In this document: in pieces, positions 1 to 64,000 of the stretch
How the letters are laid out: each line of letters begins with the position of its first letter
How positions within the stretch are numbered: the stretch's first letter is position 1
Assembly: GCF_029478095.1 (NCBI RefSeq)
Contig: NZ_JAKOAV010000005.1
Coordinates: 62,001-126,000 of the forward strand
Source of the DNA: Pelotomaculum isophthalicicum JI
GTDB lineage: Bacteria > Bacillota > Desulfotomaculia > Desulfotomaculales > Pelotomaculaceae
Direction of reading: 5' to 3'
DNA: 64,000 nucleotides
The notes under the pieces: model-generated
The model's input: only the letters and a program-made list of their open reading frames with translations
Told to the model about the DNA's origin: nothing
Database searches by the model: none
Translations under genes and position numbers: made by a program

Positions 1-1
1 G

Positions 2-316
2 GATATATCCAACGCCGTGCAGACTTGCGCTGAAGGCTATGGTTATTCGGTAGTGCGTGACTTTGTCGGGCATGGAATTGGCAGTAGCCCGCACGAGGAC
101 CCGCAGGTGCCAAATTTTGGCAAGCCCGGAAGAGGCCCCAGACTGAAAGCGGGAATGACATTAGCGATTGAACCGATGATCAATATGGGCACTTATGAAG
201 TGCGGACTCTTTCAAATAACTGGACGGTAGTAACTTTGGACGCAAAGCTTTCAGCTCATTTCGAACATACTATTGCCATTACAGATGACAAACCGGAGAT
301 ACTGACAATATTATGA
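2..316 (+). CDS. map: Methionine aminopeptidase type I, C-terminal part (5' end outside window)
   Basis: This enzyme removes the initiator methionine from nascent proteins in the cytosol. The reading frame is open from base 2, so only the last 104 residues are present. Metal-binding residues are visible: the His of GHGIG, the Glu of AIEPM and the Glu of FEHTIAI, plus the substrate-binding His in SPHEDP. It leads into a KOW protein, infA and rpmJ, the normal order in Clostridia, and is probably co-transcribed with them. The fold is complete at the C-terminus. No oddity seen. Confidence 0.97.
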
Positions 317-387
317 CTAGCAGGCTATCATTAAAGAAAAGTACTGATTGCTGGTAGCTGTTTCTAATGATGAGAGGAAGGAAATGG

Positions 388-735
388 ATGTCTCAGTCAG
401 TGCCTAATAGTGGCAATATCGTCTTAAACCGGATATCCGGCAACCGAAACGCTTTACAGGTCGGGTGCTTGGTTAGCTCGACAAAAGGCCGCGATAGAGG
501 CAGATTCTATCTGGTGATAGGTTGTGAAAATCTATCATCCAGGGTACGCTTGGCAGACGGAGAAGGGCGAAAAGTGGAAAATCCCAAATTTAAAAATATC
601 AAGCACTTAAATATTTATGAAGTTATTGCCGGAGAAGTATCAAGCAAAGCCGAAAACGGGAAAAGGATAACCAACGCGGACATTCGGAAAGAGCTCAAGA
701 GTCTTGTAAAAAACTTTGATAAGTGTTCATTTTAG
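388..735 (+). CDS. KOW-domain RNA-binding protein (L14e/L27e-like)
   Basis: A 115-residue basic protein whose N-terminal third ([16 protein letters not shown]..) is a KOW motif like that of archaeal/eukaryotic L14e. Such a gene commonly sits between map and infA in Firmicutes; its role in ribosome function or RNA binding is inferred, not proven. I chose the ATG at 388 because AGAGGAAGG lies 6-7 bases upstream, although an in-frame ATG exists at 367. The gene ends 25 bases before infA, so the two are likely coupled. Confidence 0.85.
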
Positions 736-760
736 GATAAGGAGGTTGGTCAGATACCTA

Positions 761-979
761 ATGTCAAAGCAAGATGTTATCGAGGCTGAAGGTACTGTCA
801 TTGAACCGTTGCCAAACGCCATGTTCCGTGTGGAACTCCAGAATGGCCATAAAGTGTTGGCGCATGTTTCCGGCAAGATTAGGATGAACTTTATCAGGAT
901 TTTGGCCGGTGACCGGGTGACAGTAGAACTTTCACCTTATGATTTGAATCGCGGGCGAATTATTTATCGATACAAGTAA
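761..979 (+). CDS. infA: Translation initiation factor IF-1
   Basis: Single OB-fold protein of 72 residues, the usual IF-1 length, which occupies the ribosomal A site during initiation. Family-typical stretches are [19 protein letters not shown] near the N-terminus and [16 protein letters not shown] at the end. The start is the ATG at 761 (MSKQDVIE..), preceded by GGAGG at 741-745, a long spacing of about 15 bases. It lies between the KOW gene and rpmJ in the conserved ribosomal operon. Confidence 0.97.
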
Positions 980-1040
980 AATCAGAAGTCAGAAGTCAGA
1001 AATCAGAAGTCAGAAGTCAGAAATCAGAAGTCAGAATTAA
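980..1040 (+). repeat. Heptamer array, one arm only (family A)
   Basis: Tandem AGTCAGA/AATCAGA units begin one base after the infA stop codon. Only the forward arm is seen here; no complementary arm follows. Same unit type as the other family A copies in this window. Confidence 0.8.
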
Positions 1041-1047
1041 GAATTAG

Positions 1048-1245
<198 letters not shown>

Positions 1246-1268
1246 TACCAGGAGGTGTTTAATAATTT

Positions 1269-1640
1269 ATGGCACGTATCGCAGGCGTTGACTTGCCAAG
1301 AGATAAACGGGTCGAGATTGCCCTTACTTATATTTTTGGCATTGGTAAGCCCACGTCCCAAAAAATCCTTTCTCAGACGAATGTCAACCCTGATACCAGG
1401 GTAAAGAATTTAACTGAGGATGAAATTAACAGGCTGCGTGAAATTATTGAGAAGAATCACAAAGTGGAAGGCGATTTGCGCCGGGAAATTGCTTTAAACA
1501 TCAAGCGCCTGATTGAAATTGGCTGCTACCGTGGATTAAGGCACCGCCGTGGTATGCCGGTACGGGGACAACGGACTAAAACTAATGCCAGGACCCGTAA
1601 AGGACCGCGTAAGACAGTCGGCGTGCGCAGGAAAAAGTAA
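1269..1640 (+). CDS. rpsM: 30S ribosomal protein S13
   Basis: 123 residues beginning [21 protein letters not shown] and ending in the basic tail [16 protein letters not shown]13 sits in the head of the small subunit, contacts S19 and the P-site tRNA and takes part in the B1 bridges to the large subunit. AGGAGG precedes the ATG. Normally rpsK follows within tens of bases; here 226 bases containing an inverted-repeat element intervene. Confidence 0.98.
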
Positions 1641-1653
1641 CGTGAGTGTTAAG

Positions 1654-1802
1654 TTGGCTCAGTGTGGCGTGGCGCTTACCTGGAGGGCGGTTTTAGGATT
1701 AAGTTGTTAGCTTGGCCGTCCCCGAAATAGGCGGGGCAGCAGCATAGGTGAGCTTAGACGGTCCGGGGGCGAACGCGTTAGCCTGTAGGTAAGCGCTACG
1801 CC
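1654..1802 (+). repeat. GGCGCTTACC hairpin element, full copy (family B)
   Basis: The arms GGCGTGGCGCTTACCT (1666-1681) and AGGTAAGCGCTACGCC (1787-1802) are complementary with one mismatch and enclose about 105 bases of GC-rich sequence. The left flank (TTGGCTCAG..GGAGGGCG) reappears at 45673-45708 and the arm itself at 38295-38337. It splits the rpsM-rpsK pair, which is normally tightly packed. Confidence 0.8.
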
Positions 1803-1866
1803 ATGCGATCTAGCGGATAATCTGAGCAAACTTGACGCATGTAAATAAATTTAAGGAGGTTATTAG

Positions 1867-2256
1867 ATGGCGCGTCGCGTAACCAGGACGAAAAGACGTG
1901 AACGCAAAAATATAGAATCTGGTGTTGCGCATATCAGATCTACTTTTAATAATACCATAGTAACCATAACTGATACCAAGGGTAATGCGATATCCTGGGC
2001 CAGCGCCGGAGGCGTGGGCTTTAAGGGTTCCCGGAAAAGCACTCCGTACGCTGCTCAGCAGGCGGCTGAAAATGCCGCTAAAGAGGCCATGGAGCATGGC
2101 ATGAAAGTTGTGGAAGTTATGGTTAAAGGGCCGGGCGCCGGCCGTGAGGCGGCTATTCGCTCTTTACAGGCGGCTGGGCTGGAAGTTAACTTGATTAAAG
2201 ATGTGACTCCGATTCCTCATAACGGTTGCCGGCCACCCAAGCGCCGGAGAGTATAA
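1867..2256 (+). CDS. rpsK: 30S ribosomal protein S11
   Basis: 129 residues; the stretch [18 protein letters not shown] and the C-terminal end [14 protein letters not shown] are hallmarks of S11, a platform protein of the small subunit next to the mRNA exit channel. AAGGAGG lies eight bases upstream of the ATG. It is followed at 14 bases by rpsD. Confidence 0.98.
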
Positions 2257-2270
2257 GGAGGTGTGACGGT

Positions 2271-2897
2271 ATGGCGAGATATACTGGAGCAGTGTGCCGG
2301 CAATGTCGCCGGGAAGGGCTGAAACTATACCTCAAAGGCGACCGTTGTTACTCGACAAAGTGTGGCGTCGACCGCAGGACCTACGCTCCCGGCCAGCACG
2401 GCCAGGGACGCAAGAAAGTTTCGGAGTATGGCCTGCAATTGAGGGAAAAACAAAAAGCGCGCCGGATATACGGCATTTTGGAAGGCCAGTTTAGACGCTA
2501 CTTTGCGAGAGCCGAGCGGCAGCCGGGTGTCACCGGTGAGAATCTGCTCCGCTTATTGGAAAGACGTCTTGACAATGTTGTCTATCGCCTGGGACTCGGG
2601 GCATCCCGAAACGAAGCCAGGCAGCTTGTGCGCCATGGACATTTTATTGTTAACGGCCGCAAAGTTAATATACCGTCATACTTGCTCCGTGTGGGCGATG
2701 TAATTACCGTCCGGGATAAGAGCAAGGAATCACCCAGAGTGAAAGAACTGCTGGAGCGGGCTGCCGAGCGCACTCCTCCCGCATGGCTTGAATTAGAGGC
2801 AGACCAGGCCATTGCTCGCGTTGTGGCGCTTCCGGCACGGGATCAGATTGACGCTCCCGTTCAGGAGCACCTGATTGTCGAGCTTTACTCCAGGTAG
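2271..2897 (+). CDS. rpsD: 30S ribosomal protein S4
   Basis: 208 residues. S4 nucleates assembly of the small subunit and in many bacteria also represses its own operon. The N-terminus has four cysteines (C9, C12, C26, C31), the zinc-binding form; the S4 RNA-binding domain follows ([12 protein letters not shown]..). The start is the ATG at 2271, preceded by AAGGAGG at 2255-2261, rather than an upstream in-frame start inside rpsK. Confidence 0.98.
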
Positions 2898-2945
2898 GCC
2901 ATTAGGGTTGTTGATTGCGTGACCCGCCAAAGGAGGGAAACGTCC

Positions 2946-3893
2946 GTGCTTGAAATTGAAAAACCGAAAATTGAAGTTGTAGAAATGAGCGACGATTACA
3001 CTTACGGCAAGTTTACGGTGGAGCCGCTGGAAAGAGGCTACGGCATTACTCTCGGGAATTCCCTGCGCCGCATCCTGCTTTCCTCACTGCCGGGCGCAGC
3101 TGTCACTTCGGTAAAGATTAACGGAGTGCTGCATGAATTTTCAACCATACCGGGAGTGGTGGAAGACGTTACAGATATTATTTTGAACCTTAAGAGTCTC
3201 AGCCTGAAACTCCACAACGATGAGGAAAAGATCCTGCGCATTGAGTCTGAAGCCGCTGGTGTAGTAAGGGCCGGAGATATTATCTACGACTCTGACGTGG
3301 AAATATTAAACCCTGAGCTCACCATAGCCACTCTGTCGGGCAATGCCAATCTGTCCATGGAGATCACCGTTTCCAAAGGACGGGGTTATGTCTCCGCGGA
3401 GCGCAATAAAAAGAATGAACATATTATCGGTGTGATTCCGGTAGATTCAGTTTTTACACCGGTGCGCAAGGTCAATTATAATGTGGAAAACACCCGGGTC
3501 GGCCAAATTACGGACTACGATAAACTGACAATTGAAGTTTGGACCGACGGGAGCATCAGGCCTGACGAAGCAATCAGCCTTTCAGCCAAGATCATGAGCG
3601 AACATTTACGCTTATTTATTGGGTTGACTGAGACGGTCAGCGACGTGGAGATCATGGTGGAGAAGGAAGAGGAACAAAAAGATAAAATCCTGGAAATGAC
3701 CATTGAAGAATTGGATTTATCCGTGCGCTCCTACAACTGCTTGAAGCGGGCTGGAATTAACACGGTTGAGGAGTTAATCCAGCGCAATGAAGACGATATG
3801 ATGAAAGTAAGAAATCTAGGGAAAAAATCCCTGGAGGAAGTAGTTAATAAATTACGCGAACTGGGCCTATTGCTGAGAAAGAACGATGAGTAA
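2946..3893 (+). CDS. rpoA: DNA-directed RNA polymerase subunit alpha
   Basis: 315 residues. The N-terminal domain ([17 protein letters not shown].., the dimerization region) scaffolds the polymerase; a linker rich in Glu/Lys near residues 235-250 leads to the C-terminal domain ([19 protein letters not shown]..) that contacts UP elements and activators. I chose the GTG at 2946 because AAAGGAGGG lies eight bases upstream and translation then begins [10 protein letters not shown] as usual for the family. rplQ follows at 15 bases. Confidence 0.98.
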
Positions 3894-3908
3894 GGGAGGG
3901 ATCTGAGA

Positions 3909-4247
3909 GTGGGCTATCAGAAATTAGGAAGAAACACCGGCCACAGAAAGGCTATGCTAAGAAACCTGGTCACATCCCTCTTCCGGGACGAACGAATTAA
4001 TACTACTGAAGCCAGGGCTAAAGAAGTGAAAAGCATCGCCGAGAGACTGGTTACCACCGCCAAGCAGAACGACCTTGCAGCCAGGCGCCAAGCGCTGGCG
4101 TATCTCTATGAAGAAGATGTGGTGCGTAAACTGTTTGACAAGATCGCGCCTAAGTATGCTGACCGTCCGGGCGGCTACACCAGGATTGTCAAAGTTGGCT
4201 ACCGCCGGGGCGATGCCGCTAAAGCAGTTATTCTGGAACTAATCTGA
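3909..4247 (+). CDS. rplQ: 50S ribosomal protein L17
   Basis: 112 residues starting at GTG 3909 ([20 protein letters not shown]..) with AGGGAGG upstream. L17 lies near the peptide exit tunnel of the large subunit. It closes the alpha operon; the ECF transporter genes begin five bases after its stop, an arrangement common in Firmicutes that ties expression of the transporter module to the ribosomal operon. Confidence 0.98.
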
Positions 4248-4252
4248 TTTAA

Positions 4253-5140
4253 ATGCTCATTAATAATTTACCTGATAAACAAACGGTGCGCGGCCGCTCC
4301 CTTGATGGTCAAGTATATATCAAGGTTAGAGGCCTCACATATTTGTACAACCGTGGCGGGCTGTCAGAGCAGGTGGCTTTGGCCGGAGTGGATCTGGATG
4401 TAAGAAAAGGCGAATTCCTTGCTCTGGTCGGCCCCAACGGGTCGGGGAAGTCAACCCTGGCCAGACATTTCAACGCCCTGCTCACACCTTCTGAAGGCAC
4501 AGTCCTGGTAGATGGTATGGACACCCGCGAGCCTGATAAAATATGGGATATCCGGCAAAGGGTCGGGATGGTTTTTCAGAATCCTGACAATCAGATTGTC
4601 AGCTCGCTTGTGGAGGAGGATGTAGCCTTCGGAGCGGAAAACCTGGGGCTGCCCCCGGCGGAGGTCCGGGCCAGAGTAAATGAAGCCTTGGCTTTAACCG
4701 GGCTTTCAGAATACCGGAACCATGCGCCGCATCTTCTTTCCGGCGGCCAAAAACAGCGGCTGGCTATTGCCGGTGTGCTGGCAATGCGTCCGGACTGCCT
4801 GGTCCTTGACGAGCCAAGTTCCATGCTTGACCCGGCCGGCCGCAGGGAACTTATGGATATATTGACCCGTTTAAACCGTTCCCGTGGCGTCACTGTGGTT
4901 CTAGTTACTCATTATATGGAAGAAGCCGTCGTGGCGGATAAAGTAATGCTCATGTCCTCCGGCAGGTCTGTGTTAGTAGGACCCCCGTCCGAGGTATTCG
5001 CAGATGAACAACTACTGCAAAGTGTAGGATTAGAACTGCCGGTTGCGGCTAAAATTGCCCATCGCCTGAGAAGGCGGGGCTTTTTAGTGCCCGGTGATAT
5101 TCTCACTGTTAAGGACATGGTGTCGTACCTATGCCGGTAA
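4253..5140 (+). CDS. ecfA1: ECF transporter ATP-binding subunit A1
   Basis: ATPase of the energy-coupling-factor module, which drives uptake of vitamins or metals by interchangeable S components. Seen: Walker A GPNGSGKST at residues 60-68, Q-loop FQNPDNQ, signature LSGGQKQR, Walker B CLVLDEP, and H-loop VTHYM. At 295 residues it has an N-terminal extension of about 20 residues over typical EcfA proteins, and no good ribosome-binding site precedes ATG 4253, so coupling to rplQ or a later start is possible. The end overlaps ecfA2 by 10 bases. Confidence 0.94.
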   Translation: MLINNLPDKQTVRGRSLDGQVYIKVRGLTYLYNRGGLSEQVALAGVDLDVRKGEFLALVGPNGSGKSTLARHFNALLTPSEGTVLVDGMDTREPDKIWDIRQRVGMVFQNPDNQIVSSLVEEDVAFGAENLGLPPAEVRARVNEALALTGLSEYRNHAPHLLSGGQKQRLAIAGVLAMRPDCLVLDEPSSMLDPAGRRELMDILTRLNRSRGVTVVLVTHYMEEAVVADKVMLMSSGRSVLVGPPSEVFADEQLLQSVGLELPVAAKIAHRLRRRGFLVPGDILTVKDMVSYLCR

Positions 5141-5979
5141 TCGAAGTTGAAAACCTTACCCATATTTACGCCCGGGGCACACCTTTTGAAGTGACCTCGT
5201 TGGATAATGTGTCACTGGAAATACAAAGAGGCGAGTTTTACGCGCTAGTCGGAGCGACCGGTTCCGGTAAATCCACCCTGGTTCAGCATTTTAACGGCAT
5301 CCTGGCGCCTACCGGTGGGAAAGTGTGGGTATGCGGCATGGATGTTTCCAACAAAAGATTGCGCCAGGAACTCTGGCGCAGGGTGGGATTGGTTTTCCAA
5401 CAGCCCGAGCACCAGCTTTTTGAGGAGACTGTTTTTGACGATGTGGCTTTTGGCCCAAGGAATTTGGGTTTGAACGCTGCAGAAGTCAGGGAGCGGGTTA
5501 TTGACGCCTTGGGACTCGTTGGCCTGGACCCGGATGAAGTGGGGCAAATATCCCCGTTCCGTCTGAGCGGGGGGTTGCGCAGGAAGGCGGCAATTGCCGG
5601 CGTACTGGCCCTTCGCCCGGAGGTGTTGGCGCTTGATGAGCCGGCTGCCGGCTTGGACCCGGTGAGCAGGCGGCAGTTGATGGAACGTATTGACCGCCTC
5701 CGGATGGAGCGGGGCACAACAGTTTTGCTTGTTACCCACAGCATGGAGGAGGTCGCTCTGTGGGCAGACCGGGTTGCTGTTCTTCATAAAGGCCGCTTGG
5801 CCATGGAGGCGGCGCCGCGGGATGTTTTCAACAGGGCTGAAGAACTCCGTGCTCTAGGGCTGGATGTCCCGGCGGCTGTGGAACTGATGCTTTGTCTGCA
5901 AGCCCGTGGGCTCCCTGTGCGCGCTGATATTCTAACAACTGATGAAGCGGTTGGGGAAATTGCCAAAATACTGAAATGA
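5131..5979 (+). CDS. ecfA2: ECF transporter ATP-binding subunit A2
   Basis: Second ATPase of the ECF module, 282 residues, expected to form a heterodimer with EcfA1. Seen: Walker A GATGSGKST (41-49), Q-loop FQQPEHQ, Walker B VLALDEP and switch His in VTHSM. The signature motif reads LSGGLRRK rather than the more usual LSGGQxRR; the Gln-to-Leu change is a small departure at an ATP-contacting motif. It overlaps ecfA1 by 10 bases, suggesting translational coupling, and ecfT follows at 12 bases. Confidence 0.94.
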   Translation: MPVIEVENLTHIYARGTPFEVTSLDNVSLEIQRGEFYALVGATGSGKSTLVQHFNGILAPTGGKVWVCGMDVSNKRLRQELWRRVGLVFQQPEHQLFEETVFDDVAFGPRNLGLNAAEVRERVIDALGLVGLDPDEVGQISPFRLSGGLRRKAAIAGVLALRPEVLALDEPAAGLDPVSRRQLMERIDRLRMERGTTVLLVTHSMEEVALWADRVAVLHKGRLAMEAAPRDVFNRAEELRALGLDVPAAVELMLCLQARGLPVRADILTTDEAVGEIAKILK

Positions 5980-5991
5980 GGCAACCTGGTT

Positions 5992-6789
5992 ATGATTAAC
6001 GTTGTAACTATTGGTCAGTTTGTTCCGGGCGACTCATTGTTACACCGCCTCGATCCACGAACAAAAATTATCTGTGTAATCGCAACGGCAATCGCGGTAT
6101 TCGTCGTCGTTAAATGGTATGAGTTTGTTCTGTTGTCGGGATTTGTTTTTTTATCCATGATTCTAACGGGGATTCCCGCAAGATTGTTTTTAAAGGGCTT
6201 GTTTTCAATCTGGCTGCTGTTGGTTGTTACTTTTTTGCTGCAAGCACTGTTGACGCCTGGTGAAGTTTTGTTCGGACTAGGATTTTTGAAAGTTACCAGG
6301 GAAGGACTGATGGGGGGCGGCCAGATTTTTGTAAGACTGGCCTTGCTGATCTTAATCGCTTTCTTGCTTACTCTGACTACTTCACCGGTAAACCTCACCG
6401 CCGGGCTGGAAAGTATTCTCGCCCCGCTGAAACGTGTCGGGGTGCCTACCCATGAATTAGCCATGATGATGACTATAGCCCTGCGTTTTGTTCCTACACT
6501 CCTAAATGAAGCTGATAAGGTTACTAAAGCTCAAAGGTCCCGGGGCGCCGGGTTTAGCTCCGGTGGGACGATGAGCCGGGTAAAAGGTTTATTGCCGTTG
6601 TTTGTGCCGCTTATCGCCGGGGCGTTGCGTAGCGCGGAAGAGCTTGCCGTAGCTATGGAGTCGCGTTGCTACCGGGGCGGAGCCAACCGTACAAGGATGA
6701 AAAGCATGGCGCTGGGAGTACCCGATTATGTGACGATGAGCATAACGTTCGCGGTGCTTGCTTTATCCGTCTGGTTGAGATATACATAA
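5992..6789 (+). CDS. ecfT: ECF transporter transmembrane subunit T
   Basis: 265-residue integral membrane protein with several hydrophobic segments (for example near residues 25-60, 70-90 and 110-130). The coupling helices that dock onto the ATPases carry the family motifs QRSRGAG and ESRCYRGG. It links the ATPase pair to S components; no S-component gene is in the window, so the module probably serves several substrates encoded elsewhere. Confidence 0.94.
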   Translation: MINVVTIGQFVPGDSLLHRLDPRTKIICVIATAIAVFVVVKWYEFVLLSGFVFLSMILTGIPARLFLKGLFSIWLLLVVTFLLQALLTPGEVLFGLGFLKVTREGLMGGGQIFVRLALLILIAFLLTLTTSPVNLTAGLESILAPLKRVGVPTHELAMMMTIALRFVPTLLNEADKVTKAQRSRGAGFSSGGTMSRVKGLLPLFVPLIAGALRSAEELAVAMESRCYRGGANRTRMKSMALGVPDYVTMSITFAVLALSVWLRYT

Positions 6790-6844
6790 GCAGGGTGAAC
6801 GTTCAAGCAAACGTATTCACTGTAATTGTTAATCTGAGGGTGTT

Positions 6845-7603
6845 ATGTGCAACATTAAAGTAACGATAGCTTACGACGGCACCAATTACCATGGATTCCA
6901 GGAGCAGCGCGGTACAAGATTCACGACTGTACAGGGTGTTCTGGAGGAGCGGTTGTTCCGGTTGGCTAAAGTGCCGGTTCAGGTTGTCGGCGCCGGAAGG
7001 ACAGACGCCGGGGTGCACGCGCGCGGGCAAGTAATCAGTTTTGCGGCAACTGACTGGCCTGTGCCGGTGGAGCGGACCGTTTATGCTTTAAATAGTTTGC
7101 TGCCGCGGGATATTGTGGCTTTAAAAGCAGAGGAAGTGCCCGCGTCGTTTCATGCGCGTTTTTCAGCCACCGCCAAAACATATCGCTACACGGTTTACAA
7201 CGGAAAATGGCATTCGCCTTTCCACCGGTTATACAGTTACCATGTTCCCAAACAGCTGGACTTAAACGCCATGCGGGAGGCCGCCCGCTATCTGGAGGGG
7301 AGGCATGACTTCAGCGCGTTTCGCGCTTTGGGTACGCCGGTTAAAACAACAGTGCGCACGCTTTACCAGGCACGGGTGGCAAGCGAAGGCGATCTTTTAT
7401 ACATAATGCTGCGGGCTGAAGGATTCCTTTATCATATGGCCCGTATGATTTCCGGCACGTTGCTCCGGGTGGGTCTGGGAAAATTGCCGGTATGTGAAGT
7501 TGCCGGCATTCTGGCGAGCCGGGACAGCCTGAAAGGCGGTCCCACAATCCCGGCGAGAGGCCTTTGTTTGGAAAAAGTAGAGTATGGCGGCGAAAACCAT
7601 TAA
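6845..7603 (+). CDS. truA: tRNA pseudouridine(38-40) synthase
   Basis: 252 residues. TruA isomerizes uridines 38-40 in the anticodon arm of many tRNAs. The catalytic Asp is D54 within GAGRTDAGVHA; the C-terminal part carries FLYHMARMISG, another conserved TruA stretch. The ATG at 6845 is preceded by GAGGG. It sits between the ECF genes and rplM, the usual Firmicute arrangement. Confidence 0.97.
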   Translation: MCNIKVTIAYDGTNYHGFQEQRGTRFTTVQGVLEERLFRLAKVPVQVVGAGRTDAGVHARGQVISFAATDWPVPVERTVYALNSLLPRDIVALKAEEVPASFHARFSATAKTYRYTVYNGKWHSPFHRLYSYHVPKQLDLNAMREAARYLEGRHDFSAFRALGTPVKTTVRTLYQARVASEGDLLYIMLRAEGFLYHMARMISGTLLRVGLGKLPVCEVAGILASRDSLKGGPTIPARGLCLEKVEYGGENH

Positions 7604-7673
7604 TTTGCGAAACTCATGCCGCAACCATGGTATTATATATGTTAGTTATCTGTCAGTTTTGACCTCGTTTAAC

Positions 7674-7702
7674 TTGACACTGGAAATGCTTTATGCTATA
7701 TT
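7674..7702 (+). promoter_or_regulatory. Sigma-A promoter of rplM-rpsI
   Basis: TTGACA (7674-7679), a 17-base spacer and TATATT (7697-7702) with TGC immediately before the -10, so an extended -10. It is correctly placed before the L13 leader and rplM, and gives this operon its own start separate from truA. Confidence 0.85.
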
Positions 7703-7712
7703 GTAATACGTG

Positions 7713-7798
7713 GTTTTTTGACGGTTCATAGCCCCGGCTGTTGAAAAACGGGAAAGTTTGCTTTATTTCTTTTGCCTTATTTTGAGGAGGGAATTTTA
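7713..7798 (+). ncRNA. Candidate ribosomal protein L13 leader
   Basis: The transcribed region between the promoter and rplM contains GTTTTTTGACGG (7713-7724) facing CCGGCTGTTGAAAAAC (7734-7749), which can pair as a stem with internal loop. A structured L13 leader is known upstream of rplM in Firmicutes and is thought to bind excess L13; position and pairing fit, but I could not compare it with the family model. Confidence 0.55.
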
Positions 7799-8230
7799 AT
7801 GAAGAGTTACATGGCTAAACCTCTTGAGATAAAAGAACGCAAATGGTATACTCTGGACGCTGAAGGCAAGGTTCTCGGCAGACTGGCCGTTGAAGCGGCA
7901 CGGATATTACGCGGGAAACATAAACCCGACTTTACTCCGCATGTCGATACCGGTGATTTTGTCATAGTGATCAATGCTGATAAAATTGTATTGACCGGCA
8001 ATAAACTTGCAAATAAAAAATACATAAGGCACTCCGGCTACCCCGGCGGCCTGAAAGAAGTCAGTTATAGCACCTTGATGAAAACGAGACCTGAACTAGC
8101 GGTGGAAAAAGCCATCAAGGGGATGCTGCCTCATAACAGGTTGGGCGCGGATATGGGCAGGAAGCTTAAAGTATATAAAGGTCCTGAGCATCCTCACCAA
8201 GCGCAAAAGCCCGAAGCCTGGCAGATGTAA
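7799..8230 (+). CDS. rplM: 50S ribosomal protein L13
   Basis: 143 residues with the family start ..[19 protein letters not shown] and the conserved [11 protein letters not shown] near the C-terminus. L13 is an early assembly protein of the large subunit. The start is the ATG at 7799, with GAGGAGGG eight bases upstream; an in-frame start 27 bases earlier lacks such a site. rpsI follows at 22 bases. Confidence 0.98.
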
Positions 8231-8252
8231 CAGGGAAGGAGGAACCGACAAA

Positions 8253-8645
8253 ATGGCTCAAGTGATGTTTTACGGTACCGGACGGAGGAAAAACGCAATA
8301 GCCAGGGTGTTTTTACTGCCTGGTGAAGGTAATGTGACTATTAATAAAAGACCTTTAAACGAATATTTCGGCCGGAGAACCCTGGAGATGATCGTTCGCC
8401 AGCCGATTGAACTGATTGGCGCGGCCGGGCGGTTTGATATTCAAGCCAAGGTCTTAGGCGGCGGTATCAGTGGCCAGGCGGGAGCGATAAAAATGGGTAT
8501 TGCCCGTGCGCTCGTTCAGGCAGATCCCAATCTTCGTCCCATGTTAAAGAAAGCCGGTTTTTTAACCAGAGATCCGCGGATGAAAGAACGCAGGAAATAC
8601 GGCTTGAAAAAAGCCCGCCGTGCGCCTCAATTTTCGAAACGTTAA
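8253..8645 (+). CDS. rpsI: 30S ribosomal protein S9
   Basis: 130 residues; the N-terminal [13 protein letters not shown] and the C-terminal tail ending QFSKR, which reaches the P-site tRNA, are diagnostic. AAGGAGG lies upstream. It is the last gene of the L13 operon and is followed by a hairpin terminator at 8696-8722. Confidence 0.98.
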
Positions 8646-8695
8646 ATACAATTCGTGTATATTTTGCTATATAGAAATAGAATTTATAGTCTGCG

Positions 8696-8722
8696 AAAAA
8701 GGAAGGGGAACCCTTCCTTTTT
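8696..8722 (+). terminator. Rho-independent terminator after rpsI
   Basis: GGAAGGG (8701-8707), loop GAA, CCCTTCC (8711-8717), flanked by AAAAA and TTTTT that extend the stem. It is symmetrical and could act in both directions. Confidence 0.85.
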
Positions 8723-8818
8723 CATCTGGGATATCGTGATTTTCAAAAATTGTGAACAGGTGAATTCGTTCTTGCTTAGGAACGACAAAGTTATGTGTCG
8801 CCTTGTTGAAATATGACC

Positions 8819-9049
8819 GTGTTCGAAAAATATTTGGGGTAGTCGGACCGGGGTTATCCTTCGCTCTCTCCGCAATTTTCATGCAGCTTAAATAACATCG
8901 TTTTATCAACCGCTGCGACAGACTGCCATAAGCTGCCTACGCGTCTATTTGAGCTTTTCTGCATGCCTGCACGCGCTATAAACCGCACCCAGTGCTCCGC
9001 GCCGCTTCGGATAAACACCCGGTCCGGCAAGTCAAGCCTTTTCGAACAC
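8819..9049 (+). repeat. 231-bp element with long imperfect terminal inverted repeats
   Basis: The left end GTGTTCGAAAA (8819-8829) matches the complement of TTTTCGAACAC at the right end (9039-9049). Inside these, CGGACCGGGGTTATCC (8844-8859) pairs with GGATAAACACCCGGTCCGG (9009-9027). The interior has no convincing gene; the open frame on the minus strand at 8667-8909 straddles the left end and is not credible. The region 8646-9206 is otherwise non-coding. Possibly a miniature transposable element; origin unknown. Confidence 0.6.
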
Positions 9050-9056
9050 TACTGTT

Positions 9057-9082
9057 GAAATAGGTGAGTGCCTATTTCTTTT
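9057..9082 (+). terminator. Terminator-like hairpin upstream of amj
   Basis: GAAATAGG (9057-9064), loop TGAGTG, CCTATTTC (9071-9078), then TTTT. AT-rich stem with a short T run, so weak; it could stop read-through before the amj promoter. Confidence 0.5.
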
Positions 9083-9135
9083 CACCTCATAAAAAAACAA
9101 TTGTAAACCTCAAAACGACACGCCATAAGGTCGGA

Positions 9136-9165
9136 TTGATTATATTCTATTTATTATGTTATGAT
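9136..9165 (+). promoter_or_regulatory. Candidate promoter of amj
   Basis: TTGATT (9136-9141), 18-base spacer, TATGAT (9160-9165), about 40 bases before the start codon. Confidence 0.5.
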
Positions 9166-9206
9166 GTAATAAGTTACCAGTTTCCGAAATGACCTTGGAG
9201 GCTCAA

Positions 9207-10085
9207 GTGGAACGTTTGCTACTAGTCTTTTTATTGACGGTTTTTATAAATTTAATAAACACGCTAACCCGTTCATCCCGTCTTTCCGGTGTTCGCACCG
9301 GTCACCTGGCCACGGCCATTTCACTTTTTGGAGTGGTTTACCTGGCGGCAAGCTTTGCCAATACACTTCAAGCTCCACTACTGGCTTCAACAGTAGAGCA
9401 AATTATCGATCATGCCTATAATCAGTCACAGTCACTGTTGGCAGCGCCAGATGCTGCTGTGACCGGTACATTAATCTACCAACAGGCGTTGGCGGATTTA
9501 AATGTAAAACTTCGCTTCGTTATTTTTGGTGCAACTGTGGGGACTATACTGGGGATTCTGCTTATTCCCAGTTTTGTGACGTCATTTTCGAACTCGATCA
9601 AGGCCTTCGGCCAGACAGGTTCGGTTTTTCGAGTAATACCTCTGGTATTGTTTTCCTTCTTAAGACCTGGCGGTGGTGTTCTAAAGCTTCGGTTTTCCTC
9701 ACTGCGTTCGTTGAAAAGTATAATATTCAGGAGAATGGCCACACCCGGGGCTTTTCTTGTTTGGAACCTGATAAGTTATAGCCTGTGGACTGCTAACGTT
9801 CTGTCCGGACTCTATGCCGGCGCTCTTTATCCCGAGTTCCGCTCCACCGCGGTGCTGATGGCGTCAATAGTAGGTAATGCCTCAATCGTGCTTAATGTAA
9901 TGATGGTCGACCCGGTCCTGGCCAAGGTAACCGACGCAGTGGCAGCAGGGGAACAGGATGAACTTGAGTTGAAGCAAATTATTTTCTACCTGGCGCTCTC
10001 CAACCTTTTGGGAACTCTATTCAGTCAGATTATTTTTGAGCCGGTCGCCAACGGACTGCAAATATTGACCAGGTGGATCTCGTAA
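9207..10085 (+). CDS. amj: Lipid II flippase Amj family protein (DUF2837)
   Basis: 292-residue polytopic membrane protein. The N-terminal part (LINTLTRSSRLSGVRTGHLATAIS in pieces: LTRSSRLSGVRT, then LFGVVYLAASFAN) matches the Amj/YdaH family, the alternative to MurJ that moves lipid-linked peptidoglycan precursors across the membrane. Several hydrophobic segments follow. I prefer GTG 9207, five bases after GGAGG (9197-9201), over ATG 9189, which the same GGAGG would follow. The gene stands alone between a candidate terminator and a repeat element. Confidence 0.85.
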   Translation: MERLLLVFLLTVFINLINTLTRSSRLSGVRTGHLATAISLFGVVYLAASFANTLQAPLLASTVEQIIDHAYNQSQSLLAAPDAAVTGTLIYQQALADLNVKLRFVIFGATVGTILGILLIPSFVTSFSNSIKAFGQTGSVFRVIPLVLFSFLRPGGGVLKLRFSSLRSLKSIIFRRMATPGAFLVWNLISYSLWTANVLSGLYAGALYPEFRSTAVLMASIVGNASIVLNVMMVDPVLAKVTDAVAAGEQDELELKQIIFYLALSNLLGTLFSQIIFEPVANGLQILTRWIS

Positions 10086-10088
10086 ACC

Positions 10089-10249
10089 CAGTAGTCAGGA
10101 GTCAGAAGTCAGTAGTCAGGAGAAAAGGATCGAGAGCCAAAAACTTGGGAGTTGTGATTTAGGAGTTAGGAATCAGGAATCAGGAATGAGAAACTGGTTT
10201 ATGGCTTCTGAAATATTCTGAATTCTGACTCCTGACTCCTGAATACTCT
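10089..10249 (+). repeat. Heptamer inverted-repeat element (family A)
   Basis: Forward TCAGTAG/TCAGGAG units (10089-10122) and complementary CTGACTCCTGACTCCTGA units (10225-10245) bracket a ~100-base middle containing further degenerate units. Begins just after the amj stop. Confidence 0.8.
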
Positions 10250-10327
10250 AATAATACAAACCCGTTTTCATAATCCCCTCTTTGGCAGCATACTTTTTAA
10301 AAGGTAGTTGTCCAAGGGGGGATTTTT

Positions 10328-11140
10328 TTGAAATTAATGATTATAAAAGCTTTCAAAATCAAGAGGCGTTATTTATTTGTCATGGCTATTTTGGCGCTCT
10401 TGGCGCTACCCGTGGCCAAATATATGGATGCCAGGGTGTCACGGCAATCCCAGGCTGTTTTGGCATGGTCGGTTGTCAATAAGGTAATCGTAGTAGATCC
10501 GGGCCACGGTGGATTCGACCCGGGAGTCGTTGGGGAAAAGGGTGTTATGGAAAAAGACATCACTTTGGCGATTGGAAAGCGTCTGGCAACTGATCTCAGG
10601 CAGGCGGGGGCGATAGTATTGATGACCAGGGAGACTGATAAAGACCTGAGTGAACCCGGCACAATCGGTTTGGTGGAAAAAAAACGGGAAGATTTAAAGA
10701 ACAGGGTAGCGCTGGCCAATGGACATAAAGCAGACCTCTTAATTAGTATTCATGTCAATAGTTTCCCTTCAACCGCTCCGCACGGGGCCCAGACCTTTGT
10801 CCAGCCCGGTTTTCCTGAAAGTAAAAAGGCCGGTCAAGCCATTCAGTCCGAGTTATCCAACTTTTTAAAAAATACCGGCCGCTCAACGAAAGAGGCTGAC
10901 TATTACATTACCAGGAACACTTCCATACCGGCAGTGCTGGTGGAAACCGGGTTCATGTCCAATGCAAGTGAAAGCCGGCTTTTGCAGGATCCGGCCTACC
11001 AGGGCAAAGTAAGCTTGGCAATTTATGCGGGTATCGCCAGGTATTTCGCTTCGGCGGCGGAAGCCGGCGCGTCCCAGGACAAGGAAGAAGTAATTAAAAT
11101 ATTCAAAGAACAGAGCCCTGACTCAATAGGGGAACCTTGA
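10328..11140 (+). CDS. cwlD: N-acetylmuramoyl-L-alanine amidase CwlD
   Basis: Zinc amidase (Amidase_3) that with PdaA makes muramic-delta-lactam in the spore cortex. An N-terminal membrane anchor or signal sequence (about residues 15-32) precedes the catalytic domain. Zinc ligands and catalytic residues visible: H60 in DPGHGG, E75 in VMEKD, the His of SIHVN and the Glu of VETGFM. 270 residues, slightly longer than B. subtilis CwlD. The start TTG 10328 is chosen because AAGGGGGG lies seven bases upstream; ATG 10337 is an alternative. It marks the organism as a spore former. Confidence 0.92.
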   Translation: MKLMIIKAFKIKRRYLFVMAILALLALPVAKYMDARVSRQSQAVLAWSVVNKVIVVDPGHGGFDPGVVGEKGVMEKDITLAIGKRLATDLRQAGAIVLMTRETDKDLSEPGTIGLVEKKREDLKNRVALANGHKADLLISIHVNSFPSTAPHGAQTFVQPGFPESKKAGQAIQSELSNFLKNTGRSTKEADYYITRNTSIPAVLVETGFMSNASESRLLQDPAYQGKVSLAIYAGIARYFASAAEAGASQDKEEVIKIFKEQSPDSIGEP

Positions 11141-11179
11141 TCCGCATATTCGCATATATTACTGCTATAAAAGCAGGTA

Positions 11180-11268
11180 TTCAGAATTCAGGAGTCAGAA
11201 TTCAGAATATTAAAGAGTTTAACCGTTCTCTATTCTGACTACTGACTACTGACTCCTGACTACTGAAA
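11180..11268 (+). repeat. Heptamer inverted-repeat element (family A)
   Basis: TCAGAATTCAGGAGTCAGAA-type units, a short AT-rich core (GAATATTAAAGAG..) and then TTCTGACTACTGACTACTGA units. Lies between cwlD and rfbA. Confidence 0.85.
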
Positions 11269-11296
11269 TTAAAGCAGGTATGCGGAGGTTGTTTTC

Positions 11297-12364
11297 TTGA
11301 AGGCTCTTATCCTGGCAGGCGGGCGCGGCACCCGGCTCCGGCCGCTTACGTATACCACTGCCAAACAATTAATACCGGTAGCCAATAAACCGATTATAAA
11401 CTTCGTGTTGGAGCAGGTCAGCAGCGCCGGGATAAAGGATATCGGCATTATCATATCCCCGGAAACCGGCAGCCACATCAAGGAGGCGCTTGGGGACGGT
11501 TCACGCTGGGGGGCGGTGATATCATACATTCTTCAGGAGAACCCGGCAGGGCTGGCTCACGCGGTAATAACCGCGAGGAATTTCCTGGGTAATTCTTCGT
11601 TTCTGATGTTTCTCGGTGATAACCTTATTCAGGGAGGTGTCGGCGCGCTAGTCAGGGAATTTAGCGCCGGCCGTAGCGATTCAATTATTCAATTAAAGAA
11701 AGTTAGGGATCCCCGGCAGTTCGGAGTGGCAGTACTCGGGTCCCGGCAAGAAGTGTTGAGGTTGGTGGAAAAACCCCAAGAGCCGCTCAGCGACTTGGCT
11801 CTGGTGGGTATTTATCTTTTTAACCCGGCAATCCATGCCGCCATAGACAAAATTAAACCGTCCTGGCGGGGGGAACTGGAAATCACCGATGCCATTCAGC
11901 AGATGGTTGACTCGGGGCGCCGCGTGGAGGCCAGGCTGCTGGAAGGCTGGTGGCTGGATACCGGTAAGAAGGATGATATTCTGGAAGCCAACCGGGTAGT
12001 TTTAGACGAATATGCCGTCCGCCGGGTGGGCGGGTCGGTCGACGCCGCCAGTGAGATTTCCGGCAGGGTTGATATCGCCAGTGGCGCGGTAATAACCAAC
12101 AGTGTCATTCGCGGGCCGGTGGTGATTGGGGAAAACGCCGCGGTCATCAATTCCTTTGTCGGTCCTTACACTGCTATCGGCAAGGGTACTATCCTCGAGA
12201 AAGTCGGGGTGGAACACTCAGTGGTGCTGGAAAACTGCCGGCTATCCGGCGTGGAACGGATTGAAGACAGCTTGATCGGCGGCAATACCCGGGTCAATCA
12301 CGCTGACGCCGGGCGCCATGCTTGCCGCTTGTTTGTCGGAGATGACACGGAAATCACTTTATAG
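11297..12364 (+). CDS. rfbA: Glucose-1-phosphate thymidylyltransferase, long form
   Basis: Makes dTDP-glucose from glucose-1-phosphate and dTTP, the entry to dTDP-sugars. Nucleotide-binding start [22 protein letters not shown] at residues 4-25 in pieces, metal-site MFLGDN, and EKP for sugar binding. At 355 residues it is the long type; the C-terminal third ([20 protein letters not shown] in pieces) looks like a left-handed beta-helix. Start TTG 11297 with GGAGG upstream. First gene of a three-gene dTDP-sugar cluster. Confidence 0.92.
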
Positions 12365-12381
12365 CCGCAGGGGGACTGGAA

Positions 12382-13386
12382 ATGAAAATTTTGGTAACAG
12401 GCGGGGCGGGGTTTATCGGCAGCAATTTTATCAGGTATATTTTAGAAAAATATAGTTATCAGGTAATTAACCTTGATTCATTAACATATGCGGGCAACTT
12501 AGAAAATCTTACCGGTGTCGCGGAAAACCCCGGTTATCAATTTGTACGCGGCGATATCACGGACAGGTCGTGTCTTGATAATATTTTTAAGCAGGGGATA
12601 GACGCCGTAATTAATTTCGCAGCGGAGACACATGTCGACCGCAGTATTACAGGCGCCGGCGTTTTCATCCGGACCAATGTCCTGGGTGTTCAAGAATTGC
12701 TGGAAGCGGTACGCAGGCATAACGTTCCGAGATTTCTTCAGGTTTCTACTGATGAAGTTTACGGCTCATTAGGGGAAAACGGATTTTTTACTGAAGAAAC
12801 TTCCCTGGCGCCCGGCAGCCCATACTCGGCGAGTAAAGCGGCGGCTGATTTGCTCGCGCTGGCCTATTACCGGACCTTCAGTGTTCCGGTTAGCATTACC
12901 CGCTGCTCCAACAACTATGGGCCTTACCAGTTTCCGGAGAAGCTGATTCCTTTGATGGTCACCAACGCTCTGGAAGACAAGTCGCTCCCTTTATACGGGG
13001 ACGGCTTGCACGTGCGGGACTGGCTCCACGTGCTGGACCATTGCCGGGCGCTGGATCTGGTTCTGCACCGGGGTAAACCGGGAGAAGTATATAACATCGG
13101 CGGTAACAACGAGTGGGCAAACATAGAAATAATCCGCCTCATCCTGGCCGAACTGGGCAAGCCGGAATCACTAATCAAATATGTGCCGGACAGACCCGGC
13201 CACGATCGCCGCTATGCCATTAACGCCGCCAAGATTAAGGAAGAATTGGGGTGGCGGCCGGTATACGCTTTCGAGCAGGGACTGAAGGATACGATCAACT
13301 GGTACCGCGCCAATAAGGAGTGGTGGCGGAAAATTAAGTCCGGCGAATACCTGGAGTATTACGAAAAAATGTATACCGCCCGGTGA
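12382..13386 (+). CDS. rfbB: dTDP-glucose 4,6-dehydratase
   Basis: 334-residue short-chain dehydrogenase/reductase converting dTDP-glucose to dTDP-4-keto-6-deoxyglucose. NAD-binding TGGAGFIGSN near residue 6, then STDEVYGSL containing the catalytic Thr/Asp/Glu, and the catalytic Tyr-Lys in YSASKAAAD. DRPGHDRRYAI near the C-terminus is typical. It begins 17 bases after rfbA and is followed at 37 bases by rfbC. Confidence 0.96.
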   Translation: MKILVTGGAGFIGSNFIRYILEKYSYQVINLDSLTYAGNLENLTGVAENPGYQFVRGDITDRSCLDNIFKQGIDAVINFAAETHVDRSITGAGVFIRTNVLGVQELLEAVRRHNVPRFLQVSTDEVYGSLGENGFFTEETSLAPGSPYSASKAAADLLALAYYRTFSVPVSITRCSNNYGPYQFPEKLIPLMVTNALEDKSLPLYGDGLHVRDWLHVLDHCRALDLVLHRGKPGEVYNIGGNNEWANIEIIRLILAELGKPESLIKYVPDRPGHDRRYAINAAKIKEELGWRPVYAFEQGLKDTINWYRANKEWWRKIKSGEYLEYYEKMYTAR

Positions 13387-13423
13387 ATCCTTGCCGGCGC
13401 GGCGGGTGAGGAGTTGTGGTCCG

Positions 13424-13879
13424 ATGATTAAAGACGTGCAGGTAAAGAAACTGGTTAAACACAACGATGATCGCGGCTTTTTTATGGAAATATTGCGTGA
13501 CGATGACCAACTGTTGACCCGCTTTGGCCAGGCTTCGATGTCCAGAACATACCCCGGTGTGGTCAAAGCTTTTCATTATCATGAGCACCAGGATGACTTG
13601 TGGTTTTTTCCAGTTGGCAATGCGCAGGTGGTTCTGCACGACCTGCGCGAAGGTTCGCCAACCAAAGGGGAGACCAATGTTTTTTATCTGGGTGAAGATA
13701 ATCCGCTCTTGCTGGTGATACCAAAAATGGTGGCACACGGCTACCGGGTGCTCGGCAACATGCCGGCGCTGATTGTCTATTTTACCACTGCCTCGTACGA
13801 CCCGGACAAACCGGACGAAAAACGCCTGGCCTGGGATGATCCGGATATCGGTTTTGACTGGACTACAAAAAACAGGTAA
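13424..13879 (+). CDS. rfbC: dTDP-4-dehydrorhamnose 3,5-epimerase family protein
   Basis: 151 residues, shorter than the usual 180-190. The cupin signature DDRGFFMEILR near the N-terminus and the GVVKAFHYHEHQDD strand match the RfbC family, but the canonical GxHxQ sequence is altered (FHYHEHQ), so it may be an epimerase variant. ATG 13424 is chosen over an in-frame start at 13391 for its upstream GAGGAG. No rfbD follows: the next DNA is a foreign island, so the pathway may be interrupted or rfbD lies elsewhere. Confidence 0.85.
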   Translation: MIKDVQVKKLVKHNDDRGFFMEILRDDDQLLTRFGQASMSRTYPGVVKAFHYHEHQDDLWFFPVGNAQVVLHDLREGSPTKGETNVFYLGEDNPLLLVIPKMVAHGYRVLGNMPALIVYFTTASYDPDKPDEKRLAWDDPDIGFDWTTKNR

Positions 13880-14697
13880 GAACGACAGACCTTATGCCCG
13901 TGTCCATAGGGACGTAATGTGAACCGTAGGTAGTTTGGTAAGGCAGACAGCAGATATTGAGGTGTTGTGTTTGGCTTATATGGAGGTGGGGTGCTATTCT
14001 TCTCCGGCACTTCGACAAACACGATATGAATTTCTCCATTGACCGGCTCCGACTGCTCAGACGGCGGAGAGGTTGCCTCTCTTGATGATGATTCGCTGCC
14101 ACCCATAATCCCTATTTTATGTCCGTTCTCGTACATATCCTCGGCGACGGTTCCGCCGCCCATGATACCGATCTTGTTTCCTGTTAGCTCATCGCCGGGA
14201 TTGCCCACAGTCGTACCGCCGCCCATGATGCCAACCTGCTTATTAATATCACCTTCACCGTCAATGGTGATCCCGATACTCCCGCCTCCATGATCCTCAA
14301 TCCAACCGAAGCCGGGTATCCATATATGTGGCTTACCGTCGATGATAGCTCTGTCGCCGGACTTTTGGCTGGATGACGGCTGTGCTGACGATTTAGAAGT
14401 TACCACTGGCAGCGATGCAGGTTTTGATGGTGCAGAGGGTTGAGTTTTTTCTTCTGCCTTTATTACTTCGTTTTTCGTTAGCTCATTTTCGGCAACAGTC
14501 TTCGGCTCGGCAACAGGAGTATCATCAGAAAGAATAAATGGCGACACTTCTTTTTGACTCGCCTCAATTTCAGCGATTACGGCGGTTTTTACAGGCTCGG
14601 CGGGTAAATCTCCGACCTCGGCGTTCCGAGGCCACACAGCGGCACACAATGCGACACAGGCGATAATGCCTATTCCGACGATAATTAGCTTTTTCAA
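13777..14697 (-). pseudogene. Secreted repeat protein of mobile-element type (DUF6550-like), 3' end lost
   Basis: Convergent with rfbC. From TTG 14697 (GAGGGAG upstream on this strand) it encodes a signal peptide or anchor (KKLIIVGIGIIACVALCAA), a Ser/Pro/Lys-rich linker, the block KPHIWIPGFGWIEDHGGG and three spaced repeats of KIGIMGG or QVGIMGG. I recall such proteins from clostridial conjugative elements (DUF6550-like). After the PPPYKPNTTP segment the frame runs on into the antisense of rfbC with no natural end, so its own 3' end and stop are probably deleted at the island junction near 13880-13960. The repeat protein may still be made. Confidence 0.6.
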
Positions 14698-14828
14698 TAT
14701 ACCATCTCCCTCAACAGACACTACCACAGACAGAGGGAGATAGCTACTAAATTATAAGCGACGATCCAATAAAAAAGGGCAAACCAGCCAACGGCGCTTA
14801 ATTTATCGAATAATACCATTCCATTCCG

Positions 14829-14868
14829 ATATAGCATATGATATAATTAATTATTGCAAATGCTATAT
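14829..14868 (+). promoter_or_regulatory. Extended -10 promoter inside an inverted repeat, upstream of the Xre gene
   Basis: TGATATAAT (14839-14847) is an extended -10. It is bracketed by ATATAGCAT (14829-14837) and its exact complement ATGCTATAT (14860-14868), 22 bases apart. This is a plausible operator for autorepression by the Xre protein encoded just downstream. Confidence 0.55.
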
Positions 14869-14897
14869 TAACTAGCAGGAGTGCAGGAGGCGTTAAG

Positions 14898-15113
14898 ATG
14901 GTCTTTTCATCTGTTGTTAAAAAGGTAAGGCTCGAACTTAAATTAAGCCAACAGCAGTTGGCTCAAGCATTAAATGTAAGTTATACAACGATTAATCGAT
15001 GGGAGAATGGGCACGTAGTACCAAGTAACCTTGCCCAAAAAAGTTTTTTTGATTTTTGTGAAAGCAACTTCATTGATGTGTCTCAGCTATTGAAAAGCGA
15101 AGCAAAGAACTAA
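14898..15113 (+). CDS. Xre-family helix-turn-helix regulator
   Basis: 71 residues, essentially one HTH domain: LKLSQQQLAQALNVSYTTINRWENG contains both helices of a Cro/CI-type motif. A good ribosome-binding site (AGGAGGCG) precedes the ATG. It lies 30 bases before the AAA ATPase gene and probably controls the toxic ATPase/protease pair through the inverted repeat at 14829-14868; the control is inferred. Confidence 0.85.
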   Translation: MVFSSVVKKVRLELKLSQQQLAQALNVSYTTINRWENGHVVPSNLAQKSFFDFCESNFIDVSQLLKSEAKN

Positions 15114-15143
15114 TAATAACCTATCCAGGAGAAGGTGTTGAAA

Positions 15144-16145
15144 ATGGCAAGAGCAGATTTGCTCTATGATTTAATAAAATATGGCTTAAACAATGACAAT
15201 CCTAATTTCCGCAAGGTAGCAGAAGCTATCTGCGCAGAAGAACGGGCAAAACAGCACGGTGTGTTGGCAAATAAAGTTGAAGAGTTGCTGAGGATTCAAA
15301 ACAGACCATTGATGAGGGATATTTCTCAACCTTCAGTGCGAAATGGTGAACAGAGCTTATTTATTGAAAAGATTCCTGCCAGAAAACTCGAACAGTTGCT
15401 ATTGCCTCAATCAGTTGTGGATAGCTGCCGTGATTTGATAGAAGAGCAGTCACGTGCCGATTTGTTACGTTCACATGGATTAGAACCCCGCAATAAAGTT
15501 CTTCTTGTTGGCCCGCCTGGAAATGGGAAAACATCATTGGCTGAGGCTATTGCCGAAGCTTTGATGTTGCCCTTGCTAACGGTAAAATATGAAAGCATTG
15601 TTGGTGCATATCTTGGCGAAACAGCTACTCGACTCGGAAAACTTTTTGATTACGCTAAGACAAGACAGTGCGTCTTGTTTTTTGATGAATTTGAGACTCT
15701 TGGAAAAGAACGCGGCGATACGCATGAGACCGGAGAAATAAAAAGGGTAGTCAGCTCTTTACTACTGCAAATTGATTCTTTACCAAGCTACGTTATTGTA
15801 ATTGCAGCGACAAACCACGATGCGCTCTTGGATAGAGCTGCATGGAGGCGTTTTCAATTACGCTTATCGCTCCCCAAGCCTTCACGTCGGGATTTAGAAT
15901 TGTGGTTTGCACAGTTTGAGAGCCGTGTTGGCTTTGATTTTGGATTAGAGCCTTCTACATTGGCAAAAAAATTTTTAGGAAAAAGCTATGCCGAAGCAGA
16001 AGAGTTTGCATTATCTGTTTATCGAAAATATGTTTTAAAATTACCCGATGGCAATGCAAAAAGTATTACACAGACAGAATTGAGCCTTTATCTTACCAGT
16101 GCGCAAGGCAACATAGATAAAGGTCAGGAAGAAGGTGTAGAATAA
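15144..16145 (+). CDS. ietA: AAA ATPase of an IetAS-type pair
   Basis: 333 residues. The N-terminal ~100 residues are helical and of unknown role; the AAA domain has Walker A GPPGNGKT (123-130), Walker B CVLFFDEFE and sensor-1 IAATNHD, followed by arginines that fit an arginine finger (AAWRRFQLRL). Such an ATPase beside a subtilisin-like protease matches ietA/ietS, described on the Agrobacterium Ti plasmid as a stability/toxin-antitoxin pair in which the ATPase is the antitoxin; related pairs have been listed among antiphage candidates. The stop overlaps the protease start by one base. ATG 15144 chosen; TTG 15138 is possible. Confidence 0.8.
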   Translation: MARADLLYDLIKYGLNNDNPNFRKVAEAICAEERAKQHGVLANKVEELLRIQNRPLMRDISQPSVRNGEQSLFIEKIPARKLEQLLLPQSVVDSCRDLIEEQSRADLLRSHGLEPRNKVLLVGPPGNGKTSLAEAIAEALMLPLLTVKYESIVGAYLGETATRLGKLFDYAKTRQCVLFFDEFETLGKERGDTHETGEIKRVVSSLLLQIDSLPSYVIVIAATNHDALLDRAAWRRFQLRLSLPKPSRRDLELWFAQFESRVGFDFGLEPSTLAKKFLGKSYAEAEEFALSVYRKYVLKLPDGNAKSITQTELSLYLTSAQGNIDKGQEEGVE

Positions 16146-18733
16146 TGCCCGAAAGACCAGAAAGGCCAATTATTTTATTTGGTAAACCCAATACTGCTGA
16201 CAGGAACACTAAAGGCGGTGGATCACCTAAAATAGGTTTCCCCTCTCATTCAAGACAGGCATCTCGACTCGAACCAAAGTTGGAAGCCCTTCAGAAAGTA
16301 ATTGATAATAATAAAATACTTCTTCAACAGTCACCTACAGGAATAGAGCCTGAAAAGACTCTTGTCTTCGAGGTGTCAGGAGAGTTGAAATCTTTTTATA
16401 CTGCTGTAAAAAATCTTGGGGACGATGTCGAATGGATATTTGATACATCTGAATATATGCTTGTTACGGATGATTTTTATGTCTGCAAGATGGATAAACA
16501 TACAAAAACAATATCAAGGGATGAAACTAAGTCCAAATTTACCGGCAAAGTTTATTGTATTCTTGCGAATAACCGTGCCCTTGAAGAGATGGTATCGCTG
16601 TGGAAGAGCTATGCAAAAAATCCAAATATGAGTTTCCCTACCGGCAAAACAGGGCTCCGAGATGTTTTCAATAATCTCATCGATATTCACTTTTGGGGCT
16701 ATAAGGAACGGATTGAGGAGACCGGTATTTTAGAAGCATGGAAAGAGGATTTGCAATTAGAACCTGAGCTCAGTGAAGTAAAGTGTGAAATCGAACTTTT
16801 TTACAGAAAGTCGAAGGAGCTACAGCAACGCCGAGAAAATGATGTAAAAGATCTAATTCAATCAGCTGGGGGACAAGTATTAGGAAGTACGGTTATTGAC
16901 GCAATCAATTATCATGCACTTCTGGCCTCTTTGCCGCGACAAACAGTTCAATCCATTATTGATAAAAAAGATGTAGCTCTTGCTTCTGCCGAGCAAATAA
17001 TGTTCTTTCAAGCCGTAGGACAAAGCGTGATAATTTCTGGTGATAATATTTCAGACAGCACTCTACAAGTTAACGTACCTTCCATTGTCAGTGATGAACC
17101 AATTATTGCACTATTTGACGGATTGCCCCAAGAAAATCACCCTTATTTAAACGGTCTGCTGAATGTTGACGATCCCGATAACTACGCTGCCCATTACACA
17201 GTATCAGCAAGGATGCATGGTACTTCTATGGCTTCATTGATTGCACATGGAGACATAAATAATATCCGGCACCAAGTCACACATAAAATTTATGTCAGAC
17301 CAATAATGAAGTCCAAGAGTACTCTCAATGGAACAGGAGAAGAAATTCCGGATGACATTTTGATTGTCGACAAGGTTCATGAAGCCGTGCGCAGACTTTT
17401 TGAACCTGATGCCGGTCGCGTTGCTCCCAGTGTAAGGGTTATAAATCTTTCTATTGGTTTTCCGTGTCGGATTTTTGATCGACTGATGAGCCCTCTGGCA
17501 CGCTTACTTGATTGGTTAAGCTTTACATACAGGGTTCTTTTCGTTGTGAGCGCGGGTAATCATTCAGACGATATGGATGTAGGGATGTCCTTTAGTGATT
17601 TTTCTGATCTCAGTATGGAACAACGAGATGAGGTTATCATACGACACTTAAACAATAATTTACGTTTTCAAAGATTACTTTCTCCTGCAGAAAGCATGAA
17701 TGCTCTGACTGTAGGAGCGACGTTTTCAGATGATTCAGTTTACACCCCAGATGCGCGCCAAATTCTCCCTTGTTCGGATGACATGGTAAGTCCGATAAGT
17801 GCTCTTGGTCGTGGATTAAACAATTCCATTAAACCTGACATTATTTATTACGGCGGCAGAAATACTGTAATGCAAAACATTATGAGTACCACTAAACTAC
17901 ATTGGCGTGAGACTTTAACAAAAGCGCCGGGAACTGTTTCTGCTGCCCCATTTGATATAACAGGTGGTGCCCAAAAAATAATGTATTCATATGGTACAAG
18001 CAATGCTGCTGCAATAACTTCGCATGAAGCCTCTCGGTGTTTTGATACATTATCGGATGTTTTTAGTGATGCTGGAGAAGTTCTGCCTTACGAATTTACT
18101 GCGTTGCTTATCAAAGCTATGTTAATTCACGGAGCTGAATGGGGCGAACTTTTTAAGAAATTTAATTTTGCTCTTGGGTCCCCACAAAGAGCATCAGACT
18201 TTGTATATAGATTCTTCGGGTACGGGAAACCCAACATTGACAAGTCAGTTGAATGTACCAAAAATCGTATAACACTGATTGGATATGGTGAGTTAAAAGA
18301 TGGTGAAGCCCACCTTTTCGATTTACCTCTGCCTTTTGACGAATTCAGCCGTGAAAAAATACTTCGGAGATTGACTGCCACATTGGCCTGTTTCTCTCCT
18401 ATTACACCTTCTCGACAGGCATATCGTTCAGCACAACTGTGGTTCTCAATAGAAGGTGCCAAAAAGCACTTGATTGACAACCGTATTGATGTAGATTGGC
18501 AAGCTGCAAGAAGAGGAAGCTTACAACATGAGATATTTGAAAACAACGAAATTGTTGTATGGGGTACTGACGATGTCATTCAGTTAAAAGTTAATTGTGC
18601 CAATGTCGCAGATGACAATTTCAGCGGCTCTGTCCCGTATGCATTAATGGTTTCTTTTGAAATAGACGCTACTGTTAACATTGATGTTTACGAAAGGGTG
18701 TCGACAAAGATCAGCCCGAGAATTACAGTATAA
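16145..18733 (+). CDS. ietS: Subtilisin-like serine protease of an IetAS-type pair
   Basis: 862 residues. A ~310-residue N-terminal region of unknown fold precedes a peptidase S8 domain with the full catalytic set: Asp325 (ALFDGLP), His358 (MHGTSMAS), oxyanion Asn472 (SAGNHSD) and Ser619 (GTSNAAA). The ~150 residues after the domain look beta-rich. No signal peptide, so it should act inside the cell, as expected for the toxin/effector half of an IetAS system. Start overlaps ietA by one base. Markedly AT-rich compared with the chromosome around the island. Confidence 0.85.
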   Translation: MPERPERPIILFGKPNTADRNTKGGGSPKIGFPSHSRQASRLEPKLEALQKVIDNNKILLQQSPTGIEPEKTLVFEVSGELKSFYTAVKNLGDDVEWIFDTSEYMLVTDDFYVCKMDKHTKTISRDETKSKFTGKVYCILANNRALEEMVSLWKSYAKNPNMSFPTGKTGLRDVFNNLIDIHFWGYKERIEETGILEAWKEDLQLEPELSEVKCEIELFYRKSKELQQRRENDVKDLIQSAGGQVLGSTVIDAINYHALLASLPRQTVQSIIDKKDVALASAEQIMFFQAVGQSVIISGDNISDSTLQVNVPSIVSDEPIIALFDGLPQENHPYLNGLLNVDDPDNYAAHYTVSARMHGTSMASLIAHGDINNIRHQVTHKIYVRPIMKSKSTLNGTGEEIPDDILIVDKVHEAVRRLFEPDAGRVAPSVRVINLSIGFPCRIFDRLMSPLARLLDWLSFTYRVLFVVSAGNHSDDMDVGMSFSDFSDLSMEQRDEVIIRHLNNNLRFQRLLSPAESMNALTVGATFSDDSVYTPDARQILPCSDDMVSPISALGRGLNNSIKPDIIYYGGRNTVMQNIMSTTKLHWRETLTKAPGTVSAAPFDITGGAQKIMYSYGTSNAAAITSHEASRCFDTLSDVFSDAGEVLPYEFTALLIKAMLIHGAEWGELFKKFNFALGSPQRASDFVYRFFGYGKPNIDKSVECTKNRITLIGYGELKDGEAHLFDLPLPFDEFSREKILRRLTATLACFSPITPSRQAYRSAQLWFSIEGAKKHLIDNRIDVDWQAARRGSLQHEIFENNEIVVWGTDDVIQLKVNCANVADDNFSGSVPYALMVSFEIDATVNIDVYERVSTKISPRITV

Positions 18734-18759
18734 CTATCGTTTTTTGGAGGTAAGTATAT

Positions 18760-20361
18760 ATGGCAAAGAAGAAAAAGGAAACAAAAGAGCAACCCGTCGA
18801 ACAGGTGCTTTGGGCATCTGCCGACAAGTTGCGTAAAAATATGGACGCCGCCGAGTACAAGCACATCGTATTGGGGCTTATATTCTTGAAGTATATCTCG
18901 GACAACTTCTATGAGTTATACCGCAAGCTGGAATCCGGCGAGGGCGATTATGAGGGTGCAAACCCCAATGATCCCTATGAATATCGCGCTGAGAATGTCT
19001 TTTACGTGCCACCGCAGGCTCGTTGGGACTATCTCCAAGGTCGAGCGAAACTTTCCACCATCGGCAAAGACGTTGACGACGCTATGGACGCCATCGAGAA
19101 GGACAACCCTTCCCTGAAGGGTGTGCTTCCCAAAGAGTATGCCAAGGAGAAGCTAGACAAGCAGTCCCTCGGTGGTCTGATCGACCTGATCAGTACAATT
19201 GCCCTTGGCGACAGTGTGTCACGCTCCAACGATGTCCTCGGAAGAGTGTATGAATATTTTCTCGGTCAGTTCGCCCTTGCGGAAGGGAAAAAGGGCGGAC
19301 AGTTCTATACGCCAAGGTGCGTTGTTCAGTTACTGGTGGAAATGCTTGAGCCCTATGAAGGCCGCGTATTTGACCCGTGCTGTGGCAGCGGCGGAATGTT
19401 TGTCCAAAGCGAGAAATTCATAGAAGCCCATGCTGATCGTTATAATGGCAAAGCGCGCGAGATAGACAAGCTCTTTGATCGCGTGGTATCCATCTACGGT
19501 CAGGAAAGCAACCAGACTACCTGGCGTTTGTGCAAGATGAACCTTGCTCTTCGTGGAATCGACAGCTCAAACGTAAAGTGGAATAACGAAGGATCTTTCC
19601 TGAACGACGCACATCCAGACCTGAAAGCGGACTTTGTCATAGCTAATCCGCCATTTAACGACAGCGACTGGAGCGGTGAGCTATTGAAAAATGACGGACG
19701 TTGGCAGTACGGCGGTAAAGACAACCCGCCCCCAGCCGGAAATGCAAATTACGCATGGATTCAGCACTTCCTTTATCACCTGAACCCGGAGGGAATGGCT
19801 GGGTTTGTATTAGCGAAAGGATCACTATCTAGCAAGACAAACGGTGAGGATAAAATCCGTAAAGCCCTAGTGGATGCTGGGCTTGTGGACTGCATCGTCA
19901 ACCTGCCAACAAAGCTGTTCCTGAACACGCAGATTCCTGCCTGCCTGTGGTTCCTCTCCCGCGAAAAGGAAAGTAACTCGAACCACCCACGCCGGAACAA
20001 AGTATTATTCATCGATGCCCGTAATATGGGGACACTCATTAACCGTAGGACACGTGAATTCACACCAGATGATACTAAGACCATCGCAGATACTTATCAC
20101 AATTGGAAGAAGAATAATGGAGCGTATGAGGACATTCCCGGTTTTTGTAAATCCGCAACAGTCGCAGAAATTGCTGCGCTTGATTATGTGCTAACACCAG
20201 GCCGCTATATTGGATTACCAGATGATGAGGATGATTTTGACTTTACTGAGCGTGTCCGCACACTGACAGCTGAGCTCGAGGCTCAGATGGCGGTGTGCGT
20301 CGCTCTTGACAATCGCATCCGTGAAAACCTCGCGAAAGTAGAGGTGGCAAGTGGTGAGTGA
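18760..20361 (+). CDS. hsdM: Type I restriction-modification DNA methyltransferase subunit
   Basis: 533 residues. The N-terminal helical HsdM_N region (about 15-150) is followed by the N6-adenine methylase domain with AdoMet site [11 protein letters not shown] and catalytic motif ANPPFN. Partner of HsdS for site recognition. GGAGG precedes the ATG at 18760. The stop overlaps hsdS by 11 bases, indicating coupled synthesis. Confidence 0.97.
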
Positions 20362-21478
20362 GTGGAGAGAATACAATCTTGGCTCAGTGATTGACATTCA
20401 TGACAGCAAGAGAATTCCTCTTTCCACCATGCAACGTGAAAAGAGAAAAGGAGTCTATCCCTATTACGGTGCCCAAGGAATCATCGATTACATTGATGAT
20501 TATATTTTCGATGGTTCTTACTTGCTCATTGCCGAAGATGGAGAGAATCTAAAATCGCGCCAGAGCAATGTCGCTTTTCAGGTCAAGGGACAATTCTGGG
20601 TAAACAACCACGCTCACATTGTTTCTTCTAATGAATTAAGCAATCAAGCATTGATCTACTACATTTTGAACAGCATTGACCTAGACCAGTATATAACTGG
20701 TTCAGCACAACCGAAACTTAATCAAGAAATGTTGAGATCAATTATTGTTACATTACCACCACGACCGATACAAGATGCCATCGCCGAAGTCCTCTCCTCC
20801 CTCGACGATAAAGTCGACCTGCTCACTCGGCAGAACGCTACATTGGAGGCCTTGGCGCAGACGTATTACCGGCAATGGTTTATTGAGGATAATGACAATA
20901 ATACTATCCCAGTGTCGCAGATTGCCACCCTTGAAAATAACAGCATCAATCCGGCGCGACAACCGTTGGAACCTTTTTATCATTATAGCATCCCAGCGTT
21001 TGATAATGCCCAAACCCCGGCAGTCGAATTGGGAAAGACAATACTGAGCAACAAGTTCATAGTGCCACCCAACGTTATTCTGGTTTCTAAGCTAAATCCG
21101 ATTACGCCTCGTGTTTGGCGAATCGATAAACATGTAAAGCCAAACAGTGTTTGCTCCACCGAATTTCAAGTGTTGAAGCCACATAATGAAAAACATTACC
21201 TTTTCCTGTATTGCTTGATGAAATCGAAAGATGTGGTATCCAGTTTTGCGATGAGCACCACAGGGACAAGTGGAAGCCACCAGCGGATAAGGCCAGAGTA
21301 TATCTTAGAGATAGAAACACCCGAACCGGATGAAAAACGATTGATTGAGTTCAACGAAATAATGACACCCATGATGGATAAGGTGAGCAGGAATCAAGCC
21401 CAAATTCTCACCCTGCAAAAACTCCGCGACACGCTGTTGCCCAAGCTCATCAGTGGAGAAGTTCGTGTGAAACAGTAA
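20351..21478 (+). CDS. hsdS: Type I restriction-modification specificity subunit
   Basis: 375 residues with two target-recognition domains: the first about residues 1-140, then the conserved helix ([20 protein letters not shown]), the second about 185-330, then a second helix ending LISGEV. The two halves each read part of a bipartite DNA site, so they set specificity. Start GTG 20351 (or 20354), inside the end of hsdM. hsdR follows at 14 bases. Confidence 0.94.
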
Positions 21479-21492
21479 AGGAGGGATACACC

Positions 21493-24400
21493 TTGCCAAA
21501 GCTCTGTGAGTCTGAAATTGAAATAATGGCGATCGAGGAGCTAGTCTCCCTTGGCTACACCTATGTTGCTGGTGTGGATATTGCGCCTGATGAGCCTGGT
21601 GCCGAAAGAAACAGCTACGGCGATATACTGCTTATAGGACGTCTTGAGCGCGCGCTGGTAAAACTGAATCCGACAATACCAAGAGATGCAATCGAGAGCG
21701 CAATAAAGAAACTCTCCCGTATTGCGTCCTCAAATATGCTTGCTGACAATGAAGCCTTCCATCGGATGCTGATTGACGGCATTCCTGTGGAATATCGCAA
21801 AGGTAATGACATCGTCGGCGACTATGTTCGTGTCTGCGATTTTACTACTGATGGCGTTAAGAATAATGAGTTCCTCGTCATCAATCAATACACCATCATT
21901 GAAAATAATAACAACAAGCGTCCGGATGTTCTTTTGTTTATAAACGGAATCCCGGTGGTGTTATTCGAACTAAAAAATCCAGCTGATGAAAACGCCACTA
22001 TCCGGAAGGCATTCGATCAGATAGAGACGTACAAAGTGACTATTCCGAGCCTCTTTACGTTTAATGAGATCTGCATCGTGTCTGACGGGCTTGAGGCCAA
22101 GTCGGGATCATTAACTGCTTCCTATTCCAGATATAGTGCATGGAAAACGAAAGATGGTATAAACGAGGCGTCCAAGTTTGATGATGAGCTGTCAACACTG
22201 ATTCACGGTCTTTGTACCCCTGCCACACTACTGGACTATATCCATAACTTCATAACGTATGAAAAATCCAAGAGCGAGGACAAGGTTACCAAAGTCGTTA
22301 AGGTTGAAACGGTAAAGAAGATCGCAGCATACCATCAGTATTACGCCGTAAACAAGGCGGTCGCCAGCACCGAAGAAGCAGCTAAAAGCGGCGGCACAAA
22401 GAAAGCCGGTGTGGTATGGCATACTCAGGGTGCTGGCAAATCGCTCTCGATGGTCTTCTATACCGGCAAGATCGTGCAGACTCTAAATAATCCGACCGTT
22501 TTGGTCATCACTGATCGCAACGACCTTGACGATCAGCTTTTTGACACCTTTGCGGATAACAGCGATCTGCTCCGTCAACCACCCCGCCAAGCGCAGTCCT
22601 GCGAGGAACTAAAAACTCTGTTGAGGGTAGCGTCCGGCGGCATTGTATTTACAACGATTCAGAAGTTCGTCCCTGACAACGACCAGTCGGTTTATGAGTT
22701 GCTATCTTCACGCGACAACATCATCGTTATTGCCGATGAAGCGCACCGTACACAGTACGGATTCAATGCGAAGTTGCGTGACATCAAGGATGAAAACAAA
22801 CAGGTGACCGGTCAGCGCATCGCCTATGGATTTGCTAAGTATGTACGTGATGCCCTTCCGAATGCGACATTCATAGGCTTTACCGGGACGCCGGTTGAAA
22901 AGCAGGACGCAAACACACCGGCGGTCTTTGGTAATTATATTGATATTTACGACATCGCCCAGGCGGTTGAGGATAAAGTTACCGTTCGTATTTATTACGA
23001 AAGCCGTTTGGCAAAAGTTAACCTCACCGAGGAAGGCAAGAAGCTGATCGAACAGTTTGATGCTGAGCTCGATGATATAGGAGAGGTAGACGAGGCTAAG
23101 GCTGCCAAACTAAAATGGGCAAAGCTCGAAGCCATCGTAGGTAATAAGGATAGAATAACGACACTGGCCAAAGACATAGTCACGCATTTTGAAGAGCGAG
23201 AACAGGTCTTCGAAGGCAAGGCTATGATCGTCGCGATGAGCCGCCGTATTGCTGCCGACCTATACGATGAAATTATTAGCCAGCGCCCCGAATGGCACAG
23301 CAATGACTTGGACAAGGGTGTTATAAAAGTGGTTATGACCACGAGCAGCTCCGACGGTCCGAAGCTCCAAAAGCACCATACCACCAAGACCCAGCGGAAA
23401 GCCTTGGCGCAGCGCCTTAAGGATGAGGATGATCCCCTCAAATTTGTTATTGTTCGCGATATGTGGCTGACCGGATTTGATGCGCCGTGCCTCAACACGA
23501 TGTATATAGATAAGCCCATGAAGGATCACAACCTAATGCAGGCCATTGCCCGCGTCAATCGTGTATTTAAAGACAAGCCTGGCGGTCTGATCGTGGATTA
23601 CATAGGAATTGCCACAAATCTGAAAAAGGCCCTCGGCTTCTATGCCGAGAGTGGTGGTAAAGGTGTCCCCGCCGAGACCCATGAAAAGGCCGTCGCCATC
23701 ATGATTGAAAAGCTGGAGGTGGTGCGCCAGCTTCTGCATGGATTTGATTATTCGGGTTTTTTCGATGCGGCAGTGAAAGATAAACTGTCCCTAATCCTGC
23801 GCGCCGAGGACTTCATCCTTAATATCGAGGACGGCAAGTCACGCTTCATAAAAGAAGTCACTCTACTTGGGCAGGCTTACGCTCTGGCCAAGCCCGACCA
23901 GGCCACGATAGACAACGCCGAGGAGATCGCATTCTTCCAGGCGGTTAAGGCAAGGCTGGCGAAGTTTGAGACCGGTGGTGCCGGAGGCGGTGATGGTTAC
24001 GATACAGTTATCAAGAACATCGTCGATTCCGCAATCGCCTCAGAGCAGGTCATAGATATCTTCAGCGCCGCAGGCATGGAGAAACCTGAGCTCTCCATCC
24101 TGTCAGAGGAGTTCCTCAAAGAAATCGAGGGAATGCAATACAAAAATGTGGCCATTGAGCTTCTCAAAAAGATACTTAACGACGAAATCAAGATGCGTTC
24201 AAAGCACAACCTAACCAAGTCAAAATCCCTGATGGATATGCTCGAGGCTGCGATTAAACGGTATCAAAACAACCTGTTGACCACCGCAGAAATCATCGAG
24301 GAGCTTATTCGCATTGCCAAGGAGATTAACAAAGCTGATAAACGCGGAGAGGAAATGGGCCTCTCCGAAGACGAGCTCGCTTTTTACGATGCTTTGGAAA

Positions 24401-24753
24401 CCAATGACAGCGCAGTTAAGGTGCTTGGGAATGACCAGCTTCGTGCGATTGCTCGCGAAATAGCTGATAAGGTCAAAAAGAATGCGACCATCGATTGGAC
24501 AATAAAAGAAAGCGTTCGTGCGCGACTCATGGTGATAGTCCGCAGAATACTGAATAAATACGGCTATCCTCCTGACAAACAAAAAATGGCCGTAGATCTC
24601 GTTATGAAGCAAGCTGAAAATCTTGCAGACATTTGGACTTCAAATGATTACGTTGTTCGTGAGTCGGTATACGATAATGAGTACTATAAATATAATAAAG
24701 TTGCAGAGGCTCCTGTTAACGATTATCAAACGAAAAAGCCAAGCCGAGAATAA
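21493..24753 (+). CDS. hsdR: Type I restriction endonuclease, motor/nuclease subunit
   Basis: 1086 residues, full length for the family. N-terminal PD-(D/E)xK-type nuclease (RPDVLLFINGIPVVLFELKN, about 145-170, with ELK), Walker A TQGAGKS with K316, DEAH box IADEAHRTQYG, FTGTP and later helicase motifs (MSRRIAAD, MQAIARVNR). It cuts unmodified DNA after ATP-driven translocation. TTG 21493 is preceded by AAGGAGGG. Intact and probably functional; ends at a strong terminator. Confidence 0.96.
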   Translation: MPKLCESEIEIMAIEELVSLGYTYVAGVDIAPDEPGAERNSYGDILLIGRLERALVKLNPTIPRDAIESAIKKLSRIASSNMLADNEAFHRMLIDGIPVEYRKGNDIVGDYVRVCDFTTDGVKNNEFLVINQYTIIENNNNKRPDVLLFINGIPVVLFELKNPADENATIRKAFDQIETYKVTIPSLFTFNEICIVSDGLEAKSGSLTASYSRYSAWKTKDGINEASKFDDELSTLIHGLCTPATLLDYIHNFITYEKSKSEDKVTKVVKVETVKKIAAYHQYYAVNKAVASTEEAAKSGGTKKAGVVWHTQGAGKSLSMVFYTGKIVQTLNNPTVLVITDRNDLDDQLFDTFADNSDLLRQPPRQAQSCEELKTLLRVASGGIVFTTIQKFVPDNDQSVYELLSSRDNIIVIADEAHRTQYGFNAKLRDIKDENKQVTGQRIAYGFAKYVRDALPNATFIGFTGTPVEKQDANTPAVFGNYIDIYDIAQAVEDKVTVRIYYESRLAKVNLTEEGKKLIEQFDAELDDIGEVDEAKAAKLKWAKLEAIVGNKDRITTLAKDIVTHFEEREQVFEGKAMIVAMSRRIAADLYDEIISQRPEWHSNDLDKGVIKVVMTTSSSDGPKLQKHHTTKTQRKALAQRLKDEDDPLKFVIVRDMWLTGFDAPCLNTMYIDKPMKDHNLMQAIARVNRVFKDKPGGLIVDYIGIATNLKKALGFYAESGGKGVPAETHEKAVAIMIEKLEVVRQLLHGFDYSGFFDAAVKDKLSLILRAEDFILNIEDGKSRFIKEVTLLGQAYALAKPDQATIDNAEEIAFFQAVKARLAKFETGGAGGGDGYDTVIKNIVDSAIASEQVIDIFSAAGMEKPELSILSEEFLKEIEGMQYKNVAIELLKKILNDEIKMRSKHNLTKSKSLMDMLEAAIKRYQNNLLTTAEIIEELIRIAKEINKADKRGEEMGLSEDELAFYDALETNDSAVKVLGNDQLRAIAREIADKVKKNATIDWTIKESVRARLMVIVRRILNKYGYPPDKQKMAVDLVMKQAENLADIWTSNDYVVRESVYDNEYYKYNKVAEAPVNDYQTKKPSRE

Positions 24754-24772
24754 GCATATATGTGTTTTATAT

Positions 24773-24822
24773 GCGAAGGAGAGGCGCTATCCCTTGCGGG
24801 ACAACGCCTCTCCTTCGCTTTT
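24773..24822 (+). terminator. Rho-independent terminator after hsdR
   Basis: A 14-base perfect stem, GCGAAGGAGAGGCG (24773-24786) with CGCCTCTCCTTCGC (24805-24818), followed by TTTT. It closes the defence operon. Confidence 0.92.
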
Positions 24823-24999
24823 CCGTATCGGTTTGGGGTATGGTTCAATAAGTTTCCCTATTAAACCGTGCCTTTATCAAAAGGTCTTTTTTTTTCGAAA
24901 AATTACCGGCAGCCCTACATAAAATTTGGGGTGATAGACAAAATATTATCAAATTATTATCAAAATGCCAGGGGGTGATGAGCAATTAACGGCAATGGT

Positions 25000-25695
25000 T
25001 TGTCTTCGAAAAAGAAATTATTAATTTACGCAGCCTGCCTGCTGGCGCTGACAATTGGACTGTTTTCACTGCACGGAAGGCAAGCCGCGGCGCAAAACCC
25101 CACCCTGTACTGGGGAAGCGCCGGGGATGACGTTATCAGCGTGCAACAACGGCTTAACCAATGGGGATATTATAATGGCAGCTTGGACGGGTTTTATGGC
25201 AATGATACCTTTCGGGCAGTCAGTAACTTCCAGCAAAGCAACGGCATCCCTCCCGATGGTATAGTGGGGCAGGCTACCTGGGACGCTCTCGGATTAAGCG
25301 TCCCCAATGAGGCGCCGGCAGTTTCCAGAGGAGCGGCCACCGACCGGGGTGATGTTACGCTCCTGGCGCGGGTGATTGAAGGCGAAGCGGCGGACGAACC
25401 GCTGGTCGGCAAAGTAGCTGTGGGCGCGGTCATATTAAACCGGACAAAAAGCGCTTCTTTCCCGCATTCAATTAGCGGCGTAATTTTTCAGCCTGAAGCT
25501 TTCGAGTCGATTGAGAACGGACAAGCTTACCGGCCTTTAAGCGAGGAATCCCTCCAGGCCGCCCAGATGGCCATGAGCGGGTATGACCCTTCAGGCGGAT
25601 CGCTCTTTTTCTGGAACCCGGCCAAATCAGTAAGCCCATGGATATGGAGCAGAAATATTGTTACCCAAATCGGCAATCACGTTTTTGCCCAGTGA
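25000..25695 (+). CDS. sleB: Spore cortex-lytic enzyme SleB
   Basis: Germination-specific lytic transglycosylase acting on spore cortex peptidoglycan. N-terminal signal peptide (LLIYAACLLALTIGLFS..), a peptidoglycan-binding domain (about 38-95, VISVQQRLNQWGYY) and a C-terminal cell-wall hydrolase domain with the catalytic Glu in RVIEGEA and FFWNPAK near the end. Paired with ypeB as in Bacillus. TTG 25000 is the first conventional start, but the only good ribosome-binding site (GGGGGTGA, 24971-24978) lies six bases before an in-frame ATT at 24985, so initiation at ATT is possible. Confidence 0.93.
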   Translation: MSSKKKLLIYAACLLALTIGLFSLHGRQAAAQNPTLYWGSAGDDVISVQQRLNQWGYYNGSLDGFYGNDTFRAVSNFQQSNGIPPDGIVGQATWDALGLSVPNEAPAVSRGAATDRGDVTLLARVIEGEAADEPLVGKVAVGAVILNRTKSASFPHSISGVIFQPEAFESIENGQAYRPLSEESLQAAQMAMSGYDPSGGSLFFWNPAKSVSPWIWSRNIVTQIGNHVFAQ

Positions 25696-25709
25696 AGGGG
25701 GGTTGATTG

Positions 25710-27071
25710 ATGAGAAAGTGGATTTTAGCCGGGGTCATCGGTCTGCTGGCGCTGGCGGCGGCCGGTTCCTGGGGCTACAGCCAGTACACGGCCAACCGTC
25801 AACTGGAAAATTATTTAAGCAATAAATACCAGCGCGCTTTTTACGACCTGGCAAGCCAAACACAAAGTCTTGAAGTGCTCTTGTCAAAAAGCATGGTTGC
25901 TTCAGACCCGCGCCTGGACAGCAATCTGCTGATGGATATTCGCCAGCAGGCGGCATTTGCCCAGTCCAACCTCGGGCAACTGCCGTTAAACGATGCAATG
26001 GCCGGGCGCACGGCCAAGTTTCTAAGCCAGGTGGGAGATTATGCGGACAGTTTAGCCCGGCAGGTCAATCAGGGTGAAGCTATTGACACCAAGCACTGGG
26101 ATACCCTGAACAGTCTTTACCAGCAGGCGACCGCATTGAACAGTGAGCTGCAGGGAATGCAGGCCGGCGTTGCTCAAAATAATTTTTATTTCGGAGAAAT
26201 GGTGCGTCAGGTTAGAAATAAACTGCAAAAACCTCCGGATGACCTTGCCAAGACTGATTTTCAGGCAATGGATAAACAGATGCAGCGCTACCCCGCGCTG
26301 ATCTATGACGGGCCTTATTCAGAACACCTGGAACGAACAGAGCCCGAGGATTTAAACGGAATGAGCGATGTGGACGCGCCGGAAGCGGAGCAAAGAGCGC
26401 TAGCTTTTATTGACAAGCAGGGTAGCGCCGAATATCAGGCCAGGGTTACCGGGACAACCAACGGGCGCATTCCGGCACACCGGGTGGAAGTGACCCGGGT
26501 AGGTGGGCAGGACGGCACGGCAACAATACTGGATGTGTCCCGGCAGGGCGGCAAGGTGATCTGGATGATGAATTCCCGGCCGACCGGCACTCAGAGTGTC
26601 AGCATTGACGAAGCGCGGCAGAAAGCCTTGCGATTCCTGGCCGGCCGTGGTTTCGGGGAAATGCGCTCGACATATTTTCAGCGTCATGGAAATTCAGCCA
26701 CTTTTAACTTCGCGGCGCTGCAGAATGGTGTTACCCTCTATCCAGATTTGGTGAAGGTGACCGTTGCTTTAGACAACGGCGAAGTTACCGGAACAGAAAC
26801 CTCCGGTTACCTGATGTCCCACAAGCAGCGCGCCCTGCCGGAAGCGGCCATTTCGCGCGAGCATGCGCGCGCGGCAATTAACCCGCGATTAAACGTATCC
26901 GGAGGAGATCTTGTGCTCATCCCGGTTGGCGTTTCAGATGAAAAACTGGCTTACGAATTCCATGGCAAATTGGGGGAGGACTCCTACTTAATTTATATTG
27001 ACGCTGTTAACGGGCGGGAGGAAAATGTTTTAAAACTAATCGAGACACCTGGCGGCACATTGACTATGTAA
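25710..27071 (+). CDS. ypeB: Germination protein YpeB
   Basis: 453 residues. N-terminal membrane anchor (WILAGVIGLLALAAAG), a long helical stretch and C-terminal PepSY-like repeats (EQRALAFIDKQG.., EARQKALRFLAGRGF, EHARAAI). YpeB is needed to keep SleB stable and localized in the spore. ATG 25710 has AAGGGGGG seven bases upstream. The 14-base gap to sleB indicates a bicistronic unit. Confidence 0.94.
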   Translation: MRKWILAGVIGLLALAAAGSWGYSQYTANRQLENYLSNKYQRAFYDLASQTQSLEVLLSKSMVASDPRLDSNLLMDIRQQAAFAQSNLGQLPLNDAMAGRTAKFLSQVGDYADSLARQVNQGEAIDTKHWDTLNSLYQQATALNSELQGMQAGVAQNNFYFGEMVRQVRNKLQKPPDDLAKTDFQAMDKQMQRYPALIYDGPYSEHLERTEPEDLNGMSDVDAPEAEQRALAFIDKQGSAEYQARVTGTTNGRIPAHRVEVTRVGGQDGTATILDVSRQGGKVIWMMNSRPTGTQSVSIDEARQKALRFLAGRGFGEMRSTYFQRHGNSATFNFAALQNGVTLYPDLVKVTVALDNGEVTGTETSGYLMSHKQRALPEAAISREHARAAINPRLNVSGGDLVLIPVGVSDEKLAYEFHGKLGEDSYLIYIDAVNGREENVLKLIETPGGTLTM

Positions 27072-27089
27072 CTGTCCAGCCTTTTCCGG

Positions 27090-27118
27090 TTGACACCTCG
27101 TTGCGCTTGTGCTAAAAT
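27090..27118 (+). promoter_or_regulatory. Sigma-A promoter of the T-box leader
   Basis: TTGACA (27090-27095), 17-base spacer, TAAAAT (27113-27118) preceded by TGC. Very close to consensus. Confidence 0.85.
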
Positions 27119-27134
27119 AACTATAATTTTATGA

Positions 27135-27408
27135 ATTTATCAAGCATACGCAAGGCTATGAAGGGGAAGAAAAGCGCTGTAATCGCCAGCGAGCCGGGGT
27201 TTGGTGCAAGCCCGGTCGAGGAAAGCGCCAGGGGCCGCCCCGGATGCCGCGGGTGAAAAATCCTTTTAAGGAGAATAAGCCGCCGCCGGCTTGCCGCCGT
27301 TAACTGGCAGGAGAGGGCTGCATAGAAAACCCAAAATGGGTGCAGTATGCGGCCAATTAGGGTGGTACCGCGAGAAAATCCCGTCCCTTTTGGGGGCGGG
27401 TTTTTTTT
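27135..27408 (+). promoter_or_regulatory. T-box riboswitch (tRNA-sensing leader)
   Basis: The canonical T-box AGGGTGGTACCGCG is at 27359-27372, followed by the terminator stem CCCGTCCC/GGGGGCGGG (27380-27400) and eight T. The upstream part has the stem I distal features (AGCGAGCCGGGG.. and GGTGCAAGCCCGG). Uncharged cognate tRNA should favour the antiterminator. The specifier codon could not be fixed by eye; GCC (Ala) triplets occur in the descending strand of stem I and would suit the alanine-type genes downstream, but this is a guess. Confidence 0.95.
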
Positions 27409-27437
27409 GTCAGTTCATCACGAAGGAGTGATATGGA

Positions 27438-27917
27438 TTGAAAGAAATACTGGAACTTCTCGAATCCGACGCCAGGCTTACCGCCGGGCAGATTGCCACA
27501 ATGCTCGGCCGGGATGAGGAAGAAGTTGCGCGGATTATTAAAGAGTCGGAAGAAAAAAAACTAATCCAGGGTTATTTTACACTGGTTGACTGGGATAAAT
27601 TCGGATCCGAGAAGGTTACCGCAATGATTGAGGTGAAAATATCACCGCAGCGGGACGTGGGTTTTGACGCGGTGGCCGAGCGCATTTACCGGTTCCCCGA
27701 GGTGCGGAGTGTCAGATTGATGTCGGGCGCTTATGACCTGATGGTGATGATAGAAGGTGGCACAATGAAGGAGGTTGCTCATTTTGTCTCCTTTAAACTG
27801 GCCTCGATGGAATATGTTCTAAGCACCGCGACTCATTTTGTCTTAAAAACTTATAAGCATCATGGTGTCATCACTGATGACGCAGAAGAAGACAGAAGGC
27901 AGGTGATCGTACCATGA
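27438..27917 (+). CDS. alaR: Lrp/AsnC-family transcriptional regulator
   Basis: 159 residues: N-terminal winged HTH (about 1-50; LTAGQIATMLGRDEEEVARII) and a C-terminal ligand-binding domain (VTAMIEVKISPQRD..). Overlaps the aminotransferase by four bases (ATGA). The pair resembles alaR-alaT (yugG-yugH) of B. subtilis, in which the regulator controls alanine synthesis; hence the tentative symbol. TTG 27438 is used because ATG 27433 is out of frame and AAGGAGTG precedes it. Controlled by the T-box upstream. Confidence 0.82.
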   Translation: MKEILELLESDARLTAGQIATMLGRDEEEVARIIKESEEKKLIQGYFTLVDWDKFGSEKVTAMIEVKISPQRDVGFDAVAERIYRFPEVRSVRLMSGAYDLMVMIEGGTMKEVAHFVSFKLASMEYVLSTATHFVLKTYKHHGVITDDAEEDRRQVIVP

Positions 27918-29179
27918 CTTTACAAACTGACTGGTCGGAAATGATTAACCCGGCTGTGCGTGATCTGCCGCCTTCCGGCATCAGGCGCTTTTTTGATTTG
28001 GTTACGGAAGTAAAAGGCATCATTTCGCTGGGGGTAGGTGAGCCGGACTTTGTAACGCCTTGGCATATCCGGGAAGCTTGCTTATATTCACTGGAAAAAG
28101 GCTACACCATGTACACCTCGAACCACGGGATGCTGGAACTGCGCGAGGAGATTGCCCGGGACATCCATGATACCTATAAAGTAGACTATAACCCGCGCAG
28201 TGAAATTCTGGTAACTGTCGGGGTCAGTGAAGGCCTGGATCTGGCCATGCGCGCCCTGCTCCAGCCCGGGGACGAGGTATTGATTCCCCAGCCGTCATAT
28301 GTTTCCTACGCGCCTTGCGTCATTTTAACCGGTGGCAAACCGGTTTATATAAGTACAGCAGCGGAAAACGGTTTTCAGTTAACTGGGGAGCAAGTTGAAA
28401 AGGCTATTACTCCAAAGACCAAGATTCTTGTATTAAGCTATCCGAACAACCCCACCGGCGCCACTATTGACCGGCAAAACCTCCTGGAAATGACAGAAGT
28501 GGCCGCTGCGCATAACCTGATTGTCATCTCCGATGAAGTATATGACAAACTAACTTATGTGGGAGAGCATACTTGTGTTTCTTCCCTGCCGGGAATGCGC
28601 GAGCGGACGGTGTTGTTGAACGGATTCTCCAAGGCTTACGCCATGACTGGCTGGCGCGTCGGATACGCGGCCGGCAACGGCGACTTTATTTCAGCCATGA
28701 CCAAGATCCACCAGTACACCATGTTATGCGCCCCGATTACCGCCCAGGTTGCCGCCCTGGAGGCGCTAAAGAACGGCCGGAGAGAAATGCGCAAAATGAT
28801 TGACATGTATAACCGCCGCCGCCGGCTGGTCGTGGAAGCTTTTCGTGAAATGGGGCTGCCGTGTTTCGAGCCGCGCGGCGCATTTTACGCGTTTCCCGAC
28901 ATAAGGAGCACCGGGCTGTCCTCGGAGGAGTTCGCCATGCAGTTGCTCAAAGAAGAAAAAGTGCTGGTGGTGCCGGGCGACGCTTTCGGAGAGCAGGGTG
29001 AAGGATTTGTCCGCTGCGCATATGCGGCCTCCTGGGAAGATTTGGGTGAAGCGCTAAAGAGGATGGGCAGCTTCGTCAAGCGCAGGCTGTCACGGGGGAA
29101 AGTATTGACTGCTTCTTTCAGAAAGCCTGTGCAGAATGAAAAAGAAGAGCAAGTAGGGACTGTTCTAGCCTTGCCATAA
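27914..29179 (+). CDS. alaT: PLP-dependent aminotransferase class I/II (AlaT-like)
   Basis: 421 residues, fold type I. PLP lysine K240 in GFSKAYAMTGWRVGY; SYPNNPTGA and ISDEVYDKL bind the cofactor. Length and motifs fit the aspartate/alanine aminotransferase group of the yugH type; substrate is not provable from sequence. About 25 extra residues at the C-terminus compared with relatives. Translation is coupled to the regulator by a four-base overlap; a GC-rich terminator follows at 29246. Confidence 0.88.
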   Translation: MTLQTDWSEMINPAVRDLPPSGIRRFFDLVTEVKGIISLGVGEPDFVTPWHIREACLYSLEKGYTMYTSNHGMLELREEIARDIHDTYKVDYNPRSEILVTVGVSEGLDLAMRALLQPGDEVLIPQPSYVSYAPCVILTGGKPVYISTAAENGFQLTGEQVEKAITPKTKILVLSYPNNPTGATIDRQNLLEMTEVAAAHNLIVISDEVYDKLTYVGEHTCVSSLPGMRERTVLLNGFSKAYAMTGWRVGYAAGNGDFISAMTKIHQYTMLCAPITAQVAALEALKNGRREMRKMIDMYNRRRRLVVEAFREMGLPCFEPRGAFYAFPDIRSTGLSSEEFAMQLLKEEKVLVVPGDAFGEQGEGFVRCAYAASWEDLGEALKRMGSFVKRRLSRGKVLTASFRKPVQNEKEEQVGTVLALP

Positions 29180-29245
29180 GAGAGGTTATTTATTAAGAAA
29201 ATTTGATTGAGGGCAAGTTAAATTACTGTAAGAGGATATATCCAG

Positions 29246-29266
29246 CCCCGGCGCCGCCGGGGTTTT
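29246..29266 (+). terminator. Rho-independent terminator after the aminotransferase
   Basis: CCCCGGC (29246-29252), loop GCC, GCCGGGG (29256-29262), then TTTT. Confidence 0.85.
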
Positions 29267-29283
29267 GCTTTCTGTGATTAGTG

Positions 29284-29398
29284 GATAAGTGAGGGAACTG
29301 TTTGAGGCGCAAAGCGCCGAGTTTGACCGAACCCGAGGGCGATAGAGTTCGTACATTTATAGGGGCCAAACATGAGCCGCGTTGTATACCCAAAGGTT
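29284..29398 (+). repeat. 178-bp TIR element, left-truncated copy (family C)
   Basis: Closely matches 55410-55505 and the complement of 43513-43610, including the hairpin GGCGCAAAGCGCC and the right end TGTATACCCAAAGGTT (29383-29398). The left ~65 bases are missing. Between it and the gas vesicle locus (29399-29645) I see only AT-rich DNA that may hold the gvp promoter. Confidence 0.8.
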
Positions 29399-29645
29399 GC
29401 CGGCGAATTTGTTCTTCTTATTAATCTGTTGCAAGCCAGTGTTTTGCGAAATATGGAAATTATTAACCGTTATTGTCATCATACGCTAAGCATATTATGC
29501 ATAAAACGTATCCTTAACAGTCACATGAAGTCCAGGGATTGCATATATCTGAAAAAGGTGGGTTACGGTTAAATAATAAACCATCTATAAAAAGGCGCCG
29601 CTCATAAAAGCCGGACAAAAGCGGCCGTCCTGAGGGTGATAATTG

Positions 29646-30155
29646 GTGAAAAACGGTGACGAAAGCAGTATTCTGGGTAATGTTTTGAGAGGTATCGGTG
29701 AACTGGTCGAACTGGTGCAAAAAATGGACGCCGAAGGGAAGACGGAAATTAACAGGTTTGGAACATTAGGCGACTTCCACGGGCAGCAGGGAACAGGTGC
29801 CCGCTATGGCTTTACTCTGAGAACGGGTCTGCCGGGAAGAAGGAGACCGGCTCCCGGTGACGTTGCACCGAGTGAAGTCGAATGGCAGCCTCCCTTAAAA
29901 AAACGTGAGCCGGTGATTGATGTTTTTGATGAGGGCGGTTTCATCCGTGTCGTAGCGGAACTGTCGATAGCATCGGATGATGAAGTGGCTCTTGATATAA
30001 AAGAAAATGTACTTAATATGACTGTTGAAACGAGAGATGTTTCCTTCAGTAAGTGCATAGCCATGCCTAAAAAAGTAAATCCTGGCACAATGCGTAAATA
30101 TATTCGCAATGGTATCTTGGAAGTGCTAGTGGATGTGCAGGATAGTAGTCAGTAG
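29646..30155 (+). CDS. Hsp20-like gas vesicle protein (GvpH-like)
   Basis: 169 residues. N-terminal helical part (NVLRGIGELVELVQKM) then a C-terminal small-heat-shock-like beta domain (KREPVIDVFDEGGFIRVVAEL ..). Similar arrangement to GvpH of archaeal gas vesicle clusters, thought to be a chaperone or regulator of assembly. GTG 29646 follows GAGGGTGAT by five bases. Its last residues (..SSQ) and its TAG stop are made of heptamer-repeat DNA, so the original C-terminus may have been replaced. First gene of the gas vesicle locus. Confidence 0.75.
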   Translation: MKNGDESSILGNVLRGIGELVELVQKMDAEGKTEINRFGTLGDFHGQQGTGARYGFTLRTGLPGRRRPAPGDVAPSEVEWQPPLKKREPVIDVFDEGGFIRVVAELSIASDDEVALDIKENVLNMTVETRDVSFSKCIAMPKKVNPGTMRKYIRNGILEVLVDVQDSSQ

Positions 30156-30215
30156 TCAATAATCAGTAGTCAAGAGACAGGAGATAGAAACAAGAGACAA
30201 GAGTCTGGAGACAGT
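30141..30215 (+). repeat. Heptamer array overlapping the 3' end of the Hsp20-like gene (family A)
   Basis: AGTAGTCAGTAGTCA units from about 30142 provide the last codons and stop of the upstream gene; degenerate AGAGACA units continue towards the AAA ATPase gene. No complementary arm seen. Confidence 0.75.
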
Positions 30216-30238
30216 AGCTGGTAGGTGAAGTTATTAAA

Positions 30239-32371
30239 GTGGCTGGACAGATTACCTTTAAAGTTACCAAGGCAATGGGCAAGGATGTTGGCAGGGGGAT
30301 CGCCCGTTTGGATCCCGCAGACATCCAGGAGCTGGGTCTGGGCGTCGGGGATCTGATTGCTATTGGCTCCGGGTGCCGGACAGCTGCCCGGGTTATGCCG
30401 GCTTACGCCGAGTACAGAGGCGGCAAGTTGCTGCAGATTGACGGCATTATCAGGGAAAACGCCGGAGTGTCGCTGGGTGAGATGGTTCAGGTCAGCGCTG
30501 TCAATGGCCGGTCCGCCCAAAAAATTGTCTTGACCCCTATCGGCGCGGAATCTAACCTGCAGTTGGACGAAGCGTTCATTAGCCGTTCGCTGCAAGGAAT
30601 ACCATTGGTTAAAGGGGATAAAGTTCGCATTTCGGTGCTAGGCTTGCGGAACCAGGAATTCATGATTGAGGAAACCGTGCCTGATGGATTTGTGCTGCTT
30701 AAAAAAGACACTGTGGTGGAATTGCTGCAAACAAAAGTGGCAGGGCTAAAGAAGGCCGGTCAAGTAACCTATGAAGACATCGGCGGGATGGGCAAGGAAC
30801 TGTCCAGGATCCGGGAGATGATCGAACTGCCGCTTAAGTACCCGGCTGTCTTCCAACACCTGGGCATTGAACCGCCCAAGGGTGTGCTGCTGTGCGGGCC
30901 GCCGGGCACCGGCAAAACATTAATCGCCCGGGCGGTGGCCGGCGAAGCTAACGCATACTTTTTGTCCGTTAATGGTCCGGAGATAATCCATAAGTATTAT
31001 GGTGAAAGCGAGGCTAAATTACGGGAGATCTTTGACAAGGCCGCTAAAAAGGGCAACAGCATTATTTTTCTGGACGAAATTGACGCTATTGCGCCCAAAC
31101 GGGCTGAAGTTACCGGTGAAGTTGAGAAAAGAGTGGTGGCCCAGTTGCTTGCGCTGATGGACGGCCTGGCTTCACGCGGACAAGTGATCGTCATCGGAGC
31201 CACCAATATACCGGATTCCCTTGATCCGGCCTTACGCCGCCCCGGCCGGTTCGACCGGGAAATAATTATTGGTGTGCCTGACCAGAAGGGCCGGCTGGAG
31301 ATCTTGCAAATCCATACCCGGGGCATGCCCTTGGCCGGTGATGTGGACCTGGAGCGGATAGCCGGGTTAACCGGCGGGTTCGTTGGGGCGGACTTGCTGG
31401 CCCTTTGCCGGGAGGCGGCAATGCACCGTTTGAGAAGAATCCTGCCCTACATGGACCCGGAAGGTTTATCCCCGGAACTGCTGGCCCGACTGCATGTATC
31501 CATGCAGGATTTCCTGCAGGCGCTGGAGGAAGTGGAGCCGTCGGCTACCAGGGAGTTTCTGGTAGAAGTGCCCGGCGCCAATTGGGAGGATGTAGGTGGA
31601 TTGGACGGGGTCAAACAGCACTTGCGGGAAACCATTGAATGGCCTTTGAAATACACGGAGCTTTTTGACCAGGCCGGTGCTCAGGCGCCGCGGGGAATTC
31701 TTTTGTACGGTCCGCCCGGTACGGGTAAAACATTGCTGGCCCGGGCGGTTGCCAATGAAGCTAACGCCAACTTTATCTCGATTAAAGGCCCGGCTTTACT
31801 GTCCAAGTGGGTGGGTGAGTCGGAAAAAGCCGTGCGGGAGGTTTTCCATAAGGCTCGCCAAGCGGCCCCATGCATTATTTTTTTTGATGAGATTGACGCC
31901 CTGGTCGCTGCCCGGGGAATGAGTGGTTCGGTTGCCTCTGAACGGGTTTTGAGCCAGTTATTGACCGAAATGGACGGTATTGAGGATTTACGGCGGGTAG
32001 TGGTGCTGGGGGCGACCAACCGGCTTGATCTAATCGATCCGGCCCTGTTGCGCCCGGGACGGTTTGATTTGCAACTACGCATGGAACTGCCCGCGCAGGC
32101 TTCCCGCCGGCAAATTCTGGACGTACACACCAGGAAAAAGCCTGTCGCGGAAGATGTGGATCTAGACGGTCTGGCCGTTGAAACTGAAGGTTTCTCCGGC
32201 GCGGATATCCGGCACCTGTGCAGCAGGGCGGCCCTCGCTGCGGTACGGGAATACCTGGCCGGAAATGATTCGTCGCCACAGGGGGCTCCCGGCATACAGA
32301 TTTGCCACAGGCATTTCAGGCAAGCTCTGGCGGAAATCGGGCTGCGGGCGACACCGGATGGTTCAAGTTAA
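30239..32371 (+). CDS. CDC48/VAT-like double AAA ATPase in the gas vesicle locus
   Basis: 710 residues: a CDC48-type N domain (1-90; [21 protein letters not shown]), then two AAA modules with Walker A GPPGTGKT at 220-227 and 491-498, Walker B FLDEIDAI and FFDEIDAL, and arginine-finger regions RRPGRFDRE and LRPGRFDLQ. Members are protein-remodelling unfoldases; this one probably helps assemble or dismantle gas vesicles, judged only from its place inside the locus. GTG 30239 start; a heptamer array fills the gap before it. All catalytic motifs are intact. Confidence 0.85.
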
Positions 32372-32403
32372 GCCTAAAGAAACAAAGAAGGTGAAAATTT
32401 TAG

Positions 32404-32781
32404 ATGACTGCCGGGTTGCAACCAAAAAAACAGCGTGATGGAGATTCGCTGGCTGCGCTGGTAGACCGCCTGCTCGACAAAGGCCTGGTAATCAATGCCG
32501 ATATTTTGGTGTCGGTGGCAGGGGTGGAATTGCTTGGCTTAAAAATCAGGGCGGCGCTAGCCTCCTTCGAAACAGCGGCCCGGTATGGCCTGGAATTTCC
32601 CTCCGGCACCAATATTGAGACCGTAGCCTGGAAAGACGCGCAGATGGAGAGGGAAAGCTGTCCGCAATGTGAAAAGCGGGTGTCCAAAGAGGAACTCCTG
32701 TCAGAGGGGTGCCCGTGGTGCGGGTGGATTTCGGCCAAGGCGAAAAAACGCCTGGATGCCCACTCGTCCTTGCCGGTATAG
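32404..32781 (+). CDS. GvpA/GvpJ-type gas vesicle protein with C-terminal zinc ribbon
   Basis: 125 residues. Residues 14-64 are a gas vesicle structural domain (LAALVDRLLDKGLVINADILVSV..) of the GvpJ/GvpA type. After a short linker comes a CxxC-x13-CxxC zinc ribbon, cysteines 86, 89, 103 and 106, then a basic tail. GvpA/J proteins normally lack such a module. The same ribbon ends the protein at 35055-36092, so they form a set. Possibly it anchors or nucleates vesicle assembly, or binds a partner such as nucleic acid; unproven. Confidence 0.8.
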   Translation: MTAGLQPKKQRDGDSLAALVDRLLDKGLVINADILVSVAGVELLGLKIRAALASFETAARYGLEFPSGTNIETVAWKDAQMERESCPQCEKRVSKEELLSEGCPWCGWISAKAKKRLDAHSSLPV

Positions 32782-32802
32782 CGCGGGAGGAGGGAGCTTG
32801 CA

Positions 32803-32826
32803 TTGCAATTAGATGAAGTAAAATGA
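32803..32826 (+). CDS. Seven-codon ORF overlapping the next gene
   Basis: TTG 32803 to TGA 32826 encodes seven residues. It has a strong ribosome-binding site (GGAGGAGGG, 32786-32794) and its TGA overlaps the next gene's ATG (ATGA). The next gene has no good site of its own, so this may be a coupling leader. Confidence 0.3.
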   Translation: MQLDEVK

Positions 32827-33248
32827 AGCGGCTATTAGCCGCCCTGGACAGCCGGAGCCGGGCTGTCTGGTGGCATCTATACTGCCGCGGTCATGCGGAC
32901 ATCGCCGGAATGTCAGCGGCAGCCGGCCTGGATAGCGAGATGGAGGTTTTACTTGCCATTCGCCAGGCGCTTAATCCCGCCGCCGAGGCCATCCTGGGTG
33001 AACCGGCGGTTGAATTTGCCCCCTGCCGGGCAGACATAAGCACGGGCGAGAAGATATACAACCACTGGTGGCTTAATCCTGTCTTCCTGCCGCCTGTGGC
33101 CGGTGAACCCCTTGTGGACATATTTGAAACCGAAAGTGAACTGGTGTTAATTGTTGATCCCGGCAGCCGGCCGGTTTACGGTAACCCGGAAGTAACCTGC
33201 CGGAATGGCATCGTCATGATTAGGTTCGAGCGTTCTGAAGGCAGGTAG
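32823..33248 (+). CDS. Hypothetical gas vesicle locus protein with Hsp20-like tail
   Basis: 141 residues, not recognised as a named family. The N-terminal ~70 residues are helical; the C-terminal part (EPLVDIFETESELVLIVD.. GNPEVTCRNGIVMIRF) is similar in pattern to the Hsp20-like domain at 29646-30155 (EPVIDVFDEGGFIRVV..). It may be a chaperone-like accessory protein. Followed by a heptamer array and a degenerate partial copy of its own C-terminus. Confidence 0.6.
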   Translation: MKRLLAALDSRSRAVWWHLYCRGHADIAGMSAAAGLDSEMEVLLAIRQALNPAAEAILGEPAVEFAPCRADISTGEKIYNHWWLNPVFLPPVAGEPLVDIFETESELVLIVDPGSRPVYGNPEVTCRNGIVMIRFERSEGR

Positions 33249-33249
33249 C

Positions 33250-33530
33250 AGCAGGAGTCAGGAGTCAGGAGTTCTGTCTTCCCGCTGCCTGCGGCAGGAG
33301 AGTGGTTCGTGAACATATTTGAAACCGGCGGCGATTCTGGATCAATTGTTAATTCCGGCAGCCGACCGCTGTTCGGGAACCTGGAAATAATTAGCCGGAA
33401 TGGTATCGTCATGATTAGGTTTAAGCATTCGAAAAAAGGTAGAATTCAGTGTTTGGGATACAGGAGGCATAGAGAGCATTTTTTGTCTTAAAATATTCTG
33501 ACTACTGACTCCTGACTACTGACTACTGAA
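33250..33530 (+). repeat. Heptamer inverted-repeat element with gene fragment inside (family A)
   Basis: Forward arm AGGAGTCAGGAGTCAGGAG at 33253-33271; right half-core TTGTCTTAAAATATTCTGA and complementary arm CTACTGACTCCTGACTACTGA at 33484-33530. Between them lies the partial gene copy at 33309-33491. Confidence 0.75.
33309..33491 (+). pseudogene. Degenerate partial copy of the preceding gene's 3' end
   Basis: The frame reads VNIFETGG.. GSRPLFGNLEIISRNGIVMIRFKHSKK, aligned with VDIFETES.. GSRPVYGNPEVTCRNGIVMIRFERSEG of the gene at 32823-33248. Only about 45 codons are copied and the frame then ends in unrelated sequence. Tandem partial duplication, sitting inside a heptamer element. Confidence 0.7.
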
Positions 33531-33543
33531 TAGAGGTGCCGCT

Positions 33544-33852
33544 TTGGCTCTGGAAATCAGCGAGGATAATTTAAAGCAAGGTTTACTGGGCCTGGTTATC
33601 GCTCTGGTGGAGATAATTAAGGATGCCTTAAAATTACAGGCCCTGTCGCGCATGGAGGACGGCAGTCTGAATGAAACGGAGATCGAGCGGCTGGGCCGGG
33701 CGTTGCTTGATCTGGACCGGGCTATTGAGGACATTAAGTGTGAGCATGGTGTCAGCGAGTCGGTGAAGAGTGTCCGGGACGGCCTGGACCGGATCGTGGA
33801 TGAAGTGGTGGACCGGATTCTTGATCCCCGGCGATGGGAAGAAGAGCAGTAG
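33544..33852 (+). CDS. gvpK: Gas vesicle protein GvpK
   Basis: 102 residues. The family pattern LKQGLLGLVIALVEIIKDALKLQALSRMEDGSL (shown in pieces: GLLGLVIALVEIIKD, ALSRMEDGSL) and ERLGRALLDLDRAIEDIK identify GvpK, an accessory protein needed for gas vesicle formation. TTG 33544 follows AGAGGTG. The end lies 11 bases before the gvpL-like gene. Confidence 0.95.
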   Translation: MALEISEDNLKQGLLGLVIALVEIIKDALKLQALSRMEDGSLNETEIERLGRALLDLDRAIEDIKCEHGVSESVKSVRDGLDRIVDEVVDRILDPRRWEEEQ

Positions 33853-33863
33853 GGGGTGGAAGA

Positions 33864-35003
33864 ATGGCTCTCCGGGTGGATGACGGCGGCAGCGGTTTGA
33901 TGAATCAGAATGTAGCGGCTGTCAGTTCTGTTGCCCGTCTGTTGGTGAAGGCTGAATTAAAAAAAATGGGACTGGAAAAAGAAATACTGGTGGCGGCGCG
34001 GGAAGTTTTGCAGCAAGCCGTTCGGGATGCCATCCGGGCTGTGCTCATCGAAACGGCCGGCATGAAGGGGGCGTCTGATCTGACAGTACAAGTAGACATG
34101 GCAGAAGTATTAAGGCATACGTCTCCGGCAGCTGAAGCGCAGGCGGATCCTAAGATCGAATCTCCGGTGTCGCCGGGTTGTCATGAACCTCTCCAGTCTC
34201 AAGAGCATGCGCCGGCAGCCGCTCCCACAGGCTTGTATATTTACGGTGTGGCTGCCGGAGAAGATGATTTTGAAATGGGGGTTGCCGGTGTCGCAGGGTG
34301 CCGGGTATATGCCTTGGCTGCCGCAGGCTTGTGTGCTGTAGTGCACGACTGTTCCACAGAGCCTTATCGTCCGGACAGCGACGAGCAGGCTAAAGAGTGG
34401 CTGTTTGCGCACCAGGAAGTACTGGACCGCGCTAAAGAGCGGCTGGAGACCATTCTTCCCATGGGTTTTAATACAATAATTCACTCTGCCGCCCGTAAGC
34501 CTCAGGAAGTGTTGAGGGAATGGTTGTCGCAGGAGTGCGGCCGTTTGAAATCAATGCTTGATCGCCTTCGTGGCAAAGAAGAATTTGCAATTAAGATCCT
34601 AGTGCCGGAAGAGGTTTTAAAGAAGGTGGCTCTGCGGGAAGACAGCCGCCTGCAAGAATTGCAGAGGGAACTTGAGGGTAAACCGGAAGGAACGCGCTAC
34701 CTTTACAAGGAAAGACTGGAAAAGGCTGTTAAAGATTCTCTGGAAGAAATGGCGGAAGTTTATTTCAGAAAGGTTTACCGGGCTCTCCATCGGTTATGCG
34801 CTGATATTCGAGTGGAAAAAACAAAGCAGGGACCGCCAGGAAAGCGTATGATTGCCAGCCTTTCCTGCCTGGTGGAGAAAGACCTTGTACCGGCGCTGAG
34901 TGAAACGCTGGCGGAAATCAAGCAGCAGGAAGCTCTTGACATAGATTTTACCGGTCCCTGGCCGCCTTACAGCTTTGTCAGCCAACCGGTCGTACCGTCA
35001 TAA
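33864..35003 (+). CDS. gvpL: GvpL/GvpF family protein with N-terminal helical extension
   Basis: 379 residues. The GvpL/F domain starts near residue 125 (GLYIYGVAAGEDD) and ends with the hallmark DIDFTGPWPPYSF. The first ~110 residues (VARLLVKAELKKMGLEKEILVAAREVLQQ..) are an extra helical module plus Pro/Ala linker not usual in GvpF/L. GvpF/L act at early stages of assembly and contact GvpA. ATG 33864 with GGGGGTGG upstream is preferred to the in-frame start at 33834 inside gvpK. Confidence 0.88.
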   Translation: MALRVDDGGSGLMNQNVAAVSSVARLLVKAELKKMGLEKEILVAAREVLQQAVRDAIRAVLIETAGMKGASDLTVQVDMAEVLRHTSPAAEAQADPKIESPVSPGCHEPLQSQEHAPAAAPTGLYIYGVAAGEDDFEMGVAGVAGCRVYALAAAGLCAVVHDCSTEPYRPDSDEQAKEWLFAHQEVLDRAKERLETILPMGFNTIIHSAARKPQEVLREWLSQECGRLKSMLDRLRGKEEFAIKILVPEEVLKKVALREDSRLQELQRELEGKPEGTRYLYKERLEKAVKDSLEEMAEVYFRKVYRALHRLCADIRVEKTKQGPPGKRMIASLSCLVEKDLVPALSETLAEIKQQEALDIDFTGPWPPYSFVSQPVVPS

Positions 35004-35054
35004 GTTGTTTCGGCCGGGCATACGGTGTGAGGTTTAATATGCGAGGTTTAAGGA

Positions 35055-36092
35055 ATGGTGAAGGAAAGCAATAAAATGCGACCTGTAAGCCGGCGGGAAG
35101 CCACACTAAATGATCTTCTCGACCGGCTTTTAAATAAAGGGCTGATGTTATACAGCGACGTGGTTGTTACTGTCTCCGGCATTCCCCTCCTGGGACTGAA
35201 TTTGCGTCTGGCATTAGCAGGCATGTCCACTATGCTGCGCTATGGTTTTATGACGGACTGGGATGAGGCTATACGCTCTTCTGTTCAAAAAGATAAGGCC
35301 GTGGATGGGCCGCCCCTGGAGAGAGGGGAGCGGGTTCTTTTTTCCCAGTTTGCTTCCTGCTGGTTCAACCGTGGTATTTATTCCGCCTGGCAGCCGGGGT
35401 TGCTTTATCTTACCGACAGGCGCCTGCTGCTCTACCGTCAGGAACCGGCGGAAACACTGCTAGACATCGGTTTGGGTCTGGTGAGCGGCGTGGATACCCG
35501 GCAAGAGCCCCATTTTAGTGGCCAGAACAGGGAGGAGATCCGGATCACCCTGACTACAGGTAACATAGTGAGGTTACACTGCGCCATCAGCAGTCAGCTG
35601 TTAAACGCTCTGGAAAAAGCCCGCGACACAGGTAATTCCCTAAACTGTGCCGAGCCGGCGCCGGACAGCGAAAAGAGAATATGGTACCTGATAAATGACC
35701 CCACAGGTAAATATAACTGGAGGCCGGGCTCATTTTACGTGCGGGAAGGTTGCCTGTGCTGGCGGGGTAGTTCAGGGCAAGGGGTACTGTTTCAGGTGGC
35801 CTCTGCCGATGTGCTGGAGGTAGAGGTGACAACTAAAGATGTCCCGGACGGCCCCGGCGGCAGATCAGTAATGGTGCTGCGTTATCTCGGCCGGCTCAGC
35901 CCAGAAAAGGTTTACTTTGCCGGTGAAGAGGAGGTTTTGCGGCCATGGGTTTCCCTGCTCGCGGACGCTCGCCGCGACCTTCTGGAAACCTGCCCGGCCT
36001 GTGGGGCTCCCGATCATGCTAACAGATTGCTTGATCACGGCTGTGCTGTTTGCGGCTGGGTGAGCGCCCGGCAGAAACGGCATTTACCATGA
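35055..36092 (+). CDS. GvpA/J-domain protein with two PH/GRAM-like segments and zinc ribbon
   Basis: 345 residues with an unusual architecture. Residues 17-64 (LNDLLDRLLNKGLMLYSDVVV..) are a GvpA/J-type structural domain. Residues ~90-190 (GERVLFSQ.. PGLLYLTDRRLLLYRQEP) look like a GRAM/PH-like domain; residues ~205-310 (WRPGSFYVREGCLCWRG..) look like a second one. The C-terminus is a CxxC-x13-CxxC ribbon, cysteines 313, 316, 330 and 333, the same spacing as in the 32404 gene. A role connecting vesicles to membrane or partner proteins is a guess. Start ATG 35055. Confidence 0.75.
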   Translation: MVKESNKMRPVSRREATLNDLLDRLLNKGLMLYSDVVVTVSGIPLLGLNLRLALAGMSTMLRYGFMTDWDEAIRSSVQKDKAVDGPPLERGERVLFSQFASCWFNRGIYSAWQPGLLYLTDRRLLLYRQEPAETLLDIGLGLVSGVDTRQEPHFSGQNREEIRITLTTGNIVRLHCAISSQLLNALEKARDTGNSLNCAEPAPDSEKRIWYLINDPTGKYNWRPGSFYVREGCLCWRGSSGQGVLFQVASADVLEVEVTTKDVPDGPGGRSVMVLRYLGRLSPEKVYFAGEEEVLRPWVSLLADARRDLLETCPACGAPDHANRLLDHGCAVCGWVSARQKRHLP

Positions 36093-36390
36093 ATCATAAT
36101 TAGTTAAAAGAGACCAGAAAATAATTAACAATGTGGTACTTATTTACATAATATACATTAGTAAGATTGAAGCTGGAGGCTTCTAAGGAGGGGTTTTATA
36201 GAAGTATTTTAGTATTAATTTTTAATATGGAATAAATTTCATAATTCAATTGAGTTGAGACCCCAGATGAAAGTGCATTGTAATAAATATGGTGTATTTT
36301 CGAATTTATTTAAACTATTGGCACATCGGACGGTAGAGAAACATAAACTACTAGCATAATCCAACATATCCAAACAAAGGAGTGTTTATT
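36093..36390 (+). promoter_or_regulatory. AT-rich region upstream of gvpA
   Basis: About 300 non-coding bases. It contains an orphan Shine-Dalgarno (TAAGGAGGGG, 36184-36193) preceded by the small hairpin GAAGCTGGAGGCTTC, with no ORF behind it, and a possible weak promoter (TTGGCA near 36320, CATAAA 18 bases on). This is the natural site for gvpA control; no clear sigma-54 or sigma-A site could be confirmed. Confidence 0.4.
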
Positions 36391-36603
36391 GTGAAACACA
36401 GCATTAAAGCTTCCAGCCTGGCGGAAGTTGTCGACCGGATCCTTGAAAAAGGTATCGTTATCGATCTCTGGGTAAGAGTATCACTGGTCGGTATTGAGCT
36501 TCTTGCCGTTGAAGCGAGAGTCGTCATCGCTAGCGTGGAAACCTGGCTTAAGTATGCTGAAGCAGTCGGCTTGACAGCCTTCCCGCTTCACGAAGCAGCA
36601 TAG
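36391..36603 (+). CDS. gvpA: Gas vesicle structural protein GvpA
   Basis: 70 residues, the canonical major shell protein: [40 protein letters not shown] and [15 protein letters not shown] are nearly identical to GvpA across bacteria. It forms the ribs of the hollow protein vesicle that gives buoyancy. Start GTG 36391 after AAAGGAGTG; an in-frame GTG at 36382 overlaps that site. Only one canonical copy is present; the two zinc-ribbon proteins carry divergent versions. Confidence 0.97.
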
Positions 36604-36716
36604 CGCTATTTGACTCCCCGGCTTGAACTCGTTTCCGGCCGGGGAGCATCCCAGACTTAGATGACGCGTTGTAATAGCGTCTTTATAGCTAAATAAAACG
36701 GACGGAGGTAATACAA

Positions 36717-37061
36717 GTGTCACTTTCCCAAGACCTGGCCGCAGTTGGTGAAGATCTTGTCAGCACACTTAAAGCGAGACTTGAACTGCTTGAAGCAATG
36801 CAAGCCGAGGTACAGCAGATGCTTGAAAAGTACCATCAAGAGCGACTGGAAATGTCCGCGAAGTTGAAAGAAATTCTCGCTGAAGACCGGTTAAACCGGG
36901 TTGAAGAAGTAAATAAACTGGTTGATTCCTACTGTGACGACAGGACCGAAGCGCAAAAAATTTGGAAAGAAACCCTGGCGGTCATGGAAAAGCTCAGGAC
37001 TCACAAAGTTAATAAGGTTAAGGAGAAAGTAAAGCCAAAGAGGAATAAATTTGAGGAGTAA
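36717..37061 (+). CDS. Coiled-coil protein of the gas vesicle locus
   Basis: 114 residues, not recognised. Almost wholly helical with heptad-like spacing (LVSTLKARLELLEAMQAEV, QQMLEKYHQERLEMSAKLKEIL, LNRVEEVNKLVDSY), ending in a Lys-rich tail. By position between gvpA and gvpO it could be a functional analogue of GvpC or GvpI, which bind the shell or its precursors; this is inference. GTG 36717 with GGAGG upstream; gvpO begins three bases after its stop. Confidence 0.7.
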   Translation: MSLSQDLAAVGEDLVSTLKARLELLEAMQAEVQQMLEKYHQERLEMSAKLKEILAEDRLNRVEEVNKLVDSYCDDRTEAQKIWKETLAVMEKLRTHKVNKVKEKVKPKRNKFEE

Positions 37062-37064
37062 AAA

Positions 37065-37328
37065 ATGATTGTACTGAAAGTTATTAATACTGTGGCGGAT
37101 TTTTTTGGCGAGGTATTAAAAAAGCCAGGTGATGTCATAGCGGTATTCCCTCAACCGGATGAAGGCTGGAAGGTGCAAATCGAGGTGGCGGAAGACTCGG
37201 AATATATGCGAAAAAGAGCGAGAGATGACCTGATGGCCCTGTATGAAGTTTCGCTTGATAAGGACTTGCAGATCCTGGGGTTTGAACGCCTGAGCCTTCG
37301 TGAAAGAAATGCGAATAGTATAGAATAG
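37065..37328 (+). CDS. gvpO: Gas vesicle protein GvpO
   Basis: 87 residues. The GvpO pattern EGWKVQIEVAEDSEYMRKRARDD (pieces) followed by LMALYEVSLDKDLQILGFERL is clear. GvpO is an essential accessory protein in haloarchaea and is present in many bacterial clusters. GAGGAG lies seven bases before ATG 37065. Confidence 0.9.
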   Translation: MIVLKVINTVADFFGEVLKKPGDVIAVFPQPDEGWKVQIEVAEDSEYMRKRARDDLMALYEVSLDKDLQILGFERLSLRERNANSIE

Positions 37329-37358
37329 TATAGAAGAAATACATCCGAGGTGGTAGGA

Positions 37359-38270
37359 ATGCCGGCAGGACAATCGGAAAAAACTTCTTGGGAGAATGAA
37401 ATTTTTATTGAAACCCCCTATATCAGGAATATTGAAAATCGCGCCATGATGTACCTGGAGGCAGGTTTTCCGGTGCATTTAAGCGGGCCGTCTGGCACCG
37501 GTAAAACTTCCCTGGCCTTAAATATCGCCAAAAATATGGGCCGCCCGGTAACGTTGATCCACGGAAATGAAGACTTCTCGACAACTGATTTGGTGGGTGG
37601 CAATGTAGGTTACCGGCGCAAAAAAGTAATTGACGATTACATCAACTACGTTCACTCCATTACAGAGAGCTTGCAGCAGCAGTGGCTGGACGGGCGGATA
37701 ACGACAGCCTGCCGCAACGGCCATATATTGATCTACGATGAATTTACCCGTTCCAGGGCGGAAGTTAATAATATACTGCTTTCGATTTTGGAGGAAAAAA
37801 CCCTGAGCCTGCCCAGTTTTCAGAACGAGGGACAGGATCTGAAAGTACACCCTCAGTTTAAAGCTATTTTTACCAGTAATCCGGTGGAATACGCTGGTAT
37901 TCACAAGGCGCAGGTTGCTCTTTCCGACAGGTTGATTACCCTTGAGCTTGATGATTTTGATTTTGATTCAGAGGTAGCCATAACTGCGGCAAAGTCCGGT
38001 CTGGATACTGAAGTTGCGGAAAGAATTGTACGTGTGATGAGGATGTTCAGGGAGACTTGCGGTTACCCGGTTGTCGCCTCCGTACGGACCAGCATAAAAA
38101 TTGCCAGGGTGATGTCGGTACACCATTTGTCCCCGGTTAGTGGTGAACAGACATTCGGGCAAGTTTGCATAGATATCCTGCTCTCTCTGATTCCTGGAGT
38201 CAGTGGGCGGGAGAGGGAAAAACTTGTGGGTTTGGTAGAGGGTATAGTGGATTCTTGTTTTCAGCATTAA
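37359..38270 (+). CDS. gvpN: Gas vesicle AAA ATPase GvpN
   Basis: 303 residues. MoxR-like AAA ATPase with Walker A GPSGTGKT (43-50), Walker B HILIYDEFTRS and sensor IFTSNPVEYAG. GvpN hydrolyses ATP during vesicle growth. ATG 37359 follows GAGGTGG by six bases; an in-frame GTG at 37350 overlaps that site. A hairpin repeat follows the stop. Confidence 0.96.
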   Translation: MPAGQSEKTSWENEIFIETPYIRNIENRAMMYLEAGFPVHLSGPSGTGKTSLALNIAKNMGRPVTLIHGNEDFSTTDLVGGNVGYRRKKVIDDYINYVHSITESLQQQWLDGRITTACRNGHILIYDEFTRSRAEVNNILLSILEEKTLSLPSFQNEGQDLKVHPQFKAIFTSNPVEYAGIHKAQVALSDRLITLELDDFDFDSEVAITAAKSGLDTEVAERIVRVMRMFRETCGYPVVASVRTSIKIARVMSVHHLSPVSGEQTFGQVCIDILLSLIPGVSGREREKLVGLVEGIVDSCFQH

Positions 38271-38286
38271 TGATAAAGCCGGTTCA

Positions 38287-38343
38287 GACGGTGTGGCGCT
38301 TACCGCTGGGGTGATCTGAAACCCACGGGTAAGCGCCGCGTCA
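38287..38343 (+). repeat. GGCGCTTACC hairpin element, compact copy (family B)
   Basis: GACG..GGCGCTTACC (38295-38304) pairs with GGTAAGCGCC (38328-38337)..CGTC; an inner TGGGGT/ACCCA stem continues it. Lies between gvpN and gvpF; might act as an RNA hairpin in the operon transcript. Confidence 0.8.
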
Positions 38344-38379
38344 AATCAGGAGTCATATTAATAAACGCCGGGTGGGGTG

Positions 38380-39141
38380 ATGCAATTGGCGAAAAAAAAA
38401 GAGGGTAAATATCTTTACGGTATTATTGAAACAAGGGACAAAAGAAGTTTTGGCAACATAGGCATCGGTGGCCGGGAGGATATTGTATATACGATTAATT
38501 ACCGGGATTTGGCGGTTGTGGCTAGCAACACTCCGGTAATTATTTATGATCCTGTTAAAGAAAACGCCTTCGCCCACCAGAGAGTCATATCAGACGTGAT
38601 GGAAGAATTCGATATCGTTCCGATGAGTTTCGGGATTATATCTGAAAGCACGGAAGAAATAATCAACCTGATGAAAAAAAATTATGTCAAATTTAAAAGA
38701 GAGATTGCTAAAATCAGAGGTAAAGTTGAACTTGGTTTAAAAATTTACTGGAAAAAAGATTCATTCGTTAAAGAAATACAGGAAGTTAACAGTTCTATCT
38801 CAGATGTTAAGGAAAAACTCACCCGAGAGAATCCCGATGCCGCCTATTACGGCAGGATTGATTTGGGGAAAATGGTTGAAGCGGCGGCTGGTGAGAAAAG
38901 AAACTATTATCACGGGCAAATATTCGAACCTCTGGAAAAGATGGCTGTTTCTGCCCGGAAGAATGATATTGTTACGCCCAGAATGGTGTTAAATGCTTCA
39001 TTCCTGGTAGCCAAAGAAAAAGAACCGGAATTTGACCTGGCAGTCGAGGAAATCTACCAACAGTATCAGGACAATTTAGATATTAAATATACCGGCCCAT
39101 GGCCCCCGTACAATTTTATAAACCTTAAAATAAATTTATGA
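38380..39141 (+). CDS. gvpF: Gas vesicle protein GvpF/GvpL family
   Basis: 253 residues with normal GvpF/L length: KYLYGIIETRDKRSF at the start, FDIVPMSFGIIS in the middle and the closing IKYTGPWPPYNFINL. Second member of this family in the locus, without the N-terminal extension of the first. More AT-rich and lysine-rich than the first copy, so the two are not a recent duplication. Start ATG 38380 or TTG 38386; GGTGGGG precedes. Confidence 0.94.
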   Translation: MQLAKKKEGKYLYGIIETRDKRSFGNIGIGGREDIVYTINYRDLAVVASNTPVIIYDPVKENAFAHQRVISDVMEEFDIVPMSFGIISESTEEIINLMKKNYVKFKREIAKIRGKVELGLKIYWKKDSFVKEIQEVNSSISDVKEKLTRENPDAAYYGRIDLGKMVEAAAGEKRNYYHGQIFEPLEKMAVSARKNDIVTPRMVLNASFLVAKEKEPEFDLAVEEIYQQYQDNLDIKYTGPWPPYNFINLKINL

Positions 39142-39159
39142 TAAAAGCAGGTAATGCGT

Positions 39160-39537
39160 ATGTTTATACTTGACGACTTGATGATGGCGCCCTGGCGTTT
39201 TTTTTATTTTGTTGTTGAGAAAATACATGATCAAGCCATGGCGGAACTTTTGGATGAATCAGTAATCACCCGCCAGTTGCTGGAAGCGCAGATTCGTTAT
39301 GATATGGGTGAAATTGATGATGAAGAATACGGAAAAATCGAAGAGGTGTTGATCAATCGCTTGCACACGGCCAGGGAATTAAAACTGCAACTGGCGGAAG
39401 AAGAATCCGAAAACCTTGATGAAAGTGAATACGGAGTTATAGAAACTGATAATCTTGAAGAAGATGAAGACGAATATGAAGAAATAGAAGATTCTGAGGA
39501 AATTGAAGTTAATTTCGCCGGATTTATGGAAGACTGA
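39160..39537 (+). CDS. gvpG: Gas vesicle protein GvpG
   Basis: 125 residues. The N-terminal FILDDLMMAPWRFF and LLEAQIRYDMGEIDDEEYGKIE (pieces) match GvpG. The last ~45 residues are a strongly acidic tail (Glu/Asp repeats), longer than in most GvpG. ATG 39160 is chosen, with AGGT upstream; ATG 39154 is in frame. It closes the gas vesicle locus; the 166 bases to argS hold no gene. Confidence 0.9.
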   Translation: MFILDDLMMAPWRFFYFVVEKIHDQAMAELLDESVITRQLLEAQIRYDMGEIDDEEYGKIEEVLINRLHTARELKLQLAEEESENLDESEYGVIETDNLEEDEDEYEEIEDSEEIEVNFAGFMED

Positions 39538-39703
39538 TAAGTAAAATCGCCCTTATGGCAAGTGCCACTCCACCCTGAGCAAACTTTATGAGCCTTCGGT
39601 ATGGCGGTTTCCGGCTCAATGTTGACTTGACAGACTAAGTGCAAAGTATTAACCTAATTACTGAATTGGCTATATTGTGTCTGTCAAGGAGGTTTAAATA
39701 TAT

Positions 39704-41389
39704 ATGGGCGGCATAGTTGAAGAAGTAAGTTCCGGTCTGGCCCGTGCCCTGGCCGGAGCCCTGGAATCTGCCCGCGGCAGAGGGTCTGTCAAAGTTGATC
39801 AAGTGCCGGAATTTACGGTGGAAGTGCCCCGTGAAAAAGACCACGGTGATTTTGCCGCCAACCTGGCCATGCTGCTAGCCAGACCGGCCCGTATGGCGCC
39901 TCGCAAAATAGCGGAAATCCTAGTCAATAACTTTTCCTTAACCGGGACCTGGGTGGAACGGGTAGAAATCGCCGGCCCCGGTTTTATTAATTTTTACCTT
40001 AAACCTGCCTGGGTCTACGAGATTCTTCCCAAGATTATTGCCTTGCGGGAAAACTACGGACGTTTAGACGAGGGAAAGGGTAAAAGAGTTCAGGTGGAAT
40101 TTGTCAGCGCCAATCCCACCGGCCTGCTGCACATGGGAAACGCCCGCGGGGCCGCGTTGGGAGACAGCATCGCTTCGATTCTGGACTTTGCGGGTTTTTC
40201 TGTTACCCGTGAGTTTTACATAAACGATGCCGGCAATCAGATTGAAAACTTCGGCCTTTCCCTGGAAGCCCGCTATATGCAGCTGTTAGGCCTGGATGTG
40301 CCGTTCCCGGAAGATGGCTATCATGGAGAGGACCTTGTCGGTACTGTTCAGAGCTTTATTGGCCGTCACGGAGACGCTTTCCTAAAGGTTGAAGCAGGAG
40401 AGCGGCGGGCGGCCTTAGTGGAATATGCCCTCAACGAAAAACTGGAAGCCATCAAGCGCGTACTGCGGGATTTCGGCGTCCGGTACGATGTCTGGTTTTC
40501 CGAGCGGTTTCTGCACGAGTCCGGGGCGGTCAAGGACACCTTGAATTTATTGCGGGAACAGGGCCATATTTATGAGAGTGAAGAAGCCCTGTGGTTTAAA
40601 GCAAGTGCTTTCGGCGCGGAAAAGGACGAGGTGCTGGTGCGCTCCAATGGCATACCAACCTATTTCGCGACTGATATAGCCTATCACCTGAACAAGTTCC
40701 AGCGGGGCTTCGAGCGGGTGATCGATATCTGGGGCGCCGACCACCACGGTCACGTGGCCCGGATGAAGGGCGCCGTTGCGGCCGTGGGTTACGACCCGGC
40801 GGCCCTGGAAGTTGTCATTATGCAGCTTGTCCGTCTTTACAAGGGCGGTGAACTGGTGCGCATGTCCAAGCGGAGCGGGCAATTTGTGACCCTGGAAGAA
40901 CTGGTGGAGGATGTCGGCAAGGACGCCGCCCGTTACTTTTTTGTTATGCGCAGTTCCGACAGCCACCTGGATTTTGACCTCGATCTGGCCAAAGCGGAAA
41001 CCAATGAGAATCCGGTTTATTACATCCAGTATGCTCACGCCCGCATTTGCAGCATTCTTAGGCAGTGCAAAGAACAGGGCGGCAAAGTGCCGGACCCGGC
41101 TGAAGTTGATTTTAGCCTGCTCAAGGAAGAGAGTGAGTTTGCCCTGGCGAGGAAGCTGGCAGACTTCCCGGGAGAGGTAGCCTCCGCCGCCAAGGGGCTC
41201 GCGCCGCAGCGCATCGCGCGCTACGCTCATGAACTGGCCGGCCTTTTGCACAGCTTTTACAACGCCAACCGGGTGATTACCGCGGACCAAGCCTTGTCCG
41301 GCGCCCGTTTGGTGCTGGTGGACGCCACCCGGATTACCCTGCAAAATGCCCTGCGTCTTCTGGGGCTAACCGCGCCGCAGCGTATGTAA
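39704..41389 (+). CDS. argS: Arginyl-tRNA synthetase
   Basis: 561 residues. Class I synthetase with N-terminal additional domain, the HIGH-like motif HMGNARG, a KMSKS-like motif MSKRSGQ, and the DALR anticodon-binding domain at the C-terminus. AAGGAGG lies 11 bases before ATG 39704. It stands between the gvp locus and pyrG. No T-box was seen upstream. Confidence 0.97.
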   Translation: MGGIVEEVSSGLARALAGALESARGRGSVKVDQVPEFTVEVPREKDHGDFAANLAMLLARPARMAPRKIAEILVNNFSLTGTWVERVEIAGPGFINFYLKPAWVYEILPKIIALRENYGRLDEGKGKRVQVEFVSANPTGLLHMGNARGAALGDSIASILDFAGFSVTREFYINDAGNQIENFGLSLEARYMQLLGLDVPFPEDGYHGEDLVGTVQSFIGRHGDAFLKVEAGERRAALVEYALNEKLEAIKRVLRDFGVRYDVWFSERFLHESGAVKDTLNLLREQGHIYESEEALWFKASAFGAEKDEVLVRSNGIPTYFATDIAYHLNKFQRGFERVIDIWGADHHGHVARMKGAVAAVGYDPAALEVVIMQLVRLYKGGELVRMSKRSGQFVTLEELVEDVGKDAARYFFVMRSSDSHLDFDLDLAKAETNENPVYYIQYAHARICSILRQCKEQGGKVPDPAEVDFSLLKEESEFALARKLADFPGEVASAAKGLAPQRIARYAHELAGLLHSFYNANRVITADQALSGARLVLVDATRITLQNALRLLGLTAPQRM

Positions 41390-41515
41390 GCGGATAATCC
41401 GTTGGCGACTGTTGACAGGTCCTGTTGGTAGCAATAGAATGGGAGAGGCAGTTTATTGGGAGAAATAAGGAGGTTGTAAGTAGTTAAATAAAAGTATGTA
41501 AAGAACAATGATCCG

Positions 41516-41545
41516 TTGACACGAACACCTGTTCTATTTTATAAT
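41516..41545 (+). promoter_or_regulatory. Consensus promoter with LexA-type (SOS) box in the spacer
   Basis: TTGACA (41516-41521), 18-base spacer, TATAAT (41540-41545): both hexamers are perfect. The spacer contains GAACACCTGTTC (41523-41534) within CGAAC-N4-GTTCT, matching the Gram-positive LexA operator CGAAC-N4-GTTCG in all but the last base. A DNA-damage-controlled promoter is therefore likely. Confidence 0.7.
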
Positions 41546-41566
41546 AGATACAGGAGGTGAGTGCAT

Positions 41567-41581
41567 ATGAGTATTAAGTAA
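41567..41581 (+). other. Four-codon ORF with strong ribosome-binding site
   Basis: CAGGAGGTGA is followed by ATG 41567 and the frame M-S-I-K-stop. It may be a leader peptide or the remains of an SOS-controlled gene. Confidence 0.3.
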
Positions 41582-41603
41582 TAATTAGAGAGGAAAGGTT
41601 TCT

Positions 41604-41666
41604 ATGCAGTTACATCCGATGATGCGTCGCTTTAGCCTCGCGGTGAAAGTCGGGCGCGGAGGTTAA
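41604..41666 (+). CDS. Possible 20-residue peptide
   Basis: GAGAGGAAAGG (41588-41598) lies five bases before ATG 41604; the frame gives MQLHPMMRRFSLAVKVGRGG and stops. It could equally be part of the structured RNA. Confidence 0.25.
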   Translation: MQLHPMMRRFSLAVKVGRGG

Positions 41667-41779
41667 ATCAACCAGGCGGTGGGTAACACCCCCTTCCGGG
41701 CAGAACTGTAAAGCCAGGCGGCATCTCTGCCACCCGGAATATGGACGAGAGTCCATAGCTGAGCAGTTGAATCCTGTGA

Positions 41780-43462
<1,683 letters not shown>

Positions 43463-43481
43463 CTTGACGAATTCTATTGCA

Positions 43482-43506
43482 GCTTTGGTTAAACCAAAGC
43501 TTTTTT
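43482..43506 (+). terminator. Rho-independent terminator after pyrG
   Basis: GCTTTGG..CCAAAGC palindrome (43482-43500) followed by six T. Confidence 0.88.
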
Positions 43507-43512
43507 GTCAGA

Positions 43513-43690
43513 GACCTATGGGCTTACACCACGGCTCATGTTCGGTCCCTATAATTGTTCGAGCTTTTTTCAACCTCGGGTTCGGTCAAACTCGGCGCTT
43601 TGCGCTTCAAACAGTTCCCTCGCTTATCCTCGGGCTCATTCGCTCTTTGAATGAGGCCTTAAAATCGCCGTTTATGTAAGCCCTTAGGTC
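43513..43690 (-). repeat. 178-bp TIR element, full copy (family C)
   Basis: Ends are GACCTATGGGCTTACA (43513-43528) and TGTAAGCCCTTAGGTC (43675-43690), complementary with one mismatch. The interior matches 55329-55505 in opposite orientation, including GGCGC-TTT-GCGC and GAGCCCGAGGATAAG (as complement). Fills most of the pyrG-sppA gap; no gene inside. Confidence 0.85.
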
Positions 43691-43774
43691 TTTCGTAATT
43701 TGTTACCGATAGCATGCATGTTTTCCAAGCAAAACAGCATGATAAGGTAACATGAGATAAAGAGGTGGTTGGTA

Positions 43775-44698
43775 ATGAGCAGGAAGATAATCGCAGGCAT
43801 AATTCTTGGACTGGTAGCTCTGTCGGTCGTTCTCTCGTTTAATTTGCGTACTGGGAACAGAACGCCCCGGCAGTCCGGCTCTGACAAGGGTAAAGTCGGT
43901 GTGATTTATATTGAGGGCACTATCGCGTCCGGTCAATCTGACACCGGATTGTTAAGCAGCGGTGTCAGTTCGGAAGAAATAGCCGCTACTATAAGAAAAG
44001 CTGCCCGGGATCCGGAGATAGGAGCCGTGGTAATAAGGCTGAACAGCCCTGGCGGTACTCCGGCAGCCTCGCAGGAAATCGGATTGGAAATTGAAAGATT
44101 GAGGCAATCGGGTAAAAAAGTAGTGGCCTCTATGGGGGACGTGGCGGCTTCCGGCGCTTACTGGGTCGCCGCGTGCACAGACCAAATCGTTGCCAACCCC
44201 GGTACGATGACCGGAAGTATCGGAGTCATTATGCAGACGCCAAATCTCCAGGGATTATACGATAAGCTGGGAATAAGCGAAGAAACTTTTAAGAGTGGCC
44301 CCTATAAGGATATGGGATCCTCATCCAGGCCGGTGACAACGGATGAGAGGGCTATTTTTCAATCGATGATTGACGATATTTACAACCAGTTTGTTGATGC
44401 TGTCGCGAAAGGCAGGCATAAAGACGTTTTAGAAATTAGAAAGCTGGCCGACGGCAGGGTTTTTACCGGGCGGCAGGCTATTGAACTCGGTTTGGTTGAC
44501 CAGCTTGGCGATTTTCACGACGCGGTGCTATTGGCTGGAAAACTGGCGGGACTATCAGGTGAGCCGGTAATTGCTGAACTTGGTTATAAAAATATTTGGC
44601 GAAACTTTTTAGGGGGCGCCTGGGAAAGCATCCTATCAGGCAAAAGTATGCCGGCTTTAACCGGAGGAACGTCAGCTTATCCTTACGGGTTGAGATAA
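43775..44698 (+). CDS. sppA: Signal peptide peptidase SppA (peptidase S49)
   Basis: 307 residues. One N-terminal membrane anchor (IIAGIILGLVALSVVLSF), then the S49 domain: VVIRLNSPGGTP, catalytic Ser in GDVAASGAYWVA and catalytic Lys in SGPYKDMG. It degrades cleaved signal peptides in the membrane. Bacillus-type single-domain form. ATG 43775 follows GAGGTGG by seven bases. Confidence 0.93.
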   Translation: MSRKIIAGIILGLVALSVVLSFNLRTGNRTPRQSGSDKGKVGVIYIEGTIASGQSDTGLLSSGVSSEEIAATIRKAARDPEIGAVVIRLNSPGGTPAASQEIGLEIERLRQSGKKVVASMGDVAASGAYWVAACTDQIVANPGTMTGSIGVIMQTPNLQGLYDKLGISEETFKSGPYKDMGSSSRPVTTDERAIFQSMIDDIYNQFVDAVAKGRHKDVLEIRKLADGRVFTGRQAIELGLVDQLGDFHDAVLLAGKLAGLSGEPVIAELGYKNIWRNFLGGAWESILSGKSMPALTGGTSAYPYGLR

Positions 44699-44701
44699 CG
44701 G

Positions 44702-44908
44702 GTCAGTAGCCAGTAGTCAGTATTCAGTAGTCAAAGAATGATTTATTGTTTTGAAATATCTGCCCCTGAAAATAAATCTGTACCATTTTCATCCATTTGA
44801 TGGTGATGGGAAAAACAAAACTTTTTTTGCATGAGGTTGGTAAATGCTGAAAGCATATACTCGGGGTATTCTATCTACTGAATACTGAATACTGGCTACT
44901 GACTACTA
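44702..44908 (+). repeat. Heptamer inverted-repeat element, long core (family A)
   Basis: TCAGTAG-type units at 44702-44733, complementary TACTGAATACTGAATACTGGCTACTGACTACT at 44875-44908. The core half TGATTTATTGTTTTGAAATATC is recognisable, but about 100 extra bases are inserted. Confidence 0.8.
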
Positions 44909-44929
44909 ATTTTCGGGGAGGTGTTTTTA

Positions 44930-45658
44930 TTGGACGTTAATCTCGACCGGGAAGACGGTGAAGTAACTGATATTAACTTGGAATTTGAACAGTCCCCCGG
45001 CGGAGGCGAGCCTCGCCGCCAGGATTTTTTAGAACTGGTTTACGGTGTGCTTTTTGATCCGTTGAGAACCCTGGAAGCTGTCGCAAAAAAGCCGCCGGTT
45101 GCCCTCGCTTTCCTGATATTTACTGTCATATGTATTCTAGACGTTACAATGGGGCTGCTTACCGTTTCACGGGCAATGACTGCAGGTCTTTACAACAACG
45201 ATTTAGAAAATTTCCTGTCGTCTTTCCGGGCGCTGGCTCCTTTGGGAGCAGTCTTCGGCCTGTTCTGGGGCTATTTGAAATGGTTTGGCTACAGCGCTTT
45301 CATACACCTTGCAGCTGAATTGCTAGGCGGGAAAGGCGTCGCTACGGGTGTTTTGGTGGTCGTAGGGCTGGCCGGCATGCCATCCATCTTTATGGTTCCG
45401 GTTAATTTGTTGTCCTTGTGGCTGGGTACGGGCGGATTGATTATAATCGCGCTGGCAGGGTTGGCGACAGTGGTATGGAGCGTTGTCCTGCTGGTGATCG
45501 GTCTGAAGCAGGTGCACGGATTAACCGCAGGCCGGTCGTTCCTGGTTGTGGTATCACCTTTTTTGCTCCTTCTGGTTTTATTCATCATTATAATTGCGGC
45601 GCTGGTGGCTGTTGCGGCGTCAATGCCTTTTGGCATGCACAACCCCGTTTACTTTTAG
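44930..45658 (+). CDS. Yip1-family membrane protein
   Basis: 242 residues. After ~40 hydrophilic residues come about five hydrophobic segments (for example LAFLIFTVICILDVTMGLL in pieces, GVLVVVGLAGMPSIFMV, SVVLLVIGLKQVHGLT). The helix pattern and GLAGMPS motif fit the Yip1/DUF1282 domain; function in bacteria is unknown. TTG 44930 is chosen because GGGAGG (44916-44921) lies upstream, rather than GTG 44921. Confidence 0.65.
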   Translation: MDVNLDREDGEVTDINLEFEQSPGGGEPRRQDFLELVYGVLFDPLRTLEAVAKKPPVALAFLIFTVICILDVTMGLLTVSRAMTAGLYNNDLENFLSSFRALAPLGAVFGLFWGYLKWFGYSAFIHLAAELLGGKGVATGVLVVVGLAGMPSIFMVPVNLLSLWLGTGGLIIIALAGLATVVWSVVLLVIGLKQVHGLTAGRSFLVVVSPFLLLLVLFIIIIAALVAVAASMPFGMHNPVYF

Positions 45659-45672
45659 TAGCATCTAAAGAG

Positions 45673-45708
45673 TTAGCTCAGTATGACGTGTCGCTTACCC
45701 GGAGGGCG
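45673..45708 (+). repeat. Half copy of the GGCGCTTACC element (family B)
   Basis: TTAGCTCAGTATGACGTGTCGCTTACC.. GGAGGGCG (in pieces) matches 1654-1689. The complementary right arm is absent. Confidence 0.65.
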
Positions 45709-45818
45709 ATTATTTATTAATTTCCCTTGGAGAAAGAGGACTTTTATTCCTGCTGTCGAAGTACTATATACAGGTTTTGAAGGAAAGGTTTTAACAGCTC
45801 TTTCAGGGGGGGTAAGCA

Positions 45819-46499
45819 ATGCTGATAGCTACAGACGCCGTGTTGGCTATGCGTTGCCCTGAGTGTGGAAAAATGGATGTTCATAACTTTTCCCGGTTTG
45901 CCTTCCCCAGGGGCAAAGCTGTTTCCATCAGCTGTTCCTGCGGCGCCACTAAACTGGAGGTTATTAAAAACCGGTCCGGTTATTTATTAAAACTGGCCTG
46001 TATGGTTTGCGAAACCGGCCACCTTCACGAGATTCCCGGCAAGACCCTCTGGTCCGGGGAAGTAACCCGGCTTTCCTGCCAGGAGACTGATCTGGTTGTG
46101 GGAAATGTCGGTCCTGTATCCAAGATTAGCGAAATGATGACAAGCCATGATCAGGAACTGGAAACCTTTTTTGGCGAAATCGGCTGTGAAAGTTACTTTC
46201 ATAATTCAAGAATTATGTTTGAGGTTCTGAGCCGATTGCATGATATTGCCGACGCCGGTGGGTTGTACTGCCAGTGCGGAAATCACAAGATTGAAGTGGA
46301 TATATTTCCGGACAGGTTGGAACTGCACTGTAAAAATTGCGACAGTATAAATATTGTCTATGCGGAAACAGAAGAGGACTTGACTGTCATCCAGCAGGTT
46401 GAATCTATTGAACTTGCGCGACATGGGTTTAAGTGCCTTGACAGTCTGGCGAACGCAGGCAAGTTAAAAAAAACACGACGCAAAAGAAATGAGACATAA
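45819..46499 (+). CDS. Hypothetical cysteine-rich protein
   Basis: 226 residues, not recognised. Several CxxC or CxC pairs suggest zinc-ribbon modules: C13/C16 (CPECGK), C39/C41 (CSCG), C61/C64 (CMVC), and near the C-terminus CQCG and CKNC. A Lys/Arg-rich tail ends it. AGGGGGGG lies seven bases before ATG 45819. It lies 35 bases before the transaldolase, so they may share a transcript. Confidence 0.6.
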
Positions 46500-46534
46500 T
46501 TTTATGGATAAAGCACCGAAGGGAGGTGTTTTGG

Positions 46535-47182
46535 ATTAAGCTTTTTATTGATACGGCAAACGTGGAAGAAATCAGAGAGGCATATTCGCTCGGGGTTATT
46601 TGCGGTGTTACCACCAACCCGTCGTTAATCGCTAAAGAAGGCCGTAATTTCGCTGAAGTAGTCCGTGAGATTGTATCAATTGTGGACGGGCCGATTAGCG
46701 CCGAAGTAGTCGGCACGGAAGCCCCGGTTATGGTCGAAGAAGCTTTGGAACTTTCTGCCATACACCCCAATATAGTGATCAAAATTCCCATGACAGCTGA
46801 AGGGTTGAAGGCTACGAAAATTTTGGCCGAAAAAGGTATTCACACCAATGTTACCCTAATCTTTTCCGCTAATCAAGCCCTGCTGGCTGCCCGCGCCGGA
46901 GCTACTTACGTCAGTCCGTTTGTAGGGCGTTTGGATGATATCAGCCAGGATGGGATCGAGCTTATTTGCGACATTGTTGATATATTCGACCGGTATGCGC
47001 TAGCCACCGAGATCATCACCGCCAGCGTTCGCCACCCGGTTCACGTTACTGCGGCGGCGAAGGCCGGCTCTCATATTGCTACAGTTCCTTACAAAGTGAT
47101 TATGCAAATGATCAAACACCCCTTGACCGATGCCGGTATAAAAAAATTCCTTGAAGACTGGGAAACTGTAAAAAATAAATAA
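46535..47182 (+). CDS. fsa: Transaldolase, small (TalC/FSA) type
   Basis: About 215 residues: [27 protein letters not shown], the Schiff-base Lys in VIKIPMT and SPFVGRLDD. Exchanges dihydroxyacetone units in the pentose phosphate pathway. The only conventional in-frame start (GTG 46526) overlaps the ribosome-binding site GGGAGGTG (46521-46528); the ATT at 46535 has ideal spacing and yields the family's usual N-terminus (M)KLFIDTA, so I place the start there. Confidence 0.9.
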
Positions 47183-47213
47183 GGTTATAATGCCATCTCT
47201 AAAGGAGTAGAGT

Positions 47214-47702
47214 GTGTTATCTGAAAGTGACCTTTACTGCAAAAAAAAAATTACTTCCAGGATTGTGGAATCAGTTAAGAATTATTACCGCAAGATGATG
47301 GAACTGCCTGACTCGCCCCAAAAGATAGCCTGCGGTGTAGCCATGGGATTGTCTTTTGATTTTCTCCCGATACCTATCATCAGCATTCCGCTATCTTACC
47401 TGGTAGCCCGTCTGATCCGCTGCAACCCGGTGGCGGCGGTTGCCACAGTTGTGTTTTTTAAGCTGGCGGTGCCGTTTTTCTATACCTTGGATCTGTTGAC
47501 GGGAAATGCCTTGTTGGGTAGTATGACCGGACCGGATATTGCAATTGCCGGTGATAATATGTTCAGCCCCTTATTGTCGGGAATTGCCGAACATGGCTAC
47601 CCGTTTCTGGCGGGCAGCCTGGTTAACGCTGTGGCGGTTTTTTTGCCCGTATATTTTTTGCTGAAGTATTTACTGAAGAGGAAACAGCGAAAGGGCGTAT
47701 AA
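47214..47702 (+). CDS. DUF2062 membrane protein
   Basis: 162 residues with three or four hydrophobic helices. The DUF2062 pattern (SPQKIACGVAMGLSFDFLPIPIIS in pieces, CNPVAAVATVVFF) is clear. Function unknown; often near cell-envelope genes. GTG 47214, with AAAGGAG about eight bases upstream. 31 bases after the transaldolase. Confidence 0.75.
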   Translation: MLSESDLYCKKKITSRIVESVKNYYRKMMELPDSPQKIACGVAMGLSFDFLPIPIISIPLSYLVARLIRCNPVAAVATVVFFKLAVPFFYTLDLLTGNALLGSMTGPDIAIAGDNMFSPLLSGIAEHGYPFLAGSLVNAVAVFLPVYFLLKYLLKRKQRKGV

Positions 47703-47727
47703 AACGCGCCCGCGCTGGTTATAAAAT

Positions 47728-47827
47728 CAGTAGACAGTAGTCAGTAGACAGTAGTCAGAATAAAAGAGTGATAGAGTTGTTTATTGTCTTGATATATTCT
47801 GAATTCTGACTCCTGAATTCTGAATAC
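47728..47827 (+). repeat. Heptamer inverted-repeat element, typical copy (family A)
   Basis: TCAGTAGACAGTAGTCAG units, core GAATAAAAGAGTGATAGAG..TTTATTGTCTTGATATATTCTGA, then ATTCTGACTCCTGAATTCTGA units. A good reference copy of the family. Confidence 0.9.
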
Positions 47828-47862
47828 TTAAATATTAATTCCCTTAAGCGGGAGGGGTGCCT

Positions 47863-49179
47863 TTGAATTATTCCGAGCTTGAGAACAAGACCATGGTTGA
47901 GTTGTATAAGATTGCTAAAGGTCTTGAACTGCCGGCATATTATAAATTGCGAAAAAAAGAGTTAATCTTTGAAATTTTAAAAGTTCAGACCCAAAAAGAC
48001 GGCCTCTTGTTTGCACAAGGGGTTCTGGAAATACTGCCTGACGGTTATGGTTTTCTAAGGCCCTTACAGTACTTGCCCAGTCATGACGATATATATGTTT
48101 CCGCTTCCCAGATCAGGCGTTTTGATTTACGCACAGGTGACCTGGTAGGCGGGCAGGTGCGGAAGCCAAAGGAAACCGAGCGGTATTTCGCCTTGTTGAG
48201 AGTGGAACAAGTTAATGGTATTGACCCGGAGCAATCCGGTGAAAGATTTCACTTCGACGGGCTGACGCCCCTCTACCCCATGCAGCGCATCACCTTGGAA
48301 ACTGAACCGGATAAATTATCCACCCGCATTATTGATTTGGTAGCCCCAATTGGTAAAGGCCAGCGTGGCTTGATTGTATCCCCGCCCAAAGCAGGAAAGA
48401 CTATTCTCCTTAAAGAAATCGCCAATAGCATTACCAGGAACCACCCGGAAATTGTCTTGATGGTGCTGTTAATCGATGAGCGGCCGGAAGAAGTCACCGA
48501 CATTGAGCGTTCGGTGAACGGTGAAGTAGTCAGTTCCACTTTTGACGAGCCGCCGGAAAACCATGTCAAAGTTGCGGATATGGTCTTGGAACGGGTAAAA
48601 CGTTTGGTGGAGCATAAATATGATGTGGTTATCCTTCTTGACAGCATTACCCGCCTGGCGAGAGCGCATAACCTGGTAGTGCCGCCCAGCGGCCGCACTC
48701 TTTCCGGCGGTGTGGACCCCGCCTCACTGCATAAGCCGAAACGTTTTTTCGGCGCGGCGCGTAATATTGAAGAAGGCGGCAGTTTGACGATTTTGGCCAC
48801 AGCCCTGATTGAGACAGGCAGCCGGATGGATGATGTGATCTTTGAGGAATTTAAAGGCACCGGAAATATGGAACTGATTCTGGACAGGCGCCTGGCGGAA
48901 AGAAGAATTTTCCCGGCTATTGATGTCCACCGGTCGGGTACGCGCAAGGAAGAATTGTTGCTGTCAAAAGATGAATTGGAAATGATTTGGCAGTTTCGCA
49001 AAGCAACCAGCGGCGCGAATTCATTGGAAGCTATGGAAATGCTGCTGGAACAGATCAAGCGCACCAAGACCAACCACGACTTGCTGCACGCCTTCCGCCA
49101 CCTGCGACGCGCTGAGGCGGTTGCCGCAACGCGAGCTGAGTCCTCCCGTAAAAACGCTTACAACAACATAGGTACTTAA
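47863..49179 (+). CDS. rho: Transcription termination factor Rho
   Basis: 438 residues. N-terminal helical Rho_N, cold-shock-like RNA-binding domain ([27 protein letters not shown]), and RecA-type ATPase with Walker A PPKAGKT (K179), Walker [15 protein letters not shown] and the Q-loop region LSGGVDP. Hexameric helicase ending transcription. TTG 47863 lies five bases after GGAGGGG; the in-frame GTG at 47857 overlaps that site. Confidence 0.97.
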
Positions 49180-49287
49180 TCTCTGGTTTTATAGATAATT
49201 TAAATTTGCAGCAAATAGCCTAATGTATTAAATTCACCTTTTCAGGCAAAACTATATTTTGTATTGCTTGGAAGAGGTGATATTTTT

Positions 49288-50166
49288 ATGAAACATAAAA
49301 CTATATTGGGGGTTGTTGCCTTCTCAGTCATCACGGCGCTGGCTATCCTGTGGGCTGAATGCCCGGCCGGCGCCCGGCTGGACGAGCGTATTCTTGAGGG
49401 AGCTCCTTACACTACGCCGCCGCCGGTTGTCGCAGCCGCAACCCAAAGCTTATATGAGATAAAAACCGGTGACACCCTTTGCGATATTGCCAGAGGGAAA
49501 GGGGTGTCCGTGGAAGCTCTAGCGAAGGCCAATGATCTGGCTGATCCGGACAATATCCTTGCCGGCCAATTTATTAGAGTGCCCGCGGATAACGTTGTGC
49601 ACCAGATTCAGCCGGGGGAAACCTTGCTAAGCATTGCGGGGCTGTATAATGTAGACGTGAATGCGCTCGCGTCCCGGAACGAACTGTCCGATGTCAATAA
49701 CATTATTGCCGGCAGGCAACTGCTGATCCCGCGCGGCGCTACAAGCCAAGAAGCAACTCTGCCGGTTGCCGGCTCGCAGGTTAGGCAGTTGGCCTGGCCG
49801 CTGTTGGGCACGATTACCTCGCCTTTCGGCGCCAGAGACGGCTCACCGCACGAAGGCATTGACATCGCCGCGGAGGAGAATACCCCGATGCGGGCGGCGG
49901 CCCCCGGCAAGGTGGTCTTTGCCGGCCCCAGGGGAACCTACGGGCTGGCGGTGATTATCGACCACGGCAACGGGCTGCGCACGCTATACGCTCACTGCGC
50001 GAAACTGCTTGTAACTGAAGGAAGCGTTGTCGACACCAACACCATTATCGCCCTGGCCGGCAGCACCGGCCGTTCCACCGGACCCCACCTGCACCTGGAG
50101 GTGCTGCAGAACGGCGTCCCGCTCGACCCGCTGAACTGGCTGGAGCGGAGGAGTTATTACAGCTAA
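49288..50166 (+). CDS. Secreted M23 peptidase with two LysM domains
   Basis: 292 residues. Signal peptide (ILGVVAFSVITALAILWA), LysM 1 (YEIKTGDTLCDIARGKGVS), LysM 2 (HQIQPGETLLSIAGLYNV), then the M23 domain with zinc ligands in HEGIDIAA and HLHLEV and a further His in YAHC. Likely a cell-wall endopeptidase acting outside the membrane, possibly in sporulation. ATG 49288 with AGAGGTGA upstream. Its stop codon is part of the terminator stem. Confidence 0.92.
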   Translation: MKHKTILGVVAFSVITALAILWAECPAGARLDERILEGAPYTTPPPVVAAATQSLYEIKTGDTLCDIARGKGVSVEALAKANDLADPDNILAGQFIRVPADNVVHQIQPGETLLSIAGLYNVDVNALASRNELSDVNNIIAGRQLLIPRGATSQEATLPVAGSQVRQLAWPLLGTITSPFGARDGSPHEGIDIAAEENTPMRAAAPGKVVFAGPRGTYGLAVIIDHGNGLRTLYAHCAKLLVTEGSVVDTNTIIALAGSTGRSTGPHLHLEVLQNGVPLDPLNWLERRSYYS

Positions 50167-50205
50167 ATATTAAAGGCCGCTAAATAAAGCGGCCTTTAAT
50201 ATTTA
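50164..50205 (+). terminator. Long perfect-palindrome terminator
   Basis: An 18-base perfect stem, 50164-50181 with 50188-50205, loop AAATAA. The A/T ends of the stem supply U-tracts in both directions, so it can serve the M23 gene and the convergent hypothetical gene on the minus strand. Confidence 0.9.
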
Positions 50206-50207
50206 GG

Positions 50208-50243
50208 CAGTCAGTAGTCAGTAGTCATCTGACTACTGACTAC
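50208..50243 (+). repeat. Minimal heptamer palindrome without core (family A)
   Basis: CAGTCAGTAGTCAGTAGTCA runs directly into TCTGACTACTGACTAC; the two arms meet with no core. Confidence 0.8.
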
Positions 50244-50281
50244 ACAATCATACATCCGATATTCAATAAGGCACCCGCGCT

Positions 50282-50551
50282 CTACATCGCTTGGATTTCC
50301 GTTACTTTTAGATCTACCCTGTAACCTAATCGCTGCAAAAAACTTTCACACTCTTCCCAGGTGACTCCGAAAGCTTTAACGTCTGCAAGTCCCAAACGGC
50401 TAGTTATATCCCTCAAAGTGTCGTAGTTTCTTTCCTCAAAGTCTGCATCCATCATAGACATTTCAGCCCAGTTTACCAGTTCTGACAGGGTAATGCGGTG
50501 AAATAAATAATCTATTATTTTTTGTGCTATATCTTGACGAGTAACTTTCAT
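50282..50551 (-). CDS. Conserved hypothetical protein
   Basis: 89 residues, mainly helical and acidic (SELVNWAEMSMMDADFEERNYDT, in pieces; TWEECESFLQRLGYRVDL). Similar small proteins are scattered through bacterial genomes, but I know no function. Only intact gene on the minus strand here. AAAGAAGAA lies before its ATG at 50551. It faces the M23 gene and shares the bidirectional terminator. Confidence 0.65.
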   Translation of the reverse strand: MKVTRQDIAQKIIDYLFHRITLSELVNWAEMSMMDADFEERNYDTLRDITSRLGLADVKAFGVTWEECESFLQRLGYRVDLKVTEIQAM

Positions 50552-50653
50552 TGTTATTCTTCTTTCAAATTTTTTTCATTTTCTGTTCGCTTATTGGCCA
50601 CAGCTAACTAGTTCTCCTTAATTTTAAGTTTAGTATATAGCTAAAATGATGAA

Positions 50654-52009
50654 ATGTCAATAATATCCATATTGCGGCAAAACCTTTACATAGCTACTTT
50701 TTCAAGATATTATATTGAAAATGCTTTAGGTCAAAGAACCGGAGGGATATACGTATTGTACCACCTGCTGTTTGCCGGGGATGACGGGCAATTATATGAT
50801 CACCGTACCCTGCGTGCGACCGGCCGGGCAGGTGACCGTTTTGTCGAACTGATGGATGACGACATGGAAAAGCTGCCTTCAGGGGCTTCTCTGGCGCTGG
50901 TGCCCGGCGGGACGCCGGTGGGGCTGACCAGGACAGGGCAATTTACCACTCTTGAACAAAACCCCTGGGCGGACGGGCGTTCATGGGCGGTTGGGGCGCT
51001 GCTTCCCCAGGGTTATACCCGTACCTTGATGCCTTCTTATGTAAGAGACAAAAAAACGCAGCCGCTGCCCTTGCTCGGTTACACCGCCGTGGCTTGCCGT
51101 AATGGCGAGCTGTATGTAGCGGCGTTGCGCACCGACGAGCCTCACCGTTGGGACCCCGCTCATTATGACACAACGGATCTACCCGCGCTGGTGCGCGACA
51201 AGCTGGCGTCATTACCCGAAAATCGCATCCTCAGCCATCTGGCTCATTGTGCCCTGGAGTATCACTGCTTCACCGCCCAAAATATTTTTTATGGCCGGTG
51301 GGAAGGCGGAATCCCAGTTTCACCTGCCTGCAACGCCCGTTGTCTGGGCTGTATATCGCTGCAACCTGCGGGTTGCTGCCCTTCGCCGCAGGCGCGCATA
51401 AAATTCCGGCCTTCCCCTGCGGAATTGGCGGAAGTAGCGGTCCCTCACCTGAACGGGGGGGATGGGGCAATCGTCAGTTTCGGGCAGGGCTGCGAGGGGG
51501 AGCCGGCGCTGGCGGCGGGCACTATAGCGGAAACAATTGAGCGTGTACGCGGGTTAACAGGTAAGGGTACGATTAATATGAACAGCAACGGCGGGTGTAC
51601 CGCCGGTGTGAAGGATATTTGCCGGGCCGGCCTGAACGCGATCCGGGTCAGCTTAATCAGCGCGCTTGGGGACACCTATGACGCATACTACCGGCCACAG
51701 GACTATAGCTTGGCCGATGTTCGCCGTTCACTTGAAGTAGCGGTCTCACATGGCGTGTATACTTCACTGAATTTACTGGTCTTGCCCGGCCTGACCGACC
51801 GGGCGGATGAAGTGAAGGCTCTAGCGGCTTTCGTCAGAGAAACAGGTGTGAATCTTGTTCAGCTGCGCAACCTGAATATCGACCCGGACTGGCTTTTTGA
51901 GCGTTTACCCGGGAGCGGGGGGGACATTATCGGGGTGGCAGGTCTGATTGAGGCGCTGAAAGAAGTGCCGGGGCTGAGTGTGGGAAACTATAGCCGCCCG
52001 GTAAGATAG
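50654..52009 (+). CDS. Radical SAM protein
   Basis: 451 residues. About 220 N-terminal residues of unknown fold precede the radical SAM core with the 4Fe-4S motif CNARCLGC (C226, C230, C233), then GQGCEGEPALA, NMNSNGG and SLNLLVLPGLTD along the barrel. The target is unknown. Start uncertain: ATG 50654 has no strong ribosome-binding site. It precedes rpmE with a heptamer element between. Confidence 0.85.
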   Translation: MSIISILRQNLYIATFSRYYIENALGQRTGGIYVLYHLLFAGDDGQLYDHRTLRATGRAGDRFVELMDDDMEKLPSGASLALVPGGTPVGLTRTGQFTTLEQNPWADGRSWAVGALLPQGYTRTLMPSYVRDKKTQPLPLLGYTAVACRNGELYVAALRTDEPHRWDPAHYDTTDLPALVRDKLASLPENRILSHLAHCALEYHCFTAQNIFYGRWEGGIPVSPACNARCLGCISLQPAGCCPSPQARIKFRPSPAELAEVAVPHLNGGDGAIVSFGQGCEGEPALAAGTIAETIERVRGLTGKGTINMNSNGGCTAGVKDICRAGLNAIRVSLISALGDTYDAYYRPQDYSLADVRRSLEVAVSHGVYTSLNLLVLPGLTDRADEVKALAAFVRETGVNLVQLRNLNIDPDWLFERLPGSGGDIIGVAGLIEALKEVPGLSVGNYSRPVR

Positions 52010-52074
52010 CAGGTTCTTCTTGCAGGCGGCTGATCGATATGCTAAAATAGATAAGTGTATTTTTTTTATAGTAG

Positions 52075-52158
52075 AGTAGTCAGTAATCAGTAGTCAGAAT
52101 GAAAAGATAGTTTATCTTCTAGAGACATTCTGACTCCTGACTCCTGAATTCTGAATAC
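52075..52158 (+). repeat. Heptamer inverted-repeat element (family A)
   Basis: AGTAGTCAGTAATCAGTAGTCAGAAT, core GAAAAGATAGTTTATCTTCTAGAGAC, then ATTCTGACTCCTGACTCCTGA units. Confidence 0.88.
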
Positions 52159-52184
52159 CTGGCAATGAAAAGAGGTGAAACCCG

Positions 52185-52388
52185 ATGAAAGAAGCTATAC
52201 ATCCGAAATATGGGAAAGCCAAGGTGACCTGTGTTTGTGGCGAGACTTTTGAAACAGGGTCTACCAAACAGGAACTCCGGGTGGAAATTTGTTCGAAGTG
52301 CCATCCTTTTTACACCGGAACGCAACGAACCATAGATACTGGCGGGAGAGCCGAGCGCTTCCGTAAAAAATACGGCTTAACGAAGTAG
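52185..52388 (+). CDS. rpmE: 50S ribosomal protein L31, zinc-binding form
   Basis: 67 residues with the four-cysteine zinc site (TCVCG and [11 protein letters not shown]) of L31 type A. Bridges the two ribosomal subunits. AGAGGTGA lies upstream of ATG 52185. The gene order rpmE, DUF1385, prfA, prmC is usual in Clostridia. Confidence 0.97.
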
Positions 52389-52459
52389 GACAGGTAGCAG
52401 GGCGGGCGCTCTGCTATTTCTGATTTAAGCGACAGTCAGCGTTAAAAGAGGTGTAAGTC

Positions 52460-53326
52460 ATGGGTGAGAAATACCCGTATGGGGGCCAGGCGGTAATTGA
52501 GGGAGTGATGATGCGTGGGCCTGATTCACGCGCCGTCGCCGTGCGTTTGCCGGACCAGACCATTGTGGTGGACCGGAAGCCGGTGGGCTCACTGACCAAG
52601 CGGGTGCCGGTTTTAAAATGGCCGCTGGTGCGCGGGGTGGTAGTGCTGATTGAGTCACTGGTGCTCGGAATCGAATCGCTGACCTATTCGGCTAACCAGG
52701 CCGTCGGTGAAGATGAAGAATTGACCGTGAAAGAAATGGTGCTCACCATCGGCGCGGCATTGGGACTGGCTGTGCTCCTTTTTGCCGTGCTGCCCACCGC
52801 CCTGGCCCATTTTCTGCAAAAAATCGCTCCAGGCAGCTTAATCCAAAACCTGATTGAAGGCGTCTTCCGTATTGTCATCTTTCTGGCATACGTGGTTGCC
52901 ATCGGCCGGCTGGAGGATATCAAGCGTGTTTTTCAGTACCATGGAGCCGAACATAAAGTGATCAACGCCTATGAAGCCGGCGACGAACTATCCGTGGGGC
53001 TAGTGCAGCGGCACTCCACCGCGCATCCCCGCTGCGGCACGAGTTTTATCTTGATCGTGTTGGTGGTCAGTATCCTGGTATTTTCCCTGCTGGGCAAACA
53101 GGTCCTTTGGTGGCGGATTCTCTCCAGGGTGCTTCTGTTGCCTGTGATCGCGGGGATTTCTTACGAATTGGTTAAACTATCAGGTAAATATGCCAGTGTT
53201 CCCTGGTGCCGCTGCTTGATCGCCCCGGGGCTTTGGCTGCAAAAATTAACGACCAGCCAGCCGGATGACGGGCAGGTGGAAGTGGCGATAACCGCCTTCG
53301 GGGCGGTGCTTAAGGCGGGTGATTAG
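52460..53326 (+). CDS. DUF1385 membrane protein (YqhQ-like)
   Basis: 288 residues. N-terminal [14 protein letters not shown], four hydrophobic helices, and conserved [13 protein letters not shown] and [13 protein letters not shown], whose His/Glu/Cys residues suggest metal binding. Function unproven. Two bases separate its stop from the prfA start, so they are coupled. ATG 52460 with AGAGGTG upstream. Confidence 0.88.
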
Positions 53327-53328
53327 AA

Positions 53329-54396
53329 GTGCTGGATAAATTGTCGGCCCTTGAGGAAAAGTACGAGGAACTGAGTAAATTGATTGCCGACCCGGAGGTG
53401 ATTGCCGACCTGGGGCGCTGGCAGCAATACGTCAAAACACATGCGGATCTCGCCGACGTGGTCGGCGCGTATAAAGAATATAAGAAAACAGTTAAAGAAA
53501 TTCAGGAGACGCGGGCAATCCTGAACGAAGAGTCGGACGGGGATATACTTGATATGGCCCAGGCCGAACTTGAGCAACTGCTTAAAGTTAAGTCGGACCT
53601 GGAATTGAGACTCAAGGTGCTGCTGCTGCCCAAAGACCCGAATGATGAGAAGAATGTGATCATGGAAATACGCGCCGGAACCGGCGGTGAAGAAGCGGCG
53701 CTGTTCGCGGCCGACCTGTTCCGCATGTACGCGCGCTTTGCGGAAACTCAGGGCTGGAAAACCGAAATATTGAGCGCCAATTACACGGACATCGGCGGTT
53801 TTAAAGAAGTAGTCTTTAATATTGAGGGACGCGGAGCTTACAGCAGGTTGAAATTCGAGAGCGGCACGCACCGGGTGCAGCGGATTCCCACCACTGAATC
53901 CGGCGGGCGTATTCATACGTCGGCGGCCACCGTGGCAGTGTTGCCTGAAGCCGAGGAAGTTGACGTGGAGATTGACCCGAACGACCTGCGCATTGATGTG
54001 TTCTGCGCTTCCGGACATGGCGGCCAGTCGGTGAACACAACCCAGTCCGCTGTCCGGATAACCCATATCCCGACCGGAATAGTTGTTTCCATGCAGGATG
54101 AAAAGTCACAGCATAAAAATAAAGACAGGGCGATGAAGGTGCTGATGGCGCGCCTGCTTGACCGGGCCCAAACCGAGCACCAGCAAAAGCTGGCCAGCAC
54201 CCGCAAGTTAATGGTCGGGACGGGTGACCGCAGTGAGCGGATCCGAACTTATAATTTCCCCCAGAACCGGGTGACCGACCACCGGATCGGTCTTACCCTG
54301 CACCGCCTGGACGGAATTTTGGAAGGCGACCTGGGCGAGATTATCGAGACCCTGGTAACTACTGACCAGGCTGAACAACTCAAGCAAGTGGAATAA
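53329..54396 (+). CDS. prfA: Peptide chain release factor 1
   Basis: 355 residues. Recognises UAA/UAG stops; codon-recognition region [15 protein letters not shown] includes PxT, and GGQ at 231-233 catalyses peptide release. GTG 53329. prmC, which methylates the GGQ glutamine, starts two bases after the stop: a substrate-enzyme operon. Confidence 0.97.
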
Positions 54397-54398
54397 TC

Positions 54399-55265
54399 AT
54401 GTCAACTGTCAGAGAAGCCTTGCGCAAGGCCGGGCAAATACTGAAAGATAGCGGTGCCGTCACTCCCGCCCTGGACGCCGGGGTGCTTCTCGGCCACGTG
54501 ACCGGCCGCAGCCATGCCGGACTATACCGGGACTGGGAGAGCGAGCTCACGCCGGAAGCGGAAGCCCGGTTTTTCATGCTGATCGCCAGGCGGGAAGCGG
54601 GCGAGCCGGTAGCCTACCTGACCGGGTGCAAGGAATTTATGGGGTTGGATTTTACTGTCAACAACACTGTTCTGATTCCCCGGCCGGAAACTGAACTGCT
54701 GGTTGAAACGGCTATTCATCTGGCGGGGAACGATGATATTATCGTTGACGTAGGCACCGGCTGTGGAGCTATCGCGGTTAGTTTGGCTGTGTTCTTGCCG
54801 CATGTCGTGATTTACGCAACCGACCTGTCACCTGACGCTATTGAGACAGCCCGTCATAACGCTGTTTTACATGGTGTAGGGCAGCGCGTATCTTTTCTGC
54901 AGGGCGATCTGCTTGTGCCGTTAGCCGGACTGGAGTTAGCCGGACGGGTGGACTTAGTTACGGCCAATCTGCCTTATATTGCCACGAGCGAACTCGGCGC
55001 GCTGTCACGGGAGGTGCAACTGGAGCCGGTAGCCGCCCTGGACGGCGGCGCGGACGGTCTGGACTTGTACCGGCGGTTAATTCCCGCCGCGGCAGAATTG
55101 CTCAAGCCGGGCGGCAGACTGATGATGGAAATCGGGAGCAGCCAGCGCGAAGCTATAGCCGCCCTCTTGAGTCCTTCATTATGGGAAACTGTGTTCCTGC
55201 AAGACCTGGCTGGACTGGACAGACTGGCGGTTGCCCGCCTTTCGACAGTAGTCAGTAGTCAGTAG
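54399..55265 (+). CDS. prmC: Release factor glutamine methyltransferase
   Basis: 288 residues. N-terminal helical domain that binds release factor, then an AdoMet methyltransferase with VDVGTGCGAIAVSLA. The catalytic motif reads NLPY (190-193) instead of the usual NPPY of PrmC. Its substrate is probably the neighbouring RF1. The last residues (STVVSSQ) and the TAG stop come from heptamer-repeat DNA, so the native C-terminus has been replaced. Confidence 0.92.
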   Translation: MSTVREALRKAGQILKDSGAVTPALDAGVLLGHVTGRSHAGLYRDWESELTPEAEARFFMLIARREAGEPVAYLTGCKEFMGLDFTVNNTVLIPRPETELLVETAIHLAGNDDIIVDVGTGCGAIAVSLAVFLPHVVIYATDLSPDAIETARHNAVLHGVGQRVSFLQGDLLVPLAGLELAGRVDLVTANLPYIATSELGALSREVQLEPVAALDGGADGLDLYRRLIPAAAELLKPGGRLMMEIGSSQREAIAALLSPSLWETVFLQDLAGLDRLAVARLSTVVSSQ

Positions 55266-55276
55266 ACAGTAGTCAG
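55246..55276 (+). repeat. Heptamer array overlapping the prmC 3' end (family A)
   Basis: ACAGTAGTCAGTAGTCAGTAG units provide the last codons and stop of prmC and end with TCAGAAT. No complementary arm follows. Confidence 0.8.
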
Positions 55277-55328
55277 AATAAGAGAACTTCAGTAGACAAG
55301 GGGATGTTCTTTTTTGCTTCCCTGGAGA

Positions 55329-55505
55329 GACCTTTGGGTATATAAAAGCGGCGATTTTGAGGCTTAGTTCAAAGAGCGAGTGAGCCCGAGGAATAGTGAG
55401 GGAATTGTTTGAGGCGCGGAGCGCCGAGTTAGACCGAACCCGAGCGTGAAAGAACTCGAACAATTATAGAGGCCGAACATGAGCCGCGCTGTATGCTCAA
55501 AGGTC
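55329..55505 (+). repeat. 178-bp TIR element, full copy (family C)
   Basis: Ends GACCTTTGGGTATATA (55329-55344) and TGTATGCTCAAAGGTC (55490-55505) are imperfect inverted repeats; interior has the GGCGCGGAGCGCC hairpin and GAGCCCGAGGA. It lies just upstream of ywlC and even contains an in-frame ATG (55493). Confidence 0.85.
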
Positions 55506-55531
55506 ATTATAGAGTGGCGATTGAGGTTTAT

Positions 55532-56599
55532 ATGCAAAATAAGAAGATTAGCACAAAATACATAACTGTAGATCCGTCTCATCCGGAACCCGGCCCCCTG
55601 GAGGAAGGCGGATCTGTATTGCGCCGGGGCGGTTTGGTTGCCTTCCCGACGGAGACCGTGTACGGCCTCGGGGCGAACGCTCTGGACGGGCGGGCTGTGG
55701 CTGGGATATTTGAAGCAAAAGGACGCCCCCAGGATAATCCTCTGATTGTCCATGTTGCCGGGCGGGAGGCGGTAAGCGGACTTGTAAAAAAAATAACCGG
55801 CGCGGCGGAAGCGTTAATGGATGCTTTTTGGCCTGGCCCCCTGACGATAATTTTATCGGTTGGTGAAGTGGTGCCGGCTCAAGTTACCGCCGGCCTGGAC
55901 ACTGTTGCCGTGCGCATGCCGGATCATCCGGTGGCGCTGGGCTTGATCCGCGCGGCCGGTGTACCTGTCGCAGCGCCTAGTGCCAATACTTCCGGGCGGC
56001 CCAGCCCGACGACCGCCAGGCATGTTTTAAACGATCTGGGCGGTCGGATTGATTTGATCATTGACGGCGGTCCGGCAGGAGTGGGAGTGGAGTCAACTGT
56101 CGTTGACCTGACCGCCCCGGCGCCGCTGGTGCTGAGGCCGGGCGGAGTCACACTGGAAGATTTAAGCGAAGTCCTGGAATCTGTCGCGGTGGATCCCGCG
56201 GCGCGTTCAGGGTCTAAAGGTAGATGCCGGCCGCGTTCTCCCGGCATGAAGTACACTCACTACGCGCCGCGCGCGCCGCTTTTTTTGATCGAAGGTGAAG
56301 TGAAAGCAGTAGCGGCGAAAATTATGGATCTGGCGCGGGAATACCGGGCACAAGGCCGTCGGGTCGGAGTCCTTTCGTATAATGATAAGGGGGATTTTTC
56401 TGCCGCTGGGGAGGTTGTTCTAGCCGGGCGCCGGGATAAACCTGAAACAGTAGCTGCGGCTTTATACGCAGCCTTGCGCCGCTTTGATGAGATGGAGGTC
56501 GACGTTATCCTGGCGGAAGGACTGACGGAGCAAGGTATCGGCTTAGCGGTGATGAACCGGCTGCGCAAGGCCGCGGGGGGAAAGATAATTCGCGTGTAG
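55532..56599 (+). CDS. ywlC: L-threonylcarbamoyladenylate synthase (Sua5/YwlC)
   Basis: 355 residues: YrdC domain (GGLVAFPTETVYGLGANAL, KGRPQDNPLIVHV, APSANTSGRPSPTTA) plus C-terminal Sua5 domain, separated by PRSPGMKYTHYAPRAP. First enzyme in making t6A in ANN-decoding tRNAs. ATG 55532 follows GAGG; the in-frame ATG at 55493 lies inside the repeat element and is unlikely. Confidence 0.95.
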   Translation: MQNKKISTKYITVDPSHPEPGPLEEGGSVLRRGGLVAFPTETVYGLGANALDGRAVAGIFEAKGRPQDNPLIVHVAGREAVSGLVKKITGAAEALMDAFWPGPLTIILSVGEVVPAQVTAGLDTVAVRMPDHPVALGLIRAAGVPVAAPSANTSGRPSPTTARHVLNDLGGRIDLIIDGGPAGVGVESTVVDLTAPAPLVLRPGGVTLEDLSEVLESVAVDPAARSGSKGRCRPRSPGMKYTHYAPRAPLFLIEGEVKAVAAKIMDLAREYRAQGRRVGVLSYNDKGDFSAAGEVVLAGRRDKPETVAAALYAALRRFDEMEVDVILAEGLTEQGIGLAVMNRLRKAAGGKIIRV

Positions 56600-56600
56600 A

Positions 56601-56899
56601 ACAGTAGTCAGTAGTCAGTATCCAGTAGTCAGAATAAAAGAATGAAAGAGTGGTTTATCAGATTTTAAAGACCTCCACTGCTTAAAAGGAACGGGAACAC
56701 ACCTCTCTTTAAAGACTGACTTTGGGGTCGGAGGAATGTCCCCAAGTCCCCAACGAATGGAAGGAATGTCCCCAACGATTTAGAATTTGGTGGTGGTGAA
56801 ATCTTCTACCAAAACCCCGAAGTTTAGCGAAAGCTAAACGACTTCACTGTCTCTAAATATTTTGACTACGGACTACGGACTACTGAATTCTGACTACTA
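56601..56899 (+). repeat. Heptamer element split by a 220-base insertion (family A)
   Basis: Forward arm AGTAGTCAGTAGTCAG with left core GAATAAAAGAATGAAAGAG..TTTATC (56601-56660), and right arm GACTACGGACTACGGACTACTGA (56863-56885). Between them lie a duplicated GGAATGTCCCCAA (at 56734 and 56765) and a GNRA hairpin GTTTAGC-GAAA-GCTAAAC (56822-56839). No gene is visible in 56600-56927. Confidence 0.75.
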
Positions 56900-56927
56900 T
56901 AATTTATGAAGTTTGTGAGGTGGTTCT

Positions 56928-57407
56928 ATGGAACTGCTTTTTGTCTGTACCGGTAACACCTGCCGCAGCAGTATGGCGGAGGCGCTGGCGCGCAGGATTT
57001 TAGCGGAAAGGTTGGGAGACTCCGAAATAATTACGGTTTCGTCAGCCGGCCTGGCAGCCTGGCAAAATGCGCCCGCGTCCGCGGAAGCGGTGGAAGCGCT
57101 GGCCGGGAAAGGGATTGACCTTAAAGAGCACCGCGCCACCCGCCTAACATCTGAAATCGCCGAGCGGGCCGGACTCATCCTGACCATGACCCGGGCCCAG
57201 TGTGATTATGTCCTGAGTGTCTTCCCGGAAACATCCGGTAAAGTGTTCACTCTTGCCGAATTCGCCGGTGCTGACGGAGATGTGCCCGATCCGGTTGGTC
57301 AGTCTGTTACAGTCTACCGCCGGTGCGCGGAAAGGTTGGAGTCTCTGGTCTTCCGTGCTCTGGAGCGGCTTGCGGCAAAGGCAGAGGGATTTTTTGACCA
57401 AAATTAG
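56928..57407 (+). CDS. ywlE: Low-molecular-weight phosphatase, arginine phosphatase YwlE-like
   Basis: 159 residues. Active-site loop CTGNTCRS at residues 7-14 and general-acid Asp in DVPDP. The Thr between Asn and Cys is the residue that makes B. subtilis YwlE specific for phosphoarginine rather than phosphotyrosine, so this is probably the counterpart of kinase McsB (not in the window). Directly follows ywlC and precedes rpiB and glyA, the Bacillus order. Confidence 0.85.
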   Translation: MELLFVCTGNTCRSSMAEALARRILAERLGDSEIITVSSAGLAAWQNAPASAEAVEALAGKGIDLKEHRATRLTSEIAERAGLILTMTRAQCDYVLSVFPETSGKVFTLAEFAGADGDVPDPVGQSVTVYRRCAERLESLVFRALERLAAKAEGFFDQN

Positions 57408-57509
57408 AGGAATTCTTTCGATTTCTGTCGAATCTCCATAAGGTGAAATTTATTCTTGCTTAGGAAATCTTGTTGTCGGCAAGTGACCGTTGGGCATAGA
57501 ATAGCAGCG

Positions 57510-57533
57510 AAACAATTATATGGCCGAACATGA
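57510..57533 (+). repeat. Fragment of the 178-bp TIR element (family C)
   Basis: AACAATTATATGGCCGAACATGA matches the inner right part of the element at 55460-55482. Adjacent to 57440-57470, which shares TTCTTGCTTAGGAA with 8770-8783. Confidence 0.5.
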
Positions 57534-57564
57534 AAGTCAAAAGTCTTGAAAAGAGGTCATTGAA

Positions 57565-58023
57565 ATGAAAGTTGCCATAGCCAGTGATCACGGGGGATTT
57601 AAACTTAAGGAAGAAGTTGCTTCCTTTCTTCGTGATACTGGTATTGAATTCAAGGATTTCGGCACTTTTTCCGAGGAAGCGGTTGATTATCCCGACCTGG
57701 CCTTGGTAGTGGCGGAAGCGGTGCGCGACGGTGATTTCGACCGTGGTGTGCTCTGCTGCGGAACGGGTATCGGGGTGGCCATATCCGCCAATAAAGTGCC
57801 GGGCGTCAGAGCTGCATTGTGCCATGACACTTTTTCCGCCAGGGCGTCCAGGGAACATAATTGCGCTAATATACTGACCATGGGACAGCGGGTCATCGGT
57901 CCCGGTCTGGCGCGCGATATTGTGTCGACTTGGCTGCAATCGGAATTCCAAGGAGGACGGCACGCCCGCCGGATAAGTAAAATAGAAGCCATAGAGCAAA
58001 AATATAATCGATGTAGCCGGTAG
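57565..58023 (+). CDS. rpiB: Ribose-5-phosphate isomerase B
   Basis: 152 residues. Start [14 protein letters not shown], catalytic Cys in [11 protein letters not shown] and [13 protein letters not shown]. Interconverts ribose-5- and ribulose-5-phosphate, joining with the transaldolase at 46.5 kb in pentose metabolism. ATG 57565 with AAGAGG upstream. glyA follows at 28 bases. Confidence 0.95.
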
Positions 58024-58051
58024 TACACGGCAGTGGGGAGGATTGTTTTAT

Positions 58052-59293
58052 ATGAGTTTGTTGCGCCCTTTATCTGAAGTCGATCCGGAAATCTTCCGCG
58101 CTATTGAGCAAGAAACACAGCGGCAGCGCCTGACCCTCGAACTGATCGCTTCGGAAAACGCGGCCAGCCGGGCGGTAATGGAGGCTCAGGGCTCGGTTCT
58201 GACCAACAAGTATGCCGAAGGTTATCCCGGAAAGCGTTATTACGGCGGTTGCGAGTTTGTGGATATAGCCGAAAGCTTGGCCATTTCACGCGCCAAAAAG
58301 CTGTTCGGGGCCGAGTTCGCCAATGTGCAACCCCATTCCGGGGCGCAGGCAAACACAGCTGTTTACTTTGCCTTACTGAGTCCTGGGGACACCATTTTAG
58401 GCATGGATCTGGCCCACGGCGGCCACTTGACCCATGGCAGCCCCATCAATATATCCGGCAAGTATTTTAAGTTTGTCTTTTACGGCGTAGAGAAAGAAAC
58501 CGGCCGGATTGATTATGAAAAAGTCCGGGCTATCGCCGGAGAGCATAAGCCGAAGTTGATTATCGCGGGCGCCAGTTCTTATCCCCGTGCCATCGACTTT
58601 GCCAGTTTCGGCAATATTGCCGCGGAAGTCGGAGCCTACATGATGGTTGACATGGCCCATATCGCCGGATTGGTGGCGGCCGGGTTGCATATGAGCCCTG
58701 TTCCGTATTCAGACGTGGTTACCACCACCACTCACAAGACCCTGCGCGGGCCCAGAGGCGGACTGATTCTGTGCCGTGAGAAGTACGGCGCCCAGATCAA
58801 TAAGTCGGTTTTCCCTGGTATTCAAGGCGGGCCGCTGATGCATGTGATTTCCTCCAAAGCGGTGGCGTTTAAAGAAGCGATGGAACCAGATTTTATAGAA
58901 TACCAGAAAAGAGTGGTCAAAAATGCCGGCGCGCTTGCCGCCGCTTTGCTTGAGCGGGGTTTTGAGGTTATTTCCGGCGGTACTGACAACCACCTGATCC
59001 TGGTTGACCTGCGCAGTAAGAATATTACCGGTAAAGAGGCGCAGGAACTGATGGACACCGTAGGCGTAACAGTGAATAAGAACCCTATCCCGTTTGACCC
59101 GTTGCCGCCGAATACCTCCAGCGGCATTCGGATCGGCACGCCGGCGGTTACCACACGTGGTTTAATAGAGGAAGATATGATCCAGATTGCTGAAATTATG
59201 AACTATGCTGTCGCCAACCGCGACGACGCCGCAAAATTGGCAAGCGCCCGGGCGAAGGTGAGCGAGATGTGCGATAAGTATCCCTTGTACTAA
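58052..59293 (+). CDS. glyA: Serine hydroxymethyltransferase
   Basis: 413 residues. PLP enzyme making glycine and 5,10-methylene-THF; PLP lysine in [16 protein letters not shown], and [10 protein letters not shown] and YPGKRYYGG at the N-terminal side. The methylene-THF links to dTMP synthesis and the dCMP deaminase downstream. ATG 58052 after GGGAGG; an in-frame TTG at 58043 is too close to that site. Confidence 0.97.
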
Positions 59294-59295
59294 TT

Positions 59296-59390
59296 AGTAG
59301 TCAGGAGTCAGAAGTCAGTAGTCAAAATAAAAGAATAAAAGAGTGAAAGATTAGTTTATTGTCTTATATATTCTGAATTCTGACTCCTGT
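59296..59390 (+). repeat. Heptamer inverted-repeat element, first of a tandem pair (family A)
   Basis: TAGTCAGGAGTCAGAAG units, core AATAAAAGAATAAAAGAGTG..GTTTATTGTCTTATATATTCTGA, then ATTCTGACTCCTG. It is followed by GTTTAAAGGTGTTGATAG, nearly the same as the DNA after the second copy. Confidence 0.9.
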
Positions 59391-59415
59391 TTAAAGGTGT
59401 TGATAGCTACTGCTC

Positions 59416-59515
59416 AGTAGTCAGGAGTTAAGTAGTCAGTAGTCAGAATGAAAAAGTAAAGTTTTTATTGTCTTGAGATATTCTGACTCCTGACTCCTGA
59501 GTTCTGACTCCTGTT
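59416..59515 (+). repeat. Heptamer inverted-repeat element, second of a tandem pair (family A)
   Basis: TCAGTAGTCAGGAGTTAAG units, core GAATGAAAAAGTAAAG..TTTATTGTCTTGAGATATTCTGA, then CTCCTGACTCCTGA units. It ends in CCTGTTTGAAGGTGTTGATAC (59510-59530), duplicating 59386-59406. Confidence 0.9.
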
Positions 59516-59532
59516 TGAAGGTGTTGATACTT

Positions 59533-59976
59533 ATGGAACGGCCGGGTTGGGACCAGTATTTCATGGAAATTACCAGAGTTGTGGCCAACCGGTCTACCTG
59601 TTTGCGGCGGCATGTCGGCGCCGTCCTCGTTAAAGACAAGCGTATCTTGGCCAGTGGTTATAACGGGGCTCCCGCCGGATTAAAGCATTGCCTGGAAATC
59701 GGCTGTTTGCGCGAACGGCTGGGCGTACCTTCAGGCGAGCGTCATGAGCTTTGCCGCGGCTTGCATGCGGAGCAAAATGCCGTGATTCAGGCTGCCGTGC
59801 ATGGCATCGCCATCAGAGATTCAGTATGCTACGTTACCCACCAGCCCTGCCTGCTCTGCGCCAAAATTATGATTAACGCCGGTGTCGGGAAAGTGGTCTT
59901 TCAGGGTGATTACCCCGACCCCCTGGCTCAGGAAGTATTTGAGGAAGCAGGAGTGGAATTGATGAGATATGTTTAA
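59533..59976 (+). CDS. comEB: Deoxycytidylate (dCMP) deaminase
   Basis: 147 residues. Zinc site LHAEQNAV (His, catalytic Glu) and [24 protein letters not shown] is typical of ComEB-type dCMP deaminases that supply dUMP. ATG 59533 lies about nine bases after GAAGGTG. That ribosome-binding region has been duplicated with the repeat upstream. Confidence 0.92.
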
Positions 59977-59978
59977 AG

Positions 59979-60177
59979 AGACAGAATTCAGGAGACAGAA
60001 TTCAGAATTCAGAATTCAGAATTCGGAATAAGGAAAAGGCTTTTGCTTTAAGAATTCTGAGTACCAACTCCTTGACTACCTGAATAACTATTTTATGTAA
60101 ATACTTAGAGATCGGGATAAAAGAATATATTGTCTTGATATATTCTGACTCCTGACTACTGAATTCTAACTCCTGAA
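59979..60177 (+). repeat. Heptamer inverted-repeat element, long (family A)
   Basis: CAGAATTCAGAATTCAGAATTC units first, then degenerate middle and a second core half (GGATAAAAGAATATATTGTCTTGATATATTCTGA) with CTCCTGACTACTGA. Probably two elements fused. Fills the gap to wecB. Confidence 0.85.
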
Positions 60178-60196
60178 GAAAGGCAGTTGTAAACCT

Positions 60197-61348
60197 TTGC
60201 TGAAAGTGATCACAGTCTTCGGGACCAGGCCTGAAGCGATCAAAATGGCTCCGTTGGTAAAAGAGCTGGCAAAACACCGGGATGGGATAGATTGTAAAGT
60301 GGCAGTCACCGCCCAACACCGGGAGATGCTGGATCAGGTGCTTGAATTGTTTGAAATAGCGCCTGACTACGACCTGGATATTATGCGCCGGCAACAAAGC
60401 CTTTTTGACATTACCAGCCGGGCGCTGACCGGGCTGCAGGAGGTTTTTCAAAAAGAGAAACCCGATCTTGTTCTGGTCCATGGCGATACAACCACCACCT
60501 TTGTGGCCGCCTTGGCTGCTTACTATCTGCAAATACCGGTGGGGCATGTTGAGGCCGGTCTGCGGACCCGAGACAAGTTTTCGCCCTTTCCGGAGGAAAT
60601 CAACCGCCACCTGACCGGCGTGCTGGCCGACCTGCATTTTGCCCCCACGGCTAACGCCAAGCAAAACCTGCTTAGTGAAGGTGTGTCTGGTGAAAGTATT
60701 TATGTGACAGGAAATACTGTGATCGATGCCCTGCTTGCCACCGTGCGGCCGGACTACGTTTTCGCCGATCAAGTATTGAGCCGGATTGATTACGGCAGCC
60801 GCAGAGTCCTGCTGGTGACGACCCACCGCAGGGAGAATCTGGGCGAACCGATGCGCGAGATATACCGCGCGCTACGGGAGGTCACGGAAAGCTACGATGA
60901 TGTGGAAGTAATTTTTCCGGTGCATAAAAACCCTCTGGTCAGAAGCGTGGTGGAAGAAGAACTGGGCGGGCAAAACCGGATTCATTTGATTGAACCCCTG
61001 GATTACCAGCCTTTTGCCAACTTAATCAACTGCAGTTATCTTGTTTTGAGCGACTCCGGCGGCCTCCAGGAAGAAGCGCCCGCGTTAGGCAAGCCCGTTT
61101 TAGTGCTTCGCAACACAACCGAGCGGCCTGAGGCGGTGGATGCCGGTACTGTCCGGTTGGTGGGCACAGGCAGAGAGGCGGTGGCGTCCGAAACCAGGCG
61201 CTTGCTGGAGGAGCACGAATATTACGGAAAAATGGCCAACGCCGTCAACCCCTATGGCGACGGGCTCGCGTCCAAAAGAATTGTTCAGGCGATTAAGCAC
61301 AAGTTTGGTATTTCTAAAGAACCCATGCAAGAGTTCTGTCCTTCTTAA
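60197..61348 (+). CDS. wecB: UDP-N-acetylglucosamine 2-epimerase (non-hydrolysing)
   Basis: 383 residues. KVITVFGTRPEAIKMAPLV at the start, VHGDTTTTF, GHVEAGLRT and DSGGLQEEAP are all typical. Makes UDP-ManNAc for wall polysaccharide linkage units. It commonly precedes the atp operon in Firmicutes, as here. TTG 60197 start with AAAGGCAG about 12 bases upstream, a weak site. Confidence 0.95.
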   Translation: MLKVITVFGTRPEAIKMAPLVKELAKHRDGIDCKVAVTAQHREMLDQVLELFEIAPDYDLDIMRRQQSLFDITSRALTGLQEVFQKEKPDLVLVHGDTTTTFVAALAAYYLQIPVGHVEAGLRTRDKFSPFPEEINRHLTGVLADLHFAPTANAKQNLLSEGVSGESIYVTGNTVIDALLATVRPDYVFADQVLSRIDYGSRRVLLVTTHRRENLGEPMREIYRALREVTESYDDVEVIFPVHKNPLVRSVVEEELGGQNRIHLIEPLDYQPFANLINCSYLVLSDSGGLQEEAPALGKPVLVLRNTTERPEAVDAGTVRLVGTGREAVASETRRLLEEHEYYGKMANAVNPYGDGLASKRIVQAIKHKFGISKEPMQEFCPS

Positions 61349-61409
61349 ATTTAAATGTTACTACAGAGTGGACAGTAAACAGGATAAGATATGTTCAATG
61401 TCATTAATA

Positions 61410-61442
61410 TTCTGACTCCTGAATCCTGACTACTGACTCCTG
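61410..61442 (+). repeat. Right half of a heptamer element (family A)
   Basis: ATATTCTGACTCCTGAATCC and TGACTACTGACTCCTG; the left arm is not recognisable. The rest of 61349-61592 has no gene I can support. Confidence 0.7.
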
Positions 61443-61592
61443 TATATATTATTTCCAAATAAAATTTCTTTCTTCTTGGAGGAATAGCGTATTAAGTGTA
61501 GAAGCAATATATGTTGAGGGTGATTCAGGGGTGACGCCGGGTGGAAGGCAGCCAGCGCGCGTATTCACCTGTGCGTGATCCGCTGATTAAGT

Positions 61593-61850
61593 ATGCAGAA
61601 GAAAAAAGACTATAATAAAGATATAGAGAAACGGGACCAACGGTGGGCGCTTCAGGCAATGGGTTTAACCACGGCTATCGGCACGGAGCTCGCTGTTACG
61701 GTTGTGTCCGGTTATTACTGCGGGCTGTACTTGGACCGCCATTTTGGCACCGGGCCCTGGCTCATGCTGGCTGGGGTTATTGCCGGTATAGCCATCGGGA
61801 TTACTGGTATATATAAAACCTTGCAGAGGTTTTTTGCGGAGAGGAAGTAA
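61593..61850 (+). CDS. atpZ: ATP synthase accessory protein AtpZ
   Basis: 85 residues with two transmembrane helices (LTTAIGTELAVTVVSGYYCG, PWLMLAGVIAGIAIGITGIY; a GxxLDRHFGTGP loop between). AtpZ/AtpI-type proteins sit before atpB and are thought to help c-ring assembly or Mg2+ supply. Six bases before atpI. Confidence 0.88.
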   Translation: MQKKKDYNKDIEKRDQRWALQAMGLTTAIGTELAVTVVSGYYCGLYLDRHFGTGPWLMLAGVIAGIAIGITGIYKTLQRFFAERK

Positions 61851-61855
61851 ATTTA

Positions 61856-62305
61856 ATGCGGGACTGGGATTTTGCTGGCCAGTTAGCCAGGACATTGCGC
61901 ATATCCGGCTTTCTTTTAGCATTCTATTGTCTCTTGCTGTTGCTGCAACCGGGAAATCCCGTTGTATGGGGTTTACTCGTAGGCACAGCTACGGGTATGT
62001 GGAATGCTTTTTTTCTGAGCAAAAGGCTGCATGCCGCTGTCAAGGCCGGATTGCCCCGCGCCGGTAGTCAGGTGATGGCCGGAGTTTTCTTGCGGCTTGT
62101 CATCATCATGGTGGTTCTTTATTTTGTCTCCAGAACAGGCTTTGCCAATATCTACGCCGCCGCGGCCGGTATATTTGTGGTTTCCTGCATCTTTACCTTC
62201 AGCGTCGCGGGCAACTTGCTTAAGGAAGCCAGTCTTGCTGGCTCTTTGAGATATAAATCAGTAACTACTCGGGGGCCAGGAGTCAGAAGCCAGGAGTCAG
62301 AATGA
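61856..62305 (+). CDS. atpI: ATP synthase subunit I (AtpI)
   Basis: 149 residues with about four hydrophobic helices, fitting the AtpI chaperone of c-ring assembly. ATG 61856 after GAGGAAG. The last ~11 residues (GPGVRSQESE) and the TGA stop are heptamer-repeat DNA, so the C-terminal tail was altered by the repeat. Confidence 0.85.
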   Translation: MRDWDFAGQLARTLRISGFLLAFYCLLLLLQPGNPVVWGLLVGTATGMWNAFFLSKRLHAAVKAGLPRAGSQVMAGVFLRLVIIMVVLYFVSRTGFANIYAAAAGIFVVSCIFTFSVAGNLLKEASLAGSLRYKSVTTRGPGVRSQESE

Positions 62306-62373
62306 GAGAGGGTTTAGTCTCGAAGTATTCTGAATTACAACTACTGAATACTGACTACTGACTACTGACTAGT
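62275..62373 (+). repeat. Heptamer inverted-repeat element overlapping the atpI 3' end (family A)
   Basis: CCAGGAGTCAGAAGCCAGGAGTCAGAAT, core GAGAGAGGGTTTAGTCTCGAAGTATTCTGA, then TACTGAATACTGACTACTGA units. Lies within the atp operon, between atpI and atpB. Confidence 0.9.
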
Positions 62374-62416
62374 AATATAAATCAAAAAATTAAAGTAAAG
62401 GGGGTGAAAATGTAAT

Positions 62417-63181
62417 ATGTTAAGCCTAGAAGAAGTCGAAAGCAGGGTGGATGTTTGGGGTGAAGTTTTTCATCTCTGGGGGAAAGATGAGCATGGGCAT
62501 GAAATTCTTTGGAATTTAACCATCGGCGGTACTCAACTGCAATTTATCCCGAAAGTGATGATAATGACCTGGCTGACGATGATCCTGGTGATGTTGTTTG
62601 CCGTTATCGCCACGCGGAACTTGGACATGAGGCGGCCGCGCGGAGCGCAAAATATCTTGGAGATGATGTTTGAAGGGATCAGGAACCTGGTCAACCAGAA
62701 CATGGACATACAAAAAGGGGCAAGTATTATTGGTGTTGTGGTGACATTTTTTATCTTCATCCTGTTTTCCAACTTGCTTGGCCTTGTGCCGACGCTGAGT
62801 TCCCCGACAGCCAATCCGAACACCACTTTCGCGCTGTCTCTGACTACTTTCGCGCTTATGTATTATTTTGGGATAAAATATAAAGGCGCCGGCTACTTTA
62901 AACATTTCTTTCAACCGTATGTCTTTTTCCTTCCTATTAACTTAATAGAAGAATTTTCCAAACCGGTGACGCTGGCCTTCCGTCTTTTCGGGAATATTTA
63001 TGGCGGCGAAGTCATGTTGGCGGTATTGCTGGGATTGTTTGGAGTATGGGTTCACTTTTTGGGGGGCTTCATCGCATCGGTGGTTTGGCTGGCCTTCAGT
63101 ATCTTCGTGGGCTGCATCCAGGCGTTTATCTTCACCATGCTTTCTATCGTTTACATTTCCATAGCTACCTCGGAGCACTAG
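62417..63181 (+). CDS. atpB: ATP synthase F0 subunit a
   Basis: 254 residues, about six membrane helices. The essential proton-path arginine is R189 in TLAFRLFGN; SNLLGLVPTL and NLIEEFSKP are conserved. ATG 62417 with GGGGGTGA upstream. Stator half-channels for ion translocation. Confidence 0.96.
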   Translation: MLSLEEVESRVDVWGEVFHLWGKDEHGHEILWNLTIGGTQLQFIPKVMIMTWLTMILVMLFAVIATRNLDMRRPRGAQNILEMMFEGIRNLVNQNMDIQKGASIIGVVVTFFIFILFSNLLGLVPTLSSPTANPNTTFALSLTTFALMYYFGIKYKGAGYFKHFFQPYVFFLPINLIEEFSKPVTLAFRLFGNIYGGEVMLAVLLGLFGVWVHFLGGFIASVVWLAFSIFVGCIQAFIFTMLSIVYISIATSEH

Positions 63182-63255
63182 CCTGGTGTTAAAGTGCAAT
63201 TAACCTATCTTTAAACTAGTTAAATATTCAATTAATGAAAGGGTGGAAAATTTAG

Positions 63256-63501
<246 letters not shown>

Positions 63502-63670
63502 GAAAAAGCATCAGTCGCCGGGAGCCGGATGCCGGCCATTGTTTGACGCCTGGCGGCAGGCGGCCGGATTTACGGTGATCGGCGGTTGGTTACACTAACC
63601 TCCGGCACCTGATGACCGAATTTTACGTTTGACGTCCGGTGTCAGACGTTTGAATGGAGGGGAAAAAGTT

Positions 63671-64000
63671 TTGGAACATTTTCCAAATGCAACCCTGCTG
63701 GCGCAGGTCTTTGACTTCGTTGTTCTGTTGATTTTACTTAGAGTATTTGCCTACAAGCCGATTACCAAACTACTGTCCGATCGCCAAAAGCTTATTGGTG
63801 ACAGTATCGCGGCCGCAGAGCAGGAAAGGCAGCAGGCTGAGCAGTATAAAGCAGAGTTTGAGGCGGAATTGCGCCGCGCCCGCGAGCATGCCCAGGAGAT
63901 TATCCAGAAAGCTACCAAAGCGGGTGAGGATCAGGCTGTTGAAATCATTGAAAACGCCAAGAATGAGGCAAAGAGGCTGAAAGATTCGGCCGTTGTCGAG
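63671..64000 (+). CDS. atpF: ATP synthase F0 subunit b, N-terminal part (3' end outside window)
   Basis: Open frame from TTG 63671 to the window end, 110 codons. Membrane anchor FDFVVLLILLRVFAYKPI, followed by the charged coiled coil (EQERQQAEQYKAEFEAEL..) of the peripheral stalk. GGAGGGGA lies six to seven bases upstream. Not listed as a long frame from ATG because of the TTG start. Confidence 0.95.
   Translation, partial: MEHFPNATLLAQVFDFVVLLILLRVFAYKPITKLLSDRQKLIGDSIAAAEQERQQAEQYKAEFEAELRRAREHAQEIIQKATKAGEDQAVEIIENAKNEAKRLKDSAVVE

Follow-up and report, generated by a model that had tools for sequence, protein, structure and literature searches.

GvpJ- and GvpM-type gas-vesicle proteins with C-terminal ribbons and a tandem PH pair in Pelotomaculum isophthalicicum JI

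The gas-vesicle locus and its two modular proteins

The window, that is the whole stretch of 64,000 nt analysed here, covers positions 62,001-126,000 of the forward strand of contig NZ_JAKOAV010000005.1 of Pelotomaculum isophthalicicum JI (GCF_029478095.1). It holds a gas-vesicle (gvp) locus in which two genes encode a gas-vesicle domain followed by further modules (Table 1). Among the accessory genes, that of the CDC48-family AAA ATPase was found in most gvp loci compared by gene maps, and a GvpN-like homologue adjoins A/O in nearly all of them. Several relatives, as well as J-K-L-M loci of haloarchaea, have a homologue of the 'Hsp20b' ORF at the same position, and a Pfam search gave no confident family for ORF 'X'. 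As called from its first start codon, GvpL has about 130 aa preceding the GvpL/F domain.

Table 1. Features of the gvp locus, in window positions.
Feature	Position	Strand	Basis
Small heat-shock (Hsp20/GvpH-like) protein	29643..30155	+	NF041800 65.6 bits, below its cut-off 140
CDC48-family AAA ATPase adjoining gvp genes	30239..32371	+	TIGR01243 923.5 bits, cut-off 802.65
GvpJ-type protein, 125 aa, C-terminal ribbon	32404..32781	+	PF00741 54.5 bits; NCBIfam GvpJ model best
GvpJ: GvpA/J-type domain core, residues 15-53	32446..32562	+	PF00741
GvpJ: four-cysteine ribbon, residues 84-112, Cys 86/89/103/106	32653..32739	+	12-protein alignment
Accessory ORF 'Hsp20b', 141 aa, between J and K	32823..33248	+	gene maps; very weak Hsp20 match
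GvpK	33544..33852	+	PF05121 E 7.5e-17
GvpL, 389 aa from first start codon	33834..35003	+	PF06386 E 1.9e-63, residues 133-382; NF045778 E 1.6e-46
GvpM-type protein with two PH domains and ribbon, 345 aa	35055..36092	+	Pfam/NCBIfam; relatives
GvpM: GvpA/M-type domain core, residues 17-55	35103..35219	+	PF00741 48.4 bits; nearest NCBIfam model GvpM
GvpM: first PH domain, about residues 86-192	35310..35630	+	G459 orthologue bPH_3, model, PDB matches
GvpM: second PH domain, about residues 203-310	35661..35984	+	G459 orthologue model, PH chains, Foldseek
GvpM: four-cysteine ribbon, residues 311-340, Cys 313/316/330/333	35985..36074	+	GvpJ ribbon match; conserved Cys
GvpA, main shell protein, 73 aa, separate gene	36382..36603	+	NF006874 121 bits, cut-off 100
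Small ORF 'X' between A and O	36717..37061	+	homologues in several related loci (gene maps)
GvpO	37065..37328	+	PF05800 34.7 bits, cut-off 25
GvpN-like AAA+ ATPase (putative)	37350..38270	+	name from sequence recognition and locus position
GvpF	38377..39141	+	PF06386 E 1.9e-64
GvpG	39154..39537	+	PF05120 64.3 bits, cut-off 30.6

An earlier note on this DNA had described both open reading frames as an N-terminal GvpA/J domain with a C-terminal ribbon. The two frames and the cysteines of Table 1, spaced CxxC-x13-CxxC in GvpJ and GvpM alike, were confirmed. In the case of GvpJ, the N-terminus matched PF00741 with E 1.2e-14 and 54.5 bits (cut-off 25 bits). The NCBIfam GvpJ model NF046090 matched with E 4.5e-29 and 100.3 bits; this model is halophile-specific and the score falls under its curated cut-off of 125, yet it is by far the best-scoring Gvp model for this protein. 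In the tree the protein groups with GvpJ and not with GvpA or GvpM, and its gene lies beside K, L and M. Relatives align at 54-86% identity, and an alignment of 12 proteins, drawn from Bacillota, Streptomyces and haloarchaea, shows the four cysteines and the CPWCGW motif of the ribbon to be invariant. The tree separates GvpA, ribbon-bearing GvpJ, GvpM and the J and S proteins of the Bacillus type from one another; no member of the ribbon-J branch lacks the ribbon, which sets a single GvpJ clade apart.

In the case of GvpM, PF00741 matched the N-terminus with E 1e-12 (cut-off 25 bits). The GvpM model NF046091 gave E 1.2e-22 and 79.4 bits, under its halophile-specific cut-off of 109, with the GvpJ model as runner-up at 38.4. 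The protein is grouped with GvpM on the tree, and its gene comes after GvpL. Thus a gas-vesicle domain is present in both proteins as claimed, the second being of the GvpM type rather than of a general GvpA/J type. In a PDB sequence search, GvpA chains matched this N-terminal domain.

The ribbons and the tandem PH domains

When the GvpJ ribbon was searched against the whole genome, only itself and the GvpM ribbon matched (E 1.4e-5). With no other match genome-wide, their likeness is above chance, and the common ribbon proposed earlier is borne out. Both ribbons show two CxxC pairs in conserved surroundings, the cysteines of the GvpM ribbon being kept in four Pelotomaculaceae proteins and in a homologue from the genome G459; the ribbons are predicted to hold zinc. 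Curated ribbon families gave sub-threshold matches only (DUF7560, DZR and others). The M ribbons of Pelotomaculaceae share 45-55% identity with those of the other two families that carry the fusion, and 42-46% on average with J ribbons. Because M-M distances are about the same as M-J distances, these identities do not show whether GvpJ was the source of the ribbon in GvpM.

Between domain and ribbon of GvpM, two PH/GRAM-like segments had been proposed. Pfam run on the window protein alone gave only bPH_3 with E 0.057 and 14.3 bits, under the cut-off of 23, and a PDB sequence search with the PH parts gave nothing significant. Its full-length relatives share 60-68% identity, and the G459 protein aligns over the whole length (32% identity over 357 columns, E 3e-80); by this alignment the two are orthologues. 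The G459 protein exceeded the Pfam cut-offs for the Vps36 PH domain (26.4 bits over 24.1) and for bPH_3 (24.2 bits over 23). Its AlphaFold2 model (pLDDT 80) has two units, each of seven strands and a C-terminal helix. The first matched PDB entries 4tyz and 2hth (GLUE PH) with Z 12.9 and 12.7, the second matched PH chains with Z up to 14.0, and Foldseek retrieved the tandem-PH proteins BBS5, centaurin, Spt16 and Rtt106. The model of the whole window GvpM, built on four alignment rows, has strands compatible with PH; at pLDDT 45 it was too poor for a comparison of folds. Altogether, the identification of the two segments as PH domains is weak on the window protein and solid through its orthologue and the predicted structure. 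Of the confident domain hits anticipated by the earlier note, those to gas-vesicle families were obtained, those to PH families only in the orthologue, and those to zinc ribbons stayed below threshold.

All parts of the fusion are under purifying selection. Within Pelotomaculaceae, dN/dS was 0.10-0.19 for the GvpM domain, 0.20-0.28 for the first PH domain, 0.30-0.52 for the second, which evolves fast, and 0.12-0.40 for the ribbon where measurable.

Distribution of the architectures and the J-K-L-M block

Both architectures, GvpJ-ribbon and GvpM-PH-PH-ribbon, recur in several genomes from different families and phyla, which the earlier note had named as support. Of 17 Bacillota genomes with gvp genes that were sampled, 8 have the GvpJ ribbon, and it also occurs in Streptomyces and on two plasmids of haloarchaea; genomes outside Bacillota were covered through plasmid records. 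The tandem-PH GvpM is rarer, with four Pelotomaculaceae genomes and two other Bacillota families, one copy of which has decayed. Full-length open frames occur in those four genomes and in G459, and the genome G743 holds a broken version inside a decayed locus. In Streptomyces sp. SGAir0924, WP_137962300.1 combines a GvpM domain with the same PH pair but lacks the ribbon, and the neighbouring ribbon-GvpJ is the only other GvpA-family gene on that plasmid. This protein is annotated simply as GvpJ, an example of database names that mislead. GvpJ proteins bearing this ribbon are common, and the statement that known GvpA/J/M/S proteins lack such modules does not hold.

Most GvpM proteins have no PH extension. 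It is also missing in G046, where the GvpM domain itself closely resembles that of Pelotomaculum; the extension is therefore accessory. A scan of the genome collection with query A1 returned only two Pelotomaculum loci, and viral contigs scanned with GvpM and GvpJ alignments contained no relatives. The open literature, subscription papers being outside the scope, yielded no paper joining gas vesicles with zinc ribbons and no relevant one joining them with pleckstrin homology; neither architecture was found described there.

Gene maps show J, K, L and M kept together as a block, sometimes away from GvpA. In G281 the J-K-L-M block is separate from the A-N-F-G block, and the contig that carries GvpA is a different one. 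The loci L131 and L059 contain only J, M, K and L, in which K, L or M are thus the sole candidates for a Gvp partner from a neighbouring gene of the ribbon protein.

Possible roles in vesicle seeding

Regarding known systems, haloarchaeal GvpJ (H. salinarum and others, NF046090) shares the N-terminal domain and the J-K-L-M neighbourhood. It also resembles the window GvpJ in its essential hydrophilic C-terminal tail: removal of five C-terminal residues in H. salinarum abolishes vesicles, and the C-terminal part contacts GvpG, GvpH and GvpL (PMC8716928). Whereas the window tail is a conserved four-cysteine ribbon, the p-vac GvpJ studied is functional with a cysteine-free tail (PMC8716928), and thus the ribbon is dispensable for GvpJ function in general. 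Haloarchaeal GvpM (NF046091) shares the N-terminal domain and the position after GvpL; it is 84 aa long in H. salinarum, whereas the window protein continues with a PH pair and a ribbon. In Bacillus megaterium the GvpA-related J and S, with K, have likewise been proposed for seeding and tips (PMC11445434), but their relatives in other Bacillota loci carry no ribbon and branch separately. The bPH_3, GRAM, Vps36 GLUE and BBS5 tandem PH domains share fold and sequence signature with the GvpM pair; the Pfam and PDB matches listed include no case of a PH fold joined to a gas-vesicle domain.

The reading we favour, with some reserve, is that the two genes encode minor shell-type GvpJ and GvpM of a halophile-like GvpJ/M-type system, whose ribbons and PH pair serve as protein-docking tails. 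The hydrophobic GvpA-type domains could be built into a nascent vesicle at its tip or first rib, leaving the folded tails facing the cytosol: a small zinc-ribbon-like module in GvpJ, the PH pair with a ribbon akin to that of GvpJ in GvpM. These modules would be the contact surfaces of the tails and would bind partner proteins. The likeliest partner, carried over from a distant organism, is GvpL, which there binds J, K and M (PMC7688916) and could here gather them into a seeding complex. For Halobacterium and Bacillus megaterium, such a complex of J, K and L with M or S has been proposed (PMC8716928, PMC7688916, PMC11445434), in agreement with the earlier suggestion that these proteins nucleate assembly, and published work has the tails of both GvpJ and GvpM touching GvpL and other Gvps; in the window, the genes of J, K, L and M are linked.

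Less probable, though the best placed of the alternatives, is that the tandem PH, as part of GvpM, tethers the nascent vesicle to a membrane protein or to the cell membrane itself, thereby positioning assembly in the cell. The PH/GRAM fold is in eukaryotes often a membrane-targeting module and GvpM is a hydrophobic seed component, but many PH domains bind proteins, including the FACT and GLUE types among our matches, and GvpM lacks the pair in most gvp loci. Moreover, phosphoinositides, the ligands of classical PH domains, are generally absent from bacteria. Marginally more doubtful is a wider version, in which GvpM-PH-PH anchors the seed to membrane or cytosolic scaffold and sets where the organelle is born in the cell; to our knowledge such a role is known for no Gvp. 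It is rather unlikely that J-K-L-M without linked GvpA works in part on its own, building or seeding a non-buoyant structure served by PH and ribbon. Such blocks do occur on the plasmids of Streptomyces sp. SGAir0924, Natronococcus occultus and Natrinema zhouii, where the absence of GvpA refers to the plasmid records; as GvpA lies on another contig in G281, it may lie elsewhere in these hosts too. We give still less credit to the ribbons as nucleic-acid or transcription modules through which GvpJ and GvpM regulate gvp expression: the resemblance to ribosomal and RNA-polymerase protein ribbons (E 0.035-0.09) is at chance level, the hydrophobic shell-type domains are intact, and neither protein bears a helix-turn-helix or another DNA-binding domain. 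Membrane or DNA attachment of the tails, as raised in the earlier note, is unsupported. Finally, an assembly error or decaying gene is next to impossible despite the broken G743 copy, being refuted as a general explanation by the full-length copies in several genomes, the selection on all parts and the tandem-PH GvpM of Streptomyces.

Seeding has been described as the least understood step of vesicle assembly (PMC11445434). With the docking reading, the genes themselves reveal which modules a gas-vesicle seed could use to grip its partners. Work on GvpJ and GvpM is hindered by their hydrophobicity and tendency to aggregate. In the proteins described here, the presumed contact regions are folded, soluble-looking modules, a ribbon and a tandem PH, and a search for the partner could start from these modules expressed by themselves. 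The J-K-L-M block likewise offers a small set of candidates with which seeding in vitro and engineered acoustic reporters could be attempted.

Two gas vesicle proteins with added modules

A gas-vesicle cluster lies in the window, with its genes tabulated below. Two of the products are fusions: a GvpJ followed by a ribbon, that is, a four-cysteine CxxC-x13-CxxC module, and a GvpM in which a PH pair precedes such a ribbon. The GvpA/J N-domains claimed for both in the earlier note were recovered, each scoring over the PF00741 cut-off, and the cysteines lie exactly where it had placed them. The closest NCBIfam models were GvpJ for the first protein and GvpM for the second, both scores being under halophile-specific cut-offs. 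When 79 short N-domains were placed on a tree, separate branches held GvpA, ribbon-GvpJ, GvpM and the Bacillus-type J and S proteins; as it rests on an alignment of about 62 residues, the fine branching is not relied on. The ribbon is present throughout the ribbon-J branch and absent from all Bacillus-type J proteins.

Genes of the gas-vesicle cluster (window coordinates)
Gene	Position	Strand	Remark
Hsp20-like	29643	+	
CDC48-family AAA ATPase	30239-32371	+	adjoins gvp genes
GvpJ-ribbon	32404	+	PF00741 over cut-off
Accessory ORF (small)	32823-33248	+	
GvpK	33544	+	
GvpL	33834-35003	+	
GvpM-PH-PH-ribbon	35055	+	PF00741 over cut-off
GvpA	36382	+	
ORF X	36717	+	
GvpO	37065	+	
GvpN-like ATPase	37350	+	putative name, from sequence and position beside A and O
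GvpF	38377	+	
GvpG	39154	+	

The four cysteines and the motif CPWCGW are invariant in all 12 GvpJ proteins compared (Bacillota, Streptomyces and two haloarchaea). GvpJ-profile matches occurred in 17 of 398 sampled Bacillota genomes, 8 of them with the ribbon; the only matches to the ribbon within the genome of the window were GvpJ and GvpM. Neither ribbon reached a curated ribbon family, and the term 'zinc ribbon' therefore interprets the pattern without assigning a family. The ribbons may bind zinc.

The PH pair and its relatives

Relatives of the GvpM fusion, which the earlier note had suggested looking for, were found outside the window's genome. Three further genomes, probably Pelotomaculaceae judging by the names of two (Pelotomaculum sp. 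PtaU1.Bin035 and P. propionicicum MGP), encode relatives with 60-68% identity along the whole protein. In G459, from another Bacillota family, the orthologue is 32% identical across all four domains. In G743, from a further family, a GvpM-PH-PH frame is open and the ribbon follows directly in another frame. This gvp locus is decaying (L147:6813-8848): neither gvpJ nor the accessory ORF is intact, and gvpL was not found in the stretch. A Streptomyces plasmid protein combines GvpM with the PH pair, without ribbon.

Regarding the proposed PH/GRAM-like segments, Pfam PH matches on the window protein itself are sub-threshold, but the G459 protein exceeds the cut-offs of both Vps36 PH and bPH_3. An AlphaFold2 model of its PH pair, computed with five relatives including the window protein, gave two units of seven strands plus a helix (mean pLDDT 80); the pTM was 0.51, so that their mutual arrangement is not settled. 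The best Foldseek matches were the tandem-PH proteins BBS5, centaurin, Spt16 and Rtt106 (best E 4.3e-08), and VIA-align Z peaked at 12.9 in PH1 and at 14.0 in PH2. A third PH/GRAM-like unit of G459 stands as a gene of its own, placed between gvpL and gvpM (L127:7097-7495, minus strand; bPH_3 20.9 bits, just under cut-off).

Nei-Gojobori dN/dS among four Pelotomaculaceae genomes was 0.09-0.15 for GvpJ and, within GvpM, 0.10-0.19 (GvpM domain), 0.20-0.28 (PH1), 0.30-0.52 (PH2) and 0.12-0.40 (ribbon, one pair saturated). Every part of both proteins is constrained, PH2 most loosely.

The J-K-L-M block

J, the accessory ORF where present, K, L and M form one block. The order J-K-L-M holds in most mapped loci and on haloarchaeal plasmids; in a few loci M precedes K or the genes are scattered. 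The block behaves as a module, because it precedes, follows or stands opposite the A-O-N-F-G block, is on a different contig from it in genome G281, and occurs on Streptomyces, Natronococcus and Natrinema plasmids with no further GvpA-family gene on the plasmid record. In these plasmid blocks (L059, L060, L061), J and M are the only GvpA-family genes.

Of the bacterial gvp loci compared, most contain a CDC48-family AAA ATPase, and that of G459 contains two. Counted from its first start codon, GvpL has about 130 residues ahead of the GvpL/F domain. The C-terminal part of the accessory ORF is partly duplicated directly downstream as a direct repeat (157 nt, 75% identity, 33079-33235 and 33274-33430), the second piece lying inside ORF 33309-33491; a same-species contig (L044) has a similar extra piece.

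Possible docking role

No open-access paper was found on gas vesicles together with a zinc ribbon, and for pleckstrin homology the sole match was, by title and term counts, unrelated. The gvp operon of Thermacetogenium phaeum was described with four GvpA genes 'of different sizes' (PMC3551663). The architecture varies known minor shell proteins in a new way and is not a new system.

GvpJ of H. salinarum becomes non-functional on deletion of five residues from its C-terminus; contacts with GvpG, GvpH and GvpL are made by the C-terminal part of GvpJ, and contacts with GvpF, GvpH and GvpL by the C-terminus of GvpM (PMC8716928). The binding partners of GvpL include J, K and M (PMC7688916). The GvpA2-GvpL contact of B. 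megaterium depends on J, S and K, for which a role in seeding and at the tips has been proposed (PMC11445434). In minimal J-M-K-L loci, K, L or M are the neighbouring Gvp partners left. When these contacts are set beside the domain layout found here, the ribbon and PH modules would most likely provide the docking for which other systems use unstructured tails, and our best guess is that the docking partner would be GvpL.
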